NCBI GenBank assembly: GCA_029433415.1
Contig: JAQTIA010000003.1
Location: 1,206,501-1,270,500, forward strand
Source: Acetobacteraceae bacterium ESL0709
GTDB taxonomy: Bacteria; Pseudomonadota; Alphaproteobacteria; Acetobacterales; Acetobacteraceae
Direction of reading: 5' to 3'
DNA length: 64,000 nt
Shown in pieces: positions 1 through 64,000 of the stretch; position 1 is the first letter of the stretch; every line of letters begins with the position of its first letter. Both the position numbers and the translations under genes were made by a program. Under the pieces are notes generated by a model. That model searched no databases. It had not been told where the DNA came from and saw only the letters and a list, made by a program, of their open reading frames with translations.

Positions 1-977
1 CCGAAAATACGAACAGGCTCACCTGCCGTAAATGTACCCTCAACAGTGAGTATGCCTGAAGGAAGGAGGGAACCGCCCTGACTAAGGGCCTTTACCGCTC
101 CGTCATCAATAATCAGACGGTTATGCTGTTTCAGAGCCCCCAGAATCCATTTCTGCCGGGCCTTCACCGTCTGCTTTTCTGGCAGGAACCAGCTACAGCG
201 TCCCCCCTCCAGCAAAGCCTTGAGCGGATGCATAATTGTACCTTTGGCAATCGCCATGGCACATCCTGACTGTGTAGCAATAGATGCAGCTACAAGCTTG
301 GTTCTCATACCGCCTGAAGAATAACCGGGAGGGGGCTCACCCCCCATCGCTTCAATCTCTGGCGTCAGACACTTAATAATCGGGATATGACTGGCTGTCT
401 CATCAAGACGCGGATCTGCCGTATAGAGCCCATCAATATCAGAAAGAAGTACAAGCTGATCCGCTCCAATCATCTGTGCCACACGCGCTGCCAGACGATC
501 ATTATCCCCAAAGCGTATTTCATAAGTCGAGATTGTGTCATTTTCATTAACCACAGGCACACATCCCAGCTGTTCCAGCGCCTCAAATGTATCACGTGCC
601 CTGAGATAACGCTGTCTGTCTTCCGTATCATCGGCGGTAAACAAAATCTGCGATGCCACAAGCCCCTGCTGGGCCAGAACGTCTCTCCAGCATTGCGCCA
701 GAATCATCTGCCCTACTGAAGCAGCCGCCTGTTTCTCGGCCACTGTCAACGTTCCTGCAACTAGGCCCAATTGCCGGCGCGCCAGAGCAATAGCCCCTGA
801 AGAAACGATCACAACAGACACACCCTTCTTACACAAAAAGGCAATATCTGCCGCAACACTCTGCATCCACTCAAGACGGGGACATGCTCGTTCTGTATCA
901 GCGATCAACGCGCTGCCAATCTTGATGACAAGGCGCTTGGCACAAAGCAGGGACAGCGCACTCTGAGAGGTGATCAT
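1..977 (-). CDS. proB: Glutamate 5-kinase (partial, C-terminus off the window)
   Basis: Phosphorylates glutamate to gamma-glutamyl phosphate, the first step of proline synthesis, in the cytoplasm. Starts at ATG 977 (MITSQSALS). The amino-acid kinase fold is clear: KIGSALIAD near the N-terminus, VVIVSSGAIALARRQLG, then NENDTIS followed by FGDNDRLAARVAQ and LLSDIDGLYTADPR. After the kinase domain the chain continues into what looks like a PUA domain and is cut by position 1, so the last residues are missing. The upstream neighbour on this strand would lie before it only across the 248-bp gap that separates it from a divergent dehydrogenase operon. Family identity is firm; the missing end cannot be judged. 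Confidence 0.95.
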   Translation of the reverse strand, partial: MITSQSALSLLCAKRLVIKIGSALIADTERACPRLEWMQSVAADIAFLCKKGVSVVIVSSGAIALARRQLGLVAGTLTVAEKQAAASVGQMILAQCWRDVLAQQGLVASQILFTADDTEDRQRYLRARDTFEALEQLGCVPVVNENDTISTYEIRFGDNDRLAARVAQMIGADQLVLLSDIDGLYTADPRLDETASHIPIIKCLTPEIEAMGGEPPPGYSSGGMRTKLVAASIATQSGCAMAIAKGTIMHPLKALLEGGRCSWFLPEKQTVKARQKWILGALKQHNRLIIDDGAVKALSQGGSLLPSGILTVEGTFTAGEPVRIF

Positions 978-1225
978 AAAATACCCCTTAAAAAGATATA
1001 ACGAGACAATTCCTTAAAAGACCGTAACAGTCTCTTCCTTGATTGACCAGATATAACGCCTGGATATTTATTATTAATTAATTGGTTATCATATCATAGG
1101 CTCACAGTCTTTTGAGATCATACAAATATTTTAGATAGTTTCCGCGACCCGAATATCCTTTTATAAGATCTATTAGGACGATATGGGTTACGTTATGAAT
1201 TTACTAACAGGAAGTCTTTTCCCTA
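978..1225. other. Divergent intergenic region proB / dehydrogenase operon
   Basis: AT-rich spacer holding the promoters of two divergently oriented units. A run of TTATTAATTAATTGG around 1070-1085 is notable, but I could not identify a specific operator. AGGAAG at 1209-1214 is the ribosome binding site for the gene that starts at 1226. Confidence 0.5.
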
Positions 1226-1801
1226 ATGCACGATGAACACCTTACAAAAAAGGATTCTTCTCTCTCATTCCTCATGGGCACTGTTTCACGTCGCCATTTT
1301 ATCCTGAGTTCGTCTTCTGTTATCGCTTTTTCAGCCTTTATCTTTCTGCACCGCATAAAAACAGCACAAGCAGGACATAGTGCTACTCTGGATACATCAA
1401 CAATTCATTATCTGTCTGAACTCCTTACCGCCAAGACGATTGATCCTTCTCTCGCCACACGCGCAGGACAGGCCATTACGCGCACGGATCCGTCTTTCCC
1501 TGCTCACATTACGGCCCTGAAACAATTTCTGGAATTACACAATATTACTGATATTGAAGCGCTGAAAAGCAATCCCGGTTTTGAGGGAGAGATAAAAACG
1601 GCTGCCCAGAAACTGATTTCTGCCTTGTACCTGGGGTATGCAGGCCAACCTGTTATGCTTTCCTCAGACGATAATGTCGAATTCGTAACATACCGTGAAG
1701 CTCTCACATATCGTCTAACCAAAGACTATACTCCCGTGCCCAGTTATTCACGCGAAACGACAGGTTACTGGGCATCTCTCCCCGAAAAAGCCAGAAACTA
1801 G
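1226..1801 (+). CDS. FAD-dependent sugar/polyol dehydrogenase, small subunit
   Basis: Small subunit of a membrane-bound FAD-cytochrome c dehydrogenase of the sorbitol/gluconate 2-dehydrogenase family. These subunits help export the flavin subunit, which itself has no signal. A twin-arginine signal is visible (SRRHFILSS, residues ~20-28, then a hydrophobic stretch to ~42 and QA-GHS). 191 residues. ATG 1226 has AGGAAG upstream at 11 bases; ATG 1274 (MGTVSRRHF) is an alternative that keeps the whole Tat signal. It is followed after 45 bases by the flavin subunit and then the cytochrome subunit, the usual small-large-cytochrome order. The substrate cannot be told from sequence. Confidence 0.85.
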   Translation: MHDEHLTKKDSSLSFLMGTVSRRHFILSSSSVIAFSAFIFLHRIKTAQAGHSATLDTSTIHYLSELLTAKTIDPSLATRAGQAITRTDPSFPAHITALKQFLELHNITDIEALKSNPGFEGEIKTAAQKLISALYLGYAGQPVMLSSDDNVEFVTYREALTYRLTKDYTPVPSYSRETTGYWASLPEKARN

Positions 1802-1846
1802 AATCCTGTCTTTATTAATGATCTCTTACCGGGAAAGACCGTAATT

Positions 1847-3439
1847 ATGGCCAAAGAGTATGATGCAGATGTCATCATTGTCGGCTCCGGCGTTTGTGGT
1901 GCCAATGTCGCCAATGAGCTGGCTAAAAAAGGCAAATCTGTCATCCTTCTAGAGGCAGGTCCCAATCTGCCCAGATGGAAAATTCTTGAAAACTTCCGCA
2001 CATCAGGCAGACATTATGACCGTAATAATGCCTATCCCAATAATCCATGGGCACCGACCAGCAATAAGCCAGGCTATATTGTCAATACCGGGGAATTCCG
2101 GGAGCAACCGGGCCTTTTGAAACTTGTGGGCGGGACAACATGGCACTGGGGCGGAGCCACATGGCGTTACATTCCCAATGATTTCAGGATCAAGACACTC
2201 TATGGTGTCGGGCGTGACTGGCCTATAGGTTACGACGATCTGGAACCTTATTATTGCAGAGCAGAATACGCCCTCGGCGTAGCAGGCTCAGATACGGAAG
2301 ACCAGTCTGGCCAGCATCCGGGAGAGGCCTATCCCCGGCGCTCCCAACCCTATCCTATTGATACGGAAGAGCTGATCTACAGCAACACCCTTCTGAAAGA
2401 AGCTCTCATCCCCCACGGTCATAGCGTAGTACATGAACCAACAGTGCGCATTCATAAACCATATGATGGCCGTCCTGCCTGCCAAGGCAATAATAACTGC
2501 GATCAGGTTTGCCCCATCGGCACGCTTTATAATGGCTCTGTCAGTGCTGATCATGCCGTCCGCAACGGTGCAAAACTCATCACGGAAGCCGTTGTTCACA
2601 AAATTACAAAAGGAGAAGGAAACAAAATCAAATCCATCAGCTACCTTACACCTTCCCGCGAAGAACACACTTTAACGGCACGTTACTTTGTGCTGGCAGC
2701 CCACAGTTTCGAGACAGCAAAATTGATGTTGATGAATAACATCGGCAATTCATCGGATATGGTTGGCCGCAACCTGATGGATCATGTTGGTCTCAGCCTT
2801 TTCTTTCTGGCCCCTCAACCTGTCTGGAGCGGAAGGGGACCTGTACAGCAGGAAACTATCATGACCTCACGTGATGGTGCTTTCCGCGCCCGTTATTCCG
2901 CCAACAAGCACCAGCTTGCCAATAATAATCCCCAGATTGACATTGCCCGCCAGGCACTCGAAGAAGGGCTGATGGGTAAGGAACTTGACGAGCGCATCAT
3001 GGACTGGTCCGCACGTATGATGAACATCTATAGCTTCCTTGAACCCCTGCCCGATCCCGCCAACAGGGTACAGCCCAATCCAGACTGGAAAGATGCTCTG
3101 GGACTGCCTGGATTGAAAGTTCACTTCACCATCAGCGACTATGTCAAACAGGGTGCTGATCGTATCCGGGAAGAATATAAGAACATTACCCGCCTGATGA
3201 ATGGCAAGATTGTACGCATCACAGATGAATTCGAAAACCATGATCATCTGATGGGCACCATGATTATGGGCACGGATGCTTCTGATTCTGTTGTCAATCA
3301 TGAAGGGCGCAGCTTTGACCACCCCAACCTCTTTATTGCCTCGGCCGGCGTCATTCCGGCAGCTGGCGTCATCAACCCGACCCTGACAGCCGCTGCTATG
3401 GCCATCCGTTCTGCCGACATTATCGCCAGGGAGGTTTGA
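1847..3439 (+). CDS. GMC-family flavin subunit of membrane-bound dehydrogenase
   Basis: Catalytic FAD subunit that oxidises a sugar, polyol or sugar acid in the periplasm and passes electrons to the cytochrome subunit. 530 residues. The Rossmann FAD motif VGSGVCGANVANEL is at residues 12-25 and GGTTWHWGG at 95-103. A cysteine cluster C212-x5-C218-x3-C222 matches the three ligands of the 3Fe-4S cluster known in the FAD glucose dehydrogenase family. The C-terminal GMC active-site region reads DHLMGTMIMG then NPTLTAAAMA. There is no signal peptide of its own, consistent with Tat hitch-hiking on the small subunit. It could be sorbitol, gluconate or 2-ketogluconate dehydrogenase; family certain, substrate open. 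Confidence 0.93.
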   Translation: MAKEYDADVIIVGSGVCGANVANELAKKGKSVILLEAGPNLPRWKILENFRTSGRHYDRNNAYPNNPWAPTSNKPGYIVNTGEFREQPGLLKLVGGTTWHWGGATWRYIPNDFRIKTLYGVGRDWPIGYDDLEPYYCRAEYALGVAGSDTEDQSGQHPGEAYPRRSQPYPIDTEELIYSNTLLKEALIPHGHSVVHEPTVRIHKPYDGRPACQGNNNCDQVCPIGTLYNGSVSADHAVRNGAKLITEAVVHKITKGEGNKIKSISYLTPSREEHTLTARYFVLAAHSFETAKLMLMNNIGNSSDMVGRNLMDHVGLSLFFLAPQPVWSGRGPVQQETIMTSRDGAFRARYSANKHQLANNNPQIDIARQALEEGLMGKELDERIMDWSARMMNIYSFLEPLPDPANRVQPNPDWKDALGLPGLKVHFTISDYVKQGADRIREEYKNITRLMNGKIVRITDEFENHDHLMGTMIMGTDASDSVVNHEGRSFDHPNLFIASAGVIPAAGVINPTLTAAAMAIRSADIIAREV

Positions 3440-4912
3440 ATGAAACAGAGACGGATCGCTCTAACGGTACTTCTACTTCTTCCGCCAGCATTTACGGCAC
3501 CCTCCCTCATGGCCCAGCCTGCTTCCATAGCTGAAGCGCAGAGTGAACCGGAAACGGATCTGCTTGCCAAAGGCGCCTATCTGGCTCGTGTCGGAGACTG
3601 CGAGGCTTGCCATACTGTTGCTGGTCACAAACCCTATACAGGCGGTTATATATTCCACCTGCCTATGGGCGATATCGTCTCAGGCAATATTACGCCTTCA
3701 GTTCGCTATGGTATCGGCTCCTGGTCAGAAAAGGATTTCGCCAGAGCTATCAGAAAAGGTGTACTCCCTGATGGACGCCACCTCTATCCAGCAATGCCGT
3801 ACACCTCTTATGCGCTGATTACGGATGAAGACATTCATGCTCTTTATGTCTATTTCCGCCACGTCACAGCTGTAGATGAAACACCCTCTCAGAAATCTGC
3901 CCTGAAATTTCCGTTCAACCTGCCTGGCCTGATGACAGGCTGGAACCTGCTCAACGCCAGACAACACCCTTTCACGCCTGACCCTGGACTGGATGAGCAA
4001 CAGAATCGCGGGAAATACCTGGCCAAAGGGCTGGCCCATTGTTCGACCTGCCACACGCCACGTACGCAGATACTGGGCGAGAATATGAACCAGTATCTCG
4101 CCGGCACCTACGTCCAGAACTGGCACGCTCCCAATATTACCTCCGATCCCATTAGCGGCCTTGGGCGCTGGAGCAACGATGAGCTGGCAGCCTACCTCAA
4201 AACAGGCCACGCAGACGGCAAGGCCCAGGCTGGCGGCCCCATGGCTGAAGCCGTAGAACAAAGTTTTCACTATCTGAGCAATCGGGATATTGAGGCCATC
4301 GTCGCCTATTTACGGACCGTACCCCCCATCCGCGTTCAAGGGCAAAAAAGCCCTGCATGGGCCGTCACGGAACCCGCCAGAGCAGAACACTGGGAAGTCA
4401 TCGAAGCTGGACAGGGCAAAGCCGACCAATCTGATTACAGGAACACCACCACAACCGAAGGAGCCACCCTTTATAATACCAACTGCGCCTCCTGCCACGG
4501 CATCAGTGGAGAAGGAAGCAAGGACCATATCTTCCCGTCCCTGACGCAGAATAGCGCAGTCGGAAGCCATGACCCGACCAATCTGGTCATGGCCATAAGC
4601 GACGGTATCCACCGCCAGGATATCGATTATCGCACTGTCATGCCAGCCTTCAGTCGAGACAATCAGGCCATACATAACTGGCTAACTCCAGCACAGATTG
4701 CTTCCGTCGCCAATTATGTAACCACCCGCTTCGGCAAGGAAAATGCCAATCTTACCGCCGCTGAGGTAACTCATATCACCTCAAGAACCGAAAATGACGT
4801 CCCTTTCGTGGTTCGTAACGCTGCTCTACTGACTATCAGTGCCCTGCTTGTCGGACTCGTGTCCCTCGCGTGCTTGATAAGATGGATTGTACGGCATTCG
4901 CGTTCACCCTGA
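3440..4912 (+). CDS. Triheme cytochrome c subunit of membrane-bound dehydrogenase
   Basis: Electron-transfer subunit that links the flavin subunit to ubiquinone at the periplasmic face of the inner membrane. 490 residues: a Sec signal peptide (residues 1-25, ending SLMAQ), three CxxCH haem sites at C54-H58 (CEACH), C201-H205 (CSTCH) and C349-H353 (CASCH), and a C-terminal hydrophobic segment (~465-485) that would anchor it. The start codon abuts the stop of the flavin subunit with no spacer, so the two are translationally coupled. Length and three-haem layout are typical of the alcohol/sorbitol/gluconate dehydrogenase cytochrome subunits of acetic acid bacteria. Confidence 0.94.
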   Translation: MKQRRIALTVLLLLPPAFTAPSLMAQPASIAEAQSEPETDLLAKGAYLARVGDCEACHTVAGHKPYTGGYIFHLPMGDIVSGNITPSVRYGIGSWSEKDFARAIRKGVLPDGRHLYPAMPYTSYALITDEDIHALYVYFRHVTAVDETPSQKSALKFPFNLPGLMTGWNLLNARQHPFTPDPGLDEQQNRGKYLAKGLAHCSTCHTPRTQILGENMNQYLAGTYVQNWHAPNITSDPISGLGRWSNDELAAYLKTGHADGKAQAGGPMAEAVEQSFHYLSNRDIEAIVAYLRTVPPIRVQGQKSPAWAVTEPARAEHWEVIEAGQGKADQSDYRNTTTTEGATLYNTNCASCHGISGEGSKDHIFPSLTQNSAVGSHDPTNLVMAISDGIHRQDIDYRTVMPAFSRDNQAIHNWLTPAQIASVANYVTTRFGKENANLTAAEVTHITSRTENDVPFVVRNAALLTISALLVGLVSLACLIRWIVRHSRSP

Positions 4913-4970
4913 AGAAGAAGTGACTTCCAATATCTTTGCCAACTCTCCCGCCTTAATAAAACTAGGCATG

Positions 4971-5767
4971 CTAGCAAAAAGAAAAAAGTCTTATCCTGTC
5001 TGAATATTTTATGTAGAGCACGGCTATGAAAGACGAGACTGTTTTTTCATAGAGTGTTGCCACCGCTCTCCATTGCTTGAGCCTCGCCCACAGATTTTCC
5101 ACCAGATGTCTATTTCTGTATGCCCATTATGGGTAGTAGAAAGGGAATCGCCGTCGTTTTGAAGGAATAACAAGGATACACCCGTGCTGTTGAAGTATTT
5201 TTCTGAATTTATATGAGGCATATCCTCTGTCACAAAGCAGATAGGTTGGAAACCGGGGCAATTGATCAAAAAGGGCACAGGCCTGCGGCAATCCATGAGC
5301 TTAGCCAAGAGAGAGGGTAAAAGCCAAAGCTTTCCCGTGCCTCCCATCAGACACTACGCAAACTTTCGATCCGACCCCACCACGTGAGCGGCCAAGGCCC
5401 TGACACGCGCCTGATCGCTTTCTGTTCCCCGCCCTTTTTTTGCGACCCCAGCTGCTTTTTGGTAGGCACGTATGACAGTTCCGTCAAAACAAACCATGCC
5501 CAAGGCTGGATCAGTTTCGTCGAGTTGATGGAAAAGCTTCTGCCACACCCCCCATTTCGACCAGAGGATAAACGGCTGGGCAGCCAGCCACCAAGACCGC
5601 AGCTCCGAAGGAATTGCACGCCATTTCGTGCCATTTTAATGACGCCAGAAAATGGCTGAAATAGTTCGTCTCAGATAATCTGGAACTCTCCCGCCTTTGG
5701 GGTAATACCCTTCCATCAAGGGAGCGAGGCGGAGCCATATTCCGTCAGAAATTACGCTTTCCATCAT
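4971..5767 (-). pseudogene. Degenerate IS5-type transposase
   Basis: Remnant of a DDE transposase, broken by frameshifts and stops. Reading from ATG 5767 gives MESVISDGIWLRLAPL, the usual IS5/IS1031-type opening. A stop and a frame change follow near 5635. The next block (WQKLFHQLDETDPALGMVCFDGTVIRAYQKA, around 5450-5560) holds the first catalytic Asp region (FDGT). A stop near 5354 breaks it again, and the remaining pieces (CDRGYASYKFR-like, then a tail ending at TAG 4971) occupy shifted frames. I could not find convincing terminal inverted repeats, so the exact element ends are unknown. It lies between the dehydrogenase operon and a penicillin-binding protein. Confidence 0.8.
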
Positions 5768-6124
5768 ACTCATCCCCTCCATAGGGGAGAAAAGTCAGCC
5801 TTTAAACTCTCACAGACCTTAAATCACTCACTCCCAATATGTCATAATCAGGATCATCTATCTCACATAAGTTGATATGATAAAGGCTATCTTCATATAG
5901 ACATATGTATACATTCTAAATGGCCGTTATAATCATTCGTTAACCCGCCATCCTCTGATTTTTAAGATATCAGACATCGTGTGGCCCACGTTGAGAAAAT
6001 CTAACAGAAAAGAATATTAAAAAACATTATTTTCTAGGAAATGGCATTATCGTCCTTACAGCCATATCTCTCTATTCATGCTATAAGCTTCGCCTCCCTC
6101 CTGGCCCATGTTATAGAGACAGTC
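5768..6124. other. Non-coding gap after IS remnant
   Basis: AT-rich stretch with no supported gene. It must contain the promoter of the penicillin-binding protein downstream. The part next to the transposase remnant may include the lost IS end. In-frame extension of the downstream gene into this region (to ATG 6041) is possible but gives an unconvincing N-terminus. Confidence 0.45.
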
Positions 6125-8653
6125 ATGACGCGTCCTTCCCTCCGGCCCGAACGGCCTCCTTCATCGGTTCGCAAGCCTGTTTTCCGGCGTTACAGAACCT
6201 TTCTGGCCATTATTCTCGGATTAGGCACTTTCAGCCTGGTCGGCTCTATTCTGATCGCATGGGGATTTTACACACATTTAAGCGCTGATCTTCCTAGTGT
6301 GGAAACGCTCCAGCATTATCATCCACCGGTCGTCAGCAGACTTTATACCTCTGATGACCAGCTTATGGCAGAACTCGCCCGGGAAAGACGTATCTACATC
6401 CCGATCACAGCCGTCCCTGACAAGGTCAAACGTGCTTTTATCGCGGCAGAAGACCAGAATTTCTACTCTCATGGCGGAATAGATCCTCTTGCCATCGCCC
6501 GTGCCGGTCTGACCGATCTTTTCGCCCGTCACGGCAAGAGGCCGCTTGGAGCCTCAACCATAACGCAGCAAGTCGCCAAAGTAATGCTGCTTAATAACAA
6601 TAATCTTTCCTTAACGCGTAAAATCCGAGAGGCCCTCCTGGCCTTACGCATCGAGCAGACACTTTCCAAGGAAAGGATCCTCGAGATCTACCTGAATGGC
6701 ATCTATCTGGGAAGCGGCGCCTACGGCGTCGAGGCAGCAGCCCACTCCTATTTCAACAAATCGCTTGACCAGCTGGATAATGCCGAAGCGGCTATGCTCG
6801 GCGCCCTACCAAAATCCCCGACGAAATATAACCCTTTTCTTCACCCTGATACAGCTTTGTGGCGCCGTAACTGGGTACTGGACCGCATGCAGGAAACAGG
6901 CGTTATCTCTGCCAGTGATGCGGAAACAGCCAAGAAAGAGCCTCTTGTTCCGCAGGAAAGGCGGCGTTTCGGCCCGCTCCCCACAACAGAATGGTTTTCT
7001 GAAGACGTCCGCCGCCAGCTCATTACGCAATATGGCGAGACACAGGCCCTTCAAGGGGGGCTGGAAGTCCATACCAGCCTTGATCCCTATCTCCAGAAAG
7101 TGAGTACCCATGCCCTGCGAGAAGGTCTCATGGCCTATGACCGCACACATGGCGGCTGGCGCGGCCCTGTCACTCATCTGGACGTAACGGAAGACTGGCC
7201 ACAGCAAATCAGGAAAATAACACCTCCTGCCGGTATGTTAACAGAGTGGAGACTGGCCATCGTAATACCCGGAACCACATTATCTGCAGGATGGGACGAG
7301 GACGGACAGACCCGGAAAGCGGCCATCAAGGCCGGCGATATTACATGGAGCCGGCGCACTCACCCTCTCCGTCCGGGAGATGTGGTCATGATTGAACCGA
7401 CTTCGGATGGAAGTGCAGCACTGAAACAGATTCCTGAAGTTGAAGGAGCCACCGTCACGCTCAATGCCCATACGGGACGCGTCCTGGCCATGGTCGGCGG
7501 ATGGTCTTTCAATCAGAGTCAGTTCAACCGTGCCACACAGGCCCTGCGTCAGCCCGGTTCGTCTTTCAAACCACTGGTTTATCTGGCAGCAATGGAAAAG
7601 GACATTTCCCCGTCCGAGACATTTGACGACTCCCCCATTTCTTTCGGCGACTGGCACCCCCAAAATTATGAGCATGACAACTGGGGACCAACAACATTGC
7701 ATGATGCTTTGCGCGAAAGCCGCAATCTCGTCACGATCCGCGTTGCGGCTCATCTGGGTATGGCGGCTGTTGGCGACATGGCTGTCAAGGCGGGAATGGT
7801 TGATTCCATGCCACCTTATCTGCCGGCAGCCCTTGGCGCCGTCGAAACCACAGTATTGCGCGAGGCTGCTGCCTATGCTGCCATTGCCAATGGCGGGCGC
7901 GTTGTCACGCCTACCTTCATAGATTATATTCAGGACCCTGAAGGAACCGTCCTGTGGCGCCGCGAGGGCTTCGCCATCACGACATCCGCATCTGGTGAAC
8001 TACCGCAGATAGAAGATAAACGTCCTGTACTCGCCAGCCCCCAGAGCGCCTATCAGATGACAACAATGATGCGCGATGTCATTGCCAGAGGCACAGGTGT
8101 CAGGGCAGGACTGGGCATAAAGCAACCTATTGCCGGGAAAACAGGCACCAGTCAGGATTACCGTGATGCCTGGTTCGCAGGGTTCTCTCCCGATATTGTG
8201 ACAGTCGTCTGGACAGGCTTTGATACACCGCGTTCTCTGGGACGGAATGAGACAGGTTCGCGCGTTTCAGCCCCAATCTGGAATGAAATCATGAAAGCCG
8301 CTCTTTCGAAACTGCCCGAACGTGACTTTCCTGCCCCTGAAGGCGTCATTCTTGCACGTTATAATACAGGGCGTATCATGGCCATTGACGCTTTCAAAGA
8401 CGATCAGACACCAGGTGCATCTGTTCCGCTTCATGGCTTCGGTGCTGGCACACAGCCTCTCACGGCCAATGATACAGGCGCGGACATGATCCCTGAATCA
8501 GAAGAAAATATGAACGGCCCCAATGGAAGCAGCCTGGGAGGTAACGCCGCCCTGTCACCGCCATCTGTAACGCCGACCCCTTCTGCTTCTGGTAGTAAAA
8601 ATACGCCAGAAGCTTCATCACATAGTGACATTGGCGTAGGAGGCTTGTACTAG
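6125..8653 (+). CDS. Penicillin-binding protein 1A-type (class A)
   Basis: Bifunctional peptidoglycan glycosyltransferase/transpeptidase that builds the cell wall from the inner membrane. Start chosen at ATG 6125 (MTRPSLRPE), which places a short basic cytosolic tail before the single transmembrane helix (~31-52); ATG 6041 would add 28 unlikely residues. The glycosyltransferase domain shows AEDQNFYSHGGID and GASTITQQVAK. The transpeptidase domain shows PGSSFKPLVY (SxxK), ESRN (SxN) and KTGTSQ (KTG). The Ser/Pro/Thr-rich tail of ~90 residues is probably disordered. About 842 residues, normal for PBP1A. prfB follows after 50 bases. Confidence 0.93.
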   Translation: MTRPSLRPERPPSSVRKPVFRRYRTFLAIILGLGTFSLVGSILIAWGFYTHLSADLPSVETLQHYHPPVVSRLYTSDDQLMAELARERRIYIPITAVPDKVKRAFIAAEDQNFYSHGGIDPLAIARAGLTDLFARHGKRPLGASTITQQVAKVMLLNNNNLSLTRKIREALLALRIEQTLSKERILEIYLNGIYLGSGAYGVEAAAHSYFNKSLDQLDNAEAAMLGALPKSPTKYNPFLHPDTALWRRNWVLDRMQETGVISASDAETAKKEPLVPQERRRFGPLPTTEWFSEDVRRQLITQYGETQALQGGLEVHTSLDPYLQKVSTHALREGLMAYDRTHGGWRGPVTHLDVTEDWPQQIRKITPPAGMLTEWRLAIVIPGTTLSAGWDEDGQTRKAAIKAGDITWSRRTHPLRPGDVVMIEPTSDGSAALKQIPEVEGATVTLNAHTGRVLAMVGGWSFNQSQFNRATQALRQPGSSFKPLVYLAAMEKDISPSETFDDSPISFGDWHPQNYEHDNWGPTTLHDALRESRNLVTIRVAAHLGMAAVGDMAVKAGMVDSMPPYLPAALGAVETTVLREAAAYAAIANGGRVVTPTFIDYIQDPEGTVLWRREGFAITTSASGELPQIEDKRPVLASPQSAYQMTTMMRDVIARGTGVRAGLGIKQPIAGKTGTSQDYRDAWFAGFSPDIVTVVWTGFDTPRSLGRNETGSRVSAPIWNEIMKAALSKLPERDFPAPEGVILARYNTGRIMAIDAFKDDQTPGASVPLHGFGAGTQPLTANDTGADMIPESEENMNGPNGSSLGGNAALSPPSVTPTPSASGSKNTPEASSHSDIGVGGLY

Positions 8654-8703
8654 GATCACGCTAATATCATCATTTCCCTTATTTTTGACGGAGACCTTCA
8701 TTC

Positions 8704-9835
8704 ATGTCGGCCGAGACCGAAGCCCTTTCCCAGCAGATCAAGCAGTCAGTAGAGCTGCTGAGGAGGCATCTTTGACTGGGATGTCGCCACAACACGCCTT
8801 GCCGAACTCAATCAGCGCGTAGAAGATCCTGATCTCTGGAATGATGCTGAATCTGCTCAGAAAATCATGCGGGAACGCACTTTGCTTGCCAACCAGATTG
8901 AAGGTGTCCAAAAGCTCGAAAAAGAGACGCAGGACACACTCGAACTGGTCGAACTGGCTGAAATGGAAAATGACGCCGCCCTGATTGAAGATAGCACAAA
9001 AACATTGCGTCAACTGGCTCACCAGGCCCAGCAGCGCGAAACAGAGAGTATGCTTTCGGGCGAGGCTGACGCTAATGACTGTTATCTTGAGGTCAATGCC
9101 GGAGCCGGCGGCACAGAAGCCCAGGACTGGGCCAGCATGTTGCTTCGTATGTATACGCGCTGGGCTGAACAGCATGGCTATAAGGTTTCCCTTATCGAAG
9201 AAAGTGATGGTGAACAGGCTGGTATCAAATCTGCTACTATTCTCGTCAGTGGCCCCAACGCCTATGGCTGGCTAAAGACGGAGGCAGGAGTACACCGTCT
9301 GGTGCGTATTTCGCCTTTCGACTCAGCAGCACGCCGCCATACCTCTTTCTCCTCTATATGGGTCTACCCTGTCGTTGATGATTCCATCGAAATTGAGGTC
9401 AATGACTCCGATCTGCGTGTCGACACGTTCCGAGCTTCCGGTGCAGGAGGGCAGCATATCAACAAAACGGATTCGGCCATCCGCATTACCCATATCCCCA
9501 CGGGCATTGTTGTGGCCTGCCAGACAGACCGCTCCCAGCACCGTAACCGTGCTACAGCCATGGAAATGCTGAGAGCCCGCCTTTACGAGGCTGAACTTCA
9601 GAAGCGCGAAGCAGCAGCAGCAGCAAATGAGGCCGCCAAAACCGACATTGGCTGGGGGCATCAGATCCGCTCTTACGTCTTGGCCCCTTATCAGCTGGTC
9701 AAGGATTTGCGTACCAACGTGGAAAAAGGAAACCCGGATGCCGTCCTTGATGGTGATCTGGATGACTTTATGGCCGCCGCACTGGCGCAAAGAGTCGGAG
9801 GGACGCGCTCGGAAGCCAGCGCACAGGCGCAGTAG
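8704..9835 (+). CDS. prfB: Peptide chain release factor 2 (programmed +1 frameshift)
   Basis: Terminates translation at UGA and UAA. Frame 0 runs from ATG 8704 for 23 codons to CTT, then meets UGA (8773-8775) followed by C. After a +1 shift at CTT the reading continues [10 protein letters not shown] and stays open to TAG 9833-9835. Domain motifs are intact: the anticodon-like SPF ([13 protein letters not shown]) and the peptidyl-tRNA hydrolysis GGQ ([14 protein letters not shown]). Total about 376 residues, normal for RF2. If annotated only from ATG 8867 the first ~53 residues would be lost. A good intrinsic terminator follows directly. Confidence 0.96.
8761..8776 (+). promoter_or_regulatory. 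RF2 programmed frameshift site
   Basis: AGGAGG (8761-8766), a 3-base spacer, CTT (8770-8772), then TGAC. This is the classic autoregulatory arrangement: an internal Shine-Dalgarno placed 3 bases before a slippery CUU, with the weak stop context UGAC. When RF2 is scarce, ribosomes pause at UGA and slip +1 to make more RF2. Confidence 0.95.
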
Positions 9836-9854
9836 TTTCTTTCTGTATTTTAAC

Positions 9855-9885
9855 AAAAGGCCAGTTCGTAAGGATTGGCCTTTTT
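9855..9885 (+). terminator. Intrinsic terminator after prfB
   Basis: AAAAGGCCA (9855-9863) pairs with TGGCC followed by five Ts (9876-9885), with a loop of about 12 bases. It ends the prfB transcript 20 bases after the stop codon. Confidence 0.85.
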
Positions 9886-10053
9886 GCTAAACTCCACGCC
9901 TGTTCCACCCCTTGACATCAAACAGACAGTTTTGTCCTCTTAAGGAAAGAGGATGATACTGAATTGCATTTAGTGTATAGTCCCCTCCGCCGCGCGGTTA
10001 AATGCTTATTGACCCTGCGCTTCTGAAACTGGCGAAGGATATAAGGTTCTGTC

Positions 10054-10782
10054 ATGAAACATTATGTTGCCCAACAACATAGACCCGTTGACTATGCCAT
10101 CGCCATCGGGGTGACATGCCTCATTGCCGGATTTTCTTTTTTTGCCCTGAATCATCAGCGTGCCGAACTCAAAAGGGCAACAGCGACATTATCTCCCCTC
10201 CAGACGACCATTATTGCACAAGCTCCTTCCCAGGATTCTGCGGCAGCTCCGCCACCACCCGCTATGGTTGAACCTGCCGCACCATATATTCCCCCGCCCA
10301 AACTGAATATTGCCACACCAGCCAAACCAATTGAGCATGTCACTCATAAAAAGCCGGCAAAAGAACAAAAAGCTGTGCAACCTTCCCACAATACCCAGCA
10401 GGTTTCTGACAGCCAGTCGCAATCCGCTGAGGGGACAACTGGTAAAAGTGCCACCGGAAAAGCCAGCGGCTCACCCAGCCCCGGTGACCACTCTGCGGGA
10501 GCTGTGCCCATTAATAATGTCCAGCCTGAATACCCACCCGAAGCTCAAGAGCAAAGCCGTGAAGGCAGTGTGACAGCCGTGTGTGATATTCTGGCTAATG
10601 GTCGACCAGCCAACTGCAAATTACTCAAAATTCGTGGCGGACATGATTTTGCTGAAAGTGCGTTGGAATTCCTCAATGAATCGGGTGTTCGCTACCAGCC
10701 AGCCGTCATGAATGGTCACCCTGTTGTGGAACATAATCACGTTCTGCATATTGATTTCACCCTGAATGACGGCATGAATTGA
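10054..10782 (+). CDS. tonB: Energy transducer TonB
   Basis: Transmits proton-motive force from ExbB/ExbD to outer-membrane TonB-dependent receptors. 242 residues: one N-terminal membrane anchor (~13-33), a Pro-rich periplasmic spacer with Ala/Lys/Pro (~55-150), and a C-terminal TonB domain (INNVQPEYPPEAQEQSREGSV...LHIDF). The domain contains two cysteines (CDILANGRPANC) that are close enough to bond. It heads a unit with exbB, two exbD genes and a TPR protein. Likely partner of the haem receptor at 33.5-35.7 kb. Confidence 0.9.
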   Translation: MKHYVAQQHRPVDYAIAIGVTCLIAGFSFFALNHQRAELKRATATLSPLQTTIIAQAPSQDSAAAPPPPAMVEPAAPYIPPPKLNIATPAKPIEHVTHKKPAKEQKAVQPSHNTQQVSDSQSQSAEGTTGKSATGKASGSPSPGDHSAGAVPINNVQPEYPPEAQEQSREGSVTAVCDILANGRPANCKLLKIRGGHDFAESALEFLNESGVRYQPAVMNGHPVVEHNHVLHIDFTLNDGMN

Positions 10783-10804
10783 GTATTTCCATGGAAACCA
10801 GCTT

Positions 10805-10819
10805 CCCTGAGTTTCAGGG
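10805..10819 (+). other. Short hairpin between tonB and exbB
   Basis: CCCTGA, three-base loop GTT, TCAGGG: a perfect 6-bp stem 22 bases after the tonB stop. There is no T-tract directly behind it, so it is more likely a processing or attenuation point than a full terminator. Confidence 0.4.
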
Positions 10820-10882
10820 CATGTCATCCCCGAAAGTTTTTGTCACCCCTTATCATGAGATTAAAGAGGATTATCAAACGCC

Positions 10883-11902
10883 ATGACCGAACTGTTCCGT
10901 CTTTCAGCACGTTCTGACTCGCCTTCAGCTCGGCAAGGCCGTTCACCTGCGCTTGCCTTGATTTTAGGACTAGGATTCGCTGCCAGCCTGGCCCCGGCAG
11001 CACTGGCCCAGCCAGCACCGAATTATAACATTCAGGTTGATGCCTCCCACCCGGAAACGCTTCCAGCAACCAAACCCGCCCAGCCTCCCACGCCGGCCGC
11101 GGCGCCTGAAACATCTGCTACGCCAGAAGGGGCCAACTCTGTTGCCCTGATCAGTGACCATAAAGCCGGTGAAACGCCCGCAGAAAATCCTTATGGACTG
11201 AAAGCTCTCTGGCATAATGGTGACGTCATCGCCAGGATTGTTCTTCTGATTCTGGCGATCATGTCCGCCGGGACATGGATTGTCCTGATCGTCAAGCTCA
11301 TTGAACAGACACGCCTGTTCAATGCCTCACGAGAAGCTACACGCCAGTTCTGGGGGCAAGGCTCTGTCCAGAAGGGTGTAGATGCACTCAAGGCCAGCTC
11401 TCCTTTCCGCTATATTGCCGAAACCGGCTTGGCCGCTTCTGATCATTATCAGGGAAACATCACCCAGCAGATCGACCGACAATCATGGGTTGCTCTTTCC
11501 CTGCGCCGCTCGGTTGACATGATCGGCTCGCGCCTACAGACGGGTCTGGCCTTTCTGGGCACAGTTGGTTCCATTGCTCCCTTCGTGGGGTTGTTTGGTA
11601 CAGTCTGGGGAATCTATCATGCCCTGACGGCCATCGGTATCGCCGGTCAAGCCACGATCGACAAGGTGGCTGGTCCTGTTGGCGAATCACTGATCATGAC
11701 AGCGATCGGTCTGGCAACGGCTGTTCCCGCTGTTCTGGCCTATAACTGGCTCGTGCGCCGCAACAAGGCTGCCATGGAACGCGTGCGGAATTTCTCATCT
11801 GACATGCACGCCGTGCTGATTGGCGGCTACCGTCATGATTCCATTTTCAGTGAGACTTCAAAATCCTCTGCATCCCCCAATACTTCCGATAGCAAGGCAT
11901 AA
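10883..11902 (+). CDS. exbB: MotA/TolQ/ExbB proton channel protein
   Basis: Proton-channel subunit of the TonB energising complex in the inner membrane. 339 residues, long for ExbB because of a signal-peptide-like N-terminus (LALILGLGFAASLAPAALAQ) and a Pro/Ala-rich periplasmic segment to ~residue 95. The first core helix is at ~113-135 (VIARIVLLILAIMSAGTWIVLIV). The TolQ/ExbB core follows: LAFLGTVGSIAPFVGLFGTVWGIYHAL and VAGPVGESLIMTAIGLATAVPAVLAYNW. ExbD begins 2 bases after the stop. TolQ is an alternative name, but tonB upstream favours ExbB. Confidence 0.9.
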   Translation: MTELFRLSARSDSPSARQGRSPALALILGLGFAASLAPAALAQPAPNYNIQVDASHPETLPATKPAQPPTPAAAPETSATPEGANSVALISDHKAGETPAENPYGLKALWHNGDVIARIVLLILAIMSAGTWIVLIVKLIEQTRLFNASREATRQFWGQGSVQKGVDALKASSPFRYIAETGLAASDHYQGNITQQIDRQSWVALSLRRSVDMIGSRLQTGLAFLGTVGSIAPFVGLFGTVWGIYHALTAIGIAGQATIDKVAGPVGESLIMTAIGLATAVPAVLAYNWLVRRNKAAMERVRNFSSDMHAVLIGGYRHDSIFSETSKSSASPNTSDSKA

Positions 11903-11904
11903 AG

Positions 11905-12333
11905 ATGGCAATCTCCTTTCACAGCGGAGATGATCACGACGAAGATGAGGTGGTATCGGAAATCAATACCACCCCACTGGTCGATGTCATGCTGGTACTG
12001 CTCATCATCTTTCTGATTACAATTCCAGTTGCCACACATACAGTAAAAGTAGATCTCCCCGTAGAACGCAACCAGCCAACCCAGACCAAACCCGGCAATA
12101 TCGTACTGGCCGTGCTGGCTGATGGCCGCATTTACTGGAACCAGGAAATCCTGCCCGATCACGCTGCGCTGGTTGAAAAACTGGGAGCCGTTGCAGGACA
12201 GAAACCCCAGCCACAGATCCAGATTCGCGGCGATAATGACGCCCAATATGCCTCTGTCGGACCAATCGTCGAGGCCTGTCAGGAGGCTGGTATCGCCCAT
12301 GTCGATTTCATCACGCTCCCGTCACGTGGCTGA
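11905..12333 (+). CDS. exbD: Biopolymer transport protein ExbD (first copy)
   Basis: Proton-relay subunit of the TonB complex. 142 residues: a cytosolic N-terminus, EINTTPLVDVMLVLLIIFLITIP (the single transmembrane helix with its conserved Asp in LVDVMLV) and a periplasmic domain. The second exbD lies 40 bases on. Translation is probably coupled to exbB because only 2 bases separate them. Confidence 0.92.
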   Translation: MAISFHSGDDHDEDEVVSEINTTPLVDVMLVLLIIFLITIPVATHTVKVDLPVERNQPTQTKPGNIVLAVLADGRIYWNQEILPDHAALVEKLGAVAGQKPQPQIQIRGDNDAQYASVGPIVEACQEAGIAHVDFITLPSRG

Positions 12334-12373
12334 CTGTTCCTGACCGCACCATTTAACTGAAGGGGTTTTCCCC

Positions 12374-12814
12374 ATGTCTCCTGACCTTGGTACTGAAAAT
12401 TCTCATGAAGACGAAAGTCTCGTTGATATCAATACCACGCCTTTGATTGACGTGATGTTGGTTCTGCTGATCATGTTGATCGTCACAATCCCCTTGCAGA
12501 CCCACTCTGTCTCACTTGATCTGCCTCAGAACAAGACGCAGCCTGAAACCAATCCTGTAAAACCCATCACACTTGATATCAATTATGATAACAGTCTGAG
12601 CTGGGATGGCGTGCTTCTCACTTCCGAGGATGACCTGCAAGCCCGTCTGCACGCCAGTGTAGAAGAAAGCGGTAATGGGGGACCAGAACTTCACATTCAC
12701 CCTGACCGTCTTGCCAGCTATAAAACCGTTGCCCATGTACTGGCCGATGCACAAAGATCAGGTGTCAAAAAATTGGGCATTATAGGACTGGATCAGTTTA
12801 CCGAAGGGCAATAA
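12374..12814 (+). CDS. exbD: Biopolymer transport protein ExbD (second copy)
   Basis: Second ExbD-family protein, 146 residues, with the same architecture: DINTTPLIDVMLVLLIMLIVTIP with the helix Asp retained, then a periplasmic domain. It differs clearly from the first copy outside the helix, so this is an old duplication and not a recent one. Tandem exbD pairs occur in alphaproteobacterial TonB operons. The TPR gene follows after 2 bases. Confidence 0.9.
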   Translation: MSPDLGTENSHEDESLVDINTTPLIDVMLVLLIMLIVTIPLQTHSVSLDLPQNKTQPETNPVKPITLDINYDNSLSWDGVLLTSEDDLQARLHASVEESGNGGPELHIHPDRLASYKTVAHVLADAQRSGVKKLGIIGLDQFTEGQ

Positions 12815-12816
12815 TC

Positions 12817-14049
12817 ATGTCAGGTCTTCGTTTTTCAGCTTTCACCGCGCTCCTCGGCAGCACTCTTCTGATTGCGCCCCTTTGGCCAAGCTATGGAGAA
12901 GATACGGTACTAAGGCCCGAAATAGGCCAAGCATTACAACAGGCCCAGAAGGATCTTTCAGCGCACAATTATAATAAAGCTATCGCTGATGTTAATGCCG
13001 CAGAAATTGTTCCTGACAAAAGCAGCTATGAAACGTACACCATTGCCCAGATGAAAGCGGCTATCGCTGCCCAGACTGGCAATGTTACAGAAGCATTTCG
13101 AGCCTTCGACACTTTGATCAAGGATCCACGGACATCCCCCCAGGAAAAAGCAAAACTGCTTTCTGCCGAGATCAGTCTCGCCTATAAGGCCAAAAATTAC
13201 GAAGCCGCGGCGCAATCTGCTGAACGTTACCTGCGCGAAATCGGCCCTAACGAGCAGACCAGTCTGCTTCTGACACAGGCCTTCTATCTCAGCCATAACT
13301 GGCCCAAAACCCTCAGGGCAGCACAGAAAACGATCGAGCTTTCTGAAAAATCAGGCAAAGTCCCATCTGAGACACAATTACAGCTTCTAGGACTTTCTGC
13401 GTCGCATCTGAAAGAAGAGAAGCTGGCGAACCAAGCCTATACCCTTTTGGTCAAATATTATCCCAAACCGGAATACTGGCAGAATCTGATTCAATCTCTT
13501 GTAAGCAATCACACATTATCGCCCGTTCTGACCTTTACGTTGCAACGTTTGCGTTTTCAGACGCATAATCTCAAAAACCCTGCCGATCTGAAAGATATGG
13601 TAGAGCGCTCCGTACAGCTCGGTCATTCGACTCTGGCCTTACACCTCCTTAATCAGGCGAATGAACAGGGCCTCTATGGGCCCAATACGGCTATGGAGGA
13701 TTACGATCATTTCCATAATTTCATTACGCTCAAGGCTCAGGAAGAGGAAGCACATCTTGCAGCAATGGCTGAAAAAGCCCGTTCCGAACCTACCGCAAAA
13801 CCTTCTTTAACAGCGGGATATAACCTTATCTGGACTGGACATGCCAAAGAAGGGCTGGCCCTGATGAAAGAAGGGCTCGACAAGCATCCCCCTCAACCGG
13901 AACAAGCCCTTCTGCTTTACGCTCTGGCTCAGAACGATGCCGGTCAGTCAGACAAGGCATTATCAACGTTAGGTCAGTTTAAAGGCACAGATATTGCTGA
14001 CACATTAGCCCAGCTCTGGTCCATCGCCCTGAAGTTAAACAAGCATTAA
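12817..14049 (+). CDS. Exported TPR-repeat protein in the tonB-exb operon
   Basis: 410 residues with an N-terminal signal sequence (FSAFTALLGSTLLIAPLWPSYG) followed by helical repeats of TPR character (for example ALQQAQKDLSAHNYNKAIADVNAAE, AQSAERYLREIGPN and WTGHAKEGLALMKEGLDKHPPQPEQALLLYALA). No catalytic motif seen. It starts 2 bases after the second exbD, so it is made with the TonB machinery. A scaffold or accessory role in the periplasm is inference. Confidence 0.8.
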   Translation: MSGLRFSAFTALLGSTLLIAPLWPSYGEDTVLRPEIGQALQQAQKDLSAHNYNKAIADVNAAEIVPDKSSYETYTIAQMKAAIAAQTGNVTEAFRAFDTLIKDPRTSPQEKAKLLSAEISLAYKAKNYEAAAQSAERYLREIGPNEQTSLLLTQAFYLSHNWPKTLRAAQKTIELSEKSGKVPSETQLQLLGLSASHLKEEKLANQAYTLLVKYYPKPEYWQNLIQSLVSNHTLSPVLTFTLQRLRFQTHNLKNPADLKDMVERSVQLGHSTLALHLLNQANEQGLYGPNTAMEDYDHFHNFITLKAQEEEAHLAAMAEKARSEPTAKPSLTAGYNLIWTGHAKEGLALMKEGLDKHPPQPEQALLLYALAQNDAGQSDKALSTLGQFKGTDIADTLAQLWSIALKLNKH

Positions 14050-14214
14050 CAACAGGCCTTCACAGGTCAAGGTGTGTTATTTAACGCCTTGATCCTAATA
14101 TCCCGGTTAAATTATCGTAATCCTCTCGTAATAGGGTTACGGAACTTTGTCGTGCTAGAACGCAAAAGACGCAAAGCCGCCATACGTGCAAAACAGCCGG
14201 AAGAATCGCCTTCA

Positions 14215-16686
14215 ATGCCCAGAAACAACGCCCAGAATACCACCCATAAATCTCCTTCTGGAAAGGCAGGAGCTGTTTCTTTTCCCAGACTTGTCCTGCT
14301 GCTGCTGGTTTTTACATTCGGGATAGCGTTCCCTTGCCTCAAGGCTTCTGCCCAGACAGATGCTTCTATTACGACACCGCACATTTCCCAGCAACAGACC
14401 GACCAGCTTCTGGGGGTATTGAACGATCCTGAGAAACGTCAGGCTTTTATTACCACACTCCAGAATCTTTCCGATGCACAGAGAAATGTCACAAAGGCGT
14501 CACTTATCAATAAAGGCTGGACCGAAATTACGGACGTAAGCCGTACAGGTCTGGACAAGATGAAAACGCTGAGCAAGACCGTCACCAACTTCAGCGATCT
14601 GCTGCCGTGGATCCACCACGTTATACAGACCCCCAGCGTACAACATGAAATCATGCGAATCTCCATTCGCGTTGCTATTCTGGTCATTGGCGGAGTTGCT
14701 CTTTCCTATTGCGTTCGCCTTCTTCTACGTACCCCGCGTAAGACACTTGAACTCAAGGCCAAACGTTTTAACCGCGATAATATTCAGCAGGATTTGAAAA
14801 ATCTGAAGGATGCTAGGGATGCTGTGGATCAGCAGTCCAAGGAAACAGCATCCTTGGATAATGATAATACCCTCAACGAAGATGAAGCACAGGACGAAGC
14901 CAAGCGGATGCAGCGACAGGGGGCCATGGCCTACCTGATGGTCACATTACGGCGTTTTCCCTATACGTTTGGCTGCTTTATTATGGATCTTCTGGGAATT
15001 TGCATGTTCCCTCTCATCGCAGGCCTGATTCAGTATTTTGACCCAGACCCAGACGCCCAGACCATGCGCGCCGTATGGAGCATTGCCTGGTTTGCCAGTG
15101 TAGGGCTTGCTGTCTGGATTGCCCTTTTGCGCGCCCTATTTGCTCCAACAAAACCCTGGTTGCGCCTGACAACACTCAGTGATGAAACCTCAATTTTCCT
15201 CTTCAAGGGACTGCGTAATATTGGTCATGTCACGTCATGGGGCGTAACAGCCCTGATTATTCTCAAGGACTGTACGTTACCCGAGTCGATCGGCCTCTCT
15301 CTGGCAAAAATCCTGGCACTAATTGTTCATATCATGGTCATTATCCTGATTCTGGGCAGTCGTTCCAACGTCAATTGGGCCTTGAACCGCGCTGCAGAAC
15401 ATAATAAGCGTCTGGCTCCCATCCTGCGTTTCATTGCCAAATGCTGGTGGATTATCGCCGTATTCTTCGTTTTTGCACTCTGGCTTGTCTGGGCAGCTGA
15501 AATTCCCGGTGGGTACGAGATGATCCTGCGCATTACAGGCCGGACGCTCGCTGCCCTGATTATCATGCGTGTTCTCAGCATCTTCGCCTATGGCGGGCTT
15601 GAACGTTTTTTCAACTCCCTTAACAACTGGTCCGTCAGCAAGGAAACCAGAGCCCGCATACTGCGTTACTACCCCGCGGCACAACGTGTCGTCAGTTTTA
15701 TAATCATCGTACTGACCGTCCTTGCCCTCACCATCGCCTGGGGTACTCCGGCCTATGAGGTTATCGGCAGGCATACCATCGGAGCCCGCCTGCTTTCCTC
15801 TCTCGCCACGATTATTATCAGTCTCCTGATCGGCGTGATCATCTGGGAAGTCGCCAACGTCGCCATAGAACATAAAATCCGCCAACTTGAAGAGGACGGA
15901 ACAGGGAATTACAAGGCACGCACAGCGCGCATCCGGACCTTGCAGCCTATGTTACGGATTCTATTGCTGGTCGTTTTGACGGCCATCATTGGCCTCACCG
16001 TTCTCTCCCAGCTTGGCATCAATATCGCCCCTTTACTCGCAGGCGCATCAATCTTTGGTGTCGCTTTGGGCTTTGGTTCACAAAAACTCGTGCAGGATTT
16101 TATCAGCGGGCTTTTCCTGCTGATGGAAAATGCCCTGACAGTAGGAGACGCCGTAACGCTGAACGGCACCTATGGGATTGTCGAAAAACTCTCACTCCGC
16201 ACTGTTCATGTCAGAGCCAATGATGGCTCGATCAATATCTTTCCTTTCAGCTCACTGGGGCAGATCATTAATTATAATCGTGATTTTGCCCGTGCCCTGA
16301 TTACGGCTGATGTTTCTTATGATACGGACACAGACCTTGCCGTACAGGCTCTCTTTGATGTCACCAAAGGAATGAGAGCTGATCCCGATTTCGAAAATCT
16401 CATTATTGACAATTTTCAGCTCTGGGGCGTTGATTCACTCAATGATTCTTCGGTTTCCATCAAGGGGGCACTTCCGACGACGACAGCCGGACGTTGGCCT
16501 GTCCAGCGGCAATTTTACCGCCGCATGAAAAAACTGTTCGAGGAGCGTGGTATTGACATCCCCTTCCCAACACGGACTGTACAATTCGTCAGCGATCCGC
16601 CCGTTTCTGTTTCCCTTTCCAATGACGCGCAGAAACCAAACGGAGACTCCTCCAAAAAGCCAGGCCAGGAACAAACAGCGACCTGA
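14215..16686 (+). CDS. Large MscS-family mechanosensitive channel
   Basis: Inner-membrane osmotic safety valve of the multi-helix MscS class. The start at ATG 14215 (MPRNNAQNTT) has GGAAG upstream and leads straight to a signal-like segment ending LKASAQT; the frame is open further upstream to 14074. About 823 residues: a periplasmic N-terminal domain, roughly ten hydrophobic segments, then the conserved pore helix and beta domain (GASIFGVALGFGSQKLVQDFISG, LNGTYGIVEKLSLRTVHVRANDGSI, FPFSSLGQIINYNR). A charged KEA-rich segment at ~200-240 lies between the first membrane helix and the rest. Confidence 0.88.
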   Translation: MPRNNAQNTTHKSPSGKAGAVSFPRLVLLLLVFTFGIAFPCLKASAQTDASITTPHISQQQTDQLLGVLNDPEKRQAFITTLQNLSDAQRNVTKASLINKGWTEITDVSRTGLDKMKTLSKTVTNFSDLLPWIHHVIQTPSVQHEIMRISIRVAILVIGGVALSYCVRLLLRTPRKTLELKAKRFNRDNIQQDLKNLKDARDAVDQQSKETASLDNDNTLNEDEAQDEAKRMQRQGAMAYLMVTLRRFPYTFGCFIMDLLGICMFPLIAGLIQYFDPDPDAQTMRAVWSIAWFASVGLAVWIALLRALFAPTKPWLRLTTLSDETSIFLFKGLRNIGHVTSWGVTALIILKDCTLPESIGLSLAKILALIVHIMVIILILGSRSNVNWALNRAAEHNKRLAPILRFIAKCWWIIAVFFVFALWLVWAAEIPGGYEMILRITGRTLAALIIMRVLSIFAYGGLERFFNSLNNWSVSKETRARILRYYPAAQRVVSFIIIVLTVLALTIAWGTPAYEVIGRHTIGARLLSSLATIIISLLIGVIIWEVANVAIEHKIRQLEEDGTGNYKARTARIRTLQPMLRILLLVVLTAIIGLTVLSQLGINIAPLLAGASIFGVALGFGSQKLVQDFISGLFLLMENALTVGDAVTLNGTYGIVEKLSLRTVHVRANDGSINIFPFSSLGQIINYNRDFARALITADVSYDTDTDLAVQALFDVTKGMRADPDFENLIIDNFQLWGVDSLNDSSVSIKGALPTTTAGRWPVQRQFYRRMKKLFEERGIDIPFPTRTVQFVSDPPVSVSLSNDAQKPNGDSSKKPGQEQTAT

Positions 16687-16697
16687 GACCTGTAAAC

Positions 16698-16725
16698 TTC
16701 CCCTGCTTTCTAGCAGGGGAAAATT
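16698..16725. terminator. Bidirectional terminator between the channel gene and yqaE
   Basis: TTCCCCTGC (16698-16706), loop TTTCTA, GCAGGGGAA (16713-16721), then AATTT. The stem is flanked by A-rich and T-rich sequence on both sides and lies between two convergent genes, so it can serve both. Confidence 0.75.
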
Positions 16726-16740
16726 TCACACTTCAAAACT

Positions 16741-16923
16741 TCAGCTGCCTACACGAGCATTTTGCTGATCATAATGTCTGAGAGCCACAAAAGCCCAGAT
16801 CGCGGCGGGGACCCAGCCGAAAATCGTAATTTGCAGGAGAAGACAAATAATTCCGGCAAAAGGACGACCAATGGTGAAAAACGTGAACCAGGGAATAAAA
16901 AAGGCTATAAGAATCCGAATCAC
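16741..16923 (-). CDS. YqaE/Pmp3-family small membrane protein
   Basis: 60-residue protein with two hydrophobic helices (RILIAFFIPWFTFFTIG and FAGIICLLLQITIFGWVPAAIWAFVAL). The layout and the GWVPAAIWA turn match the Pmp3/YqaE stress-related membrane proteolipids. Start is GTG 16923 with AAAGGG about 7 bases upstream. Single gene, convergent with the mechanosensitive channel, which also concerns membrane stress. Function in bacteria is poorly defined. Confidence 0.8.
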   Translation of the reverse strand: MIRILIAFFIPWFTFFTIGRPFAGIICLLLQITIFGWVPAAIWAFVALRHYDQQNARVGS

Positions 16924-17036
16924 AATGTACCCTTTCAGAAAAGAGGAACTCTCTTTATGTTTAACGAACTGGTCCAGAATCCAGAATAAAATGTAAAATA
17001 TGCGTAAATAACGCTCTGATTCTCAGGGGATTTTTA

Positions 17037-17333
17037 ATGAGCACGCTCTTTATCGCCACAATCACCTATCTCGCCTCCGCCGAAGATGTTGCCGCACAGC
17101 GTCCTGCTCACCGCGCTTTTCTTGACGGTTTTTACAAAGAGGACCTTTTGCTCATGTCTGGCCCCATGACATCAGGCAAGGGAGGAGTGCTTCTCGTGAG
17201 AGGGAATATTTCTCAGCAGGAACTAGCCCAGCGTCTCTCTCATGATCCTTTTGTGACATCAGGAGTTGCACATTATGAATTCTGTGAATTCAATGCTGTA
17301 AAATATGCCGCCTTTCTTGAAGGTCATATTTGA
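17037..17333 (+). CDS. YciI-family protein
   Basis: 98 residues with the YciI/YCII-like dimeric alpha-beta barrel pattern: FIATITYLASAEDVAAQRPAHRAFLDGFYKEDLLLMSGPM, then GGVLLVRG and DPFVTSGVAHYEFCEF. The His of RPAHRAFL and the Asp of HDPFV are the residues typically conserved. The biochemical role of most YciI proteins is unsettled. It lies upstream of metQ but is separated from it by a structured leader, so probably transcribed separately. Confidence 0.8.
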   Translation: MSTLFIATITYLASAEDVAAQRPAHRAFLDGFYKEDLLLMSGPMTSGKGGVLLVRGNISQQELAQRLSHDPFVTSGVAHYEFCEFNAVKYAAFLEGHI

Positions 17334-17379
17334 CGAAAAAGCCTGAAGCCCCTAAAACCCTGTCCACTGCACACGTCCC

Positions 17380-17458
17380 AGAAATGATATGACTGCCGCT
17401 GTAGCGTCCCGTAGAAATAAATACGGCACGGCACAGCCACGACATTTCAGTCATTTCT
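17380..17458 (+). ncRNA. Candidate structured leader RNA of metQNI
   Basis: Nested helices in the metQ leader. The outer stem is AGAAAT (17380-17385) with ATTTCT (17453-17458), continued by GACTG (17391-17395) with CAGTC (17448-17452) after a 5-base bulge. The middle stem is GCCG (17395-17398) with CGGC (17429-17432), sharing one base with the outer stem. The inner hairpin is CCGTA (17409-17413) with TACGG (17422-17426) around an 8-base loop. The first possible metQ start lies 24 bases after the outer stem. I do not recognise a known SAM riboswitch class in it. Confidence 0.45.
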
Positions 17459-17481
17459 CCAACTGCTTTCGCCACTGGATC

Positions 17482-18312
17482 ATGTCCCCTATGAGATTGT
17501 TACGTTCCTTGAACCGTCGCTCTCTTCTTTCCCTTTCACTGGGGCTGGCTCTTTTTTCCGCGGTGCCCGCCGCTCTGGCTGAAGCACCGAAAAACGTCAG
17601 AGTCGGGATTATGGCAGGCGAAGATGAGGATGTCTGGCACGTTGTCGCCCAGAACGCGGCCAAAACAGGGTTAAACCTCAAAATAACGACCTTCTCTGAC
17701 TATAATGCCCCCAATGAGGCTCTCATTGAACATGACCTGGATGCCAATGCCTTTCAACACGGTCCTTATCTGGACGCGCAAAACAAGGCACATGGCTATC
17801 ATCTGATTATTGCAGGCAATACTACCTTCCAGCCAATCGGATTCTATTCCCGTAAATGGACATCACTGGCGGAGATTCCCAAAAACGCCAAAATCGGCGT
17901 TCCCAATGACCCAAGCAATGAGGGACGCGCTTTGTTGATGCTTCAGTCACTGGGACTGATTAAAGTCTCCCCTGATGCTGGACTTTTTCCAACGGCACTG
18001 GATGTAACAGATAATCCCCGCCATATCTCCATAAAAGAGCTGGATGCTGGTGTCGTTGGGCGGAGCCTGCCTGACCTTGACGGTGCCGTGATTAATACAG
18101 ACTGGGCACGCAAGGCTGGCATTGATTTACAAAAAGAGCGGATCGGGACGGAAAACCTGAAAAATAATCCTTACGTCAATATTATCGTCATCAACCCCGA
18201 GGATAAAGACGCTCCTTGGGTCAAATCACTCGTTGGCGCTTTTCAACAACCTAATGTAGCTGATGCGCTCCAGAAGGCCTATCACGGAACGGTTCTCCCC
18301 GCCTGGCCATGA
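17482..18312 (+). CDS. metQ: Methionine ABC transporter, substrate-binding protein
   Basis: Captures methionine in the periplasm for MetNI. A signal peptide is visible (RRSLLSLSLGLALFSAVPAALAEA). There is no lipobox cysteine, so it looks soluble and not a lipoprotein. The NlpA/MetQ fold is clear: VGIMAGEDEDVW, FSDYNAPNEALIEHDLDANAFQH, IGVPNDPSNEGRALLMLQ, NPYVNIIVI. Starts ATG 17482 or 17491; neither has a strong Shine-Dalgarno. The frame is open upstream into the structured leader, but that stretch does not look coding. Gene order Q-N-I differs from the enterobacterial N-I-Q. The stop overlaps metN (ATGA). Confidence 0.92.
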   Translation: MSPMRLLRSLNRRSLLSLSLGLALFSAVPAALAEAPKNVRVGIMAGEDEDVWHVVAQNAAKTGLNLKITTFSDYNAPNEALIEHDLDANAFQHGPYLDAQNKAHGYHLIIAGNTTFQPIGFYSRKWTSLAEIPKNAKIGVPNDPSNEGRALLMLQSLGLIKVSPDAGLFPTALDVTDNPRHISIKELDAGVVGRSLPDLDGAVINTDWARKAGIDLQKERIGTENLKNNPYVNIIVINPEDKDAPWVKSLVGAFQQPNVADALQKAYHGTVLPAWP

Positions 18313-19343
18313 CCCTTCTTTTAGACGTCCAGCACCTCAGCCACGAATTTTCTGGTTACAAAGCCCTTGATGATGTCTCTTTTTCTGTAAAGAAGGGGGA
18401 AATTGTCGGGATTATAGGCCGTTCTGGAGCCGGCAAATCAACACTTCTCCGCTGCCTGTGCGCTTTGGAGCGCCCCCAACAGGGTTCTATCCTGCTTAAT
18501 GATATCGACCTGACGAAGCAGAATGAGACCTCCCTGACGCAGATAAGGCGGCAGATCGGACTGGTTTTCCAGCACTTCAACCTGCTCACATCGCGTTCAG
18601 TTGCAGGAAACATTACTCTGCCCCTTCAGATCGCAGGATGGCCAATTACAAAACAGAAAGAACGAGTCGAAGAGCTGCTCAGACTTGTCGGGCTTGAAGG
18701 ATTTGGTGACAAATACCCCTCTCAGCTTTCAGGGGGACAAAAACAGCGCGTCGGCATCGCACGAGCCCTGGCAGCCAGCCCTTCCCTTCTTTTATGCGAC
18801 GAAGCAACATCCGCCCTTGACCCTGAAGCCACAACGTCCATCCTCAATCTTCTTACTGATATTAATCAGACACTGGGTCTGACCATTATTCTCATCACCC
18901 ATGAAATGGATGTTATTCGCCGTTTTGCTCAACATGTTCTGGTCATGGATCATGGTCGTCTGGTTGAAAATGGCACTTTTCTGGATCTGCTCTGCAAAAA
19001 CAGGGATGGTGGACCTCTTCAGGCCCTTTTGACGGAATGCAGTCCGCAATTACCACCAGAATTTTATAAAAGCCTGCAACCACAGCCTGCACCTGGGTTG
19101 ATGTCTGTCCTGCGACTGGTGCTCAATGATCAGGCAACACGCCGCCCTCTTTTTTCACAGATGGCTGAACTATTTCAGGTTGAAACCATTCTGCTTCAAG
19201 GAGGAATAACCTCTCTCGACAATAAAATGGCAGGAGACATGATTATCGCCCTGAAAGGAGAGAGACTCTTCGAAGCGCAGGCCTTCCTGGCCCTTAAAGT
19301 TCAGCATATGGAGGCTATGGGCTATGTCCCGGCAGATTCTTGA
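18309..19343 (+). CDS. metN: Methionine ABC transporter, ATP-binding protein
   Basis: ATPase of the methionine importer, 344 residues. Walker A GRSGAGKST, signature LSGGQKQRVGIARAL, Walker B LLLCDEATSALDP and the switch His (ILITHEMD) are all present. The C-terminal ~90 residues carry the NIL/ACT-like regulatory domain (VETILLQGGITSLDNKMAGDMIIALKG) by which methionine inhibits transport in MetN proteins. It overlaps metQ by 4 bases and metI by 20 bases, a tightly coupled operon. Confidence 0.95.
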   Translation: MTLLLDVQHLSHEFSGYKALDDVSFSVKKGEIVGIIGRSGAGKSTLLRCLCALERPQQGSILLNDIDLTKQNETSLTQIRRQIGLVFQHFNLLTSRSVAGNITLPLQIAGWPITKQKERVEELLRLVGLEGFGDKYPSQLSGGQKQRVGIARALAASPSLLLCDEATSALDPEATTSILNLLTDINQTLGLTIILITHEMDVIRRFAQHVLVMDHGRLVENGTFLDLLCKNRDGGPLQALLTECSPQLPPEFYKSLQPQPAPGLMSVLRLVLNDQATRRPLFSQMAELFQVETILLQGGITSLDNKMAGDMIIALKGERLFEAQAFLALKVQHMEAMGYVPADS

Positions 19344-19974
19344 CGTTATCCTCAACGCCACCCTGCAAACCCTTGAGATGGTTTTCGCCTCCACGGCACT
19401 TGCTGTGCTGTTTGGTCTGCCTCTAGCCCTTTTCCTCATCACGACGGGGCCAAAGGGTCTTTACCGTCTGCCTTTTATACCCCGCCTCGTCGGAATCATC
19501 ATCGACGCTTTACGCGCTGTGCCTTTTATCATCCTGCTCGTCCTGCTCATACCCGTTACACGTTTTATTGCAGGCACGTCTCTGGGAACGGAGGCGGCCA
19601 TTGTCCCTCTCTCCATTGCCGCCATTCCCTATTTTGCCCGTCTTGCTGAAGTTGCCATCAGAGATGTTGATCCCGGTCTGATTGAAGCTGTACGCGCTAT
19701 GGGAGGTTCACGTCTTACCATCATGCGCTGCGTTATGATCCCGGAAGCCTTACCAGGCCTGATTGGCAGCCTGACCGTTACGCTCATTACCCTTGTCGGA
19801 GCCTCGGCCATGGCAGGCACGATTGGAGCAGGTGGGCTTGGGGATCTGGCAATCCGTTACGGCTATCAACGCTTTAACACGACAATCATGCTGTGGGTCG
19901 TAGCCGTCCTCATCGTCATGGTGTGTCTTATTCAACTTGTCGGCAGCATTATGACACGCTGGGCCAGACGCTGA
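19324..19974 (+). CDS. metI: Methionine ABC transporter, permease
   Basis: Membrane channel of the methionine importer, 216 residues with five hydrophobic segments. The permease coupling motif is EAVRAMGGSRLTIMRCVMIPEALPGL. The start (MSRQILDVIL) lies inside the end of metN. It converges with nagA, with only 14 bases between stops and no clear terminator. Confidence 0.94.
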   Translation: MSRQILDVILNATLQTLEMVFASTALAVLFGLPLALFLITTGPKGLYRLPFIPRLVGIIIDALRAVPFIILLVLLIPVTRFIAGTSLGTEAAIVPLSIAAIPYFARLAEVAIRDVDPGLIEAVRAMGGSRLTIMRCVMIPEALPGLIGSLTVTLITLVGASAMAGTIGAGGLGDLAIRYGYQRFNTTIMLWVVAVLIVMVCLIQLVGSIMTRWARR

Positions 19975-19988
19975 CGGTCTTCCTGACC

Positions 19989-21101
19989 TTACGCCTGGTA
20001 ACACCTAACTCCTTTAACCCAGACCTCTTTGACGTCAAGATTCGAATCCATCACCACGAAATCTGCCAGACGACCTTCTGAAATTTCACCACGATCAGAC
20101 AACCCCAGATAACGCGCTGCATTAGTGCTTACCAGACGGGATGCTGTCGGGAGTGACGCTCCATAATTGACTGCATTACGAAAAGCCTGATCCAACGTCA
20201 GTACACTTCCTGCCAGCGTTCCGTCAGGGAGGCGGACAACACCATCCCTAATCATGACCTCCTGGCCACCGAGCGTACTTATCCCTTCTTTCTGGCCAGC
20301 ACCTCTCATGGCATCCGTAACAAATAAAAGACGATTTTTCATAATTTTGGAGGCCAATCTGAAGTTGGCAGGGTGCACATGATGTGTATCAAAAATCATT
20401 TCAGCATAAGCGGCATCTTCACACAAAAAAGCCCCCACCGGGCCAGGTTCACGCCCATAAAGAGCCTGCATGGCATTGAAAAGATGCGTCGCCCCGACCG
20501 TTCCTCCTTTCTGGCAAACCAGGCATAAGGAACGTTCTGTCTGTTCATAACTCGCCCTGGTATGGCCAATGCTGACTCTTACGCCTGCCTTTGCAAATTC
20601 CTTCATAGCCGTTTCAGCATGAAGAAGTTCTGGTGCCATCGTCACAACACGGACGCATCCATAAGCCAGTATTTCCGCCAGCCTTTCAGGCGTCGGTTCT
20701 AAAGCAAAAGCGGGTTGTGCGCCCAATCTGTGAGGGCTGATGAATGGACCCTCCAGATGAACGCCATGAATATGAGGGCCACCTTCAATCCCTCTGGATA
20801 TGACGAGAGAAACAGCCTGCAAGGCACTCTTTATGTCTTCCCATGGCCGCGTAATCGTCGTCGGAAGAATCGTTGTCGTACCGTGACGAAGGTGAAATCG
20901 CGCCATATGCTTGAGAGCATCTACTCCGTCCATCATGTCTGCCCCATCTCCACCATGAACGTGAGCATCTATAAAACCCGGTAAAATATAACGGTCAGAA
21001 ACCCCAGAAAAAGGTGTAATCATCCTAATCTGGTCATCAAACTCTATAATCCCTTCTTCAACAGAAGAACGAAAAATGATCTTCCCATCAAGAAAACGCA
21101 A
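19989..21101 (-). CDS. nagA: N-acetylglucosamine-6-phosphate deacetylase
   Basis: Converts GlcNAc-6-phosphate to glucosamine-6-phosphate during amino-sugar or cell-wall recycling. Amidohydrolase motifs: PGFIDAHVHGGDG, HLEGPFISPHRLGAQ, IGHTRASYEQ, GATHLFNAMQALYGREPG and TDAMRGAG. The start is best taken as TTG 21101, because AAGGAGA sits 5 bases upstream (21107-21113). Translation from ATG 21161 would put a Tyr/Phe/Cys-rich 20-residue leader in front that does not belong to the fold. This gives 370 residues. No nagB or nagE is adjacent. Confidence 0.92.
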   Translation of the reverse strand: MRFLDGKIIFRSSVEEGIIEFDDQIRMITPFSGVSDRYILPGFIDAHVHGGDGADMMDGVDALKHMARFHLRHGTTTILPTTITRPWEDIKSALQAVSLVISRGIEGGPHIHGVHLEGPFISPHRLGAQPAFALEPTPERLAEILAYGCVRVVTMAPELLHAETAMKEFAKAGVRVSIGHTRASYEQTERSLCLVCQKGGTVGATHLFNAMQALYGREPGPVGAFLCEDAAYAEMIFDTHHVHPANFRLASKIMKNRLLFVTDAMRGAGQKEGISTLGGQEVMIRDGVVRLPDGTLAGSVLTLDQAFRNAVNYGASLPTASRLVSTNAARYLGLSDRGEISEGRLADFVVMDSNLDVKEVWVKGVRCYQA

Positions 21102-21365
21102 ATTTATCTCCTTCAAAAAACAACAACAAAAATTATAATAATATATAAATAAATTATCCATATATTATTAATTGGTCATTATTTAATAAATTTTATAAAA
21201 AATTAATAATTTATATAGTAAATTTTAACCATGAAAAATTATTACAAAAAATATGTTGCGCTATATCGACATATTCCATACTAATAGACCATTGTTCTTC
21301 CCATTTATTGAAGATCAATGTTTTTATCTTGAAATTATATAAAATATTTATTTAGAAGGTTTATA
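21102..21365. other. AT-rich intergenic region upstream of the 653-residue exported protein
   Basis: Strikingly AT-rich compared with the rest of the window, with long runs of A and T from about 21120 to 21360. It separates divergent genes. GAAGG lies 6 bases before the ATG at 21366. No operator recognised. Low GC here may mark acquired DNA or a nucleoid-protein-silenced promoter. Confidence 0.6.
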
Positions 21366-23327
21366 ATGAGAACTTATCATAAATTACTTATTGCTATGTC
21401 TATAAGTTCATCTTCATTGGCATTAACCCCCCATTATGCTTTTGCCCAAATTACGTCTCAGAAAGTAGAAACCAATGCGCTTTCTGTTCTCTTGCCACAT
21501 CTGGCAACAAACGGAGATGCTCCTGTCCTGTCCATGGGCGGCACGCAATCCTCCTACTCTCTGCCGGGGCAGGATTCTGATCCATGGCTCAAGCCACATG
21601 CTCTTTTATTGGGAGCGCAGCGTGCCGGTTCAGCCATAACAGATAGTCGTGAAGACCACTTGGGGACAGGCTCCCAGATCATTCTTCGCGGTATGGGAGA
21701 TGGTTATATGGACATGGGATGCCTGATCTGTGCTGTCATGACACCACAATCTGTATTTGATACACGAGCTGGAATTTCCAGTAATCTGACCATTAACACC
21801 AATATTTCCGAAAACCCCTCCTATGACAGCGTTATTGAGTACCTGCAGCCTAAGAGCGCAGAAGCGCCTCTTGTACTTCAGGATGTTACGTACGATGCAA
21901 CCCATATTTATCTGCCCGCCAATGCCCATTTAACCCCCGAGCAAATGGCACGTATTCATCCCAATCAATATGTCGTGACAAACTCTATCACCACTGACGT
22001 ACCGGCCCCTCATTTTACAGATGACAGTGGCGACGCCAATCCAAAAGAAAATCTGAGTTTGGCACCCCATAATTTTTATGTCTCCACTGTCACTGGCGTT
22101 GCCAAAGATGGATCATCAATTAGCGTCAATGGCTGGGGCATCCAGGAAGGTAACAAGAACGGTCACCCTTGGAAAGCCAACGATGTACCAACCAAAACCT
22201 ACGACACGATCCGCAGCCATTACGGCAAGGCTGTTGCCATGATTGGTATGCCTACCCAGACAGGAGGCAGCAATACCTATATGAGCTTTGACCCAATCAA
22301 TAATCCCTATTCCTATATTGATCGCTTCAACGCCAATGAAATGAATATTCATTATGACGGTACACAATCAGGACAGGCCACCATGCAAGGACTCATGATC
22401 AGCTTTGACTGTGAGGGTCCGGCCGCGGCGGACGGAAAATGTCTTCATCCAACATATGATTCTACCGGATTACTTATTAACGGCAGTAACCTTCCCAATG
22501 GGATACAGAACACCATTCCCAGTTGGGGCAATGAATATAAGGGGTATAATTTCTATATCCCTGGCTCCAAGGCCCCGAATGATGGATTGAATAACAGTCA
22601 TACATCCTTTGAAAGCTTCACCCCGACAGTGGATGGACATCATCAGCTTATTACGCGTCAGTGGGTACAGCAGACAGCTGACCATATCTCAGACTGGCCA
22701 GATTACAGTGTCAATTTTGGCCTCGTCGTTGATGGAACACGCTGGGACAGTACAGGAGCCACTGGCGTAAGACAGGGTTATATCTCTTTTGACTATAGCA
22801 AAGCCAATCAGGGCGGGGTCTGCATTATCGGCAATAATACGGTCTGGCTCAACAAGGACGCTCCGGGTCTTTGCATCCGCGGCGACGGCTCGACATGGTC
22901 CGGTGGAGGAATTGTTCTGGAAACACAGAAAGCGCTTACTGCACGCGCCACAGTCCAGGGACAGGAAACGGACGGCGCCACCCTGACAGGAGATGACAAG
23001 GGCGACTGGACAATGGACAGCAAAATTAACGGAGGCGGTAGTCTGCATGTCGCAAATACTGTTTATGCCCCACACCTCAACACGAACTACCTGACCGCGC
23101 CTCAAGGAGCCACAATTGGCGCCATTGGCGGTCTGGAGTTCATGCGCTCGGGGTATTCCTTCACACTTAAATACATAAAAACTCTGGGATTTTCCAAATC
23201 AGACCGTGTCTGGTGTGATGATTGCCGTAACGCCACTCAGGAGAGTGGCCAAGGTACAGGACGCTGGATTTTCATGGACAATGCCAAAAACTGGCGCTCT
23301 GATGACGGCGCTCCAGCTCTTGACTGA
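21366..23327 (+). CDS. Exported protein of unknown function (653 aa)
   Basis: Not recognised. A signal peptide is clear (residues ~5-27, ending HYAFA-QIT). The mature part is rich in Asn, Gly, Thr and Asp with many short beta-like segments, resembling surface or phage-tail-like proteins. The C-terminus carries a compact motif WCDDCRN...GQGTGRWIFMDNAKNWRSDDG (residues ~618-648). Three more cysteine-bearing spots (MGCLIC, FDCEGP...GKC, GVCII...GLCI) could form disulfides in the periplasm. It sits alone between nagA and tRNA-Lys, behind an AT-rich promoter region and followed by a terminator, which suggests an accessory gene. Phage kinship is only an impression. Confidence 0.75.
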   Translation: MRTYHKLLIAMSISSSSLALTPHYAFAQITSQKVETNALSVLLPHLATNGDAPVLSMGGTQSSYSLPGQDSDPWLKPHALLLGAQRAGSAITDSREDHLGTGSQIILRGMGDGYMDMGCLICAVMTPQSVFDTRAGISSNLTINTNISENPSYDSVIEYLQPKSAEAPLVLQDVTYDATHIYLPANAHLTPEQMARIHPNQYVVTNSITTDVPAPHFTDDSGDANPKENLSLAPHNFYVSTVTGVAKDGSSISVNGWGIQEGNKNGHPWKANDVPTKTYDTIRSHYGKAVAMIGMPTQTGGSNTYMSFDPINNPYSYIDRFNANEMNIHYDGTQSGQATMQGLMISFDCEGPAAADGKCLHPTYDSTGLLINGSNLPNGIQNTIPSWGNEYKGYNFYIPGSKAPNDGLNNSHTSFESFTPTVDGHHQLITRQWVQQTADHISDWPDYSVNFGLVVDGTRWDSTGATGVRQGYISFDYSKANQGGVCIIGNNTVWLNKDAPGLCIRGDGSTWSGGGIVLETQKALTARATVQGQETDGATLTGDDKGDWTMDSKINGGGSLHVANTVYAPHLNTNYLTAPQGATIGAIGGLEFMRSGYSFTLKYIKTLGFSKSDRVWCDDCRNATQESGQGTGRWIFMDNAKNWRSDDGAPALD

Positions 23328-23360
23328 TATTCTGTAATTACGCCAATATTTTCAATAGAG

Positions 23361-23393
23361 GCCTGCTTCTTGATTACAAAGGAGCAGGCTTTT
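23361..23393 (+). terminator. Intrinsic terminator after the 653-aa gene
   Basis: GCCTGCT (23361-23367) pairs with AGCAGGC (23383-23389), followed by TTTT. It ends the upstream gene 30-60 bases after its stop. Confidence 0.7.
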
Positions 23394-23518
23394 CCTCGCG
23401 TGCATAACCCCATAACCAGTCCGCTTTTTGAATGAGGCACGTAATCCCATGGAATCATGGCGACATTCCACACTCGGGCCGATCCGCCACCACAGTCTTT
23501 AAAATATAAGGGGAAACA

Positions 23519-23594
23519 TGGTGAACCGGGTGGGATTCGAACCCACGACCATTCGATTAAAAGTCGAATGCTCTACCGACTGAGCTACCGGTTC
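23519..23594 (-). tRNA. tRNA-Lys (anticodon UUU)
   Basis: 76 bases including an encoded CCA end. Acceptor GAACCGG pairs with CCGGTTC, followed by discriminator A and CCA. The D arm is TAGCTCAGTCGGTAGAGCA. The anticodon stem is TTCGA/TCGAA with loop CTTTTAA, giving UUU. The T arm is GTGGGTTCGAATCCCAC. Confidence 0.97.
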
Positions 23595-23729
23595 AACATG
23601 AGGGACTAGCTACAGGATCGAAGAAAGCACGTCAAGAATGTTTCTGCAAAAAAGCGCCTCTTAAGAGGTGATTAAGGGGAAAAGGCCCTGGGGACATCAT
23701 AACTTCCCCAAGGCACAGAAAAATAAGGG

Positions 23730-24215
23730 TTACGGCTCCATATAGGCACGGATAATCGCATCAGGATCCTTGACCATGCCGGAAGGACCTGAGCCGCGTT
23801 TGATCTTGTCGACAGCCTCCATCCCTGAGACAACCTGTCCCACAATCGTATATTGTCCATCCAGTGAAGGACATGGGGCAAACATGATAAAGAACTGACT
23901 GTTGGCACTATGAGGATTCATGGTGCGGGCCATGCCAACCGTTCCCCGTTCAAAGTGTTCGTCTTTACTGAACTCGGCCGGCAGATCAGGGTAAGAACTT
24001 CCGCCGCTTCCCGTACCCGTCGGATCACCGCCCTGCGCCATAAAACCTTCAATCACACGATGGAACTTCACGCCATTATAAAATCCCTCGTTTACCAACG
24101 TCTTCAGACGCTCGACATGCTTGGGAGCCAGATCAGGCCGCAGAGCGATTACAACCTTGCCTTCCGGGATTTCCAAAACCATTTTTTCGTTGCTGGTTGC
24201 ATTTGTATCAGACAT
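23730..24215 (-). CDS. Peptidyl-prolyl cis-trans isomerase, cyclophilin type
   Basis: Cytosolic proline isomerase, ~161 residues. Cyclophilin motifs: VKFHRVIEGFMAQGGDPTGTGSGG (with the catalytic Arg in FHRVI), FERGTVGMART, NSQFFIM and LDGQYTIVGQVVSGMEAVD. Start taken at ATG 24215 (MSDTNATSN), which has GAGGAA 4-5 bases before it; the earlier ATG 24227 lies upstream of that site. No signal peptide, so it is the cytosolic form (PpiB-like). Probably co-transcribed with gyrA and coaD. Confidence 0.93.
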   Translation of the reverse strand: MSDTNATSNEKMVLEIPEGKVVIALRPDLAPKHVERLKTLVNEGFYNGVKFHRVIEGFMAQGGDPTGTGSGGSSYPDLPAEFSKDEHFERGTVGMARTMNPHSANSQFFIMFAPCPSLDGQYTIVGQVVSGMEAVDKIKRGSGPSGMVKDPDAIIRAYMEP

Positions 24216-24257
24216 ATCGTTCCTCATTAAAACTGGCAGTTACGCCATAATACCTTA

Positions 24258-24764
24258 TTATGTGGGGTGACGTTTCAGCTTTGATAAGATCATCTGCGCC
24301 ACTTCAGCACTCACGAAGGGAGAAATATTTCCTCCCAGGCGGGCAATTTCTTTCACAATACGACTCGCTGTCGTACGATGACGCTCAGACGCCAGAAGGA
24401 AAACCGTTTCAATCTCAGGCGCCAGCCGCCTCAGGGCACCGGAAAGCTGTGTCTCAAAATCAAAATCTCCAGCAGAACGCAATCCGCGAACCACTGTCCC
24501 TGCCCCTGCCTGATGCACTGCGTCGACAAGAAGCGTATCAAATCCGAGAACCGAAATCCTGCCACCATGCGGCAAGCGGGCAACTTCCTGCCGAACAAGC
24601 ATAATCCGCTCCTCCAGCGTCAGGAACGGCTTCTTGTCCTCGTTAACGGCCACTCCGACGACGAGATGGTCAAAAATCGCAGCCGCCCGGTCAATAACAT
24701 CCAAATGACCAAATGTAACCGGATCAAACGTGCCGGGATAAAAACCGATACGCGGATTACTCAT
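24258..24764 (-). CDS. coaD: Phosphopantetheine adenylyltransferase
   Basis: Penultimate enzyme of coenzyme A synthesis. 168 residues with the nucleotidyltransferase opening [21 protein letters not shown] (GHLD is the HxGH-type motif) and [16 protein letters not shown]. The ATG overlaps the gyrA stop by 8 bases, implying coupled translation. Confidence 0.96.
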
Positions 24765-27552
24765 GCTCGTCCGTAACCTCTTGAGCAGAAGACGCTACCG
24801 TCTCCGGGCCCTGCTCATCGTCACCTTCTTCCTCTCCAACAGGGAAAACACTCATGACGCGTTCTTCTCCGTCAACACGGAAAAGGGTCACACCACCCGC
24901 TTGGCGAGACATGACGCGCACCTGCGAGACAGGCAGTCGGATCAGGCGGCCAGTATCAGTGACCATCATGATATCTATGCCATCCATTGTGGGTAATGTC
25001 CCCACAATCTCGCGTCCCCGCCGCTCTGTCGTAAAGTTCATATTATTCAGACCCTGCCCACCACGACCTGAAACACGGTAATCATAGGCCGAAGAGCGCC
25101 TGCCAAAACCTGTATCAGTCACTGTGAGCAAAAGCTCTTCCTGCGCAGCAAGCTCCTCAAAGCGTTCTTCGCTCAGGGCTGTATCGCCGGCATTGTCTTC
25201 TTCGTCATCAGAAGAGTCAGCAGAAGATGCTTCCATGACCTCTTCTTCGATCTCTCCCTCAACCGCCGCAGCGCGACGACGGGCATTGGCCATACGCAGA
25301 TAGGCCGCACGCTCTTCCACGCTGGCGTCAACATGATTGAGAATACAAAGTGAGACCACCTGGTCACCCGATCCCAAACGAATTCCCCGGACTCCCGTGC
25401 TGCCACGGCCGGCAAACACACGCAATGTCTCATCAGTAATCTGGAAACGGATTGCACGCGCATTACGCGTCGCAAGGAATACATCCTGTCCCTCTTGGCA
25501 AGTCGCCACACCAATGAGAGAATCTCCTTCATCAAGCTTCATGGCAATCAGACCGGAAGCCCGGATATTACGGAAATCACTGAGGCGATTACGACGCACA
25601 TTACCACTTGCTGTCGCGAAAACGAGATGGAGGTCATCCCATGTTTCTTCATCCTGCGGCAAAGGCAGAACGGTTGTGATCGTATCTTCTCCCAGTTCGG
25701 GCAGGAGATTGATCAGGGCACGTCCTTTGGCTGTTGGTGCTGCTTCCGGCAAATGCCAGACCTTCATGCGGTATACTTTCCCGCCCGAAGAGAAAAACAG
25801 AACCCACTGATGGGTATGGGCGTTAAAACTGCGGATTACCACATCATCGCCGCGCCGTCCGGCAGCGGTACGCCCACGGCCGCCACGATTCTGGGATCGG
25901 AAAACCTCCAGAGGAGTACGCTTGATGAAACCGTCACGCGTAATAGTCACAACCATCTGTCCGGGTTCAATCAGGCTTTCATCAGACTGTTCCCCCAGAG
26001 AATCAGAAATCTCTGTGCAGCGTGGAGAAGAAAGTGCCGCACGCGCCGCCATAAGCTCATCACGCATGACTTCCATACGGCGAATATGGCTTTCCAGAAT
26101 AAGAAGAAGCTCAGTAATTTTGACGCTGACCTCATCAAGCTCTGCCTGAATCTTCTCCCGCTCAAGACCGGTCAGACGCTGCAGGCGTAAATCCAGAATG
26201 CCCCGTGCCTGCGCTTCCGTCAGATGGACCCGACCATCAAGAACAACATTGCCTTCATCATGAATAAGTTCCAGCAAGGGCACAACATCTTCAGCCGGCC
26301 AGGCCCGTGCCATAAGACGCTCGCGTGCTGTTGCCCCATCGGGTGCAGAACGGATTAATGTGATGACTTCGTCAATATTGGCAACGGCAATAACCAGCCC
26401 GACCAGCAGATGCCCACGATCGCGTGCTTTATTAAGGTCGAAGCGCGCCCGGCGAAGAATGACATCCTCACGAAAGCGTATAAAGGCCTTAAGGACATCA
26501 ATCAGTCCCATCGTACGGGGCCGGCCCTCATCAAGGGCCAGCATATTCACACTGAACGAAGTCTGAAGCTGCGTAAAGCGATAAAGCTGGTTAAGAACGA
26601 CTTCGCCGGTCGCATCGCGCTTGAGTTCAATCACGACGCGCATCCCGGAACGGTCACTCTCATCGCGTATGTCGGAAATACCCTCAATTTCCTTCGCACG
26701 AACCAGTTCGGCGATTTTCTCCTGCAAGGTCGCCTTGTTCACCTGATAAGGGATTTCAGTTACGACGATGGCGTAACGATCTTTACGGATCTCCTCAATT
26801 TCGGCACGCGCCCGCACAGGAATGGAGCCGCGACCTGTCTCAAAAGCCTGGCGAATACCACGCCTGCCCATGATGATCCCGCCCGTCGGGAAATCAGGAC
26901 CAGGAATGATTTGCATAAGTTCATCAAGCGTAATGGCAGGATTTGCCACCATCGCCAGCGTTGCATCAATAACTTCGAGCGGGTTATGGGTAGGAATGTT
27001 GGTCGCCATGCCGACAGCAATACCGGCAGCACCATTGACCAGAAGATTGGGATAGGCCGCTGGCAGAACCTGTGGCTCCTGCTCGCTCTCATCATAATTG
27101 GGCTGAAACAGGACCGTATCGCGGTCAATATCATCCAAAAGGAAAGACGCCGCGCGAGCCAAACGGGCTTCAGTATAACGCATGGCCGCAGGACTATCAC
27201 CGTCGACCGAGCCGAAATTACCCTGACCATCAATCAGGCAGACGCGCATGGACCAGCTTTGAGCCATACGCACCATGGCATCATAAATTGAGCTATCGCC
27301 GTGAGGGTGATATTTACCCATGACGTCACCGACAGCGCGGGCTGATTTGCGATAGGGTTTATCGGAAGTAAAACCGCTTTCCCGCATTGCATAAAGAATA
27401 CGACGATGCACAGGCTTCAGACCATCGCGGACATCTGGCAGGGCACGCGAGACAATGACAGACATCGCATAAGCCAGATAGGAGGAACGCATTTCCTCCT
27501 CAATTGTCACAGGCAGACGATCGGAAGGGAGAATATCGTGCGGTTCGCTCAA
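24757..27552 (-). CDS. gyrA: DNA gyrase subunit A
   Basis: Breakage-reunion subunit of gyrase. I place the start at TTG 27552, giving the family-typical [31 protein letters not shown], with GGGTGG 7 bases before it; TTG 27567 would add five residues. Motifs: [39 protein letters not shown] and the active-site Tyr in [10 protein letters not shown] (RYTEAR). In the quinolone pocket, Ser83 and Asp87 (E. coli numbering) are wild type. The C-terminal beta-pinwheel is interrupted by an acidic, low-complexity insert of ~60 residues ([15 protein letters not shown]). About 931 residues. Confidence 0.97.
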
Positions 27553-27664
27553 AACAAGGCCACCCAAATCTATGACAACAATAGGATGTTACTATACCCT
27601 ATTGCCTCCAGAAGCACCAGACAGGGCCTTGCAGGGCATTTACGCCCTTCTCTCCCAAAGTGAA

Positions 27665-27678
27665 ATCTTCTAGAAGAT
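27665..27678. promoter_or_regulatory. Perfect palindrome upstream of pabB
   Basis: ATCTTCTAGAAGAT reads identically on both strands. It lies 43 bases before the pabB ATG, in the divergent gyrA/pabB spacer. It could be an operator; no known regulator matched. Confidence 0.35.
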
Positions 27679-27720
27679 CTGGTCTTTCTCCTATTTTACG
27701 GTCTGACCGAACCCCTCAGC

Positions 27721-29031
27721 ATGGCCTTTCCCGCATCTGCTTTCCTAACTGAACTCCCATGGCAGCCTGTAGAGACGTTCCTTCCCTTTCTTACCGGAAA
27801 ACAGGTCGCTTTCCTTGATAGCGGAGGCGACCCTGCACAAAGTCGCCAAAGGTGGAGTTATCTCTGCCCGGAACCTACAGCTCTTCTAAAACTGGACCAA
27901 CAGGAGGCACGGATATTTCGTCCTGTTTTGCGGCAATTCTGGCAGGAACAGAAACCCGTGCATCCTCTGGCTACACACCTGCCCTTCACGGGCGGCCTTA
28001 TCGGGTTTGCCAGCTATGAGGCCGGCATGGCTTGCGAGCACGTCATATCCCGTCATAAAACTGATGTTCCAGCTTTTCTGGTCATGGCCTGCCACGACCT
28101 TTTTATCTTCGACCGGCTGGACAGACGATTATGGTGGAGCAGCACGAAAGGTCACCCTCCTCCTTCTGTTTCGAGAGAGGATTTTCCACACCCCTCTCCT
28201 CTCCATTTTACACCAGATGATACCGAGGCCACATGGAAAGAGACTGTTAGTGCTGTCAGACGCTTCATTGAGGCAGGCGATATTTTTCAGGCCAATCTGA
28301 CCATGCGCTGGCAAGCATTCCGCCCGAAAGAAACAAGCCTGTCAGCTTTTTACAGAAAACTGCGCCATGCCTGTCCTGCTCCTTTCGGGGCTTTTCTCGC
28401 TACTGCCGAATTTGGACTCCTGAGTGCTTCTGTCGAAAGGTTTCTGTCGCTCTCTGCTGATGGTCTTATAGAAACCCGCCCTATCAAGGGCACAGCTCCC
28501 CTTATGGCTGATCCCGTCCATAATAAGAGGATCAAGGACACACTATCACAAGATGAAAAAGAACTGGCCGAGAACCTGATGATTACGGATCTTATGCGCA
28601 ATGATCTGGGACGTGTCAGCGAAATGGCTTCCGTGCATGTACCCCAGCTCTGTAAGGTCGAAGAGTTTGCACATGTGCATCATCTCGTATCAAGCGTACA
28701 ATCCCGCTTAAAAGCAGATTACGATGTCTTCGACCTGCTTTACGCCACATTACCGCCCGGTTCCGTCACGGGTGCTCCCAAGCACCGCGCCATGGAAATT
28801 ATTGATCAATTGGAAAGCTCCTCACGCGGGGCCTATTGCGGCACCCTGTTCCGCATAGGATGGAATGGCGCCATGGACAGCTCTGTTATTATCCGCAGCC
28901 TTAGCGCCACCACGGAAAAATTCCGTCTCGGGGCAGGAGGCGGCATTACCTGGCCTTCTTCCCCTCAGGCAGAATATGAAGAAATGCTCCTCAAGGCGGC
29001 ACCTCTCCTGAAAGCTCTCGGATCCCCATGA
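27721..29031 (+). CDS. pabB: Aminodeoxychorismate synthase component I
   Basis: Aminates chorismate towards p-aminobenzoate for folate. 436 residues. Chorismate-binding domain motifs: ETRPIKGTAPL (the PIKGT lysine loop), DLMRNDLGRVSEMASVHVP and PPGSVTGAPKHRAMEIIDQLE, with FRIGWNGAMDSSVIIRS near the end. The N-terminal part (GGLIGFASYEAGMA) follows the PabB/TrpE pattern. It overlaps pabC by 4 bases. No pabA glutaminase is in the window. Confidence 0.92.
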   Translation: MAFPASAFLTELPWQPVETFLPFLTGKQVAFLDSGGDPAQSRQRWSYLCPEPTALLKLDQQEARIFRPVLRQFWQEQKPVHPLATHLPFTGGLIGFASYEAGMACEHVISRHKTDVPAFLVMACHDLFIFDRLDRRLWWSSTKGHPPPSVSREDFPHPSPLHFTPDDTEATWKETVSAVRRFIEAGDIFQANLTMRWQAFRPKETSLSAFYRKLRHACPAPFGAFLATAEFGLLSASVERFLSLSADGLIETRPIKGTAPLMADPVHNKRIKDTLSQDEKELAENLMITDLMRNDLGRVSEMASVHVPQLCKVEEFAHVHHLVSSVQSRLKADYDVFDLLYATLPPGSVTGAPKHRAMEIIDQLESSSRGAYCGTLFRIGWNGAMDSSVIIRSLSATTEKFRLGAGGGITWPSSPQAEYEEMLLKAAPLLKALGSP

Positions 29032-29846
29032 CGTCCTTCTCTTCCGATACTGCTTTTCTCTGGCTTGATGGTTCTGTCGTCTCTGTTGATGACGCGGCCA
29101 TCTATCCCTCTGATCGTGGTTTCCTGCTGGGTGATGGTCTCTATGAGACTTTCCGTGTTTCTGGCAGCTCCGCCCCTCATCTCGACCTCCACTGGGCACG
29201 TCTGAAACAGGGTTGTGACCTTTTACGCATGACTGCGCCCGAGAAAAAACGTGTTGAACAAGCCCTCAGGCAACTTTGCGATATCAACCAGCTCGAAGAA
29301 GGCTCTGCACGCCTGACTATAACCAGAGGGACAGGACCACGCGGACTACCCCCCCCTGCAAACCCGCGCCCAACCGTCATGCTGACACTTAACAGTCTTT
29401 CACGGTCGGAACCCACGCCTGCCCGTGTCATGATTTCTTCCCACAGACGTGACTCTCATTCGATTCTGAATCGCATCAAATCCACTAACGCTCTTGCCTC
29501 AATTCTGGCCCGCATTGAAGCTGTAGAACAAAAGGCCGACGACGCCCTTCTGCTCAATGAGCGAGGAATGATCGCCGAAACCACAGCGGCAAATTTTCTG
29601 GCTCTCTGGAACGGACAGATTGTGACACCTTTTACACAAGATGGTGCCCTACCCGGCATCAGCCGCCAGCGACTCATTGAAGCTGGATTATGCTCGCAAG
29701 CGTCCCTTTCGCCGGCTGATCTCACCGCCTTTAAAGGAGGCTGGCTGGTCACGGCCCTGAACCTCATACCAATTTGTCAGATCGGTTCTGTCAGGATCCC
29801 CTTATGTCCTGACAGAACCAGAATGTTACGCCATTTTCTTTATTAA
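29028..29846 (+). CDS. pabC: Aminotransferase class IV, probable 4-amino-4-deoxychorismate lyase
   Basis: PLP enzyme, 272 residues. The fold-type IV pattern is visible: VDDAAIYPSDRGFLLGDGLYETFRV, the PLP lysine in NRIKSTNALAS, ERGMIAETTAANFLALWNG and GALPGISRQRLIEAG. Overlap with pabB by ATGA makes the PabC reaction (release of p-aminobenzoate) the likely role. A branched-chain or D-amino-acid aminotransferase is the alternative. Confidence 0.87.
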   Translation: MTSFSSDTAFLWLDGSVVSVDDAAIYPSDRGFLLGDGLYETFRVSGSSAPHLDLHWARLKQGCDLLRMTAPEKKRVEQALRQLCDINQLEEGSARLTITRGTGPRGLPPPANPRPTVMLTLNSLSRSEPTPARVMISSHRRDSHSILNRIKSTNALASILARIEAVEQKADDALLLNERGMIAETTAANFLALWNGQIVTPFTQDGALPGISRQRLIEAGLCSQASLSPADLTAFKGGWLVTALNLIPICQIGSVRIPLCPDRTRMLRHFLY

Positions 29847-29890
29847 TTACCTTCTATTGACACGAGACGAGAAGAAGCCACATTCCCTTC

Positions 29891-32026
29891 ATGACTTTTC
29901 AGACAAAACTCCCGTCTCCACCTTCTGCTCCGCGCAGACCCGTCACAATTGAACAGCTTGGCCGCGTCAGAACTGACCCCTATAGCTGGATGAAAGATGA
30001 AAACTGGCAGCAGGTTCTGCGTGATCCTGCTGCTCTGAAACCGGACATACGTACCCATCTGGAAGCAGAGAATGCCTACACCAAAGCGGTTCTGAAAGAC
30101 ACTGAAGAGCTGCAGGAAACCCTTTTTCAAGAAATGGCTGGACGTCTTTCTCCGGTGGAGGAATCCGTTCCTGTTCCACATGGTCCCTGGCTTTACGGGA
30201 TCCGCTATCAGGAAGGTGGTCAGCATCCCCTTCATATCCGTCGCCCCCGTGAGGGAGGAAAAGAAGAGATTCTGCTTGATGTGGACGCCCTTGCCAGGCA
30301 ACATCCCTATTACAGCCTGGCGGGCGCTGCCCATACGGAAAACCATCGTTATTATATTTACGCAGAAGATGTTCAGGGCTCTGAAGTCTACCAAATTCAG
30401 ATCAAGGATCTGGAAACCGGCAGACTCTGCGCTCCCGCTATAGAAACGACAACAGGCTCTTTCACCATCTCCCCCGACGGAAACTGGATCTTCTGGATTT
30501 ATCGCGATGAATTTGGCAGACCCTCGCGAATTTACCGTCGTCCCCTACTGGGCGGAGACGATCATCTCGTCTTTGAAGAAACGGATCCAGGCTTTTTCCT
30601 CAGCATCGGACTGAGTAACTCCAAGCAATGGATCGTCATTGAACGAGGCGACCATGACACAAATGAGAGTCTCCTCATTTCCGCCCGTACCCCCGAAGCA
30701 AAACCGGTGAGCGCAGCCCCTCTGGTCCGGGGAGAACGTTACAGCCTTACTCACTGGAACGACCGCTTTATCATCCTCACCAACAAGGATGGTGCTATCG
30801 ATTTCAAACTCATGCAAACCCCCGACGCGGCAACAGGGCGGGAAAACTGGTCAGAATTCCTGCCTGATGAAGAAGGACACTTCCTTCTCGGAGTTTGCGC
30901 CGGAAAAGACTATCTAGGCTGGATTGAACGCTTTGAGGGTAATGAGAATCTTTATATTATCTCCACTAGGCAAGCACCTCCCCTCTCTGGCGAGAACTCC
31001 CCTTCCCTGCGCAACCAAGCTCAAAAGGTCAGCTTCAAAGAACCTGCCTATACGCTGAGCCTGCTGGGGATTCTGGAATATGACCAGCCTATCCTGCGTT
31101 ACGTCTATCAATCTCCTACGACGCCAGCCCATTGGTATGACCTCAATATGCAGACCGGTGAGCGAACTTTACGCAAGGTCAGGGAGATCCCCTCGGGTCA
31201 TGACCCTGCCCATTATGTAACGGAACGACTTTTTGCCCAAGCGGATGATGGAACCATAGTCCCCATAACCATACTGAAGCGCAAAGACACACCTCAAGAT
31301 GGCTCCGCACCGCTCATGCTGTATGGTTACGGTTCTTATGGCATTTCAATGGAAGCCGCATTCTCAACCAGCATTCTGAGCCTTGTAGACCGAGGCTGGA
31401 TTTACGCGATTGCCCATATACGTGGTGGTTCGGAAAAAGGATGGAACTGGTTTCTTGATGGCCGCAAAGAAAAGAAAATCAACAGTTTCACCGATTTCAT
31501 TGCCTGCGCTCACCATCTGGTAAAAGAGCATTACAGCCGTACTGGAAACATTGTGGCTCATGGCGGGTCTGCAGGGGGGCTCCTGATGGGAGCCGTTGCC
31601 AATATGGCCCCTGAACTTTTTGCTGGTATCGCTGCACAAGTGCCTTTTGTTGATGTGCTGAACACAATGTCCGACACGACACTACCACTGACACCACCGG
31701 AATGGCCGGAATGGGGCAATCCCCTTACAGACCCGAAAGCCTATGACGTCATCGCGTCCTATTCCCCCTACGACAACATCCGCCCTGTCCCCTACCCAGC
31801 CATTCTGGCCATGGGCGGGTTGTCAGATCCACGCGTCACTTATTGGGAGCCAGCCAAATGGATCGCACGATTGAGAGACATAGCCCGTAACGGACCTTTC
31901 CTCTGTCGCATAAATATGGAAGCTGGCCATGGCGGCTCTTCCGGTCGGTTTGAAAGATTGCGTGAAACCGCCCTTGTGCAAGCTTTTGCACTCTGGTGTG
32001 TAAAACGCGCCAGCCATCCAAACTGA
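29891..32026 (+). CDS. ptrB: Oligopeptidase B (S9 serine peptidase)
   Basis: Cuts small peptides after basic residues in the cytoplasm. 711 residues: an N-terminal beta-propeller and a C-terminal alpha/beta-hydrolase domain. Catalytic Ser in AHGGSAGGLLMGAVAN, Asp in the GGLSDPRVTYWEPAKW stretch and His in EAGHGGSSGRFERL. PYSWMKDENW near the N-terminus is typical of the family. No signal peptide. Confidence 0.93.
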   Translation: MTFQTKLPSPPSAPRRPVTIEQLGRVRTDPYSWMKDENWQQVLRDPAALKPDIRTHLEAENAYTKAVLKDTEELQETLFQEMAGRLSPVEESVPVPHGPWLYGIRYQEGGQHPLHIRRPREGGKEEILLDVDALARQHPYYSLAGAAHTENHRYYIYAEDVQGSEVYQIQIKDLETGRLCAPAIETTTGSFTISPDGNWIFWIYRDEFGRPSRIYRRPLLGGDDHLVFEETDPGFFLSIGLSNSKQWIVIERGDHDTNESLLISARTPEAKPVSAAPLVRGERYSLTHWNDRFIILTNKDGAIDFKLMQTPDAATGRENWSEFLPDEEGHFLLGVCAGKDYLGWIERFEGNENLYIISTRQAPPLSGENSPSLRNQAQKVSFKEPAYTLSLLGILEYDQPILRYVYQSPTTPAHWYDLNMQTGERTLRKVREIPSGHDPAHYVTERLFAQADDGTIVPITILKRKDTPQDGSAPLMLYGYGSYGISMEAAFSTSILSLVDRGWIYAIAHIRGGSEKGWNWFLDGRKEKKINSFTDFIACAHHLVKEHYSRTGNIVAHGGSAGGLLMGAVANMAPELFAGIAAQVPFVDVLNTMSDTTLPLTPPEWPEWGNPLTDPKAYDVIASYSPYDNIRPVPYPAILAMGGLSDPRVTYWEPAKWIARLRDIARNGPFLCRINMEAGHGGSSGRFERLRETALVQAFALWCVKRASHPN

Positions 32027-32036
32027 CAAACTGAAC

Positions 32037-32522
32037 CTAATGCTCCTCTTCTGAATCCGGCTCCAGAAGAGGACATGACTGAGTCAAGGCAGCACTTTCA
32101 TATTGATGCTCCCGGCAAAGCGTATGAGCGTCAGCACCACACATTGTGTTGACATCCATCACACTGGACCCAAAAACATCCTGCGCCAGGTCGAAATTGG
32201 ACCTATTCTCGCTATCTGAGGCCTCGTCAGCTGCTTTCTTGAGCTGCTTGCGAGCCTTGCGCATGGTCGAAAGCGCCTGAAGACATGCCGTACTCGCCGC
32301 AGCAGGCTTCTGCCGCAACACTTTAAGGATTCTGTTTATCGAAGCGTTTCCTTGAGAGATCTCTGCCTGACTGTCCAGAGAATCGTTCAGATCATTTCCA
32401 AAGAAATTCTCATAGTAAGGATCATCAATCTGTGCGTGAGCAGGATGGAACCCTTCCGTAGCCAGAAACGAAACAGAACATATAAGTGGAATCGTTAGAA
32501 TTTTGCGCATGATTTTTACCAT
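32037..32522 (-). CDS. Small exported protein of unknown function
   Basis: Not recognised. Start taken at ATG 32522 (MVKIMRKIL) or 32510; both precede a good signal peptide (KILTIPLICSVSFLATEGFHPAHA-QID). The mature protein (~130 residues) is acidic at its end, with a Lys/Arg helix (RKARKQLKKAADEA) in the middle and four cysteines: one in STACLQ, two in TMCGADAHTLC and one near the end (QSCPLL). The frame stays open far upstream, but that stretch overlaps rpmJ on the other strand and is not believable coding sequence. It converges with ptrB, 10 bases apart. Confidence 0.7.
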   Translation of the reverse strand: MVKIMRKILTIPLICSVSFLATEGFHPAHAQIDDPYYENFFGNDLNDSLDSQAEISQGNASINRILKVLRQKPAAASTACLQALSTMRKARKQLKKAADEASDSENRSNFDLAQDVFGSSVMDVNTMCGADAHTLCREHQYESAALTQSCPLLEPDSEEEH

Positions 32523-32694
32523 AAAGCAAAATCTTTGAGGGAGAAAAGAGTTCTTTTTATGGTTTGTCCTTGACTCTCTTCCCCGTCTCAAGCTATCTGG
32601 GCCGCAATTATACGGGCGTTTCAGCCCTGCTATCTCTGCACCATTCATCCTTTCAGCAGGGGTGAATCTGCTTTTTCGGTTGGGAGCCTGAATC

Positions 32695-32820
32695 ATGAAG
32701 ATCCGCAATAGCCTCAAGTCAGCCAAGATTCGTGACAAAAACTGCCGTATCGTCCGTCGTCGCGGTCGCGTTTATGTCATCAATAAAAAGAATCCCCGTC
32801 TGAAAGCACGTCAGGGCTGA
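32695..32820 (+). CDS. rpmJ: 50S ribosomal protein L36
   Basis: 41 residues, [20 protein letters not shown] at the start and [11 protein letters not shown] at the end: the L36 form that has lost most zinc-binding cysteines (only one Cys remains, in KNCR). GGGAG lies ~7 bases before the ATG. It is the only ribosomal gene in the window, which is normal for this type of rpmJ. A TPR gene starts 20 bases downstream. Confidence 0.96.
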
Positions 32821-32839
32821 AATTCTACTGACGTCAGGA

Positions 32840-33505
32840 ATGACTTTTCCAGAAAAATCTGCTTCGTCGGGTAAGTTTCTCTATTCTGGTCATTTTCTGA
32901 AACGAAAAAAGCCTCTTGCCACATGGTGCGGGGCTCTTTTTGTATCCAGCTTTTTGCTGGCGTCCCTTCCGCTCTTTTCTGTCCGGGCAGCCCCTCCCTC
33001 TCCTCCCCCAAAAGATGATACCAGGAAAAAAGCCTTGCAAGCCGTTGAAAAGCAGCTTGCCGCAGCCAAGAATGAAGAAGACGTTCAGAAACTCTGGGAA
33101 AAAGCTGAAACCTTACGTTCTGCCAGTCTGAATGGGGCAACGCGGCTTTTGCTTAAGGCCGCAGAAGAAAAAGAAGAAACTGGCGATATTCCTTCCATGG
33201 AAAGCCTCCTCTCCACCGCTCTGAGTCTGCAACCTGATAATCCTTTATTACGGCGGCTACGCGCCTCTGTCCGCCTTAAAGGCAATGACCCGACAGGAGC
33301 CGTGCAAGATCTGGGGATTTCTTTACAGGATGACCCCGATGATCCCACGAGCTGGCTGCTTCTTGCACAGACACAGGAAAACCTCCACCAGCCACTCAAG
33401 GCTTTGAACGCCTTTCGTGAAGTCCTGAATCGCGTTCCTGCACTCCCTGAAAAAGATACACTTCTCAAACATTTTGAACAGGGAGCTTTCGGGCAGGATG
33501 ACTAA
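32840..33505 (+). CDS. Exported TPR-repeat protein
   Basis: 221 residues. An internal hydrophobic signal (WCGALFVSSFLLASLPLFSVRAA, residues ~29-51) follows a basic N-terminal tail. A coiled or helical stretch rich in Lys/Glu and two to three TPR-like repeats come next (LLSTALSLQPDNPLLRRLRASVRLKGND, WLLLAQTQENLHQPLKALNAFREVL). No catalytic motif. It sits 20 bases after rpmJ and may share its transcript. Function unknown. Confidence 0.75.
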   Translation: MTFPEKSASSGKFLYSGHFLKRKKPLATWCGALFVSSFLLASLPLFSVRAAPPSPPPKDDTRKKALQAVEKQLAAAKNEEDVQKLWEKAETLRSASLNGATRLLLKAAEEKEETGDIPSMESLLSTALSLQPDNPLLRRLRASVRLKGNDPTGAVQDLGISLQDDPDDPTSWLLLAQTQENLHQPLKALNAFREVLNRVPALPEKDTLLKHFEQGAFGQDD

Positions 33506-33550
33506 GAAATCCCAGTGTCAAGCCAGCCCTGAAAGCCAGAAACAGATCCC

Positions 33551-35722
33551 TTATTCAGAGAAAGCCAGCGTCAAACCGCTCATCACCGTTAGACCCTGAT
33601 TGGGAATCGTGGAAAGCGAACTATTATAATAATGCCTGTTGGTCACATTATCTGCACTAGTAAAAAGCTGTAAGCGTTTGGTAATCTGGTAAGAGCCGAA
33701 AAGGTCGAAAACGACATAACCTCCCCGCTCTGTCGCCCCCGTCCGCGTTGGTTGACCGGTTGTTCCTGTCGCAGCCCTGACACGACCACCCAGAATCAGG
33801 CGTTTATCAAGCAGATAGATCCCAATGGTTGAGGCCATGACATTACGAGGTGGCGTTGTAACAATCTGACCGTAGCCCGTATAATCGCGGTTAGCCAGCT
33901 CCGTTGTCGTATTCGTATAAGACAGCGAACCGAAAAACAGGCTTGAATCATATTTGATCTGCCCTTCAAATCCGCGCGTATAGCTGTTCCCGGCAATATT
34001 CTGGAAAAGATATCCTGAATTGGGGATAGGCGGGAACGACCCAGGAGAGGGAGGCCCCTTGATAACGGTTTGCCCCACATAATTCTTGATGCGCGTATCA
34101 TAATAATCTGCATCAAGCTGCACGCTATCTTCCCTGGACAACACTTCATGAAAGTTCATTTTGGAACCGACTTCCCATCCATAAGTACGCTCGGGATCAA
34201 GAAAAGGATTAGGCACGAATTTCACAAATCCCAGACCGGGATGCGAACCGGCATAAAGTGTCTCTGTAATGGCCGGAGGACGAAATCCAAGACCATAATT
34301 AGCATAGAACTGTAGCCCCTTAACCGGCGTCACCGCGAATGTTACTTTGGGGCTGACTGCATCCGTGCTGCGATTGACATGAAAATTTCCGACCGGCATC
34401 GAAGCGAGACCGGGAAACTCATTATATCCTCCCCCCGAAAGGTGAAAACGGTCATAGCGCATAGCCCCTGTCAGCTGCAAAATAGACCAGCCCATGGTCA
34501 ATTCCGTAAAAGCGCTTCCAACTTCCCTTCCACCACTTGGCGTTGCACCCACGTGACCCGTGCTGCTCGTGGTATGAACATGATCGTGATAATATTCGCC
34601 GCCATAGGTCAGGGACATGTCCAGCGGCCCGCCTTTAAAGCGAGAGGTATTATCAGCCTCGAATCCCAGTGTCGTTAGCCCATAACGGGTCAGATCAGCA
34701 TCAGCAAGCGTCACAGCCTGAAAAGAGGGCGTATGATTGGACATATTTGTGCTGACCACATAGCCCTTGGCGTGAAGGGAAATCAGTTTACTGTCACCAG
34801 GCGTATAGCGATAATCAATTGTCCCGGTATTATTCTGGACCTCATCCGACGTAGCAACACTATCCGTACCAACGCCAAAACGGTTATGATAAATAACTGT
34901 ACCGAGGGTCAGCTTCTGGTCAGGCCCGGGTTTGAGGTCGATCTTGAACAAACCAGACTGAAGATGCTGAAATGTATTGGCAACACGGTCGCCATTCCCA
35001 TCTGCATAATCGCCTGAACCTCTTGCACTGAACGCCGCCGCTACCGCTATGAGATCATTAATCCGGTTCCCGAATCCGACCATGCCGGAACCATCGTAAT
35101 TATTGGTCCCTCCAACACCACGCACAATCGCACCATAGTGTTTGCCAGCTTCAACGATGTCATCAACATCAAGGGTATGCAAATTCATTTTCCCCCCGAT
35201 GGCTCCGCCACCATCAGCCGTTGAAACAGTGCCACGTGTTACATCAAGGCCTGCAAGCAGAGCTGGATCCACGTAGACACTGCCATTGGCTCCGTGACCG
35301 CTTTCCTGAAAATTCTGCCGTGCCCCATCAATCATGACATTCACACGTCCAAAATCCTGCATCCCCCTGATGGAAACAGACAGGGCAGGCGTCCCATCAT
35401 TCTGGAAGAACACGCCTGGAAGATCACGCAAAATAGCGTATGGCTCATTAGGCTGGATTCGCAACATCTCCTCACGCGTCAGAGATGAAGAGGCCTGAGG
35501 CACAGACACAGTACCCAAATCACCCCTGACCTTGATAGAAGGCAGTTTCAGGACCGAGTCGCCATCAGACGATACCTCAGACGAAGAAGGAGACAACGCA
35601 TTTCCCGGAGTTTCCGCCAGAGCGGGACCATCCGGAAAATACAGGAACCATAAAGACAGTGCTGTCATAAAAAAGGCCCGTTTTCCGGAAAAAAGAGAAA
35701 GGTTATGCATGGGTACAATCAT
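33551..35722 (-). CDS. TonB-dependent outer-membrane receptor, probable haem receptor
   Basis: 723-residue outer-membrane transporter. Signal peptide at residues ~15-36 (ending PALAET). Plug domain: TSLTREEM-like start, ILRDLPGVFFQNDG, SIRGMQDFGRVNVMIDGARQ and TVSTADGGGAIGGKMN. The 22-strand barrel ends in a terminal Phe-containing LTLAFSE. A GFRPP motif followed ~20 residues on by PNPFLDPERTYGWEVG resembles the FRAP...NPNL signature of haem receptors, which together with the divergent hmu-type operon points to haem. Starts ATG 35722 or 35710. It shares a Fur-box promoter region with hmuT. Confidence 0.88.
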   Translation of the reverse strand: MIVPMHNLSLFSGKRAFFMTALSLWFLYFPDGPALAETPGNALSPSSSEVSSDGDSVLKLPSIKVRGDLGTVSVPQASSSLTREEMLRIQPNEPYAILRDLPGVFFQNDGTPALSVSIRGMQDFGRVNVMIDGARQNFQESGHGANGSVYVDPALLAGLDVTRGTVSTADGGGAIGGKMNLHTLDVDDIVEAGKHYGAIVRGVGGTNNYDGSGMVGFGNRINDLIAVAAAFSARGSGDYADGNGDRVANTFQHLQSGLFKIDLKPGPDQKLTLGTVIYHNRFGVGTDSVATSDEVQNNTGTIDYRYTPGDSKLISLHAKGYVVSTNMSNHTPSFQAVTLADADLTRYGLTTLGFEADNTSRFKGGPLDMSLTYGGEYYHDHVHTTSSTGHVGATPSGGREVGSAFTELTMGWSILQLTGAMRYDRFHLSGGGYNEFPGLASMPVGNFHVNRSTDAVSPKVTFAVTPVKGLQFYANYGLGFRPPAITETLYAGSHPGLGFVKFVPNPFLDPERTYGWEVGSKMNFHEVLSREDSVQLDADYYDTRIKNYVGQTVIKGPPSPGSFPPIPNSGYLFQNIAGNSYTRGFEGQIKYDSSLFFGSLSYTNTTTELANRDYTGYGQIVTTPPRNVMASTIGIYLLDKRLILGGRVRAATGTTGQPTRTGATERGGYVVFDLFGSYQITKRLQLFTSADNVTNRHYYNSSLSTIPNQGLTVMSGLTLAFSE

Positions 35723-35751
35723 TCATTCGTGAGGACGAAGATCTCCTTCTA

Positions 35752-35792
35752 GATGAGAATGATTATCTATTGCAATGAGAATGATTCTCATT
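35752..35792. promoter_or_regulatory. Double Fur box in the divergent haem-uptake promoter
   Basis: A perfect 19-bp inverted repeat, AATGAGAATGATTCTCATT, lies at 35774-35792. An abutting second copy at 35752-35770 (GATGAGAATGATTATCTAT) matches one half exactly and the other partly. Placed between the receptor (leftward) and hmuT (rightward), it would repress both when iron is plentiful. Confidence 0.85.
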
Positions 35793-35855
35793 TACATGAA
35801 ATCATCGTCCCTTCCGGACGCCATCATTTTTTTCTCATTGCCTGGAAAGAAATTT

Positions 35856-36770
35856 ATGTTTCGTGGTTTTGCGTTAAATCGCCGCCATTTTCTGAAACTG
35901 GCACCAATCCCGGTACTGGCAGCATTAAGTCCTCTAGCGCATGCCGAAAATGCACAGATCATCAAAGACTGCAGGGGCCGTCCCGTCACACTTCGCCCGT
36001 GGCAACGCATTGCCGTCATTGGCGGGACATTGACGGAAACACTTTATGCTCTTGGCGCCTCAGAACGCATTATCGGTGTCGACAGCACCGCAACGTGGCC
36101 AAAAAGTGCCCTAAAGGAAAAACCTTCTTTTGGTTATATGCGTGCCCTTGCTCCTGAAGGGATCCTGTCTCTCAACCCGGATTTGATCCTCGCAATAGAC
36201 GATGCAGGCCCAATCGCGACAATGGATCAGCTCATTGCTTCACGCATTCCCGTTTTCTTTATTGAAAAAACCCCTTCACCCGAAGCCGTAGACCGTCGTA
36301 CGAGACTTCTTGCCAAACTTGTACAAAAAACCAACGAAGGAGAACAGCTCTGCCGTGAGATAGACACCAGCTGGAACAGGCTATCTCAATGGCGAGGTGC
36401 CCACACAGGCACAAAAAAAATCCTCTTCATCCTCCATGTGGCCAATGGCCGACCCGTCGTCGCTGGCCGCCATACCGCAGCTGAGCAAATTATCCATCTT
36501 GCCGGAGGCAAACTTGTGACAGAGGAGATTGAGGGGTACAAGACCCTCAATAGCGAGGCGATCACTACACTCCAGCCTGATATCATTTTGACCATGACGG
36601 AGAATGAACAGCCGACAAGGCAGCTCATAGCGCATGATCCAGCTTTCCGTCTGACTCCTGCCGGACAAAAGAATCTTGTCATCGCTATGGAAGGAGAGCG
36701 GCTTCTAGGATTTGGGCCACGCACGGCGGATGCTGCTCTTGAACTCGCCCAGATATTAAGTCGGGCCTAA
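35856..36770 (+). CDS. hmuT: Haem ABC transporter, periplasmic binding protein
   Basis: Binds haem in the periplasm and delivers it to HmuUV. The start at ATG 35856 (MFRGFALNRRHFLKLAP) has GGAAAG upstream and yields a twin-arginine-type signal (NRRHFLKLAPIPVLAALSPLAHA). An earlier ATG at 35775 lies inside the Fur box and is unlikely. The class III binding-protein fold shows in RIAVIGGTLTETLYALGASERIIGVDSTATWP, the VGYMRALAPEGILSL-like GYMRALAPEGIL and EAITTLQPDIILTM. About 304 residues. Confidence 0.88.
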   Translation: MFRGFALNRRHFLKLAPIPVLAALSPLAHAENAQIIKDCRGRPVTLRPWQRIAVIGGTLTETLYALGASERIIGVDSTATWPKSALKEKPSFGYMRALAPEGILSLNPDLILAIDDAGPIATMDQLIASRIPVFFIEKTPSPEAVDRRTRLLAKLVQKTNEGEQLCREIDTSWNRLSQWRGAHTGTKKILFILHVANGRPVVAGRHTAAEQIIHLAGGKLVTEEIEGYKTLNSEAITTLQPDIILTMTENEQPTRQLIAHDPAFRLTPAGQKNLVIAMEGERLLGFGPRTADAALELAQILSRA

Positions 36771-36785
36771 AGAGAGCTTTTCCTG

Positions 36786-37817
36786 ATGATCTCTCGCCCT
36801 TCTCCATTTATGGTCATTCTGACTCTCGGTATTCTGCTGGTCATTTCAGCGCTGTTTGTCTGTACTCTGGGTGCAACGGGATTCACTCTGGGAAAAACAG
36901 GGTCATTATCCCTTTTCGTCATAGAGCAAATTCGCCTGCCCCGCATCAGCCTCGCCATCATCACAGGAGCTGCTCTCGGGATTTCAGGCGCAGTCATGCA
37001 GGGACTTTTTCGTAATCCCCTGGCTGATCCTGGGCTGATAGGCGTTTCTTCGGGAGCCGCTCTGGGAACGACCGTTTATATTGTGCTGGGAAGTTCCCTG
37101 GGATTAGACACTCTTTCCCGACATTACCCTTTTTTGCACAATGTCATGCTACGATGGATGGTGCCGCTCTCTGGAATGATTGGCGGATTTTGCACAACAG
37201 GGCTGCTTTACAGTTTCGCCAGAAGGCAGGAAGGTCTTTCCACGACCCTCATCATTTTGACCGGGATTGCCATAGGCTCCTTTACAGCCGCCATTACGGG
37301 AATCCTGACTTTTCGCGCTGATGACACGGCCCTTCGTGACATTACTTTCTGGAGTCTCGGAAGTCTGGCAGGCGCAAATTGGTCAGGCTTCGTGATTTTG
37401 TTGCCGTTTTTTCTGACAGCTCTCATTCTTATTTTCCCCCTGAGAGATATTCTGAACGCTTTTCTACTGGGAGAAAAAGACGCTATTCTATTGGGGCATC
37501 CCGTAGAACGCTTCAAAAAAATGGCCATCCTCGGTGTAGCTCTAGCCACCGGGCCAGTTGTCTCCTTTGTCGGGGTTATTGGCTTTATCGGTGTGGTCGT
37601 ACCCCATCTCGTGCGCCTCGTAACGGGGCCAGACCACCGCATCGTCCTGCCTGCCAGCGCCTTGACGGGAGCCCTCCTTCTTTTATGGGCCGACACGGCA
37701 GCCCGCCTCATTGCACCGCCGGCAGAAATCCCTGTCGGCATCATCACCGCTGCGTTGGGCGCCCCGGCTTTTCTCTGGCTTCTTACAAGAACACAAACCG
37801 GAAGCGCCCTTTCATGA
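36786..37817 (+). CDS. hmuU: Haem ABC transporter, permease (FecCD family)
   Basis: Inner-membrane permease, 343 residues with ~9-10 helices. FecCD/BtuC motifs: RLPRISLAIITGAALGISGAVMQGLFRNPLADPGLIGVSSGAALG, the cytosolic coupling region GEKDAILLGHPVERFK and FVGVIGFIGVVVPHLVRLVTGPDHR. The stop overlaps the hmuV ATG. Confidence 0.92.
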   Translation: MISRPSPFMVILTLGILLVISALFVCTLGATGFTLGKTGSLSLFVIEQIRLPRISLAIITGAALGISGAVMQGLFRNPLADPGLIGVSSGAALGTTVYIVLGSSLGLDTLSRHYPFLHNVMLRWMVPLSGMIGGFCTTGLLYSFARRQEGLSTTLIILTGIAIGSFTAAITGILTFRADDTALRDITFWSLGSLAGANWSGFVILLPFFLTALILIFPLRDILNAFLLGEKDAILLGHPVERFKKMAILGVALATGPVVSFVGVIGFIGVVVPHLVRLVTGPDHRIVLPASALTGALLLLWADTAARLIAPPAEIPVGIITAALGAPAFLWLLTRTQTGSALS

Positions 37818-38623
37818 GCCTTATTTTTGAAAATGTGTCCTATCACATCAAGGAGCATAATCTTGTGGGAGAGATCAGCTTTACAGCCCATGCAGGACAG
37901 ATCATCGCCCTTCTTGGCCCTAATGGTGCAGGTAAAAGCACTATTCTGGATCTTGCTGGCGGCCTGAAAACCCCTACCTCCGGGAAAATCCTTCTTAATA
38001 ACAGTGATATCGGGACAATATCTGCTTACAAGCTTGCAACCATGCGTGCTCTGCTGGCGCAGGAGAGTCCGCTCACAGCTCCTTTTTCTGTAACCGAACT
38101 GGTCAGTCTGGCATTTCAGAGCCTAGACCACACGCTCACCATGTCACAGAAAAAACATCTTCTGGAAGAAGTTATTAATTCCGTGGGGCTTGCAGAAAAA
38201 AGTACCCGCAATATGCAGACGCTCTCCGGCGGAGAGCGTCAGAGAGCACATCTGGCACGCATCCTGCTACAGCTCGCAGCCAATAACAGACCGACAGAAA
38301 GCCAGCTTCTTCTCCTTGATGAACCCTTATCAGCTCAGGATCCGGCACAGCACCTCATGATATTGTCCCTGATCAGACACTATGTCCGTAAAGGCGGCAT
38401 GGCTGTGATCATCCTCCATGATCTGAACTGGGCCTCTGCCTTTGCAGATCATATTATCTTGCTTCATCAGGGGCATATTTATGCCCAGGGCCCGCCTGGG
38501 CACGTTTTGACAAACGCAACTCTCGGATCAGTCTTCGGGTTGCCTTCCTTCCTTGTAAAACAGCACAAACCAACCAACCGTCCTTACCTCATACCCCATG
38601 ACATGCTTTCTGGGCTGTCATAA
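37814..38623 (+). CDS. hmuV: Haem ABC transporter, ATP-binding protein
   Basis: ATPase of the importer, 269 residues. Walker A GPNGAGKST, signature LSGGERQRAHLARIL, Walker B LLLLDEPLSAQDP and switch His ILHDLNWA. The start ATG 37814 overlaps the hmuU stop by 4 bases. The same frame is open upstream to 37379, but that portion is a shadow of hmuU. Confidence 0.93.
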   Translation: MSLIFENVSYHIKEHNLVGEISFTAHAGQIIALLGPNGAGKSTILDLAGGLKTPTSGKILLNNSDIGTISAYKLATMRALLAQESPLTAPFSVTELVSLAFQSLDHTLTMSQKKHLLEEVINSVGLAEKSTRNMQTLSGGERQRAHLARILLQLAANNRPTESQLLLLDEPLSAQDPAQHLMILSLIRHYVRKGGMAVIILHDLNWASAFADHIILLHQGHIYAQGPPGHVLTNATLGSVFGLPSFLVKQHKPTNRPYLIPHDMLSGLS

Positions 38624-38644
38624 TTTTTAACAGGGAGACAATAA

Positions 38645-38956
38645 TTGTATATCGCCATGAACCGCTTCAAAGTCGAACACGGCAATGAGGACGCTTTCGA
38701 ACAGCGCTGGCTGAACCGGGACATTTATCTCAAAGAACTGCCCGGCTTCATTTCCTTCCAGTTCCTTCGGGGCCCCAGAGCAGAAGACCATACCCTTTAC
38801 GTCTCTCATACGTTCTGGAACAGCTATGATGATTTTATAAACTGGACAAAATCAGACGCCTTTGCACAGGCACATCATCAGGCCCACAAAGCCAAGAGGT
38901 TAACCGTCGCTCCCCCGTCTTTTGAGGGCTATGACGTGCTTCAGAACGTCGCCTGA
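38645..38956 (+). CDS. IsdG-like haem-degrading monooxygenase
   Basis: 103-residue antibiotic-biosynthesis-monooxygenase-fold protein that would open the haem ring in the cytosol to release iron. The IsdG catalytic residues are all present at almost identical positions: N6, W67 and H77 (IsdG: N7, W67, H77). The start is TTG 38645 with GGGAGA 6-7 bases before it. The next ATG (38657) would remove the first beta strand (MYIAMNRF), so TTG is preferred. It follows hmuV by 21 bases and completes the haem uptake and use operon. Related names in other bacteria are HmuQ/HmuD. Confidence 0.85.
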   Translation: MYIAMNRFKVEHGNEDAFEQRWLNRDIYLKELPGFISFQFLRGPRAEDHTLYVSHTFWNSYDDFINWTKSDAFAQAHHQAHKAKRLTVAPPSFEGYDVLQNVA

Positions 38957-38982
38957 GACATCATAAATCATACTCCGTAACG

Positions 38983-39008
38983 TGTGAGGGCCATTTTCCG
39001 CCCTCACA
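38983..39008. terminator. Hairpin between the haem operon and the glycosyltransferase
   Basis: TGTGAGGGC (38983-38991) pairs with GCCCTCACA (39000-39008): 9 bp with an 8-base loop, between convergent genes. It has no T-tract on either side, so its terminator strength is uncertain. Confidence 0.5.
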
Positions 39009-39015
39009 TGCTCCC

Positions 39016-40047
39016 TTACCCATTCCCGGTAATAAGATCGAAATCCAGAGCGGAATAATGAGGACCGTTATAAAGTGATCCATAATCACGCTGAATCAGA
39101 GGACTGACATAAAGCAGGCCATCTTTCTGAAGATCCAGTTCCCTGAAATTCTTCTCCGTATCGCAGGCTGATATAATCGCCCTCGTATACGGGACCGGCC
39201 CGGTCGTCCTTAAGACACCAATCCGCCCTGCCCCTGCAAAGCGCCGGTCATAAAACACTATATTACACATGACCTGGTGAATAACCCGCCTGAGCAACGG
39301 GTGCCCCGCCACAGAAGCAATAAACCAGTTCACATATTCGCCTCTCTCAATATGAACAAGGTCTGGATGAACTTCACTAATAGCATCCCACTTTGCCAAA
39401 AGGAGACTGTCCCCCTTTCGCATGACTTCATCAAGGGGCTTCGTAACAATAGATTTCAGGTCAAGATAGACACCCCCCAGGGCGTAAATAATAAGATAAC
39501 GTAAAAAATCCGCCTGCATTGCCCTGTAGGCAGAATTTATTTTTCCAAAAATATCCCATATATCCCTGTTATAATAATAACATATAAAATCTATAATATT
39601 ATCAGAATTTCTATCTCCCCACAGCCTATGATGGTAAGCCCCATTTTCACGAATCATATAGGCAATATTTTCCCTGAACGATCCGGCCTGTTCAACGCCT
39701 AGGCCGATCTGGTGGACAACCTTGGGTATTGATTGCCCTAAAGGATATAGAGGAAGCGCACGGGGAATCTTTTCTTCAGGCACTTCGAGAAATCTCTCCC
39801 ATCCACCCACATGATCACGCGAGAAAAGAGACAAATCTGCGCTGACAGACAGATAGTTCTGCCCCTGCTTAAAGGCTGTTACGCCGTCATGCTGACGTTC
39901 AAGGAGATAACCTGCATTTCTGAGATCTGATAAAGTCGCGATTCTGAATAATTTTCGCCCAGGTTCCTCATAAAGATCACAAAAATTTTTTTGCGCCAGA
40001 CCAGCTCCGGTTACCGCCAGAAATGTATTATAGAATGAAATAAACAC
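39016..40047 (-). CDS. Glycosyltransferase family 32-like protein
   Basis: 343 residues. The C-terminal half carries the GT32 (Och1-type) signature: IPKVVHQIGLG, then QADFLRYLIIYALGGVYLDLKS and GHPLLRRVIHQV. The metal-binding DxD reads DLK here, a form I believe also occurs in bacterial capsule-type members. The N-terminal ~100 residues are not recognised. Probably adds a sugar in surface polysaccharide or lipopolysaccharide synthesis; substrate unknown. Several AT-rich stretches (around 39530-39620) differ from the neighbours and hint at acquisition. No other polysaccharide genes adjoin it. Confidence 0.8.
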   Translation of the reverse strand: MFISFYNTFLAVTGAGLAQKNFCDLYEEPGRKLFRIATLSDLRNAGYLLERQHDGVTAFKQGQNYLSVSADLSLFSRDHVGGWERFLEVPEEKIPRALPLYPLGQSIPKVVHQIGLGVEQAGSFRENIAYMIRENGAYHHRLWGDRNSDNIIDFICYYYNRDIWDIFGKINSAYRAMQADFLRYLIIYALGGVYLDLKSIVTKPLDEVMRKGDSLLLAKWDAISEVHPDLVHIERGEYVNWFIASVAGHPLLRRVIHQVMCNIVFYDRRFAGAGRIGVLRTTGPVPYTRAIISACDTEKNFRELDLQKDGLLYVSPLIQRDYGSLYNGPHYSALDFDLITGNG

Positions 40048-40165
40048 AGTCCCTGTCCTTTAGACAAAGTTTTATACATAATAATATTTCTTCAAAAGAA
40101 ATCGTCTCAAGACCTGTTCTTTTGCGGCTTTACCATCTTCAAAAACTCCTGGAAGGATAAATCAC

Positions 40166-40381
40166 ATGCCTCCAAAATTTCAACATACAGACAGGACAGC
40201 AGACTTTCAGAGTAAAAAAAACTCTGAAAGTCATTGGCAGCGCACAGGTGAGATCGTCATGACAAGTGCCACAGCTCTGGCAACATTTGGTCCACAGAAA
40301 TTACGGCCCTGGTTCCGTCGTTTCGTTACAGTCGTCGGCATTGCAACAACCATTGTTAGTCTCTGCCGCCGCAAGCAATAA
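40166..40381 (+). CDS. Small protein of unknown function
   Basis: 71 residues from ATG 40166 (GGAAGGA at 8 bases), or 40 residues from ATG 40259 (GGTGAG at 6 bases). The C-terminal half is common to both: a short hydrophobic segment (RFVTVVGIATTIVSL) flanked by Arg/Lys, so probably a small membrane-associated protein. The longer form would be translated through a perfect 12-bp hairpin at 40202-40232. If the shorter form is right, the hairpin lies in the leader. Converges with priA, 2 bases apart. Confidence 0.55.
   Translation: MPPKFQHTDRTADFQSKKNSESHWQRTGEIVMTSATALATFGPQKLRPWFRRFVTVVGIATTIVSLCRRKQ
40202..40232. repeat. Perfect 12-bp inverted repeat with 7-A loop
   Basis: GACTTTCAGAGT, seven As, ACTCTGAAAGTC. 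All 12 pairs match. It lies inside or directly upstream of the small gene's coding region and has no T-run behind it on the plus strand. Confidence 0.9.
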
Positions 40382-40383
40382 CC

Positions 40384-42633
40384 CTACATAAAAGAAACAG
40401 GGTCGATATCTATTGTGATCCTGACATCATGACTGAGTTTGACCCTCTCCAGCCAATGCCGAATCAACGGCTGGACTGCTAATGACCGGCGTGTACGCAA
40501 AAGCAAACGGCGCCGATGCTGCCCCCGGAAAAGGGCCAGTGGTGCAGGAGCCGGGCCCAAAACCTGAACAGATTCGCCTTGCGGAGCTTCCATGGCTAGT
40601 GCGTGCGCTGTGTTATCTGCCAATTTTTCATGCGCAGAGCTGATGATCAAGGCGGCCAGACGCCCGTAAGGCGGCCAGAAACCGGGCTTCCTTAATGCTG
40701 CCTCCTGTTGCATATAACGGTCTATATCATTATGCAGCAAAGCCTGCATGACGGGATGGTCCCCCACGTAACTCTGTAACATAACATGACCCGGCTTTTC
40801 TCCACGCCCCGCGCGCCCTGATACCTGGTGGAGAAGCTGCATGGTGCGCTCCCCTGCTCTAAGATCGCCACCTCCCAACCCCAGGTCAGCATCCACAATG
40901 CCTACCAGAGTCAGATTGGGAAAATGCCAGCCTTTGGCAACAATCTGCGTGCCGATTACAAGATCGACCTCCCCTTCAGCAATTTGTCTCACCGCCTCCT
41001 GCGTGGCAGCCGGCGTCGTGAGGGTATCAGAAACCATAGAGAGAATCCTGGCCCCGGGAAAACGGATTTTTGCCTCTTCCTCAATCCGCTCAACACCAGG
41101 GCCTATCGGTACAAGGCTATGTTCGGCCTGGCACTCCGGACAATGAATGGGAATAGGCTGGGTATATTCGCAATAATGACAGGCCATTCTCCCCCGCGCA
41201 CGATGCTCTACAAGCCAGGCCGTACAATGAGGGCATTGTAGACGATAACCACAGGCACGGCACAGGGTCAAAGGCGCATAACCGCGTCGGTTAAGAAACA
41301 ACATGGCCTGTTCTTTGCGGACAAGCGTTTTCTCAACCGACTCACAAAGAAAAGACGAAAGAAACAACCCTCTTTCCGGTCCCTCTTTTTTCATGTCGAT
41401 CAGACTGATTTCAGGGAATTGGGCCCCTCCATGACGAACATGCAGCTTTTCATGAAAATAACGCCCCTGCTCAACATTGGCGATTGTTTCCAGAGAGGGC
41501 GTAGCAGAAACCAGAATGACAGGAGCCTCGACCAGCCTCGCCCGGACAATGGCCATATCGCGCCCGTTATAGAGAACACCCTCTTCCTGCTTGAAGGTAC
41601 TTTCATGCTCCTCATCGACAATAATAAGGCCAAGCCGGGTAAAAGGGAGAAACAATGCTGATCGCGCGCCTACAACCACACTAACGTCGCCGGAAGCCAC
41701 GCCCTGCCAGACTTCGCGCCGTTTTTTGATCCCCAGATCAGAATGCCAGACCGCTGGCTCTACACCAAAACGGGCAGTAAACCGTTCCATCCACTGCGTT
41801 GTCAGGGCAATTTCCGGCAACAGGACCAATATCTGCTTTCCCTGCTCCAATGAAGCGGCCAGAGCTTCAAAGTAAACTTCAGTCTTCCCTGATCCTGTCA
41901 CGCCCTCCAGCAATGTGACACTATATTTCTGCTCATTCACGCGTTCCCGCAAAACCGACGCACTCTGTTCCTGTTCATCTGACAAAACAGGTGGATGACA
42001 GTATGAATCGGGCTTTCCACCCTCCCATTCCGCCATCAAGGGCACTTCTTTCAGTAGACCCTGAGCACCAAGAGCCTTGATAACAGAGGCACTGGAGCCG
42101 CTCTTCTTGCTCAGTGCCGCCGTGCTCAGAGCCTCAACAGGAGAGGCGGCTTCCATGACCGCACGACGCGCCAGGGTCAAACGGGACTCCGACAAAGGTT
42201 TCCCGGGATTAGCAATCCACCCCGTGATCGGCCGGAATCCGCCAGCAAGAGGAACACGCAGGGCAATCGCAAGCACCATACCGGGGGGGCTGAGCGTATA
42301 GGCCGCAAGCCAGTCAATAAACCGGCGCAGGCTTTTGGGCAAAAGGGGAATATGTTCGACGACGTGGTGAATATCTTTCAGACGAGAAAGCTCAAAAACA
42401 CGTTCCGGTAATTCTGGCCGAAAATCGACAGGTAACGCTTCACGCCAGTCAGAATCCCAGACACATCCCATAATCTCCTTGCGTCCGAGAGGAACCATGA
42501 CGAACGTACCGGGGGGCAGGGATGAAAAAAAACAGTAATCCAAAGGAAAGGGGAAAGGCCTGGGCACCATCACAGAAAGACGACTTTTTTGCGTGTTTCC
42601 CTGCTGTGAGGTAAATTCAGGTCCTCCAATCAT
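40384..42633 (-). CDS. priA: Primosomal protein N' (PriA helicase)
   Basis: Restarts stalled replication forks. 749 residues. Helicase motifs: EGVTGSGKTEVYFEAL (Walker A), LIIVDEEHE (DEEH), LFLNRRGYAP. The zinc-binding domain has CRACGYRLQCPHC and CHYCEYTQPIPIHCPEC. VDLVIGTQIVAKGWHFPNLTLVGIVDADLGL and the QVSGRAGRGEKPG motif VI are intact. Start ATG 42633; ATG 42570 (MVPRPFPFPLDY) is an alternative. Divergent from xerC with only 33 bases between. Confidence 0.95.
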   Translation of the reverse strand: MIGGPEFTSQQGNTQKSRLSVMVPRPFPFPLDYCFFSSLPPGTFVMVPLGRKEIMGCVWDSDWREALPVDFRPELPERVFELSRLKDIHHVVEHIPLLPKSLRRFIDWLAAYTLSPPGMVLAIALRVPLAGGFRPITGWIANPGKPLSESRLTLARRAVMEAASPVEALSTAALSKKSGSSASVIKALGAQGLLKEVPLMAEWEGGKPDSYCHPPVLSDEQEQSASVLRERVNEQKYSVTLLEGVTGSGKTEVYFEALAASLEQGKQILVLLPEIALTTQWMERFTARFGVEPAVWHSDLGIKKRREVWQGVASGDVSVVVGARSALFLPFTRLGLIIVDEEHESTFKQEEGVLYNGRDMAIVRARLVEAPVILVSATPSLETIANVEQGRYFHEKLHVRHGGAQFPEISLIDMKKEGPERGLFLSSFLCESVEKTLVRKEQAMLFLNRRGYAPLTLCRACGYRLQCPHCTAWLVEHRARGRMACHYCEYTQPIPIHCPECQAEHSLVPIGPGVERIEEEAKIRFPGARILSMVSDTLTTPAATQEAVRQIAEGEVDLVIGTQIVAKGWHFPNLTLVGIVDADLGLGGGDLRAGERTMQLLHQVSGRAGRGEKPGHVMLQSYVGDHPVMQALLHNDIDRYMQQEAALRKPGFWPPYGRLAALIISSAHEKLADNTAHALAMEAPQGESVQVLGPAPAPLALFRGQHRRRLLLRTRRSLAVQPLIRHWLERVKLSHDVRITIDIDPVSFM

Positions 42634-42666
42634 ATCCCAGTCTGACCTTTACTGTTCCAAATCATC

Positions 42667-43656
42667 ATGAATCCTTGTATCCCTCCTCCCGTCCTGTCAG
42701 CCTTCACTATCCATAAAGCATGGATGGACTGGCTACGTTTTGAGCAACATCTCAGTGCAAAAACAATCATAGCGTACAGTCATGATAACGTGCAGGCGCT
42801 CAATTTTTTCCAGAATCATTTAGGCCGCGAACCTACCCTTGATGACCTGAAAAATCTTGCTCTGGCTGATTTCAGGGCATGGCTTGCCTATGAAACAGGG
42901 AAAACGGAACAGAAAAAACAGTCCCAGCCACAACATCATAAAGACAGCACAACGCGCACCCGTGCAAGACGTCTCTCATCCCTGCGGTCATTCTTTCGCT
43001 ATCTCAAGCAACGCTATGGATTGGAACAACCTGCCTTATCCTTGCTGCATAATCCCCGCCTTAAACCACGTCTACCACGTCCCTTAAACGTGCAGGACGC
43101 ACAAAATGCTCCTGAAGGCATTGCAGAGCAGGAACATACGCTCCCCATGGCCCTACGTGATCAGGCACTGTTCACCCTGCTTTATGGTGCTGGTCTGCGT
43201 ATCAGTGAAGCCTTGTCTCTCACGATAGAGGATCTGGATCGATCAGGGGGCGAAACCCTTTTAATCAAGGGCAAGGGAGGAAAAGAACGCTTTGTACCAC
43301 TTTTACCGAAAGTAAGAAAAAAGCTTCAGGATTGGCTCAGGGTCCACCCCGCGCCACAGCCTTCCGGGCCTCTTTTTTGCGGCATACGGGGAGGGCCACT
43401 AAATCCGGGAGTCGCCCAGCGCGCCATGAGACAATGGCGCAAGCTACAGGGTCTGCCCGACTCCGCAACCCCCCACGCCTTACGCCACGCTTTTGCCTCC
43501 CATCTTTTGCAAGGCGGAGCTGATCTGCGTGCCATTCAGGAGCTTCTGGGTCATGCCAGTCTCTCATCCACACAAATCTATACGTTAGCTGATGAACAAC
43601 ATCTTATGGATGTCTGGCAAAAAGCTCACCCGCGCGCTAACGTCAAATCATCATGA
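42667..43656 (+). CDS. xerC: Tyrosine recombinase XerC
   Basis: Resolves chromosome dimers at dif with XerD. 329 residues. The core-binding N-terminal domain includes FEQHLSAKTIIAYSHDNVQALNFF. Catalytic residues: Arg in LYGAGLRISEAL, Lys in KGKGGKERFVPL, His and Arg in PHALRHAFASHLL, His in LLGHASLSSTQ and the nucleophile Tyr in QIYTLAD. Another Xer-like integrase is possible, but the position beside priA and the length fit XerC. The 3' end overlaps the next gene by 4 bases. Confidence 0.88.
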   Translation: MNPCIPPPVLSAFTIHKAWMDWLRFEQHLSAKTIIAYSHDNVQALNFFQNHLGREPTLDDLKNLALADFRAWLAYETGKTEQKKQSQPQHHKDSTTRTRARRLSSLRSFFRYLKQRYGLEQPALSLLHNPRLKPRLPRPLNVQDAQNAPEGIAEQEHTLPMALRDQALFTLLYGAGLRISEALSLTIEDLDRSGGETLLIKGKGGKERFVPLLPKVRKKLQDWLRVHPAPQPSGPLFCGIRGGPLNPGVAQRAMRQWRKLQGLPDSATPHALRHAFASHLLQGGADLRAIQELLGHASLSSTQIYTLADEQHLMDVWQKAHPRANVKSS

Positions 43657-44573
43657 AGTGTCTGCCTGCCCTGGTGATGATCTTTTCGGCGGCCCTTGCT
43701 CCTCCGGCAAAGGCTGGTACACTCTGTCAATTCCAGCATGTCGCCACAATCGCCTTGCATAATAACGACTACACCATCAGCACGCAGGGAATAATAAACG
43801 GACATAATCTTTCTTTTCTTGTCGATACCGGTTCTGAAGGCAGCCTTCTGACACCTGAGGCCCTCACTCTTTTCGATCTCGTCCCCGACCCTTTGCTAAA
43901 AACCATCATTTCAGGCCCCGATGGAAAAGGTCATGTCGTCCCCGGCACGACAGTTTCTTCCCTTATGGTAGGCGGATTACATCTGGACAACGTCATCTTT
44001 CCTGTAGGGGAGATTCCTGGTGCTCCTTTGCTACACCCCCCTCTTCTGGGCCTGATCGGCATGGATGTGCTGGGTCGTTATGATCTGGACTTCGATCTGC
44101 CTCATAACCGGCTTTCTTTCTGGGAAGTCCGGTCAGACTCCCTCCTTTGCAAACATCCTCCCGACTGGTCTGGGCTGACACCTGTTACCACTATCAGATC
44201 TCTGGATGCCCGACGTGAAGGAAGAAGATTTATGATCCCTTTTATGCTGGACGGCCATAAAGGAACAGCACTGCTTGATAGCGGAGCACGCTCGCATATT
44301 GTCAGCCTTTCTTTCGTTCATAAAATCGGCCTCAGCGATGAGGCATTAGCGCAGGACCCAGGAGGCTATAGTGCGGGTATCGGATCTCGGGAAAGGCGCT
44401 ATCAATGGCATAAATTCCAACAGCTCCGCATTGGGCACGAAGTCACAAACACTCCGACCCTCACCATCGCTCCCATGGACAGCCACGCTGATATGCTCCT
44501 CGGTGCAGACTGGTTTACAACCCACCATATCTGGATTTCAAACGCCGACGGACAAATTTACCTGCACCCTTGA
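43653..44573 (+). CDS. Exported retropepsin-like aspartic protease
   Basis: 306 residues with a signal peptide (ALVMIFSAALAPPAKAG). Two retropepsin-type half-sites in tandem: FLVDTGSEGSLLT near residue 57 and ALLDSGARSHIVS near 213, each with the catalytic Asp in D-T/S-G. Flap-like glycine regions follow each. Having both aspartates on one chain means it could fold as a pseudo-dimeric protease in the periplasm. Function in this lineage unknown. Overlaps xerC by ATGA. Confidence 0.82.
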   Translation: MKCLPALVMIFSAALAPPAKAGTLCQFQHVATIALHNNDYTISTQGIINGHNLSFLVDTGSEGSLLTPEALTLFDLVPDPLLKTIISGPDGKGHVVPGTTVSSLMVGGLHLDNVIFPVGEIPGAPLLHPPLLGLIGMDVLGRYDLDFDLPHNRLSFWEVRSDSLLCKHPPDWSGLTPVTTIRSLDARREGRRFMIPFMLDGHKGTALLDSGARSHIVSLSFVHKIGLSDEALAQDPGGYSAGIGSRERRYQWHKFQQLRIGHEVTNTPTLTIAPMDSHADMLLGADWFTTHHIWISNADGQIYLHP

Positions 44574-44693
44574 ATGAACGAGGACGACGATGATTCTGTT
44601 CAGCGTCCTGTCAAATCTCACTGCGGCGGAGGCAGGCTGATAGAGTGCGCAAGACCTGTCTATATTTTTATACTATGTATAGTGGCTTTATGA
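44574..44693 (+). CDS. Possible 39-residue membrane peptide
   Basis: ATG directly abuts the stop of the protease gene. It reads an acidic start (MNEDDDDSV), a glycine turn (KSHCGGGRL) and a hydrophobic tail (PVYIFILCIVAL). This arrangement suggests a tiny single-pass peptide, but it could be chance. Confidence 0.3.
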   Translation: MNEDDDDSVQRPVKSHCGGGRLIECARPVYIFILCIVAL

Positions 44694-44749
44694 CAGAATA
44701 ACATGATCCCATCATCAATATCCTCGCACGTATATAACGCCATAACGCT

Positions 44750-45433
44750 TCACTTTTTGAGAGAGTATTTCTTTTCAGCCTCTTCCAAAATAGCCGCTAT
44801 ATTTTCATGCTGTCCGTATAAGGCATAAGAACGGGCCGTATAACCTGTCTTGCCTTTTATGAGCGGATCAGCTCCTAACGAAAGCAGTTTTCTGACAGCT
44901 CCATCCTGCCCCCCAGATGCCGCATAGATCAAAGCCGTCTTGCCTGACATATTGGCCTCATCAATGGCGCATCCCGCTTTGGCAAGGCGTTCAATTGCCG
45001 GAACATTATCACTTCCTGCTGCCACCATGAGAGCTGTATTACCCTTGTCAGTCCTGGCACACGGCTCAGCCCCATGAGCGATAAGATAATCTATCATCTC
45101 AGGATTAAAAGAGCCTTTTTCCGTGCCGGTATAACCAGCTGCCACCATAAGAAGCGTATAACCCGTTTCATCACGCATACGAAAATCCAAAGCTTGCCCG
45201 CTCAGACTCTTTAGAATATCGAAACGATTATTATGCGCCACATCAAAAACAAGATCACGCCATTGCCGCTCGGAAAACCGCAACGTCATAGCCGTTGACG
45301 CCGTAGGTAAAGCAAACTTTTGAGGCACAGTCTCCTTGGCCTGAACCACGCCACTCCCTGCAAGTCCCAGAAGCAGAATCGGTAAAAAAACAGAGCGATA
45401 CGTCATCAAACACATTTTTTGGTCAGATTCCAT
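44750..45433 (-). CDS. Exported ankyrin-repeat protein (third of katA cluster)
   Basis: 227 residues: signal peptide (SVFLPILLLGLAGSGVVQA), then a linker with ERQWRDLVFDVAHNN and four ankyrin-type repeats (GYTLLMVAAG, GNTALMVAAGSDN, GKTALIYAASGGQ, GYTARSYALYGQH). It keeps the cysteine pair shared by the three paralogues: HGAEPC and, 30 residues on, KAGC. The start ATG 45433 lies 6 bases after the stop of the previous ankyrin gene, so the two are co-translated. Presumed periplasmic. By analogy with Pseudomonas AnkB beside KatB, it may protect or assist the catalase; that is inference. Confidence 0.85.
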   Translation of the reverse strand: MESDQKMCLMTYRSVFLPILLLGLAGSGVVQAKETVPQKFALPTASTAMTLRFSERQWRDLVFDVAHNNRFDILKSLSGQALDFRMRDETGYTLLMVAAGYTGTEKGSFNPEMIDYLIAHGAEPCARTDKGNTALMVAAGSDNVPAIERLAKAGCAIDEANMSGKTALIYAASGGQDGAVRKLLSLGADPLIKGKTGYTARSYALYGQHENIAAILEEAEKKYSLKK

Positions 45434-45439
45434 GACACC

Positions 45440-46111
45440 CTAATCTTTCTTGCGTACGACAGATTGCCCTTCAGCCACCTGCAACAAGGCAGCCACGTCA
45501 GGATGATTATCATCAAGGGCGTAATTGTAAGCTGTGCGCCCCTTTTTATCCCTGAGAAAGGGATTCGCTCCCATATCAAGCAGCGCACGAACAAACTCAC
45601 CCCTGCCGAATCCGGCAGCCATCATAAGGAGTGTCGTCCCGTCTTCGTGGCTCTGCGCGTTCAGCGAACAGCCAGCCTTTATCAGCCGCTCGAGAATCTC
45701 GACATTTCCGCCAAAAGCCACCCCGGAAAGATCACGCCCCGCCTTATGCCCTGCAACACAATCACTCGCTCCATGATCAAGAAGAAAATTGACTGTCTCA
45801 AGATGTGATCCAGCAGCAGCCAATCCCAAAAGCGTTTCATGATGTTCATCATCGTGAGCGTCGGGGCTGAAACCCTGTGCCAGAAAAGCAGCCAGGACAC
45901 TATTCAGCCCGTCCATCGCCGCCGTAAAATAAAGATCTTTCCACTGCTCAACACTTAATGTCACTTCTTTCAACGCAGGCTTCTGGGTAGGCAAAGATGC
46001 TACATGGCCCTGCGACTCTGCCTGCGCAAAAACCGGTAGTGCAATCAGGCCAGAGAACGTCAGCATCCTGCCACACAGCCACAAACCAGAAAAACGCGAA
46101 AATTCAGACAT
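45440..46111 (-). CDS. Exported ankyrin-repeat protein (second of katA cluster)
   Basis: 223 residues from ATG 46111 (GTG 46123 also possible). Signal sequence (LCGRMLTFSGLIALPVFAQA), VEQWKDLYFTAAMDGLNSVLAAFLAQGFSPDA, then ankyrin repeats (ETLLGLAAAGSHLETVNFLLDHGAS, GRDLSGVAFGGNVEILERLIKAGC, GTTLLMMAAGFGRGEFVRALLDMGANP, GRTAYNYALDDNH). The cysteine pair HGASDC ... KAGC has the same 30-residue offset as its two paralogues. Separated from the GIY-YIG gene upstream by ~150 bases. Confidence 0.85.
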   Translation of the reverse strand: MSEFSRFSGLWLCGRMLTFSGLIALPVFAQAESQGHVASLPTQKPALKEVTLSVEQWKDLYFTAAMDGLNSVLAAFLAQGFSPDAHDDEHHETLLGLAAAGSHLETVNFLLDHGASDCVAGHKAGRDLSGVAFGGNVEILERLIKAGCSLNAQSHEDGTTLLMMAAGFGRGEFVRALLDMGANPFLRDKKGRTAYNYALDDNHPDVAALLQVAEGQSVVRKKD

Positions 46112-46264
46112 CGGCAGAAACACCCGTCACAAACATAATCGGCTACACTATAGCATAATAAAAATAGTTCCGCCTTCGTATCGTGGATTTTCGGGCTGAC
46201 ACCGAGGACGCAAAGACGTTGAGCCCTTCAAATATTTGTCAAAATCACGTGACCCAATAAAGCC

Positions 46265-46933
46265 TTATTCTCCTCCTTGCTCCATTTCTTCACGCAATTC
46301 AAGAAGGGTCTTACCTTGATATTTCCAATAACGGGGTCCCTGGTAGGCGCCTCCCACGGCACCCGTCCGACTGCTAATTTCGCAGGCAGCGGCACTCAGA
46401 CTTGTAACCTTACCCTCAAACTCTATTCTCCGGTCATCGACAACAACACAAGTGATGGCAGAATCATATAACCATTCAAGGGTGGTCCCAGGCACAATAT
46501 CCACCATCCTGAAGTTAAAAACAGAAGCTCGTCTGTTCTCAGACTTCAAGGCAATTATGTCTCTTTCATCCTGCGCACCTGCATCTTCATCAATAAAAAT
46601 CTCTTCTCCAGACAGTAAATTTATAACCGCTTTGACACGCTCTGGATCTATACGAAAAAATTCGCGTTTCTCATTAACCCTGTGATCACCAAACGCCATA
46701 TGAAGGGCAGATTCCACTTTCGCACAATCCCGAACCTGTTTAGCGCACACGCACTCAAAAGGAACCGGCACACCCGTCGTATGAAGCGCCTTCATTCTGC
46801 TAGGAAGATCACTGGCTGTAATGCCTATTTTTACCAATCCAGGCATCACAGGATTAATAAGCACATATATGATACCGTTATTTATATGATCCTCTGGCGG
46901 TACCATAGTCAGAGCTACAGTCTGTCTTTCCAT
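46265..46933 (-). CDS. GIY-YIG-type nuclease domain protein with DUF4357-like tail
   Basis: 222 residues. The N-terminal domain resembles the T5orf172/MUG113 branch of GIY-YIG: GIIYVLINPVMPGLVKIGIT, SRMKALHTTGVPVPFECV, KVESALHMAFGDHRVNEKREFF (the Arg and Glu expected of the fold are present). The C-terminal part (RIEFEGKVTSLSAAACEISSRTGAV...GPRYWKYQGKTL) looks like DUF4357. No signal peptide, so cytosolic, unlike the exported ankyrin proteins on both sides. This makes it a probable insertion into the katA-ankyrin cluster. Function not established. Confidence 0.75.
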   Translation of the reverse strand: MERQTVALTMVPPEDHINNGIIYVLINPVMPGLVKIGITASDLPSRMKALHTTGVPVPFECVCAKQVRDCAKVESALHMAFGDHRVNEKREFFRIDPERVKAVINLLSGEEIFIDEDAGAQDERDIIALKSENRRASVFNFRMVDIVPGTTLEWLYDSAITCVVVDDRRIEFEGKVTSLSAAACEISSRTGAVGGAYQGPRYWKYQGKTLLELREEMEQGGE

Positions 46934-46976
46934 CCTTAAACACGCCTACCTTACTATCTTAACCAAGGCGCCCTCT

Positions 46977-47591
46977 TTAATGACGTTCAAGCTTCTTCGC
47001 TTGGGCTTCCTTCAAAATTGCGATAGTGTCCTTGCTGTCCTGCGCCTCGGCCAAGGCAGAAGCAGTCTGCCCCTCCGCATCCTGCACAAGGGGATCCGCC
47101 CCCAGATCAAGCAGGACCTTGACTGTCTCATTGCGGCCGAATATGGCCGCCATCATCAAGGCCGTCTGCCCTGCATAATTCTGCATATCGACCGGGCACC
47201 CCGCTTTGACAAGGCGGCTGACGATAGCGCTTTCTCCCTTGAACGCTGCCGCCATCAAAGCTGTGTTACCCACACGGTCTTTTGCACAGGCTTCTGCCCC
47301 GTGGGAAAGAAGCAGCTCAACAGTCTCTGGATGGTTATTAAAAGCCGCCAGCATAAGGGGGGTATACCCTTTTTCACCTACAACATTAGGCGCAAAGCCC
47401 TGTCTGATCAGGCCTTCGAGAATATCATTACGCCCCTGCCTTGCGGCATCAAGGTAGACATCGCGCAGATGCTCACGCGTATAGGTGGCCTTGCTTTTTA
47501 CAGTCGAAGCGGACACTTCCTGTGAAGCAGCAAAAGACAGGGACGGTACAGCTACCAAAAGGGCACCCAAAAACGAGATTTTACGGATCAT
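46977..47591 (-). CDS. Exported ankyrin-repeat protein (first, next to catalase)
   Basis: 204 residues from ATG 47591 (MIRKISFLG), which has AGGAAAG at 9 bases. The signal peptide ends PSLSFAAS. REHLRDVYLDAARQGRNDILEGLIRQGFAPNV leads into regular ankyrin repeats (GYTPLMLAAFNNHPETVELLLSHGAEAC, GNTALMAAAFKGESAIVSRLVKAGC, GQTALMMAAIFGRNETVKVLLDLGADP, GQTASALAEAQDSK). It carries the cysteine pair HGAEAC / KAGC. Lies ~90 bases downstream of the catalase on the same strand, like ankB behind katB in Pseudomonas. Confidence 0.87.
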   Translation of the reverse strand: MIRKISFLGALLVAVPSLSFAASQEVSASTVKSKATYTREHLRDVYLDAARQGRNDILEGLIRQGFAPNVVGEKGYTPLMLAAFNNHPETVELLLSHGAEACAKDRVGNTALMAAAFKGESAIVSRLVKAGCPVDMQNYAGQTALMMAAIFGRNETVKVLLDLGADPLVQDAEGQTASALAEAQDSKDTIAILKEAQAKKLERH

Positions 47592-47678
47592 AATTACTGC
47601 TTTCCTGAAACTGACAATGTGAAACAAGGAAGTCCTCCCTCTCCGTAATAGGGAAGGAGGAGCTGATTATTCCCCAGT

Positions 47679-49286
47679 CTACTGGACTTGTGTGTCAGAA
47701 ATATGATCCGCTGCCTTGGCCACTTCAGTGACATCCAAATTCAGGGCCTTGGCGAGACGTTCACCATAGGTCTTATCGGCACGATAAATGTAAGAGGCAA
47801 AACGCAGCTGAGTCTCATGGCTTTTGATCATTTTCATGTCACTTGCCATATTATAAACGACTTCCTCCTGCTCATATGGTGAGAAATGGCGATAAACTTG
47901 CCCCGCCTGAGTAAAATCATCCGTTGGATGAACAGCCTGTTTCAGCACAACACCTGAAACCTGATAGCGGCTCAAATTGCGCAGATCAGTCTGTGGTGCC
48001 TCAGAACGCACAATGCCTTTACCTGGGTTCGTCTCATCAACTGAAGCACCCGGATCATCATAACGGCTGGTTGGCTGGTAATTCACATGTCCCTTACGGG
48101 GGCGGATGCTCATCACGCCATCTTGATGATCGTTCTGTACTTCAGGAACGGGGCGGTTAACAGGCAAGTCCTGATAATTGACTCCCAGACGATAACGCTG
48201 CGTATCAGAATAGGCAAAAAGCCTACCCTGCAACATTTTATCAGGAGAAGGTTCGATTCCAGGGACCATCACACCAGGAGAAAAGGCCGACTGTTCCGTG
48301 TCCTGAAAATAATTTTCGGGCATTCTGTTCAGAACCATCGTACCTATTTTCTGCTCAGGAACACCCATCCATTCCTTTGTATCATCAAAAGCATCATAAG
48401 GAAGGGCGGCAGCCTCTTGGGGAGTCAGAACCTGCACATAAAGATCCCATTTCGGAAAATCCCCTTTTCCAATCGCCTCATAGAGATCTTTCGTCGCATA
48501 ATTTGTATCTGCAGCATGAGTTGCCTTGAGGTCCATACCCTGCACACCTTGCAGACTGACCCAATGGAATTTCACAAAATGAGTTTCACCCTTGTCATTA
48601 ATGACACGGAAAGCATGCACGCCCTGCCCATCCATATGACGATAATTAATCGGCATGCCGTATTTGTCAGAATAGATATAGGTCAGCATATGGACTGACT
48701 CAGGAGCGTTGGAGAAAAAGTCGAACTGGTTATTCATATCCTGCATGTTCGTCACAGGATCAGGCTTGAGGGCATGCACAAAATCAGGAAACTTGATGGC
48801 ATCACGAATAAAGAAAACAGGAAGGTTGATTCCGACCAGGTCCCAGTTCCCCTCATCTGTATAAAATTTTGTCGCGAAACCACGCGGATCTCGCGCCGCT
48901 TCAGGCGAGCCACGATAATTCATCACAGTAGAGAATCGAACAAAAGTTGGTGTCTTCTTACCCGCCTTGAACAATCCAGCCTTGGAAAAAGCTGTAAAGT
49001 CGCCATTAGCTATAAAATAACCATGCGCCCCTACACCACGTGCATGCACCACGCGCTCAGGAATACGCTCACGGTCAAAATGAGCGAGTTTTTCGATCAG
49101 TGCAAAATCCTCCAGCACCACGGGACCATCCTGACCCGCAGTTTTTGAGTTCTGGTTATCAATTGTCACAGCACCTGAATCCTGGCGCATCAAAGGCGGT
49201 TTGACTGATGATGGCGCTGCGGTCTCCGCCAGCGCGGTCGACATCAGAAAAGGCAAGGAAAACAGGGTTACAAAACTCTTTTTCAT
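47679..49286 (-). CDS. katA: Periplasmic haem catalase
   Basis: Monofunctional catalase removing hydrogen peroxide. 535 residues, with a Sec signal peptide (MKKSFVTLFSLPFLMSTALA) that sends it to the periplasm. ATG 49286 has GGAGAGA. Catalytic His81 lies in RIPERVVHARGVGAHGYF, and the proximal haem ligand Tyr359 in RLFAYSDTQRYRLG (with Arg355). PPGIEPSPDK-like VPGIEPSPDKMLQGR is present. The segment GNWDLVGINLPVFFIRD has Ile153 where the usual motif GNNTP has its first, distal-haem Asn (human N148). The first ankyrin gene follows. Symbol by family; katB is equally defensible. Confidence 0.93.
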   Translation of the reverse strand: MKKSFVTLFSLPFLMSTALAETAAPSSVKPPLMRQDSGAVTIDNQNSKTAGQDGPVVLEDFALIEKLAHFDRERIPERVVHARGVGAHGYFIANGDFTAFSKAGLFKAGKKTPTFVRFSTVMNYRGSPEAARDPRGFATKFYTDEGNWDLVGINLPVFFIRDAIKFPDFVHALKPDPVTNMQDMNNQFDFFSNAPESVHMLTYIYSDKYGMPINYRHMDGQGVHAFRVINDKGETHFVKFHWVSLQGVQGMDLKATHAADTNYATKDLYEAIGKGDFPKWDLYVQVLTPQEAAALPYDAFDDTKEWMGVPEQKIGTMVLNRMPENYFQDTEQSAFSPGVMVPGIEPSPDKMLQGRLFAYSDTQRYRLGVNYQDLPVNRPVPEVQNDHQDGVMSIRPRKGHVNYQPTSRYDDPGASVDETNPGKGIVRSEAPQTDLRNLSRYQVSGVVLKQAVHPTDDFTQAGQVYRHFSPYEQEEVVYNMASDMKMIKSHETQLRFASYIYRADKTYGERLAKALNLDVTEVAKAADHISDTQVQ

Positions 49287-49561
49287 GAGTGTCTCTCCAC
49301 GAAGTTTATTAGATCATCCATGATGCTAGCTTATTGTCAGGTCCTATTGGAAAATGGAATTTCCTGCCTTTATGAAAGGTATATCCTATAACTTTTGACT
49401 ATATAAAAAGATAAATTAATAAATCATCAAAACATGAAGCCTGGAAAGCTCGCAGAAAAAATAAAAAAACATATTTTTCCCTCTTGCCAGTTTTTCCAGA
49501 GCCTGTTAGATGAACGCCACCCCATAGAGGGATGCTCTCTCGGAAGAAGAGGCATTACAAA
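49287..49561. other. katA upstream region
   Basis: 275 bases between katA and tRNA-Asp, AT-rich. It must hold the katA promoter. No OxyR or Fur site that I could recognise with confidence. Confidence 0.4.
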
Positions 49562-49638
<77 letters not shown>

Positions 49639-49841
49639 CTCACTATAGTGGCAGTAATTACTTTCCCCAATTTATGATAAACGAACGGTCTTTCCTGTTT
49701 TTTTCTCACTTATGGTCGGGATCCTCGTTACCCGCTCATTCTGATACCCAAACGGCAAAATGATGTTTTTCAGAGCCACTATCACAGAAAATTTCAAAAA
49801 CTTCTTGCATCTGAAACCTTCCTCAACGACATGTCACGACT

Positions 49842-50483
49842 ATGTCCTACGCTGTCAAAGAACTCTTCGCCACCCTGCAAGGGGAAGGCGCCCATACGGG
49901 CCGTGCTGCAATTTTCTGTCGCTTTTCAGGGTGTAACCTCTGGTCCGGACGCGAAGAAGATCGCGCTCGGGCAGCATGCTCGTTTTGCGACACTGATTTT
50001 GTTGGCACTGACGGCACAGGAGGCGGACGCTTTGATGGTGCCGAATCACTGGCACAGGCTATAACGCGCTGCTGGCAGCAGTACTCCTCTGACTATGACA
50101 ACCGCTATGTCGTCTTTACTGGTGGAGAACCTCTTCTACAGCTCGACATCCCCCTTATCCGGGCCATGAAGACACAGGGTTTCACCATTGCTGTTGAAAC
50201 GAACGGCACGATCAAGGTTCCCCATGGCATAGACTGGATTTGCGTCAGCCCAAAACCCGGTCTGCCCCTGCTCCAGACAGAGGGTTCGGAATTGAAGCTG
50301 GTTTATCCCCAAAAAAACCTGCCGCCCTCCCTTTTTGAACACATGAATTTCGACCATTTCTGGCTTCAGCCTAAAGACAGTCCCCAACAAACTGAGGCAA
50401 TCGCTCAGGCTGTCCACTATTGTCAGGTGCATCCCCAATGGCGCCTCAGCCTGCAGACCCATAAACTGATTGGCATCCCATGA
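49842..50483 (+). CDS. queE: 7-carboxy-7-deazaguanine synthase
   Basis: Radical SAM enzyme that contracts 6-carboxytetrahydropterin to 7-carboxy-7-deazaguanine in queuosine precursor synthesis. 213 residues. The iron-sulfur motif has the QueE-type spacing C31-x14-C46-x2-C49 (SGCNLWSG ... [10 protein letters not shown]). [10 protein letters not shown] and VETNGTI are also typical. Overlaps queC by 4 bases. Confidence 0.94.
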
Positions 50484-51193
50484 CACCGACATCACTGAAC
50501 AGAAAAGCCCTCATCCTCTTCTCGGGAGGGCAGGATTCAGCAAGCTGCCTCGCATGGGCACTGACACGTTTTGAACATGTTGAGACCGTAGGTTACGCTT
50601 ATGGTCAACGTCACGCCATTGAGCTGGAATGTCGCGAGACCCTGCGTCGTAAAATCAGCCAGCTCCTCCCCGATGGCGTCCGGAAACTCGGTGACGACCA
50701 CACGATTGATCTTGCCAGCCTCGGGACGCTCTCTGAAACCTCCCTCACACGCGAAACCGAAATCAGTCTGAACGAAAATGGTCTGCCTTCCACTTTCGTA
50801 CCAGGACGCAATCTTATTTTTCTTACCTATGCAGCTGCCCTGGCTTACAGACGCGGCATTAAGCATATCGTCACAGGCGTTTGCGAGACTGATTATTCTG
50901 GCTACCCAGACTGCCGCGACGATACCATCAAGGCCTTGCAGGTGGCCCTGAATTTGGGGATGGAGCAGCGATTTGTACTGCACACCCCTCTTATGTGGCT
51001 GGACAAGGCACAGACATGGCGACTTTGTGATGAGATCGGCGGGGCAAGACTGGTAGAAATTATCCGTCGCGACAGTCATTCATGCTATAAAGGAGACCGC
51101 ACCCATAAGCACGACTGGGGTTACGGCTGCGGCAACTGCCCAGCCTGCCAGTTACGCGCAGAAGGGTGGCGTCGTTATCAGGAGAGCTTATGA
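50480..51193 (+). CDS. queC: 7-cyano-7-deazaguanine synthase
   Basis: Makes preQ0 from carboxy-deazaguanine and ammonia with ATP. 237 residues: PP-loop [14 protein letters not shown], then [40 protein letters not shown] and the zinc-binding C-terminus with four cysteines (SCYKGD ... GCGNCPAC). Middle gene of a three-gene operon, overlapping both neighbours. Confidence 0.95.
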
Positions 51194-51744
51194 CTGCCAT
51201 ACTCTGCCCCGAACTCGTTTTTACGCGGCGTTTCAGCATGGCGCATCGCCTGATTTCCGGCTGTAGTGAACGTTGTGCCACACCGCATGGTCATAATGAA
51301 TATGTCACTGTCACCCTTGGCACCGGAAGAAACAACACCCATCAGCGTCTCGATGGCCATGCCAATATGCTTCTGCCTTTCGCCGAGGCCAAAGGCCGCT
51401 GGCACCGTTTTATTGACGGGCGCATTGATCATGCCTTCCAGCTCTCTGATTCTGATCCTCTTCTGAACTGGTTCAAAGACCATGAACCACACAGGCTTGG
51501 GCATATCATCGTCACACCAGGTGACCCCACGACAGAGATCATGGCCGCTTTGTTGATGGCAAAATTAAATGCTTTTCTGCATGAGCAAGGTGATCTTCTC
51601 TCCCTGCAAACACTTGAATTGCGTGAAACACCCACAAACGCCGTCCGTCTCGCAGGAGATCCTCTTGCCTATCTTCCCGGTCACGATCCTTCAGCAAAAA
51701 GCCATTGGTGGAACCGGGCAGATGACACAATTTCAGATCTCTGA
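51190..51744 (+). CDS. queD: 6-carboxy-5,6,7,8-tetrahydropterin synthase
   Basis: Converts dihydroneopterin triphosphate to 6-carboxytetrahydropterin. Start ATG 51190 overlaps the queC stop; upstream extension into queC is a shadow. 184 residues. Zinc histidines and the active-site Cys fit: [23 protein letters not shown], and [13 protein letters not shown] near the end. It is a longer QueD form with an added C-terminal tail. Its substrate comes from FolE, encoded at 55.8 kb. Confidence 0.9.
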
Positions 51745-51802
51745 TTTTTTCTGTATCTAAAGAAGGCGGCTAACGCCTCCTCCACTATAGAAACCGCACT
51801 TT

Positions 51803-52753
51803 TTATAACGTAACGATCACCTTCATGGATTGCGGATCCAGCGACGCTTTCTGTCCGTCTTGAACATGTTCCAAGTCATAGTGAGCCGTCAGAGGTCGAG
51901 TATCAGTATAACGGAAAACGCCCGTCAAGTTTATTTTGCGTACCTGAATGCTAGACACAGGTAACGTCATTTCATCCCCGCCCATACCGACCAACACAAC
52001 ATAACCGGCCTAACCGGCCCCACGAACAGCGTGAATGCCGCTCTGGACGACTTTCGCAGTACCCTAACAGTCAATAAAGGCATCAACGCCCAGATCGGCG
52101 ACACTTTCCTTTACGGGATCGATCGCTCTCGTCGCGCCATATTTCATGATTTTTGCACGACGTTCCGGCTGAATATCAGAAACAATAATCTCCGCGGCTC
52201 CAAAAGCACGCGCCGCCTGTACTGTCAGTGTTCCGATAGGACCCGCACCAGCAATCAACACACATGATCCCGGCACTATATGGACTTTGCGGCACGCCCA
52301 GAGCTCCACGGAAAGAGGTTCAAGCAGGGCGCCTTCATCATCAGATACCTTGTCAGAAATCGGATGGGCAAAAAAATCCTGAATGGTCACATATTGCTGG
52401 AAAGCACCATCAATGGGTGGCGTCGCATAAAACTCCATATGCGGGCAAAGATTATAACGCCCGGCCCTGCATTGGGCACACTTCCCGCAAGGACGCTGAG
52501 GTTCGATCGCCACGCGCTGGCCCAGCCGACTTCCCGGCACGTTACACCCTACACCGACAATCCGGCCTGAAACCTCATGACCCAGCACCAGAGGCGTCCT
52601 GACGATAAAATCGCCAATCCACCCATGCTGGTAATAATGAACGTCTGAACTGCAGACACTGACCTTGATAAGCACCTGGTCACCATCCGGTACAGGAACG
52701 GGACGCTCTTCAAGCCTGATCTGTTTAGGCCCGATAATGACAGAAACCCTCAT
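51803..52753 (-). pseudogene. Zinc-dependent polyol (sorbitol/xylitol-type) dehydrogenase pseudogene
   Basis: Medium-chain alcohol dehydrogenase remnant. From ATG 52753 the N-terminal 230 residues are intact: GHEVSGRIVGVG, structural zinc cysteines CGKCAQCRAGRYNLC, ALLEPLSVELW and the nucleotide fold AGAGPIGTLTVQAARAFGA. Then two in-frame TAG codons occur (52064-52066 and 52010-52012). The second lies in a 9-bp imperfect tandem repeat (GCCGGTTAG GCCGGTTAT). The C-terminus resumes in the same frame (VLVGMGGDEMTLPVSS) but lacks about 20 residues of the family's catalytic domain end before SMKVIVTL. Nonfunctional as full-length enzyme. Confidence 0.88.
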
Positions 52754-52852
52754 CTTTGAAGGAATAGCTTCACATGCTTTAAACGTATATATCCTGCCCT
52801 TCGCACAAAAAAAGAATAACATCACGCATTTTTGCGAATTACCAGGCCAAAC

Positions 52853-54235
52853 CTACACTTCCAGTGAATGAACGTATTGTTGCAGCTCCTCATGATGAAG
52901 CAATTTGACATTCGTAGACGACGCCAGCTGACGCGCTGACCGCGTATAATCAGCATTACTCACAACAACCGCATAATTTGCCACATAATGAGATCTTGCT
53001 GCATTGACTTCCTGCACTGCCTTGTTGCCGACTGGCTGAGCATATAACTTGCACTGAATAACCAGCCTGATATTATTCTTGCTGGCAACGACGTCCGCCC
53101 CTTGATCACCACTGGCGACAGTAGTCTGTGCCTCCCACCCAACTCTGCGCAATAATTTCGCACAAAATTCTTCATAATCATGTGGAGACATATTAGGATG
53201 ATAAGCATCCGATCCCGTGACAAGAGACTCTTCTTCCTCTAATGAGGAAGGTTCATAATATATGGAGGCGTGAATTATCTGCTCATCCACGTAGTCCTCC
53301 AAAAAATAAAAGTATTCAATTAGATTATTATCGCACAATAATGGTTTTATTCGACTATTTATAAAATATTCAATCTCTTTGTCCCAATATTTATACACAT
53401 TTGACCCATAATCATCCTTATATAACAACTGCTTTCTTTTAATATATAAGATTTTTGCCTGATTTTGTATCTCTTCAAAACAAAGTCTTTTAGCTTTTCT
53501 GATCCTTAGACGTCTCATAACTGGTTTAACAATTACTTTATAGACAAAGAGATAAAGAAGCAGGAATGCTATGATCAGCAGGATTATATAACCAGGTCCC
53601 CAGTCTGATTGTTCTTGTCTTGTTTCTGTCTTGCCCTGATCAGGCCCCAGCCTGGACTCATTACTGGCAGTCGGAGCAGCTGGTTGTGCGACCGGTTCCT
53701 GCACAGCTTCTACTTCGAATGGCACAGGAAATCCCGCCACATGATTCACTGTGACATAATTCAAAACCGCTGAAATAGCCGGAGTTGTTCCCTGCAAGGA
53801 TAACGGTGTGCCACGCTCACCCACATAAATAAAAGCTTCTTTCTGTGACGTCAGCCTGTGAATAAAATCTTTAAGAGAATTCGACCCAATAACAGACTGA
53901 TAAGTCAGACTCTGAGCGTTTGATAACGTCACTATTTTCTGCAAAATAAGTGAAGTATCATCTATAGAAAGCGTCGCTATATCAGAGTTCTGGCCAATAT
54001 CATCAGCAGGACAATTCAATCTTATGATAGGAGACCGACCTGCCTTTAAAATCAGGGAGAGAACGAGGCCATTCTCATGCCCCTTAATCTCAAAACTCTG
54101 GTCAGAGTCGTTAAATTCGCTACGCCATAAATCCGAAACATTTAATGTTCCTGCATAGGTAGCATAAAAAGGGCAGACAAACGCCCCTATGACCAATACA
54201 ATCCTGATAAATAACAAGATCATTATGCAAACCAT
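52853..54235 (-). CDS. Membrane-anchored Mrr-type restriction endonuclease-like protein
   Basis: 460 residues from ATG 54235. An N-terminal hydrophobic helix (5-21), a ~185-residue segment likely in the periplasm ending in a Pro/Ala/Gln linker, a second helix (216-236), then basic and coiled cytosolic sequence. A C-terminal Mrr_cat domain completes it: YEEFCAKLLRRVGWEA, GDQGADVVA (catalytic Asp381) and RLVIQCKLY (Q394-x-K396 of the D...QxK site). The part around 53260-53480 is more AT-rich than neighbouring genes. The frame is open upstream into the lysR gene, but that piece is a shadow. No methyltransferase nearby. Function unknown; foreign-DNA nuclease or DNA-sensing are possibilities. Confidence 0.78.
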   Translation of the reverse strand: MVCIMILLFIRIVLVIGAFVCPFYATYAGTLNVSDLWRSEFNDSDQSFEIKGHENGLVLSLILKAGRSPIIRLNCPADDIGQNSDIATLSIDDTSLILQKIVTLSNAQSLTYQSVIGSNSLKDFIHRLTSQKEAFIYVGERGTPLSLQGTTPAISAVLNYVTVNHVAGFPVPFEVEAVQEPVAQPAAPTASNESRLGPDQGKTETRQEQSDWGPGYIILLIIAFLLLYLFVYKVIVKPVMRRLRIRKAKRLCFEEIQNQAKILYIKRKQLLYKDDYGSNVYKYWDKEIEYFINSRIKPLLCDNNLIEYFYFLEDYVDEQIIHASIYYEPSSLEEEESLVTGSDAYHPNMSPHDYEEFCAKLLRRVGWEAQTTVASGDQGADVVASKNNIRLVIQCKLYAQPVGNKAVQEVNAARSHYVANYAVVVSNADYTRSARQLASSTNVKLLHHEELQQYVHSLEV

Positions 54236-54278
54236 CTGAACATTGACCGAGACATAATCTTCAGCAAGAAACAATAAA

Positions 54279-55208
54279 TCATCGTTCTTCCTTTTTGAAA
54301 AATTCTGCCTGTTCAAAAAGCCAGTCTCTAAAGGCCATGAATTTGGTAATAGACGCGTATTCAGGACGATAAACAACGTAATAAGCCAGTTTGCAGGGTA
54401 CGCAGATATCAGGATAGAGACGCACCAGCCTGCCAGCAGCCAGATCAGCCTGAGCCATGATACTCCGCGCCAAAGCAACACCATGCCCCTCAATCGCCGC
54501 CTGAAGAACTGCAGCTGAATTATTGATCTTCATCCCACGCGGCACTGTCACATCAGACAAGCCCACTTTTTGCAACCATGTCTTCCAGGAGGGAAAGGCA
54601 CTATGATCCTCCATTGAAGAATCATGCAACAGAATCTCTCCCAGCAAACCGTGTGGCGTTATCAAACTCTCTCGCGCGCGCAATAAGGCAGGCGAACAGA
54701 CTGGGTAAATCTCCTCATCCATCAATCTTTCAGATTTCAGGCCCGGCCAGTTCCCCATTCCATAGCGGACACCGATATCTATATCGTGCTCTGTAAAATC
54801 GACAGACCGGCGACTGATATCAAGACGGAGCTCCAGATCAGGATGAGTCTCCTGGAATTTGTCAATTCGCGGCAAAAGCCACTTGGTTGCAAAAGCCGGA
54901 CTAACAGTCACCGTAAGAGTCTTATAGGACGAACCTTCTTTAAGGCGTTCGATGCCAAGATTTAACTGGTCAAAACCCATCTGTATAGCTGGCAGGGCGC
55001 TTTGGGCAGAATCCGTCATGGTCAGTCTTATGCGCCCGCTATGGTGACGCTGGAAAAGAACTACTCCCAGCCATTCTTCCAACTGACGTACAAGCTGCCC
55101 CACTGCCGCAGGCGTCACATTAAGCTCCACTGCTGCCGCTGCAAAACTCTGATGACGGGCACTAGCCTCAAATGCCCTCAGTGCATTCAGATAAATAGGT
55201 GCCTTCAT
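54279..55208 (-). CDS. LysR-family transcriptional regulator (GcvA-like)
   Basis: 309 residues. N-terminal winged helix: LNALRAFEASARHQSFAAAAVELNVTPAAVGQLVRQLEEWLGVVLFQR, typical of the GcvA/AmpR branch. The effector domain follows (LTVTVSPAFATKWLLPRIDKF, DIDIGVRYG). It is divergent from the small gene at 55368, with a 159-bp spacer where it may bind. Target and ligand unknown. Confidence 0.9.
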   Translation of the reverse strand: MKAPIYLNALRAFEASARHQSFAAAAVELNVTPAAVGQLVRQLEEWLGVVLFQRHHSGRIRLTMTDSAQSALPAIQMGFDQLNLGIERLKEGSSYKTLTVTVSPAFATKWLLPRIDKFQETHPDLELRLDISRRSVDFTEHDIDIGVRYGMGNWPGLKSERLMDEEIYPVCSPALLRARESLITPHGLLGEILLHDSSMEDHSAFPSWKTWLQKVGLSDVTVPRGMKINNSAAVLQAAIEGHGVALARSIMAQADLAAGRLVRLYPDICVPCKLAYYVVYRPEYASITKFMAFRDWLFEQAEFFKKEER

Positions 55209-55367
55209 AACAGTAAAGTTTTTCTTTTTCGTATCAAAATTTTATCTCGTTTGCCACTATCACACAAACATGGAAATACTGGCCTTGCGACCGCTGGCAA
55301 GTGGATAGAAACGACTAGAGAAAACAGTTTTTCTTTCCAGCAGTCAAAAAAACAAGGATAGCGTACC

Positions 55368-55694
55368 GTGATTTACCTACAGATTACCTTGAAAATTTCT
55401 GGCGTTAATCGTAACAGGGTTGTGAGTCTTTACCAATATTATGATGCCCTGTTTCTCGAAACGGTTACTGGCGCTCACTCGCGAGAACTTCTCTTACGTT
55501 CTGAGGACCTGCAGGTCATGTATGGTTTTGACACAGAAAAAAATGCGAAAGCTTATTTAAGAAGCTCTCTCTTCACGCAAGACATACTGGGCAGCATCAG
55601 ACCTCTTCTGGATACCTCCCCAGAAATCCGCCTCTATCAGGAACTTTACCCACTTTTATCGGAGAATGAAGCTCTGACGGACAAGGCGGCCTGA
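55368..55694 (+). CDS. Small protein of unknown function, divergent from LysR
   Basis: 108 residues from GTG 55368, with AAGGA ~9 bases upstream. The order beta strand (MIYLQITLKIS), helix (VVSLYQYYDALFLETV), strand (RELLLRSEDLQVMYGF) and helix (TEKNAKAYLRSSLFTQDI) suggests a ferredoxin-like or monooxygenase-type small barrel, but no active-site motif is seen. Classic LysR arrangement: it may be the regulator's target. Function unknown. Confidence 0.6.
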   Translation: MIYLQITLKISGVNRNRVVSLYQYYDALFLETVTGAHSRELLLRSEDLQVMYGFDTEKNAKAYLRSSLFTQDILGSIRPLLDTSPEIRLYQELYPLLSENEALTDKAA

Positions 55695-55785
55695 CGCTTT
55701 TCTCTCTTCCAGAGAATATAGCCAGAAGGGACAGAACAGAAAAAGCCGGAAGGAAATCTTCTGGCTCAATCTGAGCCACGACTGT

Positions 55786-56418
55786 TCAGGTAGACCTCAT
55801 CAGAGACAGAATTTCCTGCCGAGCCTGTGCGTCTTCTGCCCACAGACCATAAGCCTTGCTGGTAACCGTTTTGGAACCGGGAGAGCGCACGCCTCGCAAA
55901 CTCATGCACATATGCTCTCCTTCCATCACCACAAGGACAGCCTTTGGCTCTAGAACATCAACCATAGCCTGCACGATCTGGTCCGTCAGACGCTCCTGCA
56001 ATTGTGGACGACGGGCATACCCCTCCACCAGACGCGCCAATTTGCTCAATCCTGTCAAACGTCCCCCTTCAGGAAGATACGCTACATGGGCCACACCATA
56101 GACAGGTAATAAATGATGCTCACATGTCGACTGGAAACGAATATCCCTGACAATTACCAGCCCGCTATGCTGGTCAGCACTGAACTGTTTTCTGAGATGC
56201 TCCTGCGGATCTTCATAAAGACCGGAGAAAATTTCCAGAAACATTTTGGCCACACGTTGCGGCGTTTCCCGCAAACCTTCACGTTCCGTATTTTCACCCA
56301 ATGCCAATAAAATCTCATGAACGGAACGGGCAATACGCTCCTGAGCATCAGCAGGGCAGATAATCGCTCCGGCTTTTCCTTCCATTGTCGACGAAGGAAA
56401 TAAATCTTTAGCTGACAT
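55786..56418 (-). CDS. folE: GTP cyclohydrolase I
   Basis: First enzyme of folate synthesis (GTP to dihydroneopterin triphosphate), which also supplies QueD. 210 residues. Motifs: EGLRETPQRVAKMF, FQSTCEHHLLPVYGVAHVAYLP (zinc Cys/His), LTGLSKLARLVEGYARRPQLQERL and MEGEHMCMSLRGVRSPGS. Overlaps the folBK gene by 11 bases at its start; last gene of the folP-folBK-folE unit. Confidence 0.95.
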   Translation of the reverse strand: MSAKDLFPSSTMEGKAGAIICPADAQERIARSVHEILLALGENTEREGLRETPQRVAKMFLEIFSGLYEDPQEHLRKQFSADQHSGLVIVRDIRFQSTCEHHLLPVYGVAHVAYLPEGGRLTGLSKLARLVEGYARRPQLQERLTDQIVQAMVDVLEPKAVLVVMEGEHMCMSLRGVRSPGSKTVTSKAYGLWAEDAQARQEILSLMRST

Positions 56419-57301
56419 ACAAATCCTCTAAATACCAAAATGGCGTCTGACCACGCCTGACAGCATCTCCCTCCTTACGAGGAAGGCGCGCCAGAGCGTC
56501 CTTTATAGTACGTCCTGATAACGAAAGCGTTGGATCCAGTTCATAAAGCGGCTCAAGAACAAAAGCACGTTCAAAGAGATGAGGGTGCGGCAACGTCAGA
56601 ACAGGCGTTTTTACCTCTTTCTGTCCATAAAAAAGCACGTCTATGTCAAGAGCGCGCTCACCCCAGTGCCGCCCCGGCGCACGCCCCAGCAAACACTCTG
56701 TCTCCTTGCACAACCGCAAGAGAGCCAATGGATTTAGACTCGTCCGCGCCAGAAGGCAGAGATTGACAAAGGAGGGCTGATCCTCAATACCCCAAGGGGC
56801 GCTATCATAAAGGGATGAAACCCTGTCGAGCTGCACCCCTTCAGTTCTGGCCAAAGTTTCCAGCGCGGCTTTGAGAGTCGCTTCACGCTCGCCTATATTG
56901 GCCCCCAGTGAAAGCCCTATAGACTCCACACGCTTTTTGGTAACCTCCACCGCCACTTCCCTGACCGTATAAGGCAAAGGAGCCGAAGGTTTACGAATTT
57001 CGATACGGACCTCAACAACCTGGGAATAATATTCCAGCACCGCCTGAGCGATACGATCGGCCAATGTCTCAATCAGCTGAAAATTAGCATGACGGCTGAC
57101 GTCCGAAGCAATGCTACATAACTGACTGTAGCAGACAGCCTGCGTGTAATCATCGCCGGTAATCGCCAGATCAATATCAGCCGCAACATCCATACTGATA
57201 AAGAAGCGTTGCCCAAGTCTGGTTTCTTCGGGCAAGACGCCATGATGGGCAAACAGGCAGAGATCCCTCACAAATACGCGTGTCAGGGACGGCTCAATCA
57301 C
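56408..57301 (-). CDS. Fused dihydroneopterin aldolase / HPPK (FolB-FolK)
   Basis: 297 residues joining two consecutive folate enzymes. Residues ~1-125 are FolB: VFVRDLCLFAHHGVLPEETRLGQRF, YSQLCSIASDV and LIETLADRIAQAVL. From ~133 the chain is FolK: IGLSLGANIGEREATL, YDSAPWGIEDQPSFVNL and the signature RHWGERALDIDVLFYG followed by LPHPHLFERAFVL. Start GTG 57301 overlaps the folP stop by 4 bases. The fusion would pass hydroxymethyl-dihydropterin directly between active sites. Confidence 0.93.
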   Translation of the reverse strand: MIEPSLTRVFVRDLCLFAHHGVLPEETRLGQRFFISMDVAADIDLAITGDDYTQAVCYSQLCSIASDVSRHANFQLIETLADRIAQAVLEYYSQVVEVRIEIRKPSAPLPYTVREVAVEVTKKRVESIGLSLGANIGEREATLKAALETLARTEGVQLDRVSSLYDSAPWGIEDQPSFVNLCLLARTSLNPLALLRLCKETECLLGRAPGRHWGERALDIDVLFYGQKEVKTPVLTLPHPHLFERAFVLEPLYELDPTLSLSGRTIKDALARLPRKEGDAVRRGQTPFWYLEDLYVS

Positions 57302-58122
57302 GATACACCTCTGAGCATATAATCGAGCAGAACAGCATCTTCATGAGCCTTCACATCATGGACGCGGAGAATACTGGCCCCCTCCCTGATGCCATAAAGA
57401 TTGGCGGCAATCGTTGCCGGAAGGCGCTCATCTTTTGGTCGCCCCAGAAAATAGCCGAAAAGAGACTTGCGTGAGAGCCCAAGCAGGATGGGCAGCCGAT
57501 ATTCCTGTTTCAGCCAAGCCAGATGCCTTAAAGCCTTAAGATTCTGTTCTGGTGTTTTACCAAAACCTATCCCCGGATCCAGCACTATAGCACCAGAGGC
57601 TATGCCGGCGAAGTGTGCTTTTTCAAGCGAAATATCAAAAAAGCGTCGGAAATCAGCCTTCATGTCAAGATTCGGGTCAATTTCCTCGCGGTTATGCATG
57701 ACCACAAGCTGTGCCCCGTGCGCAGCAACGACTGAGGCCATGTCCCCGTCACGGTGTAACCCCCATATATCGTTGATCATCACAGCGCCTGCTTCCAAGA
57801 CCCGCCTGGCTATCTCGGCCTTCATGGTATCAACGGAAACACAAATCCCTCGGGCAACCAGAGACGTGACGACCGGCGCCAGCCGCCTCCACTCCTCTTC
57901 AACGTCAACCGGGCTGTAACCGGGGCGGGTCGATTCTGCGCCACAATCTATGAGATCTGCCCCCTGCTTCACCAGACGCATGGCATGAGCACAGGCTAAT
58001 TCGGCTTCATAAAAGGCCCCGCCATCAGAAAATGAATCCGGCGTGACGTTCACAATCCCCATAATCAGCGGAGGAACATTACCTTCTTGGCTGGCTCTGA
58101 TCAGATCACCAAGCGTTTTCAA
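57298..58122 (-). CDS. folP: Dihydropteroate synthase
   Basis: Joins hydroxymethyl-dihydropterin pyrophosphate with p-aminobenzoate (from pabB/pabC). 274 residues. Signatures MGIVNVTPDSFSDGG, DCGAESTRPGYSPVD, INDIWGL, VLDPGIGFGKTPEQN and LLGLSRKSLFG. It lies 3 bases after the dsbA-like gene and overlaps folBK. Confidence 0.96.
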   Translation of the reverse strand: MKTLGDLIRASQEGNVPPLIMGIVNVTPDSFSDGGAFYEAELACAHAMRLVKQGADLIDCGAESTRPGYSPVDVEEEWRRLAPVVTSLVARGICVSVDTMKAEIARRVLEAGAVMINDIWGLHRDGDMASVVAAHGAQLVVMHNREEIDPNLDMKADFRRFFDISLEKAHFAGIASGAIVLDPGIGFGKTPEQNLKALRHLAWLKQEYRLPILLGLSRKSLFGYFLGRPKDERLPATIAANLYGIREGASILRVHDVKAHEDAVLLDYMLRGVS

Positions 58123-58125
58123 GGC

Positions 58126-58881
58126 TCAGTGAACCTTTCCAAGAACCTGCTCCATCTGCTCAAGACTGATGGCCCCAGGTATTACAGCAGACTGCCCGAA
58201 AACAAAAGTCGGCGTCCCATCAAGCCCGATAGACTGAGCCTGCCCCACATTGACGGCAATCAGCGCCTTGACAGCCGCCCCCTTCATATCCTGACGAAAC
58301 CTGTCCAGATCAAGGCCCTGTTTTTTGGCAAAATCCTCAATCCTGTCTTGGTCAGGCTTGGCCGCATCATTCATGAGAGCAAGACGCATTTCCTCATAGT
58401 GCCCCTGCAAAGCTGCTGCCAAAATAGCCTGTGACGCCAGAAGGCTGTCAGGGCCGAGAACAGGCACTATTTTTTCGATCAGTCTGACGTCATGATGACG
58501 TTTCAGAAGTTCATCAAGAACGGGCATCATGCGACGACAATAACCGCATCTCGGATCCAGAAACTCAATAATTGTCACTTTACCGTGCGGATTGCCTTTT
58601 ATTGCATAGGCTGGCGCTGTCTCCAGCTCTGTATAATGAGCCTTGACGCCGTTCAGGCTCTGGGTCTGCGTCTGCTCTGTGGCCTTCTGACGTAAAGACT
58701 GAATGGCATCAACCAAAATTTGCGGATCATCTTTTAGCGCCTTATGCATGATCTGCACAATTTCAGCCTGTTCCTGCTGTGTGAAATGGTGTGTTTCTTC
58801 TGCCCGCGCAGTATGGACACCCCCTACCAAAACAGTGCCACAGAAGGCAGTCAGGACTGAAAAGAAAGTCAGACGTTTCAC
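58126..58881 (-). CDS. DsbA/ScsC-family thiol-disulfide oxidoreductase
   Basis: Periplasmic thioredoxin-fold protein, 251 residues. Start GTG 58881 with GGAG upstream. Signal peptide (FFSVLTAFCGTVLVGGVHTARA), an N-terminal helical extension (HFTQQEQAEIVQIMHKALKDDPQILVDAIQ), then the active site FLDPRCGYCRRMMPVLD (CGYC) and the cis-Pro loop GLDGTPTFVFG. The N-terminal stalk resembles trimerising ScsC-type isomerases. Placed at the head of the folate operon, 3 bases before folP, with no evident functional link. Confidence 0.88.
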   Translation of the reverse strand: MKRLTFFSVLTAFCGTVLVGGVHTARAEETHHFTQQEQAEIVQIMHKALKDDPQILVDAIQSLRQKATEQTQTQSLNGVKAHYTELETAPAYAIKGNPHGKVTIIEFLDPRCGYCRRMMPVLDELLKRHHDVRLIEKIVPVLGPDSLLASQAILAAALQGHYEEMRLALMNDAAKPDQDRIEDFAKKQGLDLDRFRQDMKGAAVKALIAVNVGQAQSIGLDGTPTFVFGQSAVIPGAISLEQMEQVLGKVH

Positions 58882-59115
58882 ACAAAATCTCCGCTAGATC
58901 AGTCTCAGAACAAACATACGACAAACAACAAAGTCCTCTTTCCCTATAAATCAGGAAGGGAAAGCTTCAGGGTTAAAAACAGCCTATACCATTTCAGCCT
59001 CTTTCTCGATACTCTTTCATCATGTTATGTTATAGAAACTTGATATTTTGACGTAATCACTATCTATTCAACCGCCTGTCTTCCGCACTGGATTAGAAAC
59101 TGGAGAAACGCCCCC

Positions 59116-60543
59116 GTGGCCCAGCATCAAAGCCCGCTTTCCGCTCAGTCCTCTTGCCTGGCTCCGCACGCGGCCCGGAAACCTGTTTCTGCCAGAAAAT
59201 CCCATAAGAGAAAGGGCCTCTTTCTGGCCGCAGCTCTTTCTGGCCTCCTCCTTAGTGGCTGCGCAGACGTGCATGTCCTTGAACTCATACACCCCAACAC
59301 ACCACCAGGTGGAGGCGGTATTGTTGTCGCCGATGAGCCACAGGCTGCTCTGGTCGGACGGGATGTTCTTGCCCGCGGTGGTAATGCTGCCGACGCCGCT
59401 ACAGCGACTGCCTTTGCATTGGGCGTCACTCTACCTTCACGCGCCTCACTGGGAGGTGGTGGGGCCTGCCTTATCAGCCACCCCGGCCAGGTTGAACCCC
59501 ATGCTGTAACTTTCCTCCCTGAAGCCGGCAGCGGCGAGGGAGATCGTCCAGCCGCTGTTCCCATGATGGCACGCGGGCTTTATTTGCTTCAGTTACATTA
59601 CGGTGCCGTCCAGTTCAGTGACACAATCGACCCTGCCATCAATCTTGCCCAGCAAGGTATCAATGTCAGCAAGCCTTTGGCTGACGACCTGGCTGTTGTC
59701 AGAGGACCTCTCCTTGACGACAGCGCCGCTCTGGCTGTTTTTGGCAAGGAAGGTGATAATATTGTCAATATTGGCGATCTTCTCGTGCAGACGCGTCTGG
59801 CGTCGTTCCTGTCACGTCTCAAACTTGTCGGTGTTGGTGATCTCTATAATGGCGCTCTGGCGCAGGTCTTTATTGATCAGGCCCAGAAAGCTGGTGCTGG
59901 TCTGACACGTGATGACCTGCGCAACGCCCTGCCTAGTGACAGCGCTGCCCTCTATATTTACGAAAAAGGTTATCGTGCTGCGGTGTTGCCACCTCCGGCT
60001 GATGGCGGCCTGGGTGCGCTTATGGCTCTTAAATATAACATCCCTGCCGAAAGTGCTGTTCAGGCCTGGCGTCAATCTGGCCTGAAAACCGTCAAACAGG
60101 CACGTTCCTTTATGGAACAGGAGCATAGCAGTCCTACACCCCTTCCCCCTTTACCCGCATCGACCACCTTTATCGTACGAGATCACGCCGGATTGGTCGT
60201 CGCCTGTGCTCTAACAGACTATAACCTTTTCGGAACAGGCCGCGTAGCCGGTACAACAGGCGTTGTTTTAGGCGCATCTCCCCGAAACTATCCAAAACCA
60301 TTACTGATTGCTGCCGCAACACAAACAACAGATCGAAAAGTCAGGGCTATTCTCACAGCTTCTGGTCTCAATCAGGCTTCGCAGGACGTTGCTGACAGCA
60401 TAGACAGACTCGTCCACGGAAAACCATTCTCCACTTCTGACACCACCCGCATGAACGCCATCATTTGCGAAAACGGGCGCTGTGCAGGTATGACCGATCC
60501 TCACGGAAACGGACTGAGTACATGGACAAAAGCGCCGCACTAA
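59116..60543 (+). CDS. Gamma-glutamyltransferase-like lipoprotein, divergent
   Basis: 475 residues from GTG 59116 (GGAGAAA upstream). A lipobox LLLSGC (Cys49) predicts membrane anchoring. The Ggt fold is recognisable: GGNAADAATATAFALGV, ASLGGGGACL, AQQGINVSKPLADDL, GALAQVFIDQAQKAGAGLTRDDL. The small-subunit start retains a threonine pair (STT 349-351 before FIVRD) where the catalytic Thr would be, and FGTGRVAG. The later PGGS oxyanion region is missing and the chain is ~100 residues shorter than typical Ggt. Activity is therefore doubtful. Single gene upstream of recA. Confidence 0.78.
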   Translation: MAQHQSPLSAQSSCLAPHAARKPVSARKSHKRKGLFLAAALSGLLLSGCADVHVLELIHPNTPPGGGGIVVADEPQAALVGRDVLARGGNAADAATATAFALGVTLPSRASLGGGGACLISHPGQVEPHAVTFLPEAGSGEGDRPAAVPMMARGLYLLQLHYGAVQFSDTIDPAINLAQQGINVSKPLADDLAVVRGPLLDDSAALAVFGKEGDNIVNIGDLLVQTRLASFLSRLKLVGVGDLYNGALAQVFIDQAQKAGAGLTRDDLRNALPSDSAALYIYEKGYRAAVLPPPADGGLGALMALKYNIPAESAVQAWRQSGLKTVKQARSFMEQEHSSPTPLPPLPASTTFIVRDHAGLVVACALTDYNLFGTGRVAGTTGVVLGASPRNYPKPLLIAAATQTTDRKVRAILTASGLNQASQDVADSIDRLVHGKPFSTSDTTRMNAIICENGRCAGMTDPHGNGLSTWTKAPH

Positions 60544-60703
60544 AGCTCTTTTCTTGAAAGCGTAAAAGAGAGCACCAATATAAATAAGGGCTCTCTCCTC
60601 CCCCCATTGCGCCCCATCCCTACATGTGCCCGCGACGTCAGATTTTGTGTCCGGGCATCTTTCTGGACTGGCAGAATTGCCTCCTGTTACTGACGAGGAA
60701 TAC

Positions 60704-61762
60704 ATGGATAAAAACAAAGCTCTGGAAGGTGCCCTCAGCCAGATTGAACGCGCCTTCGGAAAAGGTTCTGTCATGCGGCTTGGGCAACGTCCCATAGAAC
60801 AGGTTGAAGTTATTTCGACGGGTTCTATTGGTCTTGATATAGGCCTGGGCATTGGCGGGTTGCCTCGTGGTCGTATTGTTGAAATTTACGGACCTGAAAG
60901 CTCAGGCAAAACCACACTGGCTCTCCACGTTCTGGCCGAAGCGCAGAAAAAAGGCGGGACAGTAGCTTTTATTGATGCCGAGCATGCTCTCGATCCCATT
61001 TACGCCCGCAAGCTTGGCGTCAATATAGACGAATTACTGCTCAGCCAGCCCGATGCCGGGGAACAAGCGCTGGAAATTGCTGATACACTCGTCCGTTCAG
61101 GTGCCATTGATGTATTGGTCGTTGATTCTGTTGCCGCCCTTGTGCCACGCGCCGAGCTGGAAGGCGATATGGGAGACAGTCACGTCGGCCTTCACGCCCG
61201 ACTGATGAGTCAGGCACTGCGTAAACTGACCAGCACTGTCGCGCGTTCGAACACCCTGGTTATTTTCCTGAATCAGCTCCGGATGAAAATCGGCGTCATG
61301 TTCGGCAATCCAGAAACCACAACAGGCGGAAACGCCCTGAAATTCTATTCTTCCGTCCGGCTCGACATCAGACGCATCGGCTCCATCAAGAACAAGGATG
61401 AAGTGGTTGGAAACCAGACACGCGTAAAAGTCGTCAAGAACAAAATGGCGCCTCCTTTCCGGCAGGTCGAATTTGATATCATGTACGGAGAGGGAATTAG
61501 CAAGCTGGGAGAACTTCTTGATCTCGGGGTCAAGGCCAATATCGTCGAAAAATCGGGTGCCTGGTATTCCTACGACAGTACGCGGATCGGTCAGGGACGC
61601 GAAAATGCCAAACAATATCTGCATGACCATCCTGAAACGGCCGATTCTATCGAACAGCGTATCCGCGCGGATGCCGGTATTCTTGCCCACTCTCTTCTCT
61701 CCGGCGAAGAAGAAGGCGACGAGGGAAACACTCCGCGCGACACGCTCCCTCTGGAAGACTGA
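60704..61762 (+). CDS. recA: RecA recombinase
   Basis: Homologous recombination and SOS co-protease. Start at ATG 60704 ([24 protein letters not shown]) with GAGGAA 5 bases before; a GTG at 60626 would add 26 atypical residues. 352 residues. Walker [36 protein letters not shown] and [28 protein letters not shown] (loop L2) are intact. The acidic C-terminus (EEEGDEGNT) is typical. I saw no convincing LexA box in the upstream 150 bases. Confidence 0.97.
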
Positions 61763-61804
61763 CTGCGGAAGCTTTTTTCCCTATTTATTAAACGCCCATT
61801 AAAA

Positions 61805-61834
61805 AACCCCGCCTTCCTCCCGGAAAGCGGGGTT
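61805..61834. terminator. Bidirectional terminator between recA and the ferritin-like gene
   Basis: AACCCCGC (61805-61812) pairs with GCGGGGTT (61827-61834), with a 14-base loop. The minus-strand transcript ends in a run of six Ts (strong terminator for the ferritin-like gene). The plus side has TCTCACTTTTT, weaker. Confidence 0.8.
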
Positions 61835-61863
61835 CTCACTTTTTAACCTGTCAGAACCAGTTA

Positions 61864-62898
61864 TCAACTCGCGTCCGACAAAGCCTCATATTGTACCGGC
61901 TCAGGCTTCTCCCCATGAAGTTTCCGCCAGAATTTCACAGCTTTAATCGCAACTCGCGCTGCAAAAGGCGCAAGTTTCGGACGAACCAATCTGGGATCAT
62001 AACCCGCAAAACGGCGCTCATCTTCCTTAAGGCAAAGTTCCATTAGCCCGACGAAATCAACCTGCTGATCTGTCATGCTCTTGGCACCTGTAACCGTGAA
62101 GTTATTATCCTGTGTGTGTTCAACGCCCTTGTCATCAATCGTCCGCACAAGATCAAGCCGCTCATAGAGCAAGAAAAACAGAACAGCAATCACACGCAGC
62201 TCAAACCATGGACGTTTCCAGAAAGGCATGACGGCGCGATGATAGGCCAGCCAATTGGCAAAAAGCAGGATATGGCGGCATTCTTCCTGCATCACAGGCT
62301 CGAATGTCTCAATCAGTTCCATCGGAAAAAGACCAGCTTTCTCGGCGAGCGCAAACAATCCAAAAGCGAAGAAACTGTCCCAGCACTCCGAAAAACCCGT
62401 CACCAAATAAGCCCATTCTGTGTCTTTAGGTTCAATATAGGCTGTCTCGGGTGCCATAGGGATTTTATAGTGCTCAACCATACGGGAGAGCACTTCCTTA
62501 TGGCGATTCTCTTCCCACGCATTGCGTGAAATAGCATCTTTAATGTCTGGATCAGTCAGCATATCAGCATAGGCCGCCATACGCAGACGGGCCTTGCCCT
62601 CCGTCTGAACAGCAATATCCCAGATCGGCAAAGATGTAATGCGCTTCAATGTTTCTGGATCAAGGTCGGGCCATGCAATAACGGAAGGCTTATATGGGTT
62701 GAATGTTTCCCTGAACATATCAGCCATGGCCTTTTTATGTTGAGGCGTCCCCGGCTTAAGAGGCCCCCTGATCGGGCTGCTCCAATGACGGGCCTGATAG
62801 TCGGCCTCGGCCAGAGTCTTCTCAGAAGGCTGATCGGGCAGGTGTGAATAAATATCTGCAAGACTTTTTTTTGCGGTATTATTTGTCACGTCACTCAC
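61864..62898 (-). CDS. Ferritin-like di-iron protein of unknown function
   Basis: 344 residues from GTG 62898 (AAGGAGC ~6 bases upstream). Four helix-borne metal ligands fit a carboxylate-bridged di-iron centre: E100 (AVQTEGKARL), E130-x-x-H133 (WEENRHKEV), E171 (GFSECWDSF) and E206-x-x-H209 (MQEECRHILLF). A hydrophobic region near 230-245 (IAVLFFLLYERL) may touch the membrane. Di-iron hydroxylases and tRNA hydroxylase MiaE use such centres, but I recognise no specific enzyme. It is 15 bases downstream of a ClpP-like gene and probably co-transcribed. Confidence 0.75.
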   Translation of the reverse strand: MSDVTNNTAKKSLADIYSHLPDQPSEKTLAEADYQARHWSSPIRGPLKPGTPQHKKAMADMFRETFNPYKPSVIAWPDLDPETLKRITSLPIWDIAVQTEGKARLRMAAYADMLTDPDIKDAISRNAWEENRHKEVLSRMVEHYKIPMAPETAYIEPKDTEWAYLVTGFSECWDSFFAFGLFALAEKAGLFPMELIETFEPVMQEECRHILLFANWLAYHRAVMPFWKRPWFELRVIAVLFFLLYERLDLVRTIDDKGVEHTQDNNFTVTGAKSMTDQQVDFVGLMELCLKEDERRFAGYDPRLVRPKLAPFAARVAIKAVKFWRKLHGEKPEPVQYEALSDAS

Positions 62899-62913
62899 GG
62901 CGTGCTCCTTTCC

Positions 62914-63651
62914 TTACTCTGGAGCTGAGGGGTTTCTGATATCGGCTGCCGAGCTGATGATACGGCTGACCAGACCGTAGTCCACCGCCTCCTGAGCTGA
63001 CATCCAGTAATTGCGGTCCGTATCACGAGCAATTTTTTCGTAACTCTGCCCGGTCTCACGCGCGAAAATCCGGTTAAGACGCTCACGCATTTTAATAATT
63101 TCACGAGCTTCGATATCAATATCCGTTGCCGGACCACGTACCCCGCCCATAGGTTGGTGCAACAGGAAGCGGGTATTGGGGAGGCATAGGCGACGATCTG
63201 GCTGGCCAGCAGCAAAAATCAGCGCCCCTGCTGAGGCCACCCATCCCGTACCGATGATGGTAATGGGGGCCATTGTATCCACCAAGCGAATCATGTCATG
63301 AATGGTATCGCCACTCTCGACATGCCCCCCGGGAGAATTTACGTAAATATCAATCGGCTTATCCGAATCGCCTGCCAGTGCCAGAAGACGCGCCGTTACT
63401 TCCTTTGCCAGGCGATCATTAATCCCGCCGAAAATCAGCACTTTACGCTGTTTAAAAAGCCTGTCTTCCATTTCAGGAGACGATTTCCCGGTATCCTTAT
63501 CTTCCGCTTCTCCGTCAGGATCTTCCGGCTTGTCTGGATCTTCTTCGTCAAAACGACTCAGGACAACACATCCAGATGAGGTGTCATTACGCCCCACTCC
63601 GGCCTTGTGCTTACTGTCTCCAAAATCACGATATCGTGTATGCTTTATCAT
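62914..63651 (-). CDS. ClpP-family serine protease with acidic N-terminal extension
   Basis: 245 residues. The ClpP core starts at ~60 ([24 protein letters not shown]). The catalytic triad is complete: S140 (GWVASAGAL), H165 (FLLHQPMGG) and D210 ([20 protein letters not shown]). The substrate-path segment [18 protein letters not shown] is standard. Before the core is ~60 residues with an acidic low-complexity run ([17 protein letters not shown]). Start ATG 63651 with AGGA upstream. No clpX adjoins, so it is probably a ClpP paralogue and not the main clpP. Confidence 0.88.
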
Positions 63652-63867
63652 TATTTTATCCTGCGCTCGCTTTTTTCATATGCCAAGAGATAAAGTTTTT
63701 CTTTGCACCATAAAATAATCTTAAAGCCAGCTGAACCCCTCCCCCTGCTTGCGAGAGAAAGAAGAGACGTTTATCGTGTGCTTTTCTTGTCCCCTTAGAG
63801 CATGTCGCTCTATCAATCATTGATTCATGTCATTTTCCGACGCTGTGCTGATGGACTGTAACCTACT

Positions 63868-64000
63868 ATGATCGTCCTTCCTTTCTCCAAACCTGCAGGG
63901 TTAAGGCTGGCAGGCCTGCTTTGCGCCTTTGGTTCCGTAATTACCCTCTCAGCTTGTCAGCATCGTACAGCCAACCAGACCGTTACAGACTGGACTCATG
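63868..64000 (+). CDS. Lipoprotein, N-terminal part only
   Basis: The frame opens at ATG 63868 and runs off the window. The visible 44 residues are a lipoprotein signal: MIVLPFSKPAGLRLAGLLCAF, then ITLSAC with the lipobox Cys at residue 30, followed by QHRTANQTVTDW. Nothing can be said about the mature function. Confidence 0.6.
   Translation, partial: MIVLPFSKPAGLRLAGLLCAFGSVITLSACQHRTANQTVTDWTH

Follow-up and report, generated by a model that had tools for sequence, protein, structure and literature searches.

Three Predicted Exported Ankyrin-Repeat Proteins Encoded at One KatB-Type Catalase Locus of an Acetobacteraceae Bacterium

Introduction

How haem reaches the catalases that work outside the cytoplasm is, to our knowledge, not settled, and we know of no demonstration of the mechanism of AnkB, the exported ankyrin protein encoded beside such enzymes. 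The locus described here lies within a 64,000-nucleotide stretch of Acetobacteraceae bacterium ESL0709 (hereafter, the window) and raises the question of why one catalase should be accompanied by three ankyrin genes, where the additional genes came from and what they might do for the enzyme. Our literature search found no report on catalase-linked ankyrins in Acetobacteraceae.

Results

Layout of the Locus and the Catalase KatA

The features of the locus are collected in Table 1. The gene order on the minus strand is katA, ank1, a GIY-YIG gene, ank2 and ank3; ank1 starts 87 nt downstream of katA, while ank2 and ank3 lie farther away, beyond the GIY-YIG gene. An earlier note on this DNA had described a signal-peptide catalase followed by three exported ankyrin genes on the same strand; its coordinates, strand and predicted signal peptides stand, but the ankyrin genes do not follow one another directly: the GIY-YIG gene, which had been overlooked, separates ank1 from ank2. 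All three proteins match Ank_2 (E = 2.6e-29 for Ank1, 1.8e-19 for Ank2 and 5.2e-30 for Ank3), and the predicted export agrees with inspection of their N-termini, each of which shows the n, h and c regions of a signal peptide, with SFA, AQA or VQA at their end. The signal peptides of KatA and of the three ankyrin proteins were called by inspection and not with SignalP, and export and operon structure are predictions. Ankyrin repeats and a predicted signal peptide are thus common to all three proteins, and ank1 is the gene directly downstream of the KatB-type catalase.

Table 1. Features of the catalase–ankyrin locus (positions counted from the first letter of the window).
Feature	Position	Strand	Description
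katA, 535 aa	47679-49286	-	KatB/CatF-like monofunctional haem catalase; PF00199, PF06628; predicted Sec signal peptide
ank1, 204 aa, five ankyrin repeats	46977-47591	-	Apparent orthologue of relatives' single AnkB; predicted signal peptide
ank1 Phe84 codon TTT	47340-47342	-	Tyr in all compared relatives; column inferred to match Cj1386 Tyr57
GIY-YIG (T5orf172/MUG113) gene, between ank1 and ank2	46265-46933	-	Pfam; PADLOC PDC-S57; outside the catalase system
ank2	45440-46111	-	Diverged AnkB paralogue by sequence; predicted signal peptide; both Cys; groove R->Met, Tyr->Ala, K->Gly
ank3	44750-45433	-	Diverged AnkB paralogue by sequence; predicted signal peptide; both Cys; R51/F117/K118/F151/R153 lost
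tRNA-Asp	49562-49638	+	Flanking landmark upstream of katA
Retropepsin-like gene	43653-44573	+	Converges on the array

KatA matches the Pfam Catalase domain PF00199 with an E-value of 2.8e-163, as well as PF06628, and its N-terminus is of the Sec type by inspection (MKKSFVTLFSLPFLMSTALA^ETA). Its best match in the PDB is entry 1m7s, which we take to be Pseudomonas syringae CatF. By its domains and its predicted Sec signal peptide, KatA is a predicted periplasmic KatB-type monofunctional haem catalase.

Beyond this locus, just two ankyrin genes occur in the genome, and one of these is weak. Clustering of the ankyrin genes by chance was excluded on this genome-wide count and on the conserved position downstream of KatB-type catalases. 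Promoter and terminator scans of the locus gave counts close to those of shuffled sequences. Upstream of ank2, inspection by eye alone picked out an extended -10-like TGCTATAGT.

One Ankyrin Gene as the Usual State

KatB-like loci were drawn from genomes of the family, class and phylum, from a collection of named species and from plasmids. Among the 53 testable loci, which had room downstream, 44 have one ankyrin gene downstream of the catalase, eight have none, and a single one, the locus in the window, has three. The view that the locus is of the AnkB–KatB type, and that three exported paralogues exceed what that model explains, was therefore borne out, and the gene neighbourhoods of relatives likewise confirm the proposed catalase linkage, with an ankyrin gene adjoining the catalase in most of them. 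An array common to relatives was excluded, as more than one ankyrin gene occurs in 0/52 of the other testable loci. The catalase–ankyrin pair also occurs, with a superoxide dismutase gene after it, on plasmids of Vibrio tubiashii and Serratia marcescens (named records). Two relatives (G029 and G116) have an exported catalase without an adjacent AnkB, so the need for AnkB is not universal.

In G061, a sister species and the sole other genome of the genus compared, a single ankyrin gene accompanies katA between the same flanks as in the window, and Ank1 is 63% identical to this single AnkB; with these shared flanks and the single gene beside katA, Ank1 is therefore, by sequence and position, the ordinary AnkB partner, orthologous to the single AnkB of relatives. 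The retropepsin-like orthologue abuts the single ankyrin gene in G061 and in G101, and the extra DNA of the window relative to G061 consists of the GIY-YIG gene, ank2 and ank3, located between the retropepsin-like gene and ank1. The array is confined to one genome among those compared, and consequently Phe84 and the other changes described below rest on one assembly.

A GIY-YIG Gene inside the Array

The GIY-YIG protein matches the PADLOC PDC-S57 model (PDLC05041; E = 9.3e-71, residues 18-219), a candidate phage-defence family, which points to a putative defence role. Its relatives are patchily distributed, in 7 of 200 family genomes with the window's own counted, and a 71% identical copy from another genus has neither an ankyrin nor a catalase neighbour. 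With the window as the only reference for base composition (mean GC 0.511), the GC content of the GIY-YIG gene is low (0.456) and that of ank2 is ordinary (0.520). The gene is best read as a probable horizontally acquired passenger that split the array, and not as part of the catalase system.

The extra DNA might also have arrived as a unit, with the GIY-YIG gene, ank2 and ank3 coming together from another organism and landing by chance beside katA. The location of this DNA between genes that abut in relatives, together with the low GC and patchy distribution of the GIY-YIG gene, is what such an arrival would leave, but the ordinary GC of ank2, the grouping of Ank2 and Ank3 with the exported AnkBs of the family (see below), the occurrence of the GIY-YIG gene elsewhere without an ankyrin neighbour and the absence of Ank2 and Ank3 relatives from viral contigs make it very improbable. 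The viral contigs held no loci related to Ank2, Ank3 or the GIY-YIG protein, and a phage origin of the three genes was discarded on this account.

Origin and Retention of ank2 and ank3

In a tree of 46 proteins, Ank2 and Ank3 are placed among the exported AnkBs of the family on long branches, and their exact place there is unsure because these long branches join each other. The best matches of Ank3 in the 200 family genomes, itself excluded, are Ank1 (1.5e-31) and then the AnkB of G061 (4.3e-31). On this placement and these matches, Ank2 and Ank3 are copies of AnkB that have diverged. AU tests speak against, but do not reject, a duplication more recent than the divergence from G061 (p 0.085 and 0.068), and the data would also accommodate a clade of the duplicates at the level of the genus. 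As for the orthologue, the relative-rate test of Ank1 against the AnkB of G061 gave p from 0.006 to 1.0 depending on the outgroup, and a faster evolution of Ank1 was set aside as inconsistent among outgroups.

The duplicates might be redundant copies without a distinct role, drifting towards loss. Their quick divergence fits such a fate, with 33 of 51 conserved positions retained in Ank2 and 33 in Ank3 versus 45 in Ank1. However, both reading frames are intact, the predicted signal peptides and both of the cysteines discussed below are present, and the model of Ank3 is confidently predicted as a five-repeat ankyrin fold (the AlphaFold model of Ank1 is also a five-repeat ankyrin, with mean pLDDT 92 and a DARPin-like fold, Z 28). 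Such retention seldom arises in simulated neutral change down to 38% identity, where 0.4% of runs stayed stop-free and 10% kept both cysteines; intact ank2 and ank3 with both cysteines therefore argue for selection during much of their history, and drift towards loss seems improbable.

A Cysteine Pair of the Exported Forms

Cys102 and Cys132 (Ank1 numbering) are present in all 34 exported catalase-linked ankyrin proteins and in none of the nine cytosolic homologues of the family, nor in any of the 15 catalase-linked ankyrin proteins of Campylobacterales; they recur in another five proteins, which come from named plasmids. The pair is an empirical mark of the exported AnkB derived in this analysis, and Ank1, Ank2 and Ank3 all retain both residues. 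It is likely kept for a predicted disulfide in the oxidising periplasm.

Groove Residues and the Haem-Ligand Tyrosine Column

Six residues, R51, Y84, F117, K118, F151 and R153, are near-invariant in the alignment of exported and cytosolic forms alike, and they occupy ankyrin-repeat positions 13, 14 and 16. These positions lie on the concave face, where designed ankyrin proteins bind their targets. Tyr occupies the Y84 column in 39/39 relatives, most of them exported (some rows of this set are near-identical, and one protein, L083, has neither a signal peptide nor the Cys pair), in 9/9 cytosolic and 15/15 Campylobacterales relatives, and also in the cytosolic ankyrin protein encoded by the window genome itself. 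Among the catalase-linked ankyrin proteins of Campylobacterales, the column maps to residues 52-60, in most cases 55-57, and by position and context in these homologues we infer that it corresponds to Tyr57 of Cj1386. The groove Tyr in the second repeat is an empirical AnkB feature from this analysis and not a published definition.

The three copies of the window differ in these residues. Read in the order R51/Y84/F117/K118/F151/R153, Ank1 has R, Phe, F, K, F and R, Ank2 has Met, Ala, F, Gly, F and R, and Ank3 has His, a displaced Tyr, Gly, Ser, Gly and Gln. The Tyr of Ank3 sits at repeat position 14, not 13, next to an insertion of seven residues that is modelled with lower confidence. In the model this Tyr, residue 101, comes just after the inner helix, the last residue of which is Gly100, so that none of the three copies has Tyr at the exact position. 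Over seven groove columns (the six named plus column 150), which were chosen post hoc together with the test once the alignment had been seen, Ank3 retains 1/7 versus 32/44 of the other conserved columns (p 0.006), and Ank2 retains 3/7 versus 30/44 (p 0.23), a loss that is not significantly concentrated and may be general divergence. The divergence at groove residues, the haem-ligand Tyr column included, fits a role split among the copies.

Discussion

A Possible Division of Haem Handling

The explanation we prefer, tentatively and at somewhat less than an even chance, is a periplasmic KatB–AnkB maturation operon in which AnkB was triplicated and the copies are dividing or changing their haem-handling role. 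Under this explanation, the AnkB gene would have been copied twice, in or near the genus, and the copies retained. The exported AnkB would use the concave groove of its repeats to help KatA gain or keep haem, a role like that of Cj1386 towards the cytosolic KatA of Campylobacter, with the groove holding haem or the catalase during maturation, and these groove functions would have been divided or altered among the three copies in this lineage. Ank1, which keeps the aromatic/basic part (R51, F117-K118, F151 and R153), would most likely be the KatA-docking copy, minus the Tyr hydroxyl; Ank3 has lost the aromatic/basic part and kept a Tyr one residue off, and Ank2 has kept only F117, F151 and R153 of the groove. 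The three proteins are, therefore, probably not equal chaperones but partners of KatA whose roles in haem handling are complementary or altered. A more specific form, in which they make up a divided periplasmic haem-delivery relay or complex, with the copy that docks KatA having given up the haem ligand and a paralogue carrying it or a substitute for it, is unlikely.

A close alternative, ranked near the preferred explanation and a real if doubtful possibility, is that Ank1 alone serves KatA and that Ank2 and Ank3 bind other periplasmic proteins, either a haem protein or an unrelated one, their grooves having changed with the partner. The long branches of Ank2 (1.56) and Ank3 (1.77) compared with Ank1 (0.53) and the AnkB of G061 (0.21) would suit such new partners, as would the loss of most groove residues from Ank3 with the fold and the Cys pair kept. 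However, ank2 and ank3 are still at the catalase locus, and Ank1 is without the otherwise invariant Tyr, which would be odd in the sole holder of the old job.

The locus offers residues with which haem supply may be probed: a near-invariant groove, whose Tyr occurs in exported and cytosolic proteins alike and aligns with a known haem ligand, and the Cys pair, which marks the exported form and is another residue target. In addition, copies with different losses amount to a natural experiment on haem supply to an exported enzyme, and, as different parts were lost from each copy, removing genes and swapping single residues may tell which part docks the catalase and which holds haem.

Comparison with Known Catalase–Ankyrin Systems

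Full catalase activity in the KatB–AnkB system of P. aeruginosa depends on the ankyrin protein (Howell et al. 2000, cited in PMC7567364). The window resembles it in that a gene for an exported ankyrin protein adjoins that for an exported catalase, and Ank1 matches the single ankyrin genes beside KatB-like catalases across Pseudomonadota. It differs in having three ankyrin genes versus one, in an invariant groove Tyr that is now Phe, Ala or displaced, and in the GIY-YIG gene that splits the array.

In C. jejuni, the ankyrin protein Cj1386 is required for full catalase activity and brings haem to KatA (PMC7567364; PMC11442138), and its Tyr57 is the reported haem ligand, the mutation of which lowers KatA haem and activity (PMC11442138). 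The ankyrin gene of Campylobacterales relatives is also directly downstream of the catalase, and its product has the R, Y, FK and F of the groove that are near-invariant in the exported forms. In contrast, the Cj1386 type is cytosolic, lacks the Cys pair and has Tyr57, whereas the ankyrin proteins of the window, compared with Cj1386 as placed via its homologues, are predicted to be exported, have the Cys pair and are without Tyr at the exact position; of the marks of the Cj1386 type, neither the Tyr57 equivalent nor the cytosolic location is found in them. As well, the ank-katE operon of Leptospira interrogans, described in PMC7567364 as peroxide-induced and as joining a periplasmic catalase to one ankyrin gene, is alike by description in having catalase and ankyrin together and differs in its single ankyrin gene. 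Three ankyrin genes at one KatB-type locus are a variant on this known one-ankyrin arrangement.

Results and Discussion

The exported KatB-like catalases of G029 and G116 (L012 and L013) have no ankyrin gene adjoining them, and the whole G029 genome gives a single, weak ankyrin match, which together indicate that AnkB is not required in every case. In other family members (loci L016, L116 and L117), an ankyrin gene lies downstream of a catalase lacking a signal peptide, and its product has neither a signal peptide nor the Cys102/Cys132 pair that marks exported ankyrin proteins. The pair is also absent from a cytosolic ankyrin protein of the window's own genome, in which the near-invariant groove residues are complete.

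Strong hairpins were found in the katA-ank gaps of L008 (G061, the only other genome in the genus) and L009 (a second relative), with z of -4.1 and -6.6 against shuffles, and in L008 a U-rich run follows. These hairpins are possibly attenuators, giving less AnkB relative to catalase. Folding of the window gap was no more stable than that of shuffles (z -0.9).

The GIY-YIG gene, whose distribution across the family is scattered, probably owes its position between ank1 and ank2 to insertion; its product matches a candidate phage-defence family, PDC-S57. Upstream of katA, the katA-queE interval holds only tRNA-Asp in the window and two genes in G061, of which the DPPW-motif gene resembles MT-A70 by eye.

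Coordinates of the features discussed
Feature	Location	Strand	Remark
GIY-YIG gene	46265-46933	-	between ank1 and ank2; PDC-S57 match, E 9.3e-71
katA-ank1 gap, window	47592-47678
katA-ank1 gap, L008	L008:5963-6056
katA-ank1 gap, L009	L009:5950-6060
DPPW-motif gene and second gene, G061	L008:8222-9702		katA-queE interval
Cytosolic ankyrin gene, G000 (window's genome), contig 2	L004:1438-1926		groove residues R, Y, FK, F, R

In plasmid loci from Vibrio and Serratia (L181, L182), a superoxide dismutase gene trails the catalase-ankyrin pair, which suggests a mobile periplasmic oxidative-defence cassette.
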